From a virus, in IMG/VR virus record IMGVR_UViG_3300035034_000710, positions 1-38,739 of that record: DNA of 38,739 bases; one strand, given 5' to 3'. Every line of letters begins with the position of its first letter. The first letter of the stretch is position 1. Below are positions 1 through 38,739 of this stretch, in pieces. Position numbers and translations under genes: made by a program. The notes beneath the pieces were generated by a model. The model had not been told where the DNA came from and did no database searches. It was given only the letters and a program-made list of their open reading frames with translations.

Positions 1-129
1 AGAAGAACACAGTCTTTCAGAACTAGAGAGCTTGATCCTTTCATTGCTGAATGTGATCGTCAATTCAAAGTCTGGTCCAGAATGCTGAGCATTCACTCTA
101 TGGACTGGGAAATGAGCAGAAAACAATGA
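1..129 (+). CDS. C-terminal end of an upstream gene, possibly terminase large subunit
   Basis: An open frame runs from the window edge to a TGA at 127-129 and encodes 42 residues ending WEMSRKQ. The stop lies 10 nt before the portal ATG, and the portal Shine-Dalgarno GAGGAG begins at the stop itself, so the two genes form one transcription unit. In siphovirus maps the gene just before the portal is usually the terminase large subunit, which is the only basis for the suggested function. No motif is visible in this tail fragment. Confidence 0.6.
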   Translation, partial: RRTQSFRTRELDPFIAECDRQFKVWSRMLSIHSMDWEMSRKQ

Positions 130-139
130 GGAGTGCTTG

Positions 140-2809
140 ATGGCTGGTTCGGAACATATGGTTGGAAGTATGGAGGGTAGTGTCGTTTTGAACGAAACTA
201 CTATTCCTAACTCAGAAGTTTGGGAAGCCTTGGGTAACACGGACCCCGAGGGTATGGGCGACATCGAAAGGGCGTTGGTCAACTGGGGCAAGAACACCCG
301 TAAGGCTGGCTCTATCTTCGATCGTGACCGTTTCGTTACTCCCGACAAGGTCTTCCATCAGTTCAAGATGGCTCTTGATGCAGCCGAATCTGACGACGTG
401 GTTTCTGGCATTGTAGAAACAACCGAAGCTTTGGCTTACAACAAGGTCTCTATGAGTTCTGAGGATGAAGACGAAGAAGACATTTGGAACCAGATCATTG
501 AGGATCTGGATTTGATTACTCGTATGCGTGAGATGTGGCGTGAGATGTTCATTGTTTCACAGTTTTACTGTGGGATAATGTGGGGCCGCAAAACGTATAC
601 TGTTCGTGGTTCGGGTACTTCTCGTAAGCGCCGTAAAAGCTACGATCTTTTTGTCCCTATTGGTTTGACCCTGTTTGACCCTATGACTGTGCTTCCTGTG
701 GGCAGCTTCATGTTCCGCAAGGATCAGCTTGTCTATATAGCTGACAAAACTCAGGCCGGTACGATTGATCAGGTGCTTGCTGGAGACAACAGTACAGACC
801 TTGTCGTCGACCAGTTCTTGGGTGGCCGTTACGAATTGGATCGCCCTGATAGGAACAGGCTTCAGGAAGTTACTGGGGCCGACTATTTAGAGGGCACGTT
901 CTTGATGAACAGCGAAAATGTGTTTCGTCACACAGCTACCCGTCCTGATTATCAGCGTTTCGCTACTGTCCGTATGAAGTCCGTGTTTGAACTGCTCGAC
1001 TTGAAGCAGCAATTGCGACAGATGGACCGTGCCCATCTTTTGGGTGGCCCTCTTCGTGTTGACCAGAAGGTCTGGACCGAGAATGGCTCTAAGGCCATCG
1101 GGGACACTGTTGTGGGGGATAAGGTCTACGGACCTTCAGGTGAGCTTGTAGACGTTGTGGGAGTGTATCCTCAGGGAGTGCTCTCTATGAACAAGGTTGA
1201 ATTCACTGATGGCAGCGTAGTCTACTGCGATGATTCTCACTGGTGGACTGTTGAAAATAGGGGTCTCAAAAGCAATAAGATGGAGACTATTCAGCTTTCC
1301 GAAATCAAAGAAAGAGGAATCACTTTTAACAATGGAGGGACCGGAGCGTATCGCTGGCGTGTCCCCATGACTGCTCCAGTCGAATATCCTGAGAGAGATT
1401 TTCCTATGCATCCGTATCTTCTTGGGTACATGCTTGGAGATGGATCTTTTGGTCAGACTTCTCCCAAGATTCATTCCGCAGAAACAGATCACCCTTGGTC
1501 CGATGTTCTTCCTGATGGTGTAAGAACAACTGTTCACGATTTTGAGGAAGGTAGGTGCCCGCAATACGTCATTGCTGGCGTTGAATGGAGGAACAACCCT
1601 CTCATGAAGGCTATTGAGGCCCTCAATCTACGAGGCGTTACTGGTGTGAACAAGTTCGTCCCAGAACAATACATGACAGGTTCTGTTGCTCAGAGAGTTG
1701 ATCTGCTGGCGGGCTTATTTGACTCCGATGGGCATGTGCTTAATACCCCTGGCATGAAGGGTGCTATTGAATTTTCTAACACTTCTGAATCCTTGTGTGA
1801 TTCTGTTGTTGAGCTTGTTCAGTCTCTTGGTGGCGTTGCTGTCAAGAGGTTGAGAACACAGGACCCTAGGCCTAATCATAAGCCTTGTTGGAGAGTTCTA
1901 GTCCATTGGAATAATGAATTGGAGCCACCTCTCAGACTTCAGAGAAAACTTAACTCATGGGAGCATAAAGAGAAGCCGATCTTCAGAGCCATTAAAAGCA
2001 TCACTCCCTCACTGGATGCTGAGGCTGTGTGTATCAAGGTTGACTCAGAGGATGGACTATTCCTTACCGAGAGTTATGTGACTACGCACAACACTAATTT
2101 CATTATTGTGTTCAAGCGTGGCTCGGACGCTAATCCTGCTAGACAAGGCGATTTGGCGTCCTTGAAGACTCAAGTTCAGAACGCAGCACGTATTCCTGTG
2201 ATCATTGGTGACCACACGATTGATGTTGAGATCATCACACCGAAGCTGGATCTGACGATGTCTCCTGAGCGTTACAACACGTTGGATGCACGTATCACTG
2301 CGCGTCTCTACCAGATCTTGATGTCTGGTAACTATGCGGCAGGCAGCAAGGGCGACGATTCTATTAAGCTTGCCCGTTTCATTGCTAGAAGCATGGAGTC
2401 GCGTCGTGCAGCTATCGGTGACGCCATATACAAGAATGTGCTGTTGAAAACGTTTGAACGTAACGTTCCACAGTTTAAGTACTTGCCTAAGTTGAACTTC
2501 CATCCTAAGAGAATTTCTCTTGATTTCGATGCTACAGCGTCTCAGTACATGTTGGACCTACGTGACCGTGGCGATCTTTCTCGTGAAACTATTCTGCGAG
2601 AAATCGACTTGGACCAGGATGAGGAATACCGTCTGCGTCAGCGTGAAGTCGAGTTCGACAAGGTATTCCAGCCTACGAACGTCCCGTTTGGGGCTGCTGG
2701 TCGTGCTGGTGGTGGAAACGCTAACGGTGGTGGGACGAACCGTAAGGCGGGTAGACCTGAGGGGTCTCCTACTACTGAAGACGAAAACGAGCTTGATCAG
2801 GAAGAATAA
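140..2809 (+). CDS. Portal protein with an in-frame class 3 intein
   Basis: Encodes 889 aa. The ATG at 140 is preferred to the TTG at 137 because GAGGAG (128-133) is spaced 7 nt from it. The dodecameric portal forms the DNA entry vertex and docks terminase and connectors. The host protein is residues 1-303 plus 652-889 (541 aa after splicing), a normal portal length; it has an acidic N-terminal part and a Gly/Asn-rich, acidic C-terminal tail. Residues 304-651 are an intein (separate entry). Position directly ahead of a protease/scaffold gene and the major capsid gene supports the portal call. I see no portal signature that could be cited alone, so the name rests on size, synteny and intein location. 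Confidence 0.82.
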   Translation: MAGSEHMVGSMEGSVVLNETTIPNSEVWEALGNTDPEGMGDIERALVNWGKNTRKAGSIFDRDRFVTPDKVFHQFKMALDAAESDDVVSGIVETTEALAYNKVSMSSEDEDEEDIWNQIIEDLDLITRMREMWREMFIVSQFYCGIMWGRKTYTVRGSGTSRKRRKSYDLFVPIGLTLFDPMTVLPVGSFMFRKDQLVYIADKTQAGTIDQVLAGDNSTDLVVDQFLGGRYELDRPDRNRLQEVTGADYLEGTFLMNSENVFRHTATRPDYQRFATVRMKSVFELLDLKQQLRQMDRAHLLGGPLRVDQKVWTENGSKAIGDTVVGDKVYGPSGELVDVVGVYPQGVLSMNKVEFTDGSVVYCDDSHWWTVENRGLKSNKMETIQLSEIKERGITFNNGGTGAYRWRVPMTAPVEYPERDFPMHPYLLGYMLGDGSFGQTSPKIHSAETDHPWSDVLPDGVRTTVHDFEEGRCPQYVIAGVEWRNNPLMKAIEALNLRGVTGVNKFVPEQYMTGSVAQRVDLLAGLFDSDGHVLNTPGMKGAIEFSNTSESLCDSVVELVQSLGGVAVKRLRTQDPRPNHKPCWRVLVHWNNELEPPLRLQRKLNSWEHKEKPIFRAIKSITPSLDAEAVCIKVDSEDGLFLTESYVTTHNTNFIIVFKRGSDANPARQGDLASLKTQVQNAARIPVIIGDHTIDVEIITPKLDLTMSPERYNTLDARITARLYQILMSGNYAAGSKGDDSIKLARFIARSMESRRAAIGDAIYKNVLLKTFERNVPQFKYLPKLNFHPKRISLDFDATASQYMLDLRDRGDLSRETILREIDLDQDEEYRLRQREVEFDKVFQPTNVPFGAAGRAGGGNANGGGTNRKAGRPEGSPTTEDENELDQEE
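1049..2092 (+). other. Class 3 intein with LAGLIDADG homing endonuclease, inside the portal gene
   Basis: A 348-aa self-splicing insert starting at Pro (sequence GG/PLRVDQ) and ending THN before a +1 Thr. It lacks the usual N-terminal Cys or Ser. It does carry the class 3 WCT triad: Trp at intein residue 66 (block B, HWWTV), Cys at 328 (block F, AVCIKVD) and Thr at 346 in the terminal THN. Known class 3 inteins branch first on the block F Cys instead of residue 1. The endonuclease motifs are LLGYMLGDGS and LLAGLFDSDG. The spliced junction would read HLLGG-TNFII. Homing would copy it into intein-free portal alleles. Confidence 0.9.
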
Positions 2810-2859
2810 TAGTTCAATTCCGACACTAAGTTCAGCGATAACTTAATTGAGGTATAACC

Positions 2860-4350
2860 ATGACTGTCATTCTCAATGGTAAGAAAAGCATACATTTAGG
2901 CGCACAAGCGTTTATTGTGGAAGATGCCCGTGAGATCGCTTCTTCGAGCTGGGCCGATAGAGCTATGGTCAATAACGATGCGTACAAGTGGGTGCGTGGT
3001 CGTTTCGTTGAAGCTGATAATGCTAACCGTAACGGTCAGATGTGGAGCCACGACGACCTTGTTATGGCTAAGCCAAGTATCCAGTATTCCCCTATGAACA
3101 TGCTTCATCAGGCGAAAAACATTGTTGGCGCTTTTGTTGACACTGAACTCGTTTACCCTGAAGGCGATCAGGCTCAGGTATCGAATGCTTACATCGAAGC
3201 TCTTGGTGTGTTCTGGAAGTTCTATCACCCTGAAGCCTATTCTGAGGTGCAGAAAGCACACGAACAAGGCAAATTGTTTTACTCAATGGAGTGCGTGTCG
3301 GAATCAATCCAATTCACGGCTCCTGATGGCAGACAATCTGATGTCCTAGCTTACGCCGGCACTATCTCTGATTCTTACGGTGAGTGGAATAACCGTGGGT
3401 CTGAAGTGACCCGCCAGCTAATCAACCCCCATTTCATTGGTGGAGCCTTGATCCTTCCTCCTGCTAGTCCTGGTTGGGCTAATGCGGAGATCACAGAACT
3501 TTCTTCGTTGATGAATGAATGCAACGAAGAGCTTGAGAAGACTTACAAGCAACTCGCTAATGAGCATTCTCACTTGGACGCTAATGAACTTGAGAGTATC
3601 ACTCTTGAGCTTTTGCGTAGAGATTCGGTTAGTTCATCCTCTGATGATTCAATTACTGAGGATGATACGCCGAAATTAGTTGTGTTCGACACTAAGTTCG
3701 AAAACAGCGATGAAAGCAATGAAGAAAACAACAACCCCAGTAAAGGAGGTGACATGACTACTACTTTTTCCCAGGAACAGGTTGACGCAATGATTGCCGA
3801 AGCCCTCACTCCTATGCAGGAAGAGCTTAGCGTACTACGAGCTAAGTCCGATGCTGAGGAAGTTGAAACTCAGATTGCGGCTCTTACAGAGCAGTATGAC
3901 TCTGAGGTAGCTGAGATTCGTTCGCAGCTAGACGCAAAGGTCCTTGAGGCCGCTGCTGCAACTGCTAAGTATGACGAGCTTGTTACGATGCTAGAAGATG
4001 CAGCAACTGCTGAGGCAGAAGCCGCTGAGCGTGCAGAGCGACTTGAGAGTCGTCTTGCACAGATCGAGGAAGTTGCTAACTTCCCCGAGGATTATATTGC
4101 AGCACAGAGCGACCGTTGGGCAGCAATGTCCGATGAAGCTTTCGAAGCAACTTTGGCTGACTACACGGCAGTAGCCGCTGGTATGCCAGATTTCATGAAG
4201 AAGAAGAAGAAGAAGGAAGACGAAACTGATCTTCCTGACAAGTCTGTCTTGAATTCAGGTGCCGGTCGTGAAGAGGCCAGCGCTAAAGGCAGTGTTATCA
4301 ATAAAGGGTCTCTTCAGGCCCTACGCAACGTAGATTATTCTACACTCTAA
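2860..4350 (+). CDS. Prohead protease fused to a scaffold domain
   Basis: 496 aa; GAGG lies 8 nt before the ATG. Residues 1 to about 210 look like a herpesvirus/phage-type serine prohead protease: a His in the segment NMLHQAKNIVG and a Ser in FYSMECVSESI are the candidate catalytic pair. About residues 215-298 form an acidic, low-complexity linker. From residue 299 the chain is Gln/Glu/Ala-rich and predicted coiled coil, typical of a scaffold. Near the end there is a run of six Lys (atg followed by repeated aag). The protease would be packaged in the prohead through its scaffold domain and digest scaffold before DNA filling. It lies between portal and capsid genes, as in lambda C/Nu3-like arrangements. 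Confidence 0.82.
   Translation: MTVILNGKKSIHLGAQAFIVEDAREIASSSWADRAMVNNDAYKWVRGRFVEADNANRNGQMWSHDDLVMAKPSIQYSPMNMLHQAKNIVGAFVDTELVYPEGDQAQVSNAYIEALGVFWKFYHPEAYSEVQKAHEQGKLFYSMECVSESIQFTAPDGRQSDVLAYAGTISDSYGEWNNRGSEVTRQLINPHFIGGALILPPASPGWANAEITELSSLMNECNEELEKTYKQLANEHSHLDANELESITLELLRRDSVSSSSDDSITEDDTPKLVVFDTKFENSDESNEENNNPSKGGDMTTTFSQEQVDAMIAEALTPMQEELSVLRAKSDAEEVETQIAALTEQYDSEVAEIRSQLDAKVLEAAAATAKYDELVTMLEDAATAEAEAAERAERLESRLAQIEEVANFPEDYIAAQSDRWAAMSDEAFEATLADYTAVAAGMPDFMKKKKKKEDETDLPDKSVLNSGAGREEASAKGSVINKGSLQALRNVDYSTL
3754..4350 (+). CDS. Scaffold protein from an internal in-frame start in the protease gene
   Basis: An ATG at 3754 (codon 299 of the protease frame) is preceded by AAAGGAGGTGAC ending directly at it. 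This is one of the strongest Shine-Dalgarno elements in the window and almost the same as the one before the major capsid gene. The product would be 198 aa, starting MTTTFSQEQVDAMIAEAL, with a long coiled coil (VLRAKSDAEEVE to RLAQIEEVANF), a six-Lys run and a basic, Ser/Gly-rich end. Lambda makes its Nu3 scaffold from within gene C in the same way. Translation from this site is inferred. Confidence 0.8.
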   Translation: MTTTFSQEQVDAMIAEALTPMQEELSVLRAKSDAEEVETQIAALTEQYDSEVAEIRSQLDAKVLEAAAATAKYDELVTMLEDAATAEAEAAERAERLESRLAQIEEVANFPEDYIAAQSDRWAAMSDEAFEATLADYTAVAAGMPDFMKKKKKKEDETDLPDKSVLNSGAGREEASAKGSVINKGSLQALRNVDYSTL

Positions 4351-4373
4351 CTGATTAGGAAAGGAGGCGAACA

Positions 4374-4982
4374 ATGAGCAACTATGGTAGAAATTTCGAG
4401 TTTCGAGTAGCCCCAGTCAGCAAGGATCGTTCAGGACGTAATTTCCTAGACGGTGCGGCTGTACCGATCGGCGCTCCTGTGGCTTACGGCACAGGCGGAA
4501 CTGTTGGTGGGCTAAACGAATTGGGTCTTCGCCCGTTCGTACTTGCAGCCGATGAGGCTTACACTCCAGTTCCCGGTCAGGGCGGAGTGGCAATTTACGA
4601 GTACGGGCCTAGCGCCTTTGCTGGCGACGACATTTTGCTTACTACTTTCTCCGACAAGGACACAGTCCCTGCTGGAGCAGCCATTCAGGTTGTTAGTGGT
4701 ACATATGTAAAGGTCGTTCTTCGTAACATCCCTGCATTCACCTTTAGCAGTGTCCGTGCATACACGGGACGTAACATGATCAGGCCAGCCGACACGGGTT
4801 CTCTCGCTGTTGGTGACGGTCTTATCCCCGGTGTGGGAACCGACACAGGCGGTTACTGGAGAGCTAACGGCGCAGTTTCTGTCGCTACTCCGGGTGAAGC
4901 TTGGCTTATCGTCGAGCGTATCGCAAGTTTCGAAATCCACGGAGAGACAGGTTTCGAAGTCGAAGCCCGTCTTAACTTCTAA
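4374..4982 (+). CDS. Putative capsid decoration or accessory head protein
   Basis: 202 aa with a strong site AAAGGAGGCG 5 nt before the ATG. The sequence is rich in Gly, Ala, Val and Thr and reads as a beta-rich protein without membrane segments or catalytic motifs. It sits between the scaffold and the major capsid protein, 15 nt from the next start, where head decoration or stabilising proteins often lie. The function is inferred from position only. Confidence 0.7.
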   Translation: MSNYGRNFEFRVAPVSKDRSGRNFLDGAAVPIGAPVAYGTGGTVGGLNELGLRPFVLAADEAYTPVPGQGGVAIYEYGPSAFAGDDILLTTFSDKDTVPAGAAIQVVSGTYVKVVLRNIPAFTFSSVRAYTGRNMIRPADTGSLAVGDGLIPGVGTDTGGYWRANGAVSVATPGEAWLIVERIASFEIHGETGFEVEARLNF

Positions 4983-4997
4983 GAGGAGGTGACAACA

Positions 4998-5951
4998 ATG
5001 ACTACAAACAGCACAATGACTGACCTTTATGGTAGAGACGGAGAAGATCGCAAGACTCTTCGCGAAACCGTAGCAGCAGTAAACAAGGAAGCAGCAGAAA
5101 ACTGGAGCGACCCCAAGTGGCGTCGTGAAATGGCTCAGCAAATGACTGAGACCATTTACGAAGGTTTCCAGCATGAGAACCTACTTAGCTTGATGACCGA
5201 GGTGGAGAACGCCCCGTTCGACGGCCGAGTTTTCGTCAAGGAAGTAATGGGACTCAAGGCATTCTGGGTAGCTCGTGGTGGGCACATTGAGCAGAGCACG
5301 CTCCGCTCAGAGGTACTAGAGTTGCCTCGTGACACTATTGGTTTCCACGTTTCCGAAATGGAAGACAAGATCATGACTAACTTTGCGGAGACGCAAAGCA
5401 CTCTCGTGAATCTTGGAATCCAGCGTCTTGACGCCGAAGTGAACCGTCGTGTTCTCGCAGCGTTCCAAGCCGCAATTCCATCAGGTAACCCGTCTTATGT
5501 TTCGGGTGCGGGTCTTTCTCTTGCAGCACTTAACACCGCTATCCGCGGCGTTCGTGAAGAGAGCAAGACACAAGAAGTAGCTATCGTGGGACGCTCAAGC
5601 ATGACCGAGCAGATCATGGACCTTCTTCTTGGTTCAGGAACTAACGGTGCCGGATTCCTTCCAGAATCCAATGAGGACATGGTACGTCGTGGCGTACTCG
5701 GTACATACCGTGGCGCAACGATCATCACCCTTACGAATCACAAGGATGAGAACGACGCTTCTTACTTCCCAGCCGGAGAGCTTTACGTCATCGCCAAAGA
5801 TGCATCGAAGTTCGCTTTCTGGGGTGGTTTGATGTCGAAGGAATACGATGAGCAGGACAACTGGTATTGGCATTACCTCGCACGTAGGGACTTCGGTGGA
5901 GTTGTTCACCGTCCCGAGCGTCTGCGTCGTATTGTGGACACCAACCTGTAA
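4998..5951 (+). CDS. Major capsid protein
   Basis: 317 aa. The ATG at 4998 is chosen because AGGAGGTGAC (4984-4993) sits just upstream; a GTG at 4989 would overlap that site. The sequence has the look of HK97-fold capsid subunits: an N-terminal region rich in Gln/Glu (MAQQMTETIYEGF), a long-helix region (FAETQSTLVNLGIQRLDAEV), and a C-terminal half with AIVGRSSMTEQI and LYVIAKDASKFAFWGG. It is followed at once by a strong terminator and preceded by a scaffold gene, both expected for this gene. Confidence 0.87.
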   Translation: MTTNSTMTDLYGRDGEDRKTLRETVAAVNKEAAENWSDPKWRREMAQQMTETIYEGFQHENLLSLMTEVENAPFDGRVFVKEVMGLKAFWVARGGHIEQSTLRSEVLELPRDTIGFHVSEMEDKIMTNFAETQSTLVNLGIQRLDAEVNRRVLAAFQAAIPSGNPSYVSGAGLSLAALNTAIRGVREESKTQEVAIVGRSSMTEQIMDLLLGSGTNGAGFLPESNEDMVRRGVLGTYRGATIITLTNHKDENDASYFPAGELYVIAKDASKFAFWGGLMSKEYDEQDNWYWHYLARRDFGGVVHRPERLRRIVDTNL

Positions 5952-5985
5952 CTCTTGACTTAGGTCAAAACACACAGTAACATCG

Positions 5986-6013
5986 GGGAGAGGGCTTCGG
6001 CTCTCTCCCTTTT
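5986..6013 (+). terminator. Rho-independent terminator after the capsid gene
   Basis: The stem GGGAGAGGGC pairs with GGCTCTCTCCC around a cTTCGg tetraloop and is followed by TTTT. It separates the head-gene unit from the connector genes and would favour high capsid expression. Confidence 0.93.
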
Positions 6014-6030
6014 GCGTGACGGAGATGTGT

Positions 6031-6210
6031 ATGGAGCAACCTGAAGTCGTTAAATTCACTTCGTCTAAAAGCCCTGGTAGGACCAAATTGCAGTATGAGA
6101 GATTTGTTCTTTCGTCTTTCAGGTTCGCTGACATCCTCAGTGTGTATGAAGTCCCTTTGAATGAGCCTGAATCTGTGGGGATATTGCCAGGCCACTGGAA
6201 ACTTGTGTGA
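6031..6210 (+). CDS. Small hypothetical protein
   Basis: 59 aa from the ATG at 6031, chosen because GGAG (6021-6024) is 6 nt upstream; in-frame GTG 6016 and ATG 6025 are alternatives. It begins right after the capsid terminator. The protein is soluble and mixed in charge with no recognised motif. It could be a chance ORF, but no other feature occupies the stretch. Confidence 0.45.
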   Translation: MEQPEVVKFTSSKSPGRTKLQYERFVLSSFRFADILSVYEVPLNEPESVGILPGHWKLV

Positions 6211-6234
6211 TCTCGTCGGTGAGGGTGTAAGGTG

Positions 6235-6243
6235 TGTTATACT
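6235..6243 (+). promoter_or_regulatory. Extended -10 promoter
   Basis: TGTTATACT is an extended -10 box 40 nt before the start at 6283 and follows the capsid terminator. I find no clear -35 box at 17 bp. It would drive the 6283 gene and the connector genes. Confidence 0.55.
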
Positions 6244-6282
6244 AAGGGTCACTAGCTAGTGGCGTTATTTAAGGAGAAACAT

Positions 6283-6738
6283 ATGGAAAAGGAAATCTGG
6301 AAGAACTCAAGCGGAGGCATGACTCTCATCAACGTGTATGATCACGATGGTAAGGAAATTCAGAAGATGGTTCGTGCAGGTAAGACGATCGAGGTTACCG
6401 AGAGAGAGCGTCTGCATTTGAACACTGACCGTGCATTGACGCCGGGTAATGATGTGTTCTCTGCGGGGTTCATGATTCCGGTTGATCTGCCTGATTCGAC
6501 TTCTGATAAGGCTGCTATTGAGTCTAATCCGAACCAGTTGACTGAGGCTGCGTTGCTGGACCTTTTGGGGTTGGCATGGCAGAAGTTCGATAAGGCTCTT
6601 GCTGAGATCACGAACATTCAGGGTTTGACTCGTTTGTATGATTTGGCTGAGGCTGATGATAGTACTACTGTTCGTCAGTTGGATTCTGTGAAGGCCCGTA
6701 TTCTTGAGGTTCATCCTTCTCACATTTTTGATGACTGA
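6283..6738 (+). CDS. Hypothetical protein in the head-tail region
   Basis: 151 aa. The ATG at 6283 follows AAGGAG with 7-nt spacing; the in-frame GTG at 6259 would lie before that site. The N-terminal third (TLINVYDHDGKEIQKMVRAGKTIEVTE) reads as a small beta domain, the rest as helices (LTEAALLDLLGLAWQKFDKAL). It has its own promoter and a hairpin after it. Function is unknown; position suggests a head or connector accessory protein. Confidence 0.75.
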   Translation: MEKEIWKNSSGGMTLINVYDHDGKEIQKMVRAGKTIEVTERERLHLNTDRALTPGNDVFSAGFMIPVDLPDSTSDKAAIESNPNQLTEAALLDLLGLAWQKFDKALAEITNIQGLTRLYDLAEADDSTTVRQLDSVKARILEVHPSHIFDD

Positions 6739-6766
6739 GTAGGGTTTCGGTTCTTGTTGTTTGTTT

Positions 6767-6790
6767 GGGGCACCCTTTCGGGGGTGCTCT
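6767..6790 (+). terminator. Hairpin, possible weak terminator
   Basis: GGGGCACCC pairs with GGGTGCTCT (two G-U pairs) around a 6-nt loop. The tail TATTCATTT is not a clean U-tract, so it may only slow polymerase or protect the mRNA end. Confidence 0.5.
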
Positions 6791-6832
6791 ATTCATTTGG
6801 GTGTTAAGCCGATAGTATCCATGAGGATGAGA

Positions 6833-6868
6833 AGATGTCAGGAAAGTGTATTTCCTGCGGAGACATCT
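6833..6868 (+). promoter_or_regulatory. Bipartite stem-loop in the leader of the 6895 gene
   Basis: Outer arms AGATGTC and GACATCT (7 bp) enclose inner arms GGAAA and TTTCC (5 bp) with an asymmetric bulge. A minimal ORF, MSGKCISCGDICT (6835-6876), starts inside it after GAGGATGAGAAG. It lies 26 nt before the next gene, so it could act as a leader-peptide switch or RNA-binding site; both ideas are inference. Confidence 0.4.
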
Positions 6869-6894
6869 GTACCTAAACTATCTGAGGTGGAAAT

Positions 6895-7395
6895 ATGACT
6901 GTTCTGAACGATCTCGTTGAAGCCTTAAAAGCTGAAACTAATGTGCCTGGTGCCAACACTTTGCCTGACGCCACGGACGCCGACTACTTATTGAGACTCA
7001 AGAACGCTTTCTGGGAAGCTTACCTGGATAGGGTCATCCCGAACGGAACTTACGATGAAGTCGGTGGAGTCGTCACTCCTGATCTGCCACGCGATTTGCA
7101 GCAACTTGTTATCTTGTACGCCGCTTTCAACATTGCTTGCAACAGTTTCATGAACGCTCAAACCAAGTTCCGTGCCCATGCTGGTCCTGTCGAGTACGAG
7201 GTTGAGCAGTCAGCTAGCTTGCTCAAAGGTCTGCTAGATAAGATGTATGAGCGCAAGAAGGCTCTCATTGAAAGTATTCTTGCTGAAGGTGGCGGCGCTG
7301 GTGCTTTCGTATTCGATAACGTTCTGGCTCGTGACGCAGCCTTTATGTACGGAACTTCTAGCTACGTGACTTCCTGGACTAATGGCTGGAACTGA
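6895..7395 (+). CDS. Head-tail connector (adaptor-like) protein
   Basis: 166 aa; GAGG lies 8 nt before the ATG. It is largely helical (DYLLRLKNAFWEAYLDRVIP, LLKGLLDKMYERKKALIESIL), like gp6/gp15-type adaptors that dock under the portal. Only 2 nt separate it from the next gene. It is first in the connector cassette before the tail tube, which supports the call; no diagnostic motif is visible. Confidence 0.62.
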   Translation: MTVLNDLVEALKAETNVPGANTLPDATDADYLLRLKNAFWEAYLDRVIPNGTYDEVGGVVTPDLPRDLQQLVILYAAFNIACNSFMNAQTKFRAHAGPVEYEVEQSASLLKGLLDKMYERKKALIESILAEGGGAGAFVFDNVLARDAAFMYGTSSYVTSWTNGWN

Positions 7396-7397
7396 TT

Positions 7398-7883
7398 ATG
7401 GCTGAAACTAATGATCCGAGGCAGGCAGGATTTAATGCGACGAATTTTCGTGATGCAATCAAGTTCGCCATGAAAATGGGTTCCCCGAACATTGCAGACA
7501 ATCGTGCTACGTTCAGGTGGGACGTGGAGCGCACTTTCGACATCAAAGACCCTAGTGGCAACCCGTATTCTTGGGATAAGGTTCCTGTATCTGAAGTCTC
7601 TTACAACGACATTCAGGTTGATGTCGCTGTGGATTTCATTGCTAGATCCACTTTGTCTGGGTTGACGCCGATTGGTGAGTTCGATACGCCTCGCGCTGTC
7701 CTAACTATTCTCGACGTTGATTGGGCATTGGTGTTGGCAACAAACACTTCTACTCCTAGACCTAACCCCGATAGGGTTCTGCTGGGGGGCAACACGTACA
7801 ATCTGGACTACGTGGCCCCCGACATAGGGTTGTTCGATGTGAACGTTTATCAGGTATATTGTTCAGCTATTGACGAGTCTTGA
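7398..7883 (+). CDS. Head-tail connector (stopper-like) protein
   Basis: 161 aa; the start lies 2 nt after the previous stop, so translation is probably coupled. Beta-rich pattern (DIQVDVAVDFIARS, RAVLTILDVDWALVLA) fits a stopper or completion protein. Assigned by order within the cassette. Confidence 0.58.
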   Translation: MAETNDPRQAGFNATNFRDAIKFAMKMGSPNIADNRATFRWDVERTFDIKDPSGNPYSWDKVPVSEVSYNDIQVDVAVDFIARSTLSGLTPIGEFDTPRAVLTILDVDWALVLATNTSTPRPNPDRVLLGGNTYNLDYVAPDIGLFDVNVYQVYCSAIDES

Positions 7884-7891
7884 GGTAGATT

Positions 7892-8410
7892 ATGTATGTA
7901 GGTGGCGTTCGAATCAGGATGATTCAAGACAACATGATGAGGTACATTGAGCAGGGCTTAGACGATCTCGGATGGTTCGGGCCTGGTCGCAACCATGCTC
8001 CTATTGATGTGCGTTCTGATCCTGTCGACTGGGATGTTGAAGCGTTGCCTAATATCGTTTCGGTGACTATTGACCATTCTGATGAGATGGAATCCGAGTT
8101 GGGTTCTAATTTGACGGAGAACCGTTGGGATTTCTATGTTGACGTGTACTGCGAGAAAGAAAGCTTGGCTATCCATTTGACTACCGATATTCGTGATTTG
8201 CTGCGAGGCAAGTTTTCTTCTATCGGATTCAGTCAACCGGTGTTGCACGTTTTCGATTTGACTCAGGCAACTCCTAGTCTCATTTTCACTTGCGACATTG
8301 AAGACTTGTCAATGGACAAGAACCGTTTCGCTAACAAACCGTACCAGTCTGCCTGGTGGGTGATTTCGTTTGTTGTGGTGGACGAGTACGGGAATCAGGA
8401 CAGCCTCTGA
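7892..8410 (+). CDS. Tail terminator / tail completion protein
   Basis: 172 aa, GAGG 7 nt before the ATG. The pattern of an N-terminal helix, a central VSVTIDHSDEMESELGSN segment, a beta strand (RWDFYVDVYCEKESLAIHLTTDIRDLLRG) and a C-terminal strand resembles gpU/gp17-like tail terminators that cap the tube at the head interface. The stop overlaps the next start as TGATG. Confidence 0.6.
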   Translation: MYVGGVRIRMIQDNMMRYIEQGLDDLGWFGPGRNHAPIDVRSDPVDWDVEALPNIVSVTIDHSDEMESELGSNLTENRWDFYVDVYCEKESLAIHLTTDIRDLLRGKFSSIGFSQPVLHVFDLTQATPSLIFTCDIEDLSMDKNRFANKPYQSAWWVISFVVVDEYGNQDSL

Positions 8411-8772
8411 TGGTCAGGATTTTCAACACACTCGTGAGCGCTGACGGGTCCCCCATTCAGGGCGGGTCTGTGTTGGTTGATTTGATGTGGAACCGTGTCT
8501 TGCAGCCTGTGGCTCAGCCTATTAGTTCGGAGTACTTCCTTGACACCCAGTGGGTGACTGCGAGTGACGCCTCGGGTTTATGGGAAGTCAACCTTGTTCC
8601 GAACGCGTCCATCACTCCAGCAGGAAACACTTATCGTATCACAGAGAAACCCAGAAGGTATTCTTACTATCCGACCACCTATTATATCGTTGTTCCACCT
8701 GAATCTTCTACTCCGGTGGACTACTATGTAGGTGACATCAAAATTGATAAACCAGATTGGGCTAAACCATGA
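8410..8772 (+). CDS. Small beta-sandwich virion protein
   Basis: 120 aa from the ATG at 8410 that overlaps the preceding stop. The protein has the layout of an Ig/fibronectin-like domain: GSPIQGGSVLVDLMW, then an ASGLWEVNLVP turn, ITPAGNTYRIT, and YYIVVPPESSTPVDYYVGDI. Such domains decorate phage heads or tails and may bind cell surfaces. Exact role unknown. It ends with an ATGA overlap with the next gene. Confidence 0.62.
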   Translation: MVRIFNTLVSADGSPIQGGSVLVDLMWNRVLQPVAQPISSEYFLDTQWVTASDASGLWEVNLVPNASITPAGNTYRITEKPRRYSYYPTTYYIVVPPESSTPVDYYVGDIKIDKPDWAKP

Positions 8773-9041
8773 GTGATTCGCTAGAGAAGCTACTTTCTGT
8801 GAGATGCAATAAAGCTATCGCCATCATTCTTTCTTCTAAGGAAGAGTTATGCGATCCTTTCATTTCTCAGGAGTCGGCAGCCATCATGCGTAAGGTCGTT
8901 TTGGATCAGTTGAATGATCTTGTTGAGTTCGCCCTCGATTTGAGTGGGAACACTGGCGATACTATCTACAACGACGAGTATATGCGTCGTAAGATTAACG
9001 CTATTTACGATAAGGTCGTGTCTGATGGTCCTTCGATCTGA
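8769..9041 (+). CDS. Small helical hypothetical protein
   Basis: 90 aa, start overlaps the previous stop (ATGA). Predicted mostly helical and acidic. It overlaps the next gene by 17 nt. No recognised domain; probably a connector accessory protein by context. Confidence 0.65.
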   Translation: MSDSLEKLLSVRCNKAIAIILSSKEELCDPFISQESAAIMRKVVLDQLNDLVEFALDLSGNTGDTIYNDEYMRRKINAIYDKVVSDGPSI

Positions 9042-10059
9042 AATAACTGACAGACTTGTGCTCCAAGACGCAATCTTGGATAGCTACGATAGGCGCACGT
9101 TCTTGGCGACCCAGTCGAAAGTCTTGACGCAAGCTGGGGTTGATCTTTCTGTCAGCGGTGTGATGGCTTCGATGGTTGCGGAGGCTGCTATGGCTTCTTC
9201 TGGTGCTACATCCGAAGTCCTCGCCCAGATAGGTGTGTTTTATGATGCGGCAGTACGTTCTCGTCGTACTAGTCTTACCAACGCTTACGAGGACGTCGGC
9301 AAACAAGCTAACATTGCTGTGTCGCAACGATACCGTAAGTCTGCTGGACGTGGGGGTCCGGGCCCCTACCGTGCTAATGCTTCTGGCAAGTATAAGCGTG
9401 ATTCGGGAGGCAAACTGGGGAGGGCTTTGACTTCTGAGAGGATGTATTTGGCTACTCCTACCGGTATTTCTTATGTGAATATGCCGTTTTTGGATTCTCA
9501 GGCTAGGCAGTGGTATCGTTTGAACTTCGGTGCTGGGCAGAGAGGTCGAGATAGTGTTAGACCTGCGTCAAGGACGGCTATTTTCTTTGGTCAGAGAACC
9601 AGCTTGGACATTGGCCTCCAAGGCTTTAGTGCTTCTCCTTCCTTCAAAATGCCTGCTGGTTTCTTCCAGGATAGTCGTGGTACTGTCAAGGGCTTTGACC
9701 CTTCTAGAAGAGGAAAAGATAAGTTCAACCCTGCTGGGTTTTTGCAGGGCGGACAGAACATGATGAAAAATGCGGCAGGACAGGAACTTAGAGCTATTAC
9801 GAATCAGGGTATTACAGCTAGGAACTTCTTGGATGCCGGTACTGACGTCATCGCCCGTGGTATGCCGTTGGTCACCACCGAGTTCCTTCGTGGTGTCTTG
9901 GAGGAAGCGTTCGCTTCTGGTGGCTCTAAGGGCGTGGTTTCTGCTTCTGCCTTGGATACTAAGGATATTGAGAGGGCGTTGAAGAGAACACAGTCGGAGA
10001 TCGAAAAGTTGCCTAGACAGGCAAAAGCTTTGAGTAGTTCGGTTTCTCGTAGGTTCTAG
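9025..10059 (+). CDS. Structural protein of the connector/tail region, function unknown
   Basis: 344 aa from the ATG at 9025; the frame opens further upstream but that part lies inside the 8769 gene. AAGG is 10 nt upstream. Residues 1-110 are helical; the middle is basic and Gly-rich (SAGRGGPGPYRANASGKYKRDSGG); the C-terminus is helical and basic (IERALKRTQSEIEKLPRQAKAL). It could be a tail completion or minor virion protein. No family recognised. Confidence 0.68.
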   Translation: MVLRSEITDRLVLQDAILDSYDRRTFLATQSKVLTQAGVDLSVSGVMASMVAEAAMASSGATSEVLAQIGVFYDAAVRSRRTSLTNAYEDVGKQANIAVSQRYRKSAGRGGPGPYRANASGKYKRDSGGKLGRALTSERMYLATPTGISYVNMPFLDSQARQWYRLNFGAGQRGRDSVRPASRTAIFFGQRTSLDIGLQGFSASPSFKMPAGFFQDSRGTVKGFDPSRRGKDKFNPAGFLQGGQNMMKNAAGQELRAITNQGITARNFLDAGTDVIARGMPLVTTEFLRGVLEEAFASGGSKGVVSASALDTKDIERALKRTQSEIEKLPRQAKALSSSVSRRF

Positions 10060-10259
10060 TTAATTAGTGAGACCGGTTTGACGATATATGTATCCGAAGG
10101 CTTAAAAAGATCGTTTATTGTGCATCCGATTGGATGCATGGTCATGGAAACTCCTTGTGGGGTTATGGGTAATGAAAATCACTGAGACTGCAAGTGGGTC
10201 TCAATAATCAACGAATGACGTATTGAGTACGTCAAACTGCCTCAAAAGGAGATAAATTT
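10060..10259 (+). promoter_or_regulatory. Structured 200-nt leader of the tail tube gene
   Basis: No credible ORF. Three local inverted repeats are seen: TGCATCC/GGATGCA (10121-10138, 4-nt loop), TGAGAC/GTCTCA (10183-10203) and TGACGTA/TACGTCA (10216-10234, 5-nt loop). The last lies 16 nt upstream of AAAAGGAG (10235-10252 region), the ribosome site. These could control stability or translation of a highly expressed mRNA. No clear promoter could be fixed. Confidence 0.5.
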
Positions 10260-11510
10260 ATGTCTGTGAAAGCCGGCCAGGTACTACATGACTCAGAAGG
10301 TTTCGTTATCGACCGCATTCAAACTGCTGGTGTTGGTAACCTAAACATCCCTGAAGAGAAGATTTACGAACTAGGTAACTACGAAACCGTAGCAACCGTT
10401 CGTGACATCCCCGACCTTTCGTTCGACGTTGAATCATTCGACGTTACTTGCGAGTTCGAAGCCCTGATCGTTAATCAGGATCCTTCAACTCTCCCAACGA
10501 ACTACGAAATCAACTTCGATCAGTATGTTCCTTTGAACATCATTTCCCCATTCAAGTCATCTCAAGGAAACTTCGATATCGTCAAAGGTATCGCAGTCCC
10601 CTATTTGACTCTTGAGCGTTCCAGCTACCGTTTCGGTGTGGGAACTAACTCAACACAGCAGCACACACTCCGTGGTGACTCTGTGTTCTACATCCAGGGA
10701 ACCCCGTATCAAGACATTTATGGTCCTGCTTCTGTTACGCAGGCTTTGGGCACACTTACCGCAGGTGCGAACGCAGTTTACACCTTCGAAAACACAGCTC
10801 AGATCTACAACTATGCTGGTGACGCATACTACGCCCTTGACATCACAGCCAAGGTCGCAGGTACGAACACGTACCGTCGTCTCTACTTCGGGGAAGATTA
10901 CACAAACACAGCAACTGCTGTAACAATCATCCCTAACTTGTCTTCTCTAGGGTTCGACACACTCGTGATCACTTACGGTTCGACCACAGCAGCCAGTTAC
11001 CCTCAGACAGTACATGAGGCTGTTTCTTCAACATCTCCTGCCGCTATTCGTGGTAAGGACGTTGACGTGTTTATCGGCACTGACGATGCTACCCCAGTGT
11101 TCACACGTTGGTCAGGTATTCAGAGTTTCGAGGTTACTCGTTCGGTTAACATCGAGAACGACGAAGAGTTGGGTAACTCACGTTTCGTGGCTCAGGAGTA
11201 TGATACTGCTGATGTTACTGGTTCGATTACTGTGAAGCCTTTGGATCCTGCTGATTTGTGGGAAAAGATCGCTCAGGTAGCGAACGTTCCTGTCAACGAG
11301 GTCGCTGGTCCGTTGACTTCTGTTCCTCTTCCGATCGAGATTCGTGTGACGGATCCTGATACTGGAAACAACTTGAAGACGTTCTACATCCCGGATGCAC
11401 GTTTCACTATTCCGGGTGTGCAGGGTAGGATTCAGACGAAGCTAGAAGTTACGTTCAACTTCACTAGTGATGCTGGAACTCTTCGTGTTTTCAATGGTAT
11501 TCGTCCATAA
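10260..11510 (+). CDS. Major tail protein (tail tube)
   Basis: 416 aa with AAAAGGAG 7 nt upstream. It begins with KAGQVLHDSEGFVIDRIQTAGVGNLNIPEEKIYELGNY-like sequence, an organisation seen in tube proteins with a gpV-like fold: a long N-terminal beta domain and a C-terminal domain (FEVTRSVNIENDEELGNSRF, SITVKPLDPADLW). It sits between the connector cassette and, past the tRNA cluster, the chaperone and tape measure genes, and is followed by a strong terminator. Two related halves suggest a duplicated or extended tube domain. Confidence 0.75.
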   Translation: MSVKAGQVLHDSEGFVIDRIQTAGVGNLNIPEEKIYELGNYETVATVRDIPDLSFDVESFDVTCEFEALIVNQDPSTLPTNYEINFDQYVPLNIISPFKSSQGNFDIVKGIAVPYLTLERSSYRFGVGTNSTQQHTLRGDSVFYIQGTPYQDIYGPASVTQALGTLTAGANAVYTFENTAQIYNYAGDAYYALDITAKVAGTNTYRRLYFGEDYTNTATAVTIIPNLSSLGFDTLVITYGSTTAASYPQTVHEAVSSTSPAAIRGKDVDVFIGTDDATPVFTRWSGIQSFEVTRSVNIENDEELGNSRFVAQEYDTADVTGSITVKPLDPADLWEKIAQVANVPVNEVAGPLTSVPLPIEIRVTDPDTGNNLKTFYIPDARFTIPGVQGRIQTKLEVTFNFTSDAGTLRVFNGIRP

Positions 11511-11531
11511 TTTGAAGTAGTTTAACGCTAA

Positions 11532-11577
11532 AGAGGACCTCTGACTCAACAATTGTACGTTGGTCAGAGGTCCTTTT
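11532..11577 (+). terminator. Rho-independent terminator after the tail tube gene
   Basis: AGGACCTCTGAC pairs perfectly with GTCAGAGGTCCT (12 bp), with an inner CAAC/GTTG stem, followed by TTTT. It ends the structural operon before the endonuclease and RNA cluster. Confidence 0.93.
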
Positions 11578-11591
11578 GCGTTTCAAGGACT

Positions 11592-11620
11592 TTGACATGC
11601 AGCTAGAACTGTAGTAAGGT
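11592..11620 (+). promoter_or_regulatory. Promoter of the 11629 endonuclease gene
   Basis: TTGACA, 17-bp spacer, TAAGGT. The -10 box ends 8 nt before the ATG at 11629 and there is no good Shine-Dalgarno, so the mRNA is probably leaderless. Confidence 0.7.
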
Positions 11621-11628
11621 TTAGAGCT

Positions 11629-13101
11629 ATGGCTAGATTCGATGTTGAAGAAATGAAGAAGCTTTGGGGCGACGGATTATCTGTGAACGCCATCTCTGAG
11701 CAGCCAGGAATGCCTTCCGTTTACCTGACGAGGAAAACCTTGACCGATCAAGGGTTAACTCTTGAACGTAGAGATCCACCAAGATCGAATAAGAAAGAAG
11801 TGGATGAAGATGAATTTCGTTTGCTGTGTGAAACGAAAACTCAGAAGGAACTAATAGAGCACTACGGGGTTACGCAGAAGGTCATATCGAGAATTTGCAA
11901 GGATCTGAAGATCTCTCCAGCTAACAGGTTTGATTTCAACGGGTGTTCTCCTTCAAAGGCTCAACTGCAAGAAGATGTTTCTGTCATGACAATGCTTCAG
12001 CTGACGGAGAAATATGGGGTGGGAGAGAAACGCATCAAGTCTTGGTTGAAGTCTCATGACTTGAAGTATAAGAACAAACACGGTGGATCTTCCTTTTTTG
12101 ACTCTGAAGTGTTTGCGAAACTTTCCGATCCTGAATGGCTTAGACCTGAGTACGAAGACAAATCTAGTGTTGCTATAGGAAAAGATCTCGGAGTTGATCC
12201 TTCTACCGTTTGTAACTGGCTAAAGAAGCATGGTATTGATGCGACTTGGGTTAAGTACAGGTCGGGGGAAACTTTGGAATCTCAGCTGGCCGATTTTGTT
12301 GAGTCCTTGGGTGTTGAAACCATTCGTAACAGCCGTAAGATCATTCCCCCGAAAGAACTAGACGTGTACGTGCCAGTAGTCAACGTCGCTTTCGAGTTCA
12401 ACGGTTTGTACTGGCATGTAGAAGATATGGTTGGGCGTTCGTATCATCGAGATAAGACTGACGCTTGCGGGGAAGTAGGCGTTCAGTTGATCCAAGTGTG
12501 GGAGGATGACTGGTTGAATCGCCGTCCGCAGGTTGAGTGTATGATTCGTGCGAAACTTGGGTTGGTTTCGGGTCGTGTGTTTGCCCGTAAGTGCCTGGTT
12601 GTGCAGCCTGATAAGGGTTCGGTGAAAGAGTTTTTGGATGAGAACCATATTCAGGGGTCTGTTGGGTTGTCGTTTTGTATGGGATTGGAGTTTGAGGGTG
12701 AGTTGGTTGCCGTGTGCGGCTTCAGAAAGCGTTCTGAGGGTGTTTGGGAGCTGTCGAGGTACGCTAGCTCTTTGAGTGTTGTGGGTGGCTTCAGTAGGCT
12801 TGTGAAGGCGGCTGAGGGGTTGTGTGGTTCTGGGGTGTTTGTTTCGTTTGCGGATCGTGGGGTGTCTGATGGCGGTTTGTATTCTGGTAACGGTTGGGTG
12901 TTAGATGCTGTTCTAGGCCCGGATTACAAGTATGTTTCGGGTGGGGTTCGTGAGCATAAGTTCAATTTCCGCAAGGGAAGGTTCGAAACTGATAGTGAAC
13001 TTTTGTTTGATCCCGAGTTGTCTGAGTCTGAGTTGGCTTTGTTGAACGGGTTGACAAGGGTTTGGGATTCTGGTAAGCTAAGGTTCGTTAAGCAATTCTA
13101 G
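11629..13101 (+). CDS. EDxHD (Vsr-fold) homing endonuclease
   Basis: 490 aa. The N-terminal 210 residues hold several helix-turn-helix-like units (TQKELIEHYGVTQKVISRIC, SVAIGKDLGVDPSTVCNWLK), likely DNA contacts. Residues about 215-310 carry the nuclease core: FEFNGLYWH, YHRDKTDACGEVGVQLIQVWEDDW, the pattern of I-Bth0305I-type EDxHD enzymes. The C-terminal 170 residues resemble the extra domain often attached to such phage enzymes. It is a stand-alone gene with its own promoter between tail genes and the tRNA cluster, typical of a mobile insertion. Codon use shifts to GTT/GGG-rich in the last third. Confidence 0.85.
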   Translation: MARFDVEEMKKLWGDGLSVNAISEQPGMPSVYLTRKTLTDQGLTLERRDPPRSNKKEVDEDEFRLLCETKTQKELIEHYGVTQKVISRICKDLKISPANRFDFNGCSPSKAQLQEDVSVMTMLQLTEKYGVGEKRIKSWLKSHDLKYKNKHGGSSFFDSEVFAKLSDPEWLRPEYEDKSSVAIGKDLGVDPSTVCNWLKKHGIDATWVKYRSGETLESQLADFVESLGVETIRNSRKIIPPKELDVYVPVVNVAFEFNGLYWHVEDMVGRSYHRDKTDACGEVGVQLIQVWEDDWLNRRPQVECMIRAKLGLVSGRVFARKCLVVQPDKGSVKEFLDENHIQGSVGLSFCMGLEFEGELVAVCGFRKRSEGVWELSRYASSLSVVGGFSRLVKAAEGLCGSGVFVSFADRGVSDGGLYSGNGWVLDAVLGPDYKYVSGGVREHKFNFRKGRFETDSELLFDPELSESELALLNGLTRVWDSGKLRFVKQF

Positions 13102-13155
13102 TGAATGCTCTTGAAACATAAGAAGTGATGTGCGGCTCTTGTGTTAATCTAGTAT

Positions 13156-13195
13156 GCCGCCTTAACTCAGTCTGGTCAGAGTGCCACTCTGTAAA
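13156..13195 (+). pseudogene. 5' half of a tRNA-Tyr(GTA), truncated after the anticodon loop
   Basis: Acceptor GCCGCCT, D-arm ACTC-AGTCTGGTCA-GAGT, 5' anticodon stem CCACT and loop CTGTAAA (anticodon GTA) are all present, then the sequence runs straight into the tRNA-Thr gene. No matching AGTGG or AGGCGGC follows. This is the only Tyr tRNA sequence in the cluster. Confidence 0.75.
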
Positions 13196-13196
13196 T

Positions 13197-13268
13197 GCCC
13201 TTTTAGTATAATGGCTATTACATCTGTTTTGTAATCAGAAGATGAAAGTTCGATTCTTTCAAGGGGCT
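13197..13268 (+). tRNA. tRNA-Thr(TGT)
   Basis: Acceptor GCCCTTT/AAGGGGC, anticodon loop TTTGTAA, T-arm GAAAG-TTCGATT-CTTTC. The anticodon stem has one U-U mismatch next to the loop. Directly abuts the tRNA-Tyr fragment. Confidence 0.85.
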
Positions 13269-13289
13269 CAAAGAAATTCAAGGAATCCC

Positions 13290-13318
13290 TTGACATGTTC
13301 AATAAGTTGTGCTAGCAT
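13290..13318 (+). promoter_or_regulatory. Promoter at the head of the tRNA cluster
   Basis: TTGACA, 17-bp spacer ending TTGTGC, TAGCAT. The TTGTGC before the -10 box recurs in the promoter at 37669. It should transcribe the 22-codon ORF and the following tRNAs. Confidence 0.8.
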
Positions 13319-13362
13319 GACGAAACAGAGCACAACAAAGAACTTAGGAGGTGCTCCCAAGA

Positions 13363-13431
13363 ATGTCAGAACATCAACTCAAACTGAATACTAAGGTCGA
13401 GCCTTCCTTTTGGGCCCGACCCTTAATCTAA
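13363..13431 (+). CDS. 22-aa ORF at the 5' end of the cluster transcript
   Basis: MSEHQLKLNTKVEPSFWARP plus two residues. AGGAGGT (13346-13352) lies 10 nt upstream and a strong promoter is about 45 nt upstream. It could be a leader peptide or a small phage protein. No family recognised. Confidence 0.45.
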   Translation: MSEHQLKLNTKVEPSFWARPLI

Positions 13432-13440
13432 GTAAGTCGT

Positions 13441-13588
13441 GCGGTTATAGCATAGTGGTAATGCTCCAGTTTTCCTGTGACTATGGTGTCAATGGTAGCA
13501 CTCCTGACTTCCAATCAGAAGGTGAGAGTTCGAATCTCTCTAGTCATTCCAAGCAGTTACGAGAGTTCGATTCTCTGTAGCCGCTCCA
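13441..13588 (+). pseudogene. tRNA-Gly interrupted at its anticodon loop by a second tRNA-Gly
   Basis: The 5' half (13441-13475) has acceptor GCGGTTA, D-arm GCAT-AGTGGTA-ATGC, stem CCAGT and the anticodon TCC. The 3' half (13549-13588) has the T-arm GAGAG-TTCGATT-CTCTG, acceptor TAGCCGC, discriminator T and CCA. The acceptor halves pair fully. Between them lies a complete tRNA-Gly(TCC). The 3' anticodon stem does not match CCAGT, so the outer tRNA is likely inactive unless it is rearranged. Confidence 0.65.
13477..13548 (+). tRNA. tRNA-Gly(TCC), nested inside another tRNA-Gly
   Basis: Acceptor GTGACTA/TAGTCAT (first pair G-U), D-arm GTGT/GCAC, anticodon loop CTTCCAA, T-arm GAGAG-TTCGAAT-CTCTC, discriminator T, CCA encoded at 13549-13551. 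One C-A mismatch at the base of the anticodon stem. Confidence 0.82.
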
Positions 13589-13617
13589 AGCAACCTCTGC
13601 TAACGTGGAGGCTCTGC

Positions 13618-13638
13618 AAGTTCTTTGAAAACTGAATC
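13618..13638 (+). promoter_or_regulatory. boxA-like antitermination element
   Basis: AAGTTCTTTGAAAACTGAAT closely resembles the conserved TTCTTTGAGAACT-type element in rRNA leaders and spacers of Gram-positive bacteria. Placed before the run of untranslated tRNA genes it could recruit Nus factors and prevent Rho action. The link to antitermination is inference. Confidence 0.55.
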
Positions 13639-13644
13639 TACTTT

Positions 13645-13675
13645 GGTTCCGGCGTATTTTCGATGCGCCGGGACC
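13645..13675 (+). other. GC-rich hairpin before tRNA-Asp
   Basis: GGTTCCGGCG pairs with CGCCGGGACC (one G-U pair), 11-nt loop. No U-tract follows, so it is more likely a processing or boxB-like structure than a terminator. Confidence 0.6.
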
Positions 13676-13679
13676 GCAC

Positions 13680-13750
13680 GGTTCCATGATGTAACGGCTG
13701 CATAACTCATTGTCTATGAGTTTGTGGGGGTTCAAATCCCCCTGGAATCG
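13680..13750 (+). tRNA. tRNA-Asp(GTC)
   Basis: Acceptor GGTTCCA/TGGAATC, anticodon stem ACTCA/TGAGT with loop TTGTCTA, T-arm GGGGG-TTCAAAT-CCCCC, discriminator G. CCA is not encoded. Confidence 0.9.
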
Positions 13751-13761
13751 CTAGTAAGTAT

Positions 13762-13834
13762 GGGATCTTAGCTCATCTGGTAGAGCGTATCTTTTGCAAG
13801 GATAAGGTGATCGGTTCGACTCCGATAGGTTCCA
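13762..13834 (+). tRNA. tRNA-Ala(TGC)
   Basis: Acceptor GGGATCT/AGGTTCC, D-arm GCTC/GAGC, anticodon loop TTTGCAA, T-arm ATCGG-TTCGACT-CCGAT, discriminator A. Confidence 0.92.
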
Positions 13835-13840
13835 CGTATT

Positions 13841-13912
13841 GCCCTGTTAGAATAGTGGTAGTTTCGTCACCTTCTCACGGTGAAGGCAGGAGTTCAATTC
13901 TCCTACAGGGCA
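13841..13912 (+). tRNA. tRNA-Glu(CTC)
   Basis: Acceptor GCCCTGT/ACAGGGC, anticodon stem TCACC/GGTGA with loop TTCTCAC, T-arm AGGAG-TTCAATT-CTCCT. Confidence 0.9.
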
Positions 13913-13916
13913 CGTA

Positions 13917-13987
13917 TCCTTCTGTCAGCCTCTCCCGGCTTTGTTCCTTTACAGGGCACCCTAGGGACGGTGAAGCGGGCAGAAGGA
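13917..13987 (+). other. 71-nt structured segment between tRNA-Glu and tRNA-Pro
   Basis: Closed by TCCTTCTG/CAGAAGGA (8 bp). It is tRNA-sized and contains ACAGGGCACC, a copy of the preceding tRNA-Glu 3' end, but has no T-loop or anticodon arm. Probably a decayed tRNA or recombination scar. Confidence 0.4.
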
Positions 13988-13993
13988 GATTCT

Positions 13994-14067
13994 CGGGGTG
14001 TAGCGAAATGTGGTTACGCGCTTGCTTTGGGAGCAAGAGTAAGTCAGTTCGACCCTGACCACCCCGA
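13994..14067 (+). tRNA. tRNA-Pro(TGG)
   Basis: Acceptor CGGGGTG/CACCCCG, D-arm GCG/CGC, anticodon stem CTTGC/GCAAG with loop TTTGGGA, T-arm GTCAG-TTCGACC-CTGAC. Confidence 0.92.
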
Positions 14068-14090
14068 CTAGTAAGTATAGGATAGTACAT

Positions 14091-14179
14091 GGTGATTGAG
14101 TCAGATATTGGTTAGCTGAGGCAGATTGTGACTCTGTTGAGGATATTCTCTCGTGCGGGTCCGATTCCCGTCGGTCACC
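14091..14179 (+). tRNA. tRNA-His(GTG) with an enlarged variable arm
   Basis: Encodes the His-specific G-1 (14091) opposite C73 (14179), followed by CCA. Acceptor GTGATTG/CGGTCAC, D-arm TCAG/CTGA, anticodon loop TTGTGAC, T-arm GCGGG-TCCGATT-CCCGT. The variable region is 17 nt with a small GAG/CTC stem; class I tRNA-His normally has 5 nt. Confidence 0.85.
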
Positions 14180-14236
14180 CCAATTAGTGCAATCAGTGTC
14201 CTATGGACAAGGACATGTCTAAGCTGGTTGTAGGGA

Positions 14237-14283
14237 GCATAGAGGGTACGGCTTATAGTGGGGTTCGAATCCCCGCCTATGCA
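14237..14283 (+). pseudogene. Mini-tRNA remnant: acceptor plus T-arm only
   Basis: GCATAGA/CCTATGC acceptor (6 of 7 pairs) and T-arm TGGGG-TTCGAAT-CCCCG are intact, but only about 15 nt lie where the D and anticodon arms should be. It keeps the parts recognised by RNase P and the CCA enzyme. Confidence 0.6.
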
Positions 14284-14286
14284 CGA

Positions 14287-14332
14287 ACGGTGGAGAAGTC
14301 CGACTGGTCTAAGTCGGTAGCTTCTCCACCGT
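14287..14332 (+). other. Long inter-tRNA stem-loop
   Basis: ACGGTGGAGAAG pairs perfectly with CTTCTCCACCGT (12 bp) and encloses a second stem CCGAC/GTCGG. No U-tract. Confidence 0.75.
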
Positions 14333-14341
14333 CTCCAGCGA

Positions 14342-14415
14342 TGCGGTATCGTATAATGGCACTACGTTCGGTTCTGGTCCAGAAAAGTGATGCAGCTTTA
14401 CAAAGACGTACTGCT
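14342..14415 (+). pseudogene. Degenerate tRNA-Gln(CTG)
   Basis: The 5' half is tRNA-Gln-like (acceptor TGCGGTA, D-arm around CGTATAATGGCACTACG, loop TTCTGGT), but the T-arm is disrupted (GCAG and CTGC separated by about 15 nt without TTCGA) and no TACCGCA follows. Confidence 0.6.
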
Positions 14416-14438
14416 CGTAAGTATGATATAATAGAACT

Positions 14439-14482
14439 GGTAGAGAGTCAGGGTCTCGTGGATGGCACCTTGACTCTCTACC
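14439..14482 (+). other. Long inter-tRNA stem-loop
   Basis: GGTAGAGAGTCA pairs perfectly with TGACTCTCTACC (12 bp), 20-nt loop. A TATAAT hexamer (14427-14432) lies just upstream but lacks a -35 box. Confidence 0.75.
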
Positions 14483-14522
14483 GTGAAGTCATCCACCGCC
14501 ATCCAAGCAAAGAGAATCAATT

Positions 14523-15090
14523 ATGAAGACCTGTAACAAGTGCAAGAAAGACAAAGCTTTCAGCGAGTTTCATAAGGGCGGTCGTGCAAAGGATCGGCCG
14601 TCAGGGCAACTGCAAGGCCTGTAATCGTGAGTACAGGCAGACGAACAAAGAAGCTATCGCCGGGCAACAGCGTGTGTATCGCCAGACCAACAAGGTTGCG
14701 ATTGCCGAGTACATGCGTGTGTACGACAACACAGGCACCTGTGTTGACTGTGGTGGGTCTTGCTACCGCTCAGCAGATCGTTGCAACCCTTGCATGGGTA
14801 GAGCGAGGATCGGCGTCGGTAACCCTCGTTGGCAGGGCGACAACATTAGCTACGGGGCAGCACACGACAGGGTTTATGCCGCCCACGGTCCAGCTTCTGA
14901 CCATCAGTGCGTCGATTGCAATGGGGAAGCCCGAGAGTGGAGCTATAAGCACGGTGACCCGAACGAGTTAACTCAACTAGTGGAGGGATACATGCTGGCG
15001 TACAGTTGTGATCCCAGCTACTACGAACCACGCTGCGTACCGTGTCATAGGTCCTACGATCTTCAAGAGGCCCACCCTCAACTCGTGTAG
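14523..15090 (+). CDS. HNH homing endonuclease requiring a +1 shift at CGG
   Basis: From ATG 14523 the frame reads MKTCNKCKKDKAFSEFHKGG, then RAKD, and reaches CGG at 14595; the zero frame stops 9 codons later. Skipping the C reads GGC and continues GRQGNCKACNREYRQTNKEA to 15090, restoring the usual CxxC...DGxQGxCKxC zinc finger of these enzymes. The C-terminal half has HNH/zinc features (CVDCNGEAREWSYKHGDP, RCVPCHRSYD). Total about 188 aa with the shift. A GTG at 14584 could start a truncated form. Free-standing HNH genes in phage tRNA clusters are usually mobile. Confidence 0.75.
14595..14598 (+). other. CGGC +1 recoding site (HNH gene)
   Basis: In-frame GAT-CGG-CCG; reading GAT-(C)GGC-CGT keeps the conserved KDGRQGNC sequence. 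It is the only in-frame CGG in this gene. Confidence 0.6.
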
Positions 15091-15141
15091 TAACAAACAA
15101 CAAGGGGAATCTAAAATGAATCCCCTTCCTAAAAAGTGCAA

Positions 15142-15194
15142 AGCAGTAGGGTGCCGGGGCCAGGGGGGAGGGAGTTCGATTCTCTCTACCGCTA
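15142..15194 (+). pseudogene. Second mini-tRNA remnant: acceptor plus T-arm
   Basis: AGCAGTA/TACCGCT acceptor (6 of 7 pairs), T-arm GGGAG-TTCGATT-CTCTC, discriminator A and encoded CCA (15195-15197). Only about 21 G-rich nt replace the D and anticodon arms. Confidence 0.55.
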
Positions 15195-15205
15195 CCATCC
15201 TAAAC

Positions 15206-15237
15206 GGATATAGCCGCCTCCCAAGGCCGCTGTGTCC
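15206..15237 (+). other. Inter-tRNA stem-loop
   Basis: GGATATAGC/GCTGTGTCC outer stem and GCCT/AGGC inner stem around ccca. The rest of 15240-15348 holds two small hairpins (CTTCACA/TGTGAAG; AAGCAG/CTGCTT) and no gene I can support. Confidence 0.6.
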
Positions 15238-15348
15238 CTTACTAAAACCTTCACATGTTTGGCCGAGTGTGAAGCAAGCAGTGTCGGATCTGCTTACCCT
15301 TCAACCCTTCGGGGATTGCGGCAGGAAACTCCGCATATCGGCTGATTA

Positions 15349-15420
15349 GTCTCTCAGGTGTTACGGCTGCATACGTCGCTCTTAACGACGCTGGTCCGAG
15401 TTCGAATCTCGGGGGAGACA
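15349..15420 (+). tRNA. tRNA-Lys(CTT)
   Basis: Acceptor GTCTCTC/GGGAGAC, anticodon stem CGTCG/CGACG with loop CTCTTAA, T-arm CCGAG-TTCGAAT-CTCGG. Confidence 0.9.
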
Positions 15421-15421
15421 C

Positions 15422-15492
15422 TGCGAGGTAGTGTCAAGTAACACGCGGGACTCATAATCCTGAACTGCTGGTATCGACTCCAGCCCACGCCA
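15422..15492 (+). tRNA. Divergent tRNA-Met(CAT)
   Basis: Anticodon stem CGGGA/TCCTG with loop CTCATAA, D-stem GTGT/ACAC with a 6-nt D-loop lacking GG, T-arm GCTGG-TATCGACT-CCAGC with an 8-nt loop, CCA encoded at 15493-15495. Acceptor TGCGAGG/CCACGCC has T1-C72 and A-A mismatches. An open 1-72 pair is an initiator trait, so it may be an initiator-like, Ile2-type or decaying tRNA. Confidence 0.7.
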
Positions 15493-15499
15493 CCATCTT

Positions 15500-15580
15500 G
15501 CGGATGTGATGGAACGGAATACATAGCTGGCTTAGAACCAGCCGTCTTCGGGCATGCAGGTTCGACTCCTGTCATCCGCA
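15500..15580 (+). tRNA. tRNA-Leu(TAG)
   Basis: Class II. Acceptor GCGGATG/CATCCGC, anticodon stem GCTGG/CCAGC with loop CTTAGAA, variable arm CGTCTTCGGGCAT, T-arm GCAGG-TTCGACT-CCTGT. Confidence 0.92.
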
Positions 15581-15587
15581 CTACAAT

Positions 15588-15662
15588 GCGTCTATAGCTC
15601 AGCCTGGAAAGAGCGCTCGACTACGAATCGAGAGGACAGGAGTTCAAATCTCTTTAGACGCA
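15588..15662 (+). tRNA. tRNA-Arg(ACG)
   Basis: Acceptor GCGTCTA/TAGACGC, D-arm GCTC/GAGC, anticodon stem CTCGA/TCGAG with loop CTACGAA, T-arm AGGAG-TTCAAAT-CTCTT. With A34 edited to inosine it would read CGU, CGC and CGA but not CGG. Confidence 0.92.
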
Positions 15663-15675
15663 CGCAATAAGATAT

Positions 15676-16040
15676 GGGCTTGATCCGGTTTTCGACCAGG
15701 CTGACTTGACAACAGATGCAATCCGTGATAACTTGGGAGTCACGTTAAACGCCTAGTCAAAAATAAACGCAAACACATTTGCAAACTCTAGCTCAGAGTC
15801 AATCTGGGCCTCACTCGATTCGTTCGAGGGGGCGCTAGTCTAACGACTGGCGTAGCGGGGTTGGGCACGCCTTGTTAACCAATGTGCCAATAAGCGCAAT
15901 GAAGACTGCCGGGAAAGTTCGGCTGGTGGAGGTTGGCTTCGGTCAGCCCTGAGCGCCCCGCCGCTTAATGCGGGAATGATTGTAATTCAGATGTTGAATT
16001 GTTTGATCTGGCTACGGGGGTTCGAATCCCCCCAGGTCCA
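15676..16040 (+). ncRNA. ssrA: tmRNA (ssrA)
   Basis: 365 nt. The 5' end GGGCTTGATCCGG and 3' end CAGGTCCA form the acceptor (GGGCTTG/CAGGTCC) with T-arm GGGGG-TTCGAAT-CCCCC. The tag ORF resumes at GCA 15769 and ends at TAA 15841-15843: 24 residues beginning ANTFANSSSES and ending SFEGALV. Host tags usually end ALAA; a final ALV is known from mycobacteriophage tmRNAs. Several GC-rich pseudoknot-like helices follow the tag. It rescues stalled ribosomes and tags the released chain. Confidence 0.93.
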
Positions 16041-16042
16041 AG

Positions 16043-16082
16043 AGCTATCAGGAATCCTGATGGTTGTTGTTCCTGAGTAGCT
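16043..16082 (+). other. Stem-loop directly after tmRNA
   Basis: AGCTATCAGGAA pairs with TTCCTGAGTAGCT (one bulged G). No U-tract; probably a processing signal or boundary. Confidence 0.6.
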
Positions 16083-16093
16083 GTCTATGCCTT

Positions 16094-16165
16094 ACCCCGG
16101 TCGTTCATTGGTTAGGATGTCGGTTTTTCACACCGAGGAACAGAGTTCGATTCTCTGTCGGGGTA
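16094..16165 (+). tRNA. tRNA-Glu(TTC)
   Basis: Acceptor ACCCCGG/TCGGGGT, anticodon stem TCGGT/ACCGA with loop TTTTCAC, T-arm CAGAG-TTCGATT-CTCTG. Confidence 0.9.
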
Positions 16166-16167
16166 CT

Positions 16168-16222
16168 AGGGTGAAGTTGTTGTGGTGGATATTTTCGCTA
16201 CCGTCCACAGCAACTTCACCTT
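16168..16222 (+). other. Long inter-tRNA stem-loop
   Basis: AGGGTGAAGTTG pairs with CAACTTCACCTT (12 bp with a G-U pair) and encloses TGTGG/CCACA. Confidence 0.72.
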
Positions 16223-16226
16223 CTAT

Positions 16227-16264
16227 GGATGTTTAACTCAGTTGGTAGAGTATCTCTTTTCTCA
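16227..16264 (+). pseudogene. 5' half of a tRNA, broken in the anticodon arm before an HNH gene
   Basis: Acceptor GGATGTT, D-arm ACTC-AGTTGGTA-GAGT, stem TCTCT and loop TTTCTCA, then no 3' half. The HNH gene follows 31 nt later. The segment ATGGATGTTTAACTCAGTT nearly repeats at the tRNA-Val on the other side of that gene. Confidence 0.65.
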
Positions 16265-16280
16265 AATAGTCTTGAAGTTG

Positions 16281-16289
16281 TGATATACT
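16281..16289 (+). promoter_or_regulatory. Extended -10 promoter of the HNH gene
   Basis: TGATATACT ends 7 nt before the ATG at 16296. No -35 box and no Shine-Dalgarno, so a leaderless start is likely. Confidence 0.6.
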
Positions 16290-16295
16290 TTAACT

Positions 16296-16880
16296 ATGAA
16301 ACATTGTACTATCTGTGGCGACAAGCTTTACTCTAAAGATTTCTGCAACAAGCACTACCAGCGTTGGAGAAAGCATGGAGATCCCTTGATAGTTAGAGGG
16401 CGATCTAAGTCGGGTAGTCCTGGTGTGAATCAAGTGCCAGAAAGTCAATTCGTTGAGATTGTAGAAGAATCAACTTCTTATGCTGAGTGTCTGCGAAAGT
16501 TGCAACTGAAAGCTGCTGGAGGATCTTATAAGGTTCTACAGGAAAGAATCTCAAGACTAAACCTTGACACTTCACATTTTCTCGGTCAAGCCCACGGCAA
16601 AAGTTCGAATAGGCTACGTGCAGAGGAAGTGCTAAAGCTAGGCACTAAGAATAGAAACGGGGTGGTTCGTAGAATCCTGTTTGAAGAACTTAAATGGAGC
16701 AAGACCTGTTCTGTTTGCGGCGTCGAAGATCAGTGGCAAGGGCGTCCGATGACGTTGGAGCTTGATCATATCAACGGAATAAACACAGACAATAGGGCTG
16801 AGAATCTAAGGTTTTTGTGCCCCAATTGTCATAGCCAGACAGACACTTTCTCTGTAGGAGTGTCAAGCATGGACGATTAA
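16296..16880 (+). CDS. HNH homing endonuclease
   Basis: 194 aa. N-terminal zinc finger CTICGDKLYSKDFCNKHYQR, a helical middle with HTH-like character (SYAECLRKLQLKAAGGSYKV), and a C-terminal HNH core CSVCGVEDQWQGRPMTLELD, HINGINTDNRAENL, CPNCHSQ. It lies between a broken tRNA half and tRNA-Val, and its last codons GAC GAT TAA are the first bases of tRNA-Val. This looks like an insertion at a tRNA. Promoter abuts the start, no ribosome site. Confidence 0.88.
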   Translation: MKHCTICGDKLYSKDFCNKHYQRWRKHGDPLIVRGRSKSGSPGVNQVPESQFVEIVEESTSYAECLRKLQLKAAGGSYKVLQERISRLNLDTSHFLGQAHGKSSNRLRAEEVLKLGTKNRNGVVRRILFEELKWSKTCSVCGVEDQWQGRPMTLELDHINGINTDNRAENLRFLCPNCHSQTDTFSVGVSSMDD

Positions 16881-16945
16881 CTCAGTTTGGTCAGAGTGCG
16901 ATTTTTACACGATCGAAGCCACTGGTTCGAATCCAGTATCGTCCA
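16871..16945 (+). tRNA. tRNA-Val(TAC), overlapping the end of the HNH gene
   Basis: Acceptor GGACGAT/ATCGTCC, D-arm ACTC/GAGT, anticodon stem CGATT/GATCG with loop TTTACAC, T-arm ACTGG-TTCGAAT-CCAGT. Its first 10 nt are also the last codons and stop of the HNH gene. Confidence 0.92.
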
Positions 16946-16949
16946 CTAT

Positions 16950-17023
16950 AGGTCGCTAGCACAATTGGCTAGTGCATCGGTCTCCAAAACCGAAGGTTCG
17001 GGGTTCGAGTCCCTGGCGGCCTG
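16950..17023 (+). tRNA. tRNA-Trp(CCA)
   Basis: Acceptor AGGTCGC/GCGGCCT, D-arm GCAC/GTGC, anticodon stem TCGGT/ACCGA with loop CTCCAAA, T-arm CGGGG-TTCGAGT-CCCTG. Confidence 0.92.
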
Positions 17024-17047
17024 CTCTAAGGAAAGATAATTTAACGA

Positions 17048-17121
17048 TGTATTCGGTCCGGCCAGGCGCTGGAGTCTGGCTGTTAACCAGAATGTGCTAG
17101 GTTCGAGTCCTAGGAATACAG
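17048..17121 (+). tRNA. tRNA-Asn(GTT)
   Basis: Acceptor TGTATTC/GAATACA, anticodon stem TCTGG/CCAGA with loop CTGTTAA, T-arm CTAGG-TTCGAGT-CCTAG, discriminator G. Confidence 0.92.
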
Positions 17122-17122
17122 C

Positions 17123-17168
17123 AAGGGGACCTCTGACGCAATACCTGGCGAGGTACATGTCCCCTTTC
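17123..17168 (+). terminator. Hairpin with short U-run, possible attenuator
   Basis: AAGGGGAC pairs with GTCCCCTT, with an inner TACCT-ggcg-AGGTA stem, then TTTC. Could be a partial terminator inside the cluster. Confidence 0.55.
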
Positions 17169-17175
17169 TACGCTT

Positions 17176-17215
17176 GTATGCACTAACGCTACCTGTGGGC
17201 CGCGTTAGTGCATAC
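17176..17215 (+). repeat. Perfect 14-bp inverted repeat
   Basis: GTATGCACTAACGC and GCGTTAGTGCATAC are exact complements separated by 12 nt. No U-tract, no ORF. It could be an RNA processing hairpin or a protein-binding or recombination site. Confidence 0.75.
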
Positions 17216-17243
17216 TAAACAATTCCCTCACCTCCCACTCTAT

Positions 17244-17315
17244 TGGCCCGTATTTCAACGGCGAGAATACCTCTCTGATAAGGAGGCGATGAAAGTTCGA
17301 TTCTTTCCGGGCCAA
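17244..17315 (+). tRNA. tRNA-Ile(GAT)
   Basis: Acceptor TGGCCCG/CGGGCCA, anticodon stem CCTCT/GGAGG with loop CTGATAA, T-arm GAAAG-TTCGATT-CTTTC, CCA encoded (17316-17318). Confidence 0.9.
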
Positions 17316-17340
17316 CCAATCAATCAACGAAGGAGAAACA

Positions 17341-17508
17341 ATGACGATCTTCTATACAGTCATGGAAGGTGGGTCCGATAAGGACACACCTGAGGTAGCA
17401 GTGTTCGAGTCGGTTAATAACCGTCGTGCCGCCGATCGTAGGGCGTTCACGCTGAACAGGGGTAACCCTGGTAAGTACAGGGTCCAACCGTATAAGGTCA
17501 ACGACTGA
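17341..17508 (+). CDS. Small hypothetical protein between tRNAs
   Basis: 55 aa (starts MTIFYTVMEGGSDKDTPEVA, ends RVQPYKVND) with AAGGAG 7 nt upstream. Small alpha/beta-looking basic protein; the segment SVNNRRAADRRAFTLNRGNP is Arg-rich. No family recognised. Confidence 0.7.
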   Translation: MTIFYTVMEGGSDKDTPEVAVFESVNNRRAADRRAFTLNRGNPGKYRVQPYKVND

Positions 17509-17515
17509 GATTTCT

Positions 17516-17589
17516 GCTTGGTGGAAGGGACGGTTTCCCTACTAGAGCTTATATCTCTGGTTTCCAGAGTTCAACTCTCTGACCAAGTA
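17516..17589 (+). tRNA. tRNA-Ile(TAT)
   Basis: Acceptor GCTTGGT/ACCAAGT, D-arm AGGG/CCCT, anticodon stem TAGAG/CTCTG with loop CTTATAT, T-arm CAGAG-TTCAACT-CTCTG. Reads AUA. Confidence 0.83.
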
Positions 17590-17593
17590 CTTG

Positions 17594-17667
17594 GCGCTTG
17601 TATCCCAATTGGCAGAGGAAATCGGCTTAAAACCGATTAGTTGAGGGTTCGAACCCCTCCGGGCGCA
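17594..17667 (+). tRNA. tRNA with anticodon TAA (Leu by anticodon) but class I shape
   Basis: Acceptor GCGCTTG/CGGGCGC, anticodon stem ATCGG/CCGAT with loop CTTAAAA, T-arm GAGGG-TTCGAAC-CCCTC. The variable region is only 5 nt (TAGTT), whereas the other Leu tRNAs here have long variable arms. Confidence 0.82.
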
Positions 17668-17682
17668 CCGCAAAGGAGAGGC

Positions 17683-17893
17683 ATGGAATCTTACCCGCAT
17701 TTGTCCCAGTTCGAAGATTACCACGATTTCTACGCTACTGTCCTTATGTCTTCTTTCTTCTTCATGGTAGAAAGAAAAGAATTTGATTACACGGTGGTCC
17801 AGTCCCGATATGTTAGCAGAATGTTTGTTCGGGTTCCCTGAGTATGAGGGCACAGAGTTCGTGTTGCCGCTATCTTGGATAGCGGTAGTTTAA
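17683..17893 (+). CDS. Small hypothetical protein with a +1 shift at CGG
   Basis: AAAGGAGAGGC precedes ATG 17683. The zero frame gives 52 aa ending FVRVP after CGG at 17830. Skipping the C reads GGG and continues as FVGFPEYEGTEFVLPLSW, then IAVV, ending at TAA 17891-17893, exactly one base before tRNA-Leu. The shifted product is 69 aa. Aromatic-rich N-terminus (HLSQFEDYHDFYATVLMSSF). No family recognised. Confidence 0.65.
17830..17833 (+). other. CGGG +1 recoding site (small ORF)
   Basis: GTT-CGG-GTT-CCC-TGA in zero frame; GTT-(C)GGG-TTC-CCT after a +1 shift. Only in-frame CGG of this ORF. Confidence 0.5.
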
Positions 17894-17975
17894 GCTCCAA
17901 TGGCGGAACTGGTATACGCAGTTGTCTCAAAAGCAGCCGTCTTCGGGCATGAGGGTTCGACTCCCTCTTGGAGCA
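17894..17975 (+). tRNA. tRNA-Leu(CAA)
   Basis: Class II. Acceptor GCTCCAA/TTGGAGC, anticodon stem GTTGT/GCAGC with loop CTCAAAA, variable arm CGTCTTCGGGCAT, T-arm GAGGG-TTCGACT-CCCTC. Confidence 0.93.
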
Positions 17976-17981
17976 CTCAAG

Positions 17982-18053
17982 GCCACTTTGGTGAAGCCGG
18001 TAACACGCCAGCATGGTACGCTGGAGTCGAGAGTTCGAATCTCTCAGGTGGCT
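17982..18053 (+). tRNA. tRNA-Thr(GGT)
   Basis: Acceptor GCCACTT/AGGTGGC, D-arm GTG/CAC, anticodon stem CCAGC/GCTGG with loop ATGGTAC, T-arm GAGAG-TTCGAAT-CTCTC. Confidence 0.9.
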
Positions 18054-18074
18054 CGCAGACAGGAAGTAAACATT

Positions 18075-18147
18075 GGTGCCGTAGCTCAGTTGGGAGAGCG
18101 CTACTCTGAAAATGTAGAGGTCGCTGGTTCGACTCCAGCCGGTACCA
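18075..18147 (+). tRNA. tRNA-Phe(GAA)
   Basis: Acceptor GGTGCCG/CGGTACC, D-arm GCTC/GAGC, anticodon loop CTGAAAA, T-arm GCTGG-TTCGACT-CCAGC, CCA encoded (18148-18150). Confidence 0.93.
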
Positions 18148-18160
18148 CCAGTTGCGATCT

Positions 18161-18242
18161 GGAAGATTGGCAGAGCGGTAATGCAGCGGGTTGCTAACTC
18201 GTCATCTGAAAGGGTGCATAGGTTCGAATCCTATATCTTCCG
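18161..18242 (+). tRNA. tRNA-Ser(GCT)
   Basis: Class II. Acceptor GGAAGAT/ATCTTCC, anticodon loop TTGCTAA, long variable arm, T-arm ATAGG-TTCGAAT-CCTAT, discriminator G. Confidence 0.92.
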
Positions 18243-18257
18243 CTAGAAAGGTTTTTT

Positions 18258-18440
18258 ATGGGTATGGTATCTTTTTGCATAGGTGGGGGAGAGAGTATTT
18301 GGGTGACGTCGCTGAGAGACGAAGCTGATTCGGATTCTTACACTTTGGTGTTTTTCCGTAATTTGGAACCCAATGTGCAGGTCTGTAGGAATGATTTAGT
18401 AGACGTCATGAATATGCCTTGCGGGTGGGTGCTTGTTTGA
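18258..18440 (+). CDS. Small hypothetical protein
   Basis: 60 aa, starting MGMVSFCIGGGESIWVTSLR and ending MNMPCGWVLV. GAAAGG lies 6 nt upstream. Compact beta-rich look; no family recognised. Ends inside the next promoter. Confidence 0.68.
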   Translation: MGMVSFCIGGGESIWVTSLRDEADSDSYTLVFFRNLEPNVQVCRNDLVDVMNMPCGWVLV

Positions 18441-18465
18441 CAAACAACATGGGAGTGTGTATGAT
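18437..18465 (+). promoter_or_regulatory. Promoter inside the tRNA cluster
   Basis: TTGACA, 17-bp spacer ending GTGTG, TATGAT. Should transcribe the Ser-Cys-Met-Arg tRNA group. Confidence 0.8.
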
Positions 18466-18467
18466 GT

Positions 18468-18590
18468 GTGGGAGTTTGTGGTAACAGTAAAGATGTGAGA
18501 TCCTACGATGGCAGAGATGCCGGGGTGTGGTGTGCTAGGTGTTGGGGAATCATCTGCAAGATTCGTTTGCGACTTCTCCAGTCAGAATAA
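18468..18590 (+). CDS. Possible small zinc-ribbon protein
   Basis: A 40-codon frame encodes VCGNSKDVRSYDGRDAGVWC followed by ARCWGIICKIRLRLLQSE. The RDAGVWCARC segment and spaced Cys residues look like a zinc ribbon. It fits exactly between the promoter and tRNA-Ser. The start is uncertain: GTG 18468 is only 3 nt past the -10 box, GTG 18495 is internal. Confidence 0.4.
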   Translation: MGVCGNSKDVRSYDGRDAGVWCARCWGIICKIRLRLLQSE

Positions 18591-18595
18591 AATAC

Positions 18596-18679
18596 GGAGG
18601 GTACTGCTGGGTTGGCTGGCAACAGGTTTTGAACACCTGAGTACGGTAACACGTAGGAGTTCGATCCTTCTACCCTCCT
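18596..18679 (+). tRNA. tRNA-Ser(TGA)
   Basis: Class II. Acceptor GGAGGGT/ACCCTCC, anticodon stem CAGGT/ACCTG with loop TTTGAAC, long variable arm, T-arm AGGAG-TTCGATC-CTTCT. Confidence 0.92.
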
Positions 18680-18687
18680 CAATTCAA

Positions 18688-18755
18688 GCCGGGAAGGCTA
18701 GGTGTCACGCTCGTCTGCAAAACGAGTGACCGGGGTTCAAGTCCCCGTCCCGGCT
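18688..18755 (+). tRNA. tRNA-Cys(GCA)
   Basis: Acceptor GCCGGGA/TCCCGGC, anticodon stem CTCGT/ACGAG with loop CTGCAAA, T-arm CGGGG-TTCAAGT-CCCCG. Short (68 nt) because of a reduced D-arm. Confidence 0.88.
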
Positions 18756-18795
18756 CTGGTGAGTGCAATCAGAAAGAGAAGGAATTTAATGTTTT

Positions 18796-18868
18796 AGTGG
18801 TATAGCTCAGTTGGTAGAGCACTCGTCTCATAAGCGAGAGGTCGCTGGTTCAATCCCAGCTATCACTA
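18796..18868 (+). tRNA. tRNA-Met(CAT)
   Basis: Acceptor AGTGGTA/TATCACT, D-arm GCTC/GAGC, anticodon stem CTCGT/GCGAG with loop CTCATAA, T-arm GCTGG-TTCAATC-CCAGC. Elongator Met or, if lysidinylated, Ile(AUA). Confidence 0.9.
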
Positions 18869-18872
18869 CTAT

Positions 18873-18946
18873 GCCTCAGTAGCTCAGTTGGACAGAGCAG
18901 CACACTTCTAATGTGACGGCCGGGGGTTCGACTCCCTCTTGAGGCG
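18873..18946 (+). tRNA. tRNA-Arg(TCT)
   Basis: Acceptor GCCTCAG/TTGAGGC, D-arm GCTC/GAGC, anticodon loop CTTCTAA, T-arm GGGGG-TTCGACT-CCCTC. Reads AGA and AGG. Confidence 0.9.
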
Positions 18947-18948
18947 CT

Positions 18949-19179
18949 ATGATTCATAAACGAAATTATACAACCAGATATCTCACTATCTTTTTGAAGG
19001 GCTTGGGAGTCTTCTACAAGCATTCTTTGGCGATGCATTCGGAAGCCACAGTCTATTCTATTTTCTCTGATTCCAGAGAAAGGGAAAACATTGTCTCCAA
19101 AGCCCCGTCATGGGCAAAAAGGACCAGAGTCAATGTTTCTTCGGCATACCATCTTCCTAGTCACTGGCAGCTCGCATAG
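18949..19179 (+). CDS. Basic hypothetical protein between tRNAs
   Basis: 76 aa, filling the gap between tRNA-Arg and the next tRNA-like gene. GAGG within the tRNA-Arg 3' end (18941-18944) is 4 nt before the ATG. Basic, aromatic-rich (MIHKRNYTTRYLTIFLKGLG). Could be a chance ORF. Confidence 0.45.
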   Translation: MIHKRNYTTRYLTIFLKGLGVFYKHSLAMHSEATVYSIFSDSRERENIVSKAPSWAKRTRVNVSSAYHLPSHWQLA

Positions 19180-19260
19180 GGGTGTAGCATAATGGGATTG
19201 CTCGGGGTTTTGGTCCCCGCATGATCAGGTTCGATTGGCGAGACAAAGGGACAAACCTGG
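19179..19260 (+). pseudogene. Degenerate tRNA-Gln(TTG)
   Basis: Acceptor 5' GGGGTGT, D-arm and perfect anticodon stem CGGGG/CCCCG with loop TTTTGGT are present. The T-arm CAGG/CCTG is split by about 26 nt (TTCGATT plus an insertion) and no ACACCCC follows. Confidence 0.65.
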
Positions 19261-19285
19261 GGATATAGCGATAGCGAGTAATCAT

Positions 19286-19359
19286 TCCGCAATAGGGAAA
19301 TGGTAGCCCCGGTGGGTTTTGGTCCCACGTCTTTGAAGGTTCGATTCCTTCTTGCGGAT
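19286..19359 (+). tRNA. tRNA-Gln(TTG)
   Basis: Acceptor TCCGCAA/TTGCGGA, D-arm GGG/CCC, anticodon stem GTGGG/CCCAC with loop TTTTGGT, T-arm GAAGG-TTCGATT-CCTTC. Confidence 0.9.
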
Positions 19360-19393
19360 CTATTTGACAGGAGTAGATTCAGATTTCAAACAT

Positions 19394-19466
19394 GCGTCTG
19401 TAGCTCAATTGGCAGAGCGTTCGGCTTTTAACCGAGGGGTTGTGGGATCGTCGCCCACCAGGCGCA
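19394..19466 (+). tRNA. tRNA-Lys(TTT) with an atypical T-loop
   Basis: Acceptor GCGTCTG/CAGGCGC, D-arm GCTC/GAGC, anticodon stem TTCGG/CCGAG with loop CTTTTAA, T-stem GTGGG/CCCAC. The T-loop ATCGTCG lacks the usual TTC. Confidence 0.85.
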
Positions 19467-19481
19467 CTTAAGGAGGAAATC

Positions 19482-19979
19482 ATGACCGACAACGTACTAC
19501 TGCTAAACGCAAGCTACGAACCTATTAGAGTGATCTCCTTTCAAAGAGCAGTTATCATGATGGTCCAGGATCGCGCTGAAGTAATCGAAGCGGACCCTGA
19601 ACGTATGGTTCGCTCTCCGTCTTCATCTTGGCCTTGGCCTTCGGTGGTTCGCCTTAGAACGTATGTCAGTATCCCATTCGAACGCAACATAGCGTTGAAC
19701 AAACGCAACGTTCTGAATCGTGACAACTTCGAATGCGCTTACTGTGTCAACCGTAAGGCAACCACAGTGGATCACATTCATCCCCGCAGCAAAGGCGGGT
19801 TGCATAGGTGGGATAACGTTATTGCAGCTTGCCGTCCTTGCAACAACAAAAAGGATGACAAGTTGCTTTCGGAAATGGGTTGGAAGCTTGCGTTCCAGCC
19901 GAAAGTCCCTTCCGGTCATAACTGGTTGCTTGTAGGGGTGAAAGATCGTGATTCGTGGGCAAAATATTTGAAACTGTGA
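19482..19979 (+). CDS. HNH endonuclease domain protein
   Basis: 165 aa from ATG 19482 (AAGGAGG 6 nt upstream; the frame opens earlier but inside tRNA-Lys). C-terminal HNH core: CAYCVNRKATTVDHIHPRSK, then GGLHRWDNVIAACRPCNNKK and a KLLSEMGWKL tail, the McrA-like arrangement common in actinobacterial genomes. The N-terminal 80 residues (LLLNASYEPIRVISFQRAV) are the usual companion domain. Could be a homing enzyme or a nuclease acting on DNA during infection. Confidence 0.87.
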   Translation: MTDNVLLLNASYEPIRVISFQRAVIMMVQDRAEVIEADPERMVRSPSSSWPWPSVVRLRTYVSIPFERNIALNKRNVLNRDNFECAYCVNRKATTVDHIHPRSKGGLHRWDNVIAACRPCNNKKDDKLLSEMGWKLAFQPKVPSGHNWLLVGVKDRDSWAKYLKL

Positions 19980-19980
19980 T

Positions 19981-20010
19981 TTGACAATCATGTTGCGGTT
20001 GTGTTAAGAT
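19981..20010 (+). promoter_or_regulatory. Promoter of a short transcript
   Basis: TTGACA, 18-bp spacer, TAAGAT, beginning 2 nt after the HNH stop. Transcription would start near 20017. Confidence 0.75.
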
Positions 20011-20016
20011 AATCTT

Positions 20017-20112
20017 GTTGCTCGCACACGGTTAGGAAACCTCGTCTTGAGACGGGGGATCTAAAGTGCGGAGGAAGGAAAAGACCCGGACCTTTTGGTT
20101 CGGGTCTTTTCT
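20017..20112 (+). ncRNA. Candidate small RNA with its own promoter and terminator
   Basis: About 95 nt between promoter and terminator without a credible ORF. Stem CGCAC/GTGCG encloses CCTCGTC-ttga-GACGGGG. A purine-rich single-stranded stretch GGAGGAAGGAAAAG follows, then the terminator. The exposed GGAGG could pair with anti-Shine-Dalgarno or with pyrimidine tracts. Existence is inferred from the signals only. Confidence 0.55.
20081..20110 (+). terminator. Rho-independent terminator
   Basis: AAGACCCGGACC pairs with GGTTCGGGTCTT (12 bp) around TTTT, followed by TTTTCT. It shields the tail operon from cluster transcription. Confidence 0.93.
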
Positions 20113-20185
20113 GTATATGGGGTGTTGTTCTGTCGATCAGTGGTTATGGACGTGCTACAATAGGCTGTAGTACAACAAGGAATGG

Positions 20186-20965
20186 ATGGTTACAATGGCT
20201 ACTAAGGCAACTCTTTTCGACCTTTACAAAATGGGTAAGGAACTCACTATCACAGAAGGCGACGTGTCTGTTACCGTTTACCTTCAGAAGATGAACGCTA
20301 TCCAACAGCAGAAGGCGCAACGCAAAGCCAATGGTGCTCGTGCGGGTGTTTTGGCTATGCAACGCGACGAGAACAGTGAGCAGCGTGCAGAGTACGAAAC
20401 AGGGTTTGTGGATCAGTTCCCTACCCGTTCCGATCGTGTTCAGTTCCTTGTGGCTGACAAGAACGTGAACGAACGCTCGAAGGCTGAGGCGAGGCTTGCT
20501 GAGTCCGACAAGTGGGCGAAAGACGACTACTTGGAAGGTCTTCAGGAGGCGTGGGAAGACGAAATGAAAGACCTTTGGACTTCCGAGGATACTCGCACTG
20601 AAGAGTCGGATCGTGTCTATAAGGAACTCAAGGCGTACATCGGTGAGGTTGATAAGGCTGTTAAGCCTGCTCATGATAAAGCTGTTAAAGAATTCGAAGC
20701 GAAAACTGATGACGAGCTGCATAACTTGGTTGTTGACCGTCAGTTGCGTGCCGAATCAGATATGGCATGGTTGAATGAGTATCGTATGCAAGAGATCTTT
20801 TTCACGGTCCGCGACAAGGACAACACCAACAAGTTCTATTTCGGTACGCGTCAGGAACTTGATATGCTTCCGAACACCATTCAGCAGAAACTCCTTACAG
20901 CTATCCAGAATTTGACTGTCGATGTGGCTGAGGGAAAAGAATTGCCGGAGACCCCGGATTCCTAA
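20186..20965 (+). CDS. Tail assembly chaperone G
   Basis: 259 aa (start 20186 with AAGGA 4 nt upstream; ATG 20195, giving MATKATLF, is an equally plausible start). Acidic and helical, as expected for gpG-like chaperones that coat the tape measure during tail assembly. Near its 3' end a slippery heptamer joins it to the downstream frame. Located directly before the tape measure gene. Confidence 0.85.
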   Translation: MVTMATKATLFDLYKMGKELTITEGDVSVTVYLQKMNAIQQQKAQRKANGARAGVLAMQRDENSEQRAEYETGFVDQFPTRSDRVQFLVADKNVNERSKAEARLAESDKWAKDDYLEGLQEAWEDEMKDLWTSEDTRTEESDRVYKELKAYIGEVDKAVKPAHDKAVKEFEAKTDDELHNLVVDRQLRAESDMAWLNEYRMQEIFFTVRDKDNTNKFYFGTRQELDMLPNTIQQKLLTAIQNLTVDVAEGKELPETPDS

Positions 20966-21273
20966 ACGTTATCCGTACTGCTAAATCGAGCGGTATGGGC
21001 CATTTGTCGTGGCCTAAGGGTTGTACGTCTATTGAAGATGTCCCCTGGGATGTGTTGGCTGTTATCAACCATTCTCACACGATTTTGCAGTGGCAGGAAA
21101 ATTTGTCTAGGGATGAGATGCCTCCGGCTTGGATGTGGCCGTTCAATGATGAGATCTCTGAGTGGCTGGAGGATGTTACTGCTGCGCGTAAGTCTGGTAG
21201 CGATTTTGAGAGGGATGATCGTGTGCAGGTTCACATGACTGAGAATGAGCACGCTAGCCGTTTCAAGAAGTGA
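20186..21273 (+). CDS. Tail assembly chaperone GT fusion (programmed -1 frameshift)
   Basis: Ribosomes slipping -1 on G GGA AAA (20932-20938) continue AGA ATT GCC GGA GAC ... through 21273, giving about 362 aa. The added part, RIAGDPGFLNVIRTAKSSGM then GHLSWPKGCTSIEDV and a C-terminal HASRFKK, has no start of its own with a ribosome site. The G/GT pair is the classic signature of siphovirus tail chaperones. Confidence 0.88.
20932..20938 (+). promoter_or_regulatory. Slippery heptamer GGGAAAA
   Basis: In the chaperone frame it is G GGA AAA, an exact X XXY YYZ site like lambda's GGGAAAG. The downstream frame is open from here to 21273. Confidence 0.88.
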
Positions 21274-21354
21274 TAACGCCAGAAAAATCGGTTACATCTT
21301 GAGAGAACAGCAGACGATAAAAGTACTAGGACGCAAAAACAAGGCAGGGTTAGC

Positions 21355-24300
21355 ATGACATCGCAAAACTTTATGTTGAACTTCGATGCCAACTTTAGTG
21401 CGATGGATGCGAAGTTTAAAGCTTTTGTCCAGTCTGCTCGTGCTTCCGCTAATGAGATCAGCAACATTCCGCCTCCTAACTTTCCGACTCCTGCTACGGG
21501 GGATTTTCGTCAGCAAGCCAGAAATGTTGGTGCTCAACGCGCAGCAACGCAGACTATTGGTGGTTTGCCTGGTCCGGATGCTGCTAAAAGAGCTGCTGAA
21601 GCTAATACTGCTATCAGGCAGCAGCGAAGCGATTTTTCTGGTTCTATAGCGGGTCTTACTCCTGCGGATCAGGCTGAAGCCAGAAAGATCGCTAACCGTA
21701 CTGCTGATGTCACTCGCAGGGGTCTTGCTAGTGCGACTACTATAGCGGAGATTACTGAGCAGAGTGTAGTTTTTGCTCAGGAGACGTTGGTTGAAAGCAA
21801 GAAGAGTTCGGCTGCTGACAAGAGGAAGGCGAGAGCGAAAGAGACTGAGGCTGCGGCTGCTGAGAAGGCCGCTACTGAGGCTGCTGCCGCTACTGCTGCT
21901 ACTGATGAGAAGAAGGCCGCTGCTGCTGCCAGAAGGAAGGCGAGAGCTGCCGAGAAGGCTGCTGCTGTCGCTGAGGCTGCCAGCACCACCGCCGTGGCCG
22001 ATAGTGCTGAGGTTACGGCTGCCGAAAAGAGGGCTGCGACTAATGCCAGAAGGAGAGAGAGAGCTGCTGAGAAAAGGGCGCTCGCCGAAGAGGTCCGTCT
22101 TGCTGCTGCTCTAGCCGATGGTCCTGTGGGTGGGGGGAGTGGTAATGCTGATCAGGATAAAGCTCAGTTAAGGATCGCTAATGTAAATGAAGCTGATGCG
22201 GCTAGAGCCAGCGCTGAAGCCAAAACCGCAAACACTCAAAGCACTAGGGAAGCTACTGCCGCTGCGGATGCTGCAACTAGAGCCTCGCAAGGCATGATTG
22301 ACGTTCAATCAAGGCAAGCGCAGGTGATTGCCGATGGGCTTGTAAGTGCTGAAAACAGAGGGATTAGAGCTCGCGATCCTGGCATAACTGATGAGCTAAC
22401 CAGAACTGTTCAATCAGAAGCTGAGCAGAAAGCTTCTATCGCAGCTAACATCAAGGCTACGGACCAACTAACAGCCGATTCCATTACGGCGGCTGCGAAT
22501 AAAAGGCTTCTGAATAATACGGTAGCTGAGGGTGCTGCTGCTGAGCAGGCTGTGATTGACAGCAATCAAGGATTGGCTGTATCCAAGAAAACAGCAAAAC
22601 AGGTTCAAGATGCTGCTACGAAAGCGGATTTGGCTGTTCAGCGCAACTCGCAGCAGGGCGCTCTTACTAACGTTATAAATAGGGCTAACAATTCGGCTTT
22701 TGTTGCTACTGACCCTCTGGCTCAAGAGGCAACAATAAATAAGCTAAGAGAACAAGAAATAGGAGGTCTTCAGGTCAAAGCCAGGATGATGGCCCAGGAT
22801 CTTCAGGTAGATATAGGGGCTGCTGCTGCATCTAGGGAAAAGGCTGACCTTGAGAGAACCATTACGGATCTGCTAAGGATAGAAGCCACCCAAAAGGCCG
22901 CTAGAACTCTTGATGAGGAAAATGATCCTGTAAATCAAGCGGCGAGAATAACGGAGCTAACCAATAGGCAAGTAAAACTTCTTCAGGAACAAATCAATAC
23001 TCTAGCTTCAAACATCAAAATAGGTGTAGGTGACGCTGCCGCTTCTAGGGATGTTGTGGCTCTTAAAAGGACCCTTGCGGATCTTAAGACACTGGAAGTT
23101 GCTGAAGCCAAGGCTCTTCAGGCCGCCGACCCTGTCACTCAACAGGTGAGAATAAATTCAGCACTAGCGAAAAGAGTTGAACTTCTTCAAACGCAGATCG
23201 CTGTTCAAGCTGCGGCTCTTCAAATGGAGGTAGGAACTCTAGCAGATAGTACTAACATAGCTGAGCTTACAGAGACCAGTCGACAGTTGTCGGTTCAGCA
23301 GGCTGAAGCGAAGAGAACTGCTACTCGTCTGCAAAAGGAAGCTATTGCCATAGCTAACATGGGCAACCGTGCTGATTCTGTTGCGACCATAGCGAAGCAG
23401 CAGATCGCTAACAACCTTCAGAAGATTCAGGCTTTGGAAGCAGCTAATCTGCCTGCAAACATTGCGTCTCAGGCTGCTTTGATTAGCGCTCAGAAAGATT
23501 TGACTCGCCAGTATAGGGTGAGTTTGGCTGCTCAGATTCGTGCTGATGGTGGAACTAATTTGGCTGCTACTTCCGCCAGGTTGGGTCTTACTGGCGGTGG
23601 TGGTTTGCCTGGCGGTGGCGGTGGTGGTGGCGGTTCTGGTACTGGTGCTGGTCGCGGTTTCTTCGCTGGTGGTGCTCTTAGCTCTTTGAAGTTTGGTCTT
23701 CCGTCGATCGCCCTGTTCTCTGGTGGTCGCCAGCTCATTGATTCTTTGAATGACGCTGAGGAACTTGAGCGTTTGTTGTTGCAGTTGGAGAATCAGCTTC
23801 AGGTCACTGTTGGTCCTGCGAATGCCACTGCGGAGTTCGAACGTCTTCGTGATATCATCAAGGATACTTCTCGTGAGGTGGGTCTTGCTGGTTCTGAGGT
23901 TGCCGGGTTCGCTATTCAGTTCCAGGGTGCTTTTGGTGAGGGAACGGGGCGCGAGATCGAGGGTCAATCAGGTACTGATCTTGTTGAGTCACAGATTTTT
24001 GATGCTTCTCGTTTCGCTAGGATGTCTGGTCTTGACGACGCTATCGTGTTCGACGATTTCTCTGCTGCGTCTATTGCGTTCGATGCTTCGGCTGAAACTA
24101 TCGCTAACGTCGCTTTAGCTGCTCAGGATTCTACTGGTGTTGCCGCTGATGAGATCATCAACTTCCTTGGTAAGATCGCTCCTGTGGCTAAGCAGGCCGG
24201 GTTCTCTCTTGAAGAGTTCGCCGCTCTTGCCGCTACAGCGCAGCAGGCTTCTGGTGCTTCTGGTGATGTTCTGGCTGAACAGTATGGTCGTATCATTCCT

Positions 24301-27300
24301 GCCGTTTCTGGGGCTAGAGTCGAGCTGCTTGAGCTGCTCCAAACTAACGAAGCGCTGAATAGCCAGGAGTTCTTGGAAGCTATAGCTCAGAACCAGGTGG
24401 GCGATATTATCACCGTCTTGATTAAAGAGTATGATAATTTGACTGATACCGCTAAGAACACTGTTACTGAACTCATCGGTAGTCGTCGTGAAGCTGGCGC
24501 TTTGATCTCTGTTTTCGAAAACTCTGATACTTTCGATAGAACTCTTGGTTCTTTAGCTGATACTGCCGGACGCTTGGATGAGCGTTTTGAAGCGTTCAGC
24601 GGCACTTTCGGTCAGCAGCTTGCTAGGTTGTCTCAGGCTTTCCGTCAGCTTCTTCTAGCTTTGCTTAATGCTGGGTTGGCCGATTTGTTCAGCCTCATCC
24701 TTGAGAGTCTGATTGACATTGCGAATGTGGCTCGTGTTCTTGTCGAAGCTTTTGCTGCTTTGGCTAGTCCTCTGGCTCCGGTTGTTGATTTGCTGAGGGA
24801 TATCAACGATCTTCTTAGCGGGTTCCCCGCTAAAGTCGCTCTCATAGGTGCCGCCCTGAAGGCGGCAGGTATCGGTCCTAGTTTGAGTCTCGCCAATGCA
24901 GCGTCTGCTGTCGGAACTCGTGTGGGAGCTCCGGGTAGTACTAGAGCTATTCAACCAGCGTTTGTTAGCACGAGCCAGTTCAGAAACGAACCTGTTCAGG
25001 GCCCCCCTGTGATCAACCCCACTGTGGCCCAGAGGTTCAGGGACACGGCGGGTGGCCGTCAGTTGAACGCTGGTGTCACAAGGTTCCAGTCTACTGCGGT
25101 TGGGCAATCGCTAGCTATTGGTAGAGCAAAACTTATCGCTAGCCCCTTGGTCTCTGGGGTTGCTTTTACTGCGGCTACTATCGCCGTCACTGAGGCTTTC
25201 TCGGCTGTAAGGGAGCAGCAGATACTCATCAACACTGCGGCTGAGGACCTGATCACTAAGCTTACTGATGTGAGCGACGTAGAGTTGCAAAGATTGATTG
25301 ACGAAACCCCTGTAACTGGTGGTCTTATTGGATTCGGTCAAAGAGCTTTTGGTATTAAAGATGCTGGGAATGTTCTAAGGCAAATTCAGGAAAAAAGAAA
25401 CACTGAAGCCAGAGTGGATAGTATTAGAGAACTTCTCGACGTCGATGACGGTTTGCAAGAATTCGCTGAATTGATCACTTCTGAGGATAGAACGGTAAAC
25501 ATTCAGGAAGCTTTGATTAATCAGGTTGAGGACCAAAATCTCAGCGCTAACGATATACAAGACATCAACGACAGTATAGGTGCGAACGTCTTCGAATTCG
25601 ACAGAGTAATCCCGCAAGGTGGTGGCGCCAATTTCTCCGGACTTGCTATCAATACAGAACTTTTCCAAAGCAAAGAGTTCGTTGAACACCTCATCCGCCG
25701 AGCTGAAGAGGGTAGTGAAGCTGCTAGGGCCATTTTGGATCTTATGGAAACTGCGCTCGAAGATGAGGATCTTGGGTCGCTGCTTGCGGAGGCACTCGCT
25801 GAGAGAGGCCCCACCTTTGCTAGAGCCGCAGCTAATCTCGAAGAGGTAAACCAAACTGTGGAAGAAGCTAGGGTCGCTTTGGAGTCTGGGACTGGTTCTG
25901 CCTCGGCCTACGTAGCAGCTCTAAATGCCAAGGGTGTTAGCTTGCAGGAAGCATTGAGTCTCTCTGATAATCCTGACGAAGATATCCTCCTTATCGCAGC
26001 CATTACGGACACTCAAGCAGCCGAAAATAAAGCTTATTCTGATGCTGCCTCTGCTGAACTTGAGTTACAAAACAGAATTATCGCTTTGCGTGAAGGCGAT
26101 TCTGTTTCTGGTCAACAACAGCAGCTAGACGGTTTGATTGCACTTTTGAATGACCCTAAGTTCACTAATCCTGAGGCCCGTCTTTCTACTGCTGAAAACG
26201 TTGTCAAGTTACAAGGTGCGTTGGGTCAGGCAGAAATTGATGCTCTTGGTGACAGTGAAGAGGCGATCGCCCTTATCAGAAACGGTGTTCCGGTAGATAA
26301 TTCTGCCAGATTAGAAATCCTTCTTTCTCAGCTTGACTCCAACAATGCTAGTTTCGCTCTTTTCTTGAATTCTTACACTGCTGTTTATGGTCAGTCAGTC
26401 GAGGGGTTCACTCGTGGCCTGTTGAACGCTTTGATCCTTGGCGATGCGGCTATTGTGTCGGCTGAGACCTTCATTCAGGGCGGCATTGATGATGCTCGTC
26501 GTGCTTTAAATGAAGCCATCCAAACGGGCGATAACTCTAGTATTAGCGCAGCTTCAGATTTGTTGAATGCCCAGCTTGAGAACAGGGGAGTGACTACTCC
26601 TGCGGATGCTTTTGGTGGTGGTCTCCAGGATGTCACGAGAGTGGGGGCAGACCCCAAGGCTGCTGCGGATGCCGCTAAAAAGGCTGCTGATGACGCCGCT
26701 AAGGCTGCGGAGGATCGCGCTAAGGCTGCGCAGGAGCTGTTGGATGCCCAGAACGCTTATGCTCTGGCTCTGATCAGCGGGGATCCTCTCAAGGTGGCGC
26801 AGGAGAACAGGCGTCAAGCCCAGGAGGCGATAAGTAGAGCTACTACGGAAGCGGAGCGTATCACAGCTCAAATCAGGCTTTTGGATGCTGACAGATCTAT
26901 TGAAGAGGCGATGAGGGACATTGGGGATTCTCAAACGGATTTGTTGATCGCCCAGGCTAATGCTGCTGGAAGAACTGTTGAAGCGGCTGATCTTAACGCT
27001 CAAGCTGCCGCAGAAAATCTGGCTAGAGTCCAGGCTGATTTCCTTGCTGGCAATGCTGGGGAAGCAGCGGTTCGTGCCGCTGAAATAGCGAACGTGACTG
27101 CTCAAGCTAACGCTCGTGATACTCAGTTCAGCGATCAAGTTGATGAGTATGAGTATTTGAACGAAATTGGTGCCATCACTACTCAGCAGTTGATAACGTA
27201 TTTGCAGAAGATGAAGACTATCCCGACTAATACTGAGGATATGATCCGTGATCTTGACAGAAAAATTAGAACTCTATCTAATGAAGTCGGTCAGGATCTT

Positions 27301-27522
27301 CAGTTCAACCTTCCTGCTACTATCTCTGTTCCTACTTTGTTCGAAAGTCGTCGCCTGAATCAGAGTGTTGACACTAACGGTGTCGCCGGAGGCTATCAGG
27401 ATAACAGGGTTGTGAGTATCCAGTTGAACGTTAATGGTAATACGGACGCTGGCGAACTGGTCGAACTCTTGGACAGTTACCTCGGCAACGACAGAAGCAC
27501 TGTTTCTGTAAGGAGATATTGA
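21355..27522 (+). CDS. Tape measure protein
   Basis: 2055 aa, the longest gene, placed directly after the chaperones. Residues 1 to about 740 are helical, Ala/Glu/Lys/Arg-rich with repeated RRKARAAEKAA-like units. Residues about 745-770 are a Gly-rich hinge (GGGGLPGGGGGGGG). Residues about 780-1100 resemble the TP901-type tape measure core (RQLIDSLNDAEELERLL, AAQDSTGVAADEIINFLGK, FSLEEFAALAATAQQASG). Hydrophobic stretches follow near residues 1100-1150 and 1265. The C-terminal 500 residues are again helical with AKKAADDAAKAAEDRAKAA. It sets tail length and helps DNA pass the membrane. Start ATG 21355 has only a weak ribosome site. Confidence 0.92.
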   Translation: MTSQNFMLNFDANFSAMDAKFKAFVQSARASANEISNIPPPNFPTPATGDFRQQARNVGAQRAATQTIGGLPGPDAAKRAAEANTAIRQQRSDFSGSIAGLTPADQAEARKIANRTADVTRRGLASATTIAEITEQSVVFAQETLVESKKSSAADKRKARAKETEAAAAEKAATEAAAATAATDEKKAAAAARRKARAAEKAAAVAEAASTTAVADSAEVTAAEKRAATNARRRERAAEKRALAEEVRLAAALADGPVGGGSGNADQDKAQLRIANVNEADAARASAEAKTANTQSTREATAAADAATRASQGMIDVQSRQAQVIADGLVSAENRGIRARDPGITDELTRTVQSEAEQKASIAANIKATDQLTADSITAAANKRLLNNTVAEGAAAEQAVIDSNQGLAVSKKTAKQVQDAATKADLAVQRNSQQGALTNVINRANNSAFVATDPLAQEATINKLREQEIGGLQVKARMMAQDLQVDIGAAAASREKADLERTITDLLRIEATQKAARTLDEENDPVNQAARITELTNRQVKLLQEQINTLASNIKIGVGDAAASRDVVALKRTLADLKTLEVAEAKALQAADPVTQQVRINSALAKRVELLQTQIAVQAAALQMEVGTLADSTNIAELTETSRQLSVQQAEAKRTATRLQKEAIAIANMGNRADSVATIAKQQIANNLQKIQALEAANLPANIASQAALISAQKDLTRQYRVSLAAQIRADGGTNLAATSARLGLTGGGGLPGGGGGGGGSGTGAGRGFFAGGALSSLKFGLPSIALFSGGRQLIDSLNDAEELERLLLQLENQLQVTVGPANATAEFERLRDIIKDTSREVGLAGSEVAGFAIQFQGAFGEGTGREIEGQSGTDLVESQIFDASRFARMSGLDDAIVFDDFSAASIAFDASAETIANVALAAQDSTGVAADEIINFLGKIAPVAKQAGFSLEEFAALAATAQQASGASGDVLAEQYGRIIPAVSGARVELLELLQTNEALNSQEFLEAIAQNQVGDIITVLIKEYDNLTDTAKNTVTELIGSRREAGALISVFENSDTFDRTLGSLADTAGRLDERFEAFSGTFGQQLARLSQAFRQLLLALLNAGLADLFSLILESLIDIANVARVLVEAFAALASPLAPVVDLLRDINDLLSGFPAKVALIGAALKAAGIGPSLSLANAASAVGTRVGAPGSTRAIQPAFVSTSQFRNEPVQGPPVINPTVAQRFRDTAGGRQLNAGVTRFQSTAVGQSLAIGRAKLIASPLVSGVAFTAATIAVTEAFSAVREQQILINTAAEDLITKLTDVSDVELQRLIDETPVTGGLIGFGQRAFGIKDAGNVLRQIQEKRNTEARVDSIRELLDVDDGLQEFAELITSEDRTVNIQEALINQVEDQNLSANDIQDINDSIGANVFEFDRVIPQGGGANFSGLAINTELFQSKEFVEHLIRRAEEGSEAARAILDLMETALEDEDLGSLLAEALAERGPTFARAAANLEEVNQTVEEARVALESGTGSASAYVAALNAKGVSLQEALSLSDNPDEDILLIAAITDTQAAENKAYSDAASAELELQNRIIALREGDSVSGQQQQLDGLIALLNDPKFTNPEARLSTAENVVKLQGALGQAEIDALGDSEEAIALIRNGVPVDNSARLEILLSQLDSNNASFALFLNSYTAVYGQSVEGFTRGLLNALILGDAAIVSAETFIQGGIDDARRALNEAIQTGDNSSISAASDLLNAQLENRGVTTPADAFGGGLQDVTRVGADPKAAADAAKKAADDAAKAAEDRAKAAQELLDAQNAYALALISGDPLKVAQENRRQAQEAISRATTEAERITAQIRLLDADRSIEEAMRDIGDSQTDLLIAQANAAGRTVEAADLNAQAAAENLARVQADFLAGNAGEAAVRAAEIANVTAQANARDTQFSDQVDEYEYLNEIGAITTQQLITYLQKMKTIPTNTEDMIRDLDRKIRTLSNEVGQDLQFNLPATISVPTLFESRRLNQSVDTNGVAGGYQDNRVVSIQLNVNGNTDAGELVELLDSYLGNDRSTVSVRRY

Positions 27523-27905
27523 TGAGTACTAGGATCGCATGGGTGCTATCGGACCCTGTTACGTCAACTACATACAGTTTGCCTATTAACCCTAATCAGG
27601 GTGGCACCCCCACTTACCGTAAGAACATCATGTATACAAACACTTCTGCACCTGGCGGAAAGGTTCTGATGTTCGAAGGTAGGGAGGAAGCTAAAACTCT
27701 CAGTGTTTCTGGTAGTATTTTGGAGCAATCACTCCTAGATCAGCTTGTCGTCTGGTACAATAAAAGAAACCCTATTGAGTTGACTGATGACCTCGGAAGA
27801 ATTTTCCGTGTATATATCACCAGTTTCGCTCCTACTCGAATCCGTAGCGGTACTCGCCCTTATTATCACGAGTATCAAATGGAAATGACGATTCTGGACT
27901 GGTGA
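27522..27905 (+). CDS. Distal tail / baseplate protein
   Basis: 127 aa from ATG 27522, which overlaps the tape measure stop (TGATG) with AGGAG 6 nt upstream. The pattern VLMFEGREEAKTLSVSGSIL, WYNKRNPIELTDDLGRIFRV, YYHEYQMEMTILDW is typical of small beta-barrel tail-tip proteins. First of the tail-tip genes. Confidence 0.7.
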   Translation: MSTRIAWVLSDPVTSTTYSLPINPNQGGTPTYRKNIMYTNTSAPGGKVLMFEGREEAKTLSVSGSILEQSLLDQLVVWYNKRNPIELTDDLGRIFRVYITSFAPTRIRSGTRPYYHEYQMEMTILDW

Positions 27906-27911
27906 GATAAT

Positions 27912-30900
27912 ATGCGTGACATTCAAAACATTTGGGATAAGTGGACTGACGGTAACGGCGAAATGGTCGGCGATAGCCGTCCGATCGGCAGGGTGACTGT
28001 AGAGAAGGATTTCTATCTGAACCTTTCTGAAACTAATGTGGGGCTATCTAACCGTGGGCCTTTCCGTTGGTATCAGCGTTTTGCGAACGATCAAGTCGAA
28101 ACAGAAATACCGAACATCAAAACTATTCAGATTCAGCGTTCCATCGACTCTGATGCAGCCACTTGTAGTATCACTTTGAATAACATGTGGCACGAGAACT
28201 TTGGAGAGGTGACCGGCGCTGTGGGGCAACTTGGGCTGCCAGGGTACCTTGGGCCTGACTACGGCGCCACAGGGGAAGCTGAGGCCCGCTGGGGGCAAAC
28301 CAGGAACGCATGGTCTAGGGTTTTGGTCCCTAACGCTCTGATCCGTACTTATGAGGGGTTCGGCGGGTTCAAAGACACGGCGGCTACCCCTACCGCTAAT
28401 CAGGACGAGTTGAAAGAGTTGTCTGAAGCTTTGGCTGACGGTGACACGATGCTTACGGGTGTTTGGCTTGTTGATAGGGTCACGACTGGCACTAATGGTT
28501 TGTTGACTTTGACTTGTCGCGATATGGCCAAGTTGTTGATTGATCAGATGTTGTATCCGCCGTTGATTCCTTCGGTCCAGTACCCGTTGCAGTACTGCCG
28601 CTACGACGATCAGTCCTATGATGCTTCTTTCGATCCTCGCGAGCCTAGAGTTCGTGAGGAAGGTGTCACTGCCGATGTTCCTTTGGTTTACAAGGATTCT
28701 TCTGCTGACAGGTGGTACGGATTCAACGCCAAGGTACACGGGCACAGACCTACTGATGCTCTTGATGGCAACACTGAAACTTATGCGTATTCTGTGGGTA
28801 ACGGGCACCCCTCTCGACCATTTTGTGCTGATTTCTGGGAGTTTGAACCTCAGGGGGCAATAAATCAGGTTTACCTTCACACCTGGAAGCAGGGCTATGA
28901 GGTTTACATCAGTGTTAAAGAGAATGGTGTTTGGCATGGCGAATCCCGTGTCTTGTATGATCACGTCCCGCTTCTTACTTCTCAACCATCAGCATTGAAC
29001 CCTGATACGGGGGCTGATCAGCTTTATGTCCTCAAAACAGGTGTCGCAAGCGAAGTTGGTTTTTGGATTACTTTGCCTCGCGTTTATCAGGCTGAGCGTC
29101 TGCGTGTCACCTTCAGGCAGCATTACAAATCCCCCCACGGTCCGTTCTTTTATCGTGCGGGTATTCGTGAACTGAAGGCTCGTGTTGACACAAGTGTTCG
29201 CACAGAGGATAGAAGTATTTGGCATTACGATATGGCTCCGGTTCCTGGCGGGGACGGCTACTACGTAGTTGACCATGACGCTTTCGTGTATGCTTTTGGT
29301 GAGGCTAGGGAACAAGCCTACAATCCTAATACTCCTAACCGTTACGGCGGCGGAGTAGACAGAGGTACTATTGCTATTGCTATTGTCCCAACTTCTACCA
29401 ACGAAGGTTACTGGGTTCTACAAGGGGACGGTAAAGTACTTTGTTTCGGAGACGCTGAATGGTACGGGGATGCTAACGGATCCACTAACCCCGTTGAGGG
29501 CAAAAAGTATTTGGATATGGCAGCTAAGTTCGACGATTCTGGGTACTGGATTCTTGGCACAAACGGAAGTATTGAGGCGTTCAACGTAACAAACTACGGT
29601 GACGTCACCGGGGTAGACACCCTATATAGGGCTGTGGAATCTCACCCGTCACTGGATGGGTATTGGATCGCAGACCAAGATGGAACGGTCACAGCCTTTG
29701 GTTCTGCCCCTGACCACGGATCTCTTTCCGGGACACTGGTCGGGCAGGAACGAATCACAGAAATTCAGTCGAACAGCGACGGAACAGGTTACTGGCTGCT
29801 AGCTTTGGGTGGCAGCGTGTTCGCTATCGGCGCAGCCACAAATTTCGGTGAACCTCAAAACGTCAATATGCAAAACACTGCTGACAATCAGGTAGATTGG
29901 GCTTCGTTTGAACGTTTCTCACGCCTTTCGTATGGCTTTGCGGCTAACCGATTCGATGACGGGTACTGGGTGATGCAAACTGACGGTCAGATCCACATGT
30001 TCGGTGCAGCCAATTTCTATGGCCAGCCGGGTGGTATTGGTCTTCAACGTCAAGACGGCAATTATTGTGTGGATATTGACACGGAGATTCTTACCAAGCG
30101 CGGGTGGCTGAAGTATGATGAAGTTGTTGAGGGAGATCAGACAATTGGCCTTAACTATAAAACAGGTCTTTCTGAATGGACTGAAGTTTCTAAGGTAAGC
30201 GTCTTTGATGTGGTTGATGAGCCTATGTTGAATGTTGACAGGAATAACATGAAGAGTCTGTCTACATTGGATCATAAATGGCTTGTCAATCATAGTAGGT
30301 TTGGTTGGCAGTGGAGAACTTCTGATTGTCTTGATATTCAATCCAAGATTCCTACCACTTCTGTCGGAGCTGTCGGTTTCGCTTCTGACAAAACCCTTTC
30401 TGATGATCTTGTCGAATTGCTAGCTTGGTTTTGGACTGAAGGCAGTTTTGGAACTTATGATAAGTCTGATTACAGAGCTTCCCTTTCTCAATCTAGGTTT
30501 GCGAACCCAGAACTAGTAAATAGAATTGATGATTTGCTAGAGAGATTGTATGGCTCTTCTGGATCGCTTGCTGATGGGGCTCATTGGAGTAGGCGAGAAA
30601 GGAAAGGCTCGGGTACTGTTGAATATCGTCTAAAAAGCAAAATAAGAGACTCTCTGGCTAACATGATGGACTTCGATAAGACCATCAATTATGAAGTTGT
30701 CAACAGTTTGACAAAAGATCAGGCTCAACTATTTGTTGATGTCTCTATCCTAGCTGATGGTTCTGAAAGAGATAATGGCTACAGGGTTATCAGTCAGAAA
30801 CTAAAGCCCAGGCTTGATGTGTTTTATGGTATTTGTATTAGACTTGGGATTGCTTGCCGAATGGTTGAGCTGTCTGATGGTTGGAGTTTGAGTCTTCTTC

Positions 30901-38739: not shown

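Follow-up and report, generated by a model that had tools for sequence, protein, structure and literature searches.

A tRNA-Gly gene nested in the anticodon loop of another in a viral tRNA array, and similar arrangements in other viruses and small-genome bacteria

tRNA genes with interruptions have long been studied, yet to our knowledge in none of them is the inserted sequence another tRNA. A search of the open-access literature likewise returned no description of nested tRNA genes of this type, the term 'nested tRNA' being used there for a different case. In archaea and eukaryotes, the canonical site of tRNA introns is position 37/38 (PMC4090602). The viral locus analyzed here shares with these intron-containing genes a break in the anticodon loop, located behind position 36 or 37. 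It differs from them in that the insert is a complete tRNA, no bulge-helix-bulge signal stands out and no splicing endonuclease was detected in 16 bacterial genomes that carry comparable nests. Group I introns of bacterial tRNA genes are also inserted in the anticodon region and have known homing endonucleases, whereas the viral insert is a tRNA of ~75 nt with no Rfam group I match; the phage group I introns seen up to a 2014 review were all located in protein genes (PMC3984707).

Split and permuted tRNA genes share with nests the genomic separation of tRNA halves, but the halves of a nest keep their order and have a complete tRNA between them, in most cases of the same isotype. The pseudogenes and remnants of phage tRNA arrays are damaged, as is the outer gene described below, but a nest is a recurrent arrangement in which both halves are still present on either side of a complete gene. 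Finally, SegB, a phage endonuclease, is reported to cut within tRNA genes and to cause a tRNA segment to be amplified. As here, endonuclease genes then reside among tRNA genes, and breaks inside the latter lead to copy-number change; in the part of that source consulted, tandem repeats and no nesting are described (PMC13096335). Moreover, the endonuclease gene in our array is of the HNH and not the GIY-YIG type.

Anatomy and condition of the nested tRNA-Gly genes

The window, that is, the whole stretch of DNA analyzed, is a virus record of 38,739 bp. Its tRNA array extends over ~13.15-19.47 kb, and ARAGORN predicts 27 tRNAs and a tmRNA there. Close to the start of this array lie the following features.

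13441..13475, + strand: 5' half of the outer tRNA-Gly(UCC), with acceptor (13441-13447), D-arm (13450-13464), 5' strand CCAGT of the anticodon stem (13466-13470) and loop TTTCC (13471-13475); from the sequence, ARAGORN on the joined halves and the half finder
13477..13551, + strand: complete inner tRNA-Gly(TCC), CCA included; ARAGORN and Rfam RF00005 (57.6 bits)
13552..13588, + strand: 3' half of the outer tRNA-Gly, with remains of the anticodon stem, T-arm (13561-13577, with a G49 x G65 mismatch), acceptor (13578-13584), and U73 and CCA (13585-13588); from the sequence, the joined-tRNA call and the match to tRNA-Gly of T4 and a Caulobacter phage

The first-pass annotation had proposed that one tRNA-Gly lies within the anticodon loop of another, and this is confirmed: a complete, intact inner tRNA, the sole tRNA-Gly that ARAGORN detects across the window, is enclosed by cognate outer halves. 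The outer acceptor strands GCGGTTA and TAGCCGC, said to pair perfectly, do form 7/7 pairs; the wording was slightly too strong, as six are Watson-Crick and one is a G-U pair (T5-G68). Equally good pairing between non-cognate acceptor strands is found in 0/600 combinations within the array and in 0.15% of 595,516 across 773 viral tRNAs. When joined, the outer halves are called as tRNA-Gly(tcc) by ARAGORN and are 75-76% identical, over 97-99% of their length, to the tRNA-Gly of T4-like phages and Caulobacter phage CcrBL9. From this acceptor pairing and end-to-end similarity, the outer gene is a true former tRNA-Gly(UCC). The break had been placed directly behind the anticodon TCC and is indeed near it, one base (T13476) separating TCC from the inner tRNA. 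If 13477-13551 is removed exactly, a 7-nt loop remains, TTTCCTA, in which UCC is the anticodon.

The outer gene is damaged. In the joined halves, the anticodon stem CCAGT/GCAGT retains 3/5 pairs and the T-stem 4/5, so that the product has three disrupted stem pairs and a variable loop of 3 nt. The stretch corresponding to positions 39-48 measures 8 nt as against 9-10 nt in 24/24 scorable viral Gly(TCC) tRNAs, and thus lacks one base or more. The outer anticodon stem, too, seems to have lost bases. A 4-base variable loop TTAC together with a stem partner for CCAGT would require bases that are presumably now missing. The motif TCCAAGCA occurs behind both the inner and the outer acceptor (13548-13555 and 13585-13592); therefore, the apparent outer anticodon stem may in part be 3' flank imported with the inner tRNA. 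This 8-mer is not rare, with four copies in the window where about two are expected. The sharing of TCCAAGCA makes the 3' junction ambiguous and bears on an earlier suggestion that the loop had recombined with a 3' CCA end. The inner tRNA, reported to end in TTCCAA, ends in ATTCCA, the next A being flank. TTCC(AA) is common to the loop and the inner end, as that suggestion supposed, but the longer TCCAAGCA is shared by the two 3' ends, and recombination between the loop and a CCA end is a candidate route.

The folding energy of the 161-nt transcript is no better than that of shuffled sequences (z -0.98), and the predicted structure contains no nested cloverleaves; instead, the inner T-arm pairs with the outer T-arm. 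At the junctions, the best bulge-helix-bulge candidate is equalled or beaten by 20% of random windows, so that no signal stands out, and Rfam yields no group I intron or ribozyme core in the window or the array. In view of the stem damage, the short 39-48 stretch, the ordinary fold and the unremarkable bulge-helix-bulge candidate, the outer gene is regarded as broken. Its cloverleaf is more damaged than those of the neighbouring tRNAs, as in a tRNA pseudogene, and it is probably non-functional.

Further tRNA fragments and endonuclease genes are found in the same array.

13156..13196, + strand: Tyr-like tRNA 5' half with loop CTGTAAA, which stops at the anticodon arm, where a complete tRNA-Thr(TGT) adjoins it at 13197; half finder and sequence reading
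14342..15197, + strand: possible second interrupted tRNA, weaker than the Gly case; half finder (6/7 acceptor pairs by eye) and sequence reading
16227..16264, + strand: tRNA 5' half stopping at the anticodon loop, ~30 nt upstream of the HNH gene; half finder and sequence reading
16296..16880, + strand: HNH endonuclease gene; Pfam HNH PF01844 (E 1.6e-5) and BLASTP (1e-34 and 1e-9)

The possible second interrupted gene consists of a Gln(CTG)-like 5' half at 14342, a zinc-finger/HNH-like and apparently frameshifted reading frame (14584-15090) for which Pfam gives no match, and a tRNA 3' half at 15170-15197. The segments 14237-14285 and 15146-15197 can also be read as short acceptor and T-arm remnants that resemble a minihelix (6/7 acceptor pairs by eye). 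Elsewhere in the window, a tRNA-Gln(TTG)-like gene at 19178-19250 has an intact anticodon arm and lacks its 3' end beyond the T-loop, and two long open frames, portal-like (137-2809) and tail-like (27912-31001), contain intein-like stretches, the tail-like frame terminating inside its intein-like part.

Ten relatives of the virus were identified by their major capsid protein (65-74% identity). ARAGORN detected no tRNA genes in their fetched flanks, and the only relative with a large tRNA array, G004 (163 kb), carries it elsewhere and shows no meaningful similarity to the window locus. Exact and relaxed patterns of the outer 5' half had no match in IMG/VR, nor had the window array in a search for near sequences in INPHARED, and the two endonuclease-like genes flanking the array gave distant matches only. 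The insertion history at the window locus is therefore unobserved, as no close relative carrying an empty or a nested version was found in IMG/VR, INPHARED or the major-capsid relatives. Within its tRNA array (L042), G004 has a class A RNase P RNA (4257-4528; Rfam RF00010, 120 bits) near a tmRNA, with RtcB encoded in the same genome. At 1391-1461 of this array, a tRNA 3' half is followed by a Gln-like 5' half abutting a tRNA-Asp, an order that looks permuted, with acceptors that do not match.

Nests in other viruses and in small-genome bacteria

Scans for a half followed by a tRNA, or for a tRNA followed by a 3' half, gave debris only, and the window nest seemed unique; this view was overturned by a search pattern written for the nested geometry itself. 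A second procedure joined the flanks of every complete tRNA. Applied to 1567 complete tRNAs, flank joining revealed six genuine outer genes in which the acceptor forms 7/7 pairs and a further one, L254, in which it forms 6/7, and no 7/7 case in two runs with shuffled flanks. The same arrangement is present in at least six other viral contigs, among them L212, L240, L243, L265 and L254; L277 also fits the geometry, with a decayed T-stem. A match at L250 proved to be an artefact fusing neighbouring genes, and weak candidates at L042, L187, L205, L223, L228 and L237 were not accepted. At L066, L068, L136 and L056, a 5' half ending near the anticodon stands directly in front of a complete tRNA whose anticodon is the same (Trp, Trp, Asn and Thr, respectively).

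L254 is Cellulophaga phage phi4:1, and its nest locus is identical in the separately deposited record of phi17:2; the nested gene is a tRNA-Ile, at 143233-143305 of KC821632. The cleanest viral nest is L265, where the stems of an outer tRNA-Gln(UUG) are intact, the loop becomes TTTTGGC again once 73 nt are taken out, and the predicted RNA fold closes the outer stems around the insert (z -2.6). The corresponding genome (G012, 172,833 bp) encodes a T4 Rnl1-family ligase (PF09511, E 5e-16). The inner tRNA of L265 (5426-5499) has the anticodon CUA and may therefore be an amber suppressor, the outer one being a tRNA-Gln. The relation between outer and inner isotype also looks mixed at L240.

Endonuclease genes stand beside several of these nests. 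The HNH protein of the window is 40% identical to the one adjoining the nested tRNA-Gln of L265 and related to the one adjoining the L277 nest, and a GIY-YIG-like gene is located near L243. No recognizable endonuclease was present among the scanned neighbour genes of L212 and L254. The proximity is anecdotal.

The nested-geometry pattern also matched a bacterial metagenome-assembled genome of ~0.4 Mb (L282, bacterium isolate AUK254), whose relatives are nested too. A covariance model built from three nests of this type was run on 247 genomes of one small-genome bacterial order and gave many full-length matches. Twenty distinct nested pairs were checked, covering Ala, Asp, Glu, Gly, Ile, Met, Pro, Thr and Val. 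Their outer genes show mismatches at 0/140 acceptor and 2/100 T-stem positions, both counts being biased by a detection filter of at least 6/7 acceptor and at least 4/5 T-stem pairs; in the D-stem, which is outside the script filter though in the model, the count is 0/79. Most bacterial outer genes lack an anticodon, and in place of the anticodon loop a GC-rich helix such as CCCCGCCCTTT...AAAGGGCGGGG bears the inner tRNA, the anticodon-arm helices measuring 6-14 bp. The window locus has no such GC clamp, and its outer stems are not intact. For L282, a cloverleaf within a cloverleaf is predicted (z -4.66).

At least one bacterial relative has a damaged shell, the outer gene of G047 being partly decayed, and in L287 (Candidatus Moraniibacteriota) what looks like an Ala-in-Ala nest has a partly decayed acceptor. 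According to our script, 3/30 tRNAs of genome G013 are nested, each the only copy found of its anticodon in a genome that is perhaps incomplete; for this reason, the bacterial inner tRNAs are probably working genes. In the same genome, a tRNA-Trp at L384 1327-1575 appears, by reading, to be three deep, with a complete tRNA-Trp preceded by two Trp-like 5' halves, whose anticodon loops are readable, and followed by two 3' halves. The idea that inner and outer gene always share their isotype was abandoned, as in a leave-one-out comparison 14/20 bacterial outer genes are closest to their own isotype, two tie, three are not closest and one is unscored. No archaeal splicing endonuclease (PF01974) scored above cut-off in the 16 bacterial genomes with nests, four archaeal controls being positive.

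Origin of the nests and their meaning

The best explanation for the window locus, which we hold to be reasonably probable, is that an intact tRNA-Gly(UCC) invaded the anticodon loop of an older isoacceptor gene in the array, the inner copy now being the working gene and the outer one decaying. Such a nest would arise when a homing endonuclease breaks a tRNA gene and the break is repaired with a copy of a tRNA of the same kind, leaving the surrounding halves behind. Host RNase P and 3'-end processing would then free the inner tRNA from the transcript, while the outer tRNA-Gly would have lost its function. In favor of this account, we count the intact inner tRNA, the genuine but damaged outer gene, the ordinary fold of the transcript, the other 5' halves that end at the anticodon, the recurrence of the arrangement, the endonuclease neighbours and the reported action of SegB on tRNA genes (PMC13096335). 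Against it stand the unobserved insertion history, the anecdotal nature of the endonuclease proximity and the perfectly paired bacterial shells, which simple decay does not explain.

These shells suggest that nesting can be maintained, and insulation of near-identical sequences, help in processing and re-ligation are candidate roles. The outer tRNA might be a folded shell that insulates the inner one or aids its processing, its self-folding preventing mispairing between the two. The mismatch-free acceptor and D-stems and the 6-14-bp anticodon-arm helices of the 20 bacterial pairs, as well as the double cloverleaf of L282, agree with such a role, as does the window fold, where the two T-arms pair together. 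However, the damage and the missing GC clamp of the window outer gene speak against it, and paired outer genes were favored by both the model and the filters through which the bacterial set was obtained. We consider this reading rather unlikely.

More doubtful still is that the inner tRNA behaves like an intron, RNase P and 3' processing excising it and an RNA ligase sealing the resulting 3'-OH and 5'-phosphate ends into a working outer tRNA. The chemistry of T4 Rnl1 suits such ends; RtcB seals others. The restored UCC loop of the window is what this route would produce, and L265 combines an intact outer tRNA-Gln(UUG), a restored loop, a closed fold and an Rnl1-family ligase in one genome. The first-pass annotation had considered this excision and re-joining for the window copy, where the evidence does not support it: the product would be too short and would contain three disrupted stem pairs along with a variable loop of 3 nt, the fold of the transcript does not improve on that of shuffled sequence, no bulge-helix-bulge is apparent, and no T4-type RNA ligase (Rnl1 or Rnl2) was found in the window or in relatives G001-G007, records of 20-163 kb that are perhaps fragments; PF09511 gave no match in any control genome either. 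Further, the RtcB encoded by G004, G010 and G013 seals ends of another type, and most bacterial outer genes have no anticodon for re-joining to restore.

Chance juxtaposition of two unrelated tRNA fragments round a complete tRNA, or an assembly artefact, is very improbable: tRNA debris is common in phage arrays (a stray T-arm follows 88/1986 tRNAs, at loci mostly picked for such debris) and the window is a metagenomic record, but the acceptor match has no equal in the array, known tRNA-Gly can be aligned end to end with the joined outer halves, and the identity of the same-kind nest in the separate phi4:1 and phi17:2 records makes an artefact unlikely.

Besides the invasion-and-decay account of the window, a broader proposal can be put forward tentatively, at slightly less than an even chance. 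Nested tRNA genes would constitute a distinct architecture, up to three deep and usually pairing tRNAs for the same amino acid, that originated repeatedly in phages and is under selection in the bacterial order, the outer tRNA serving as a shell or being re-joined and the window representing a decaying phage example.

Gene finders that report the inner tRNA only leave nested outer tRNAs hidden. As phi4:1 and phi17:2 are isolates, the question of the nests is open to testing. Should the bacterial shells prove functional, the substrates of RNase P, of 3' processing and perhaps of ligation would include precursors of a type not known to have been described. If nests are repeatedly made by endonucleases that attack anticodon loops, they would be a visible trace of the growth and turnover of phage tRNA arrays.
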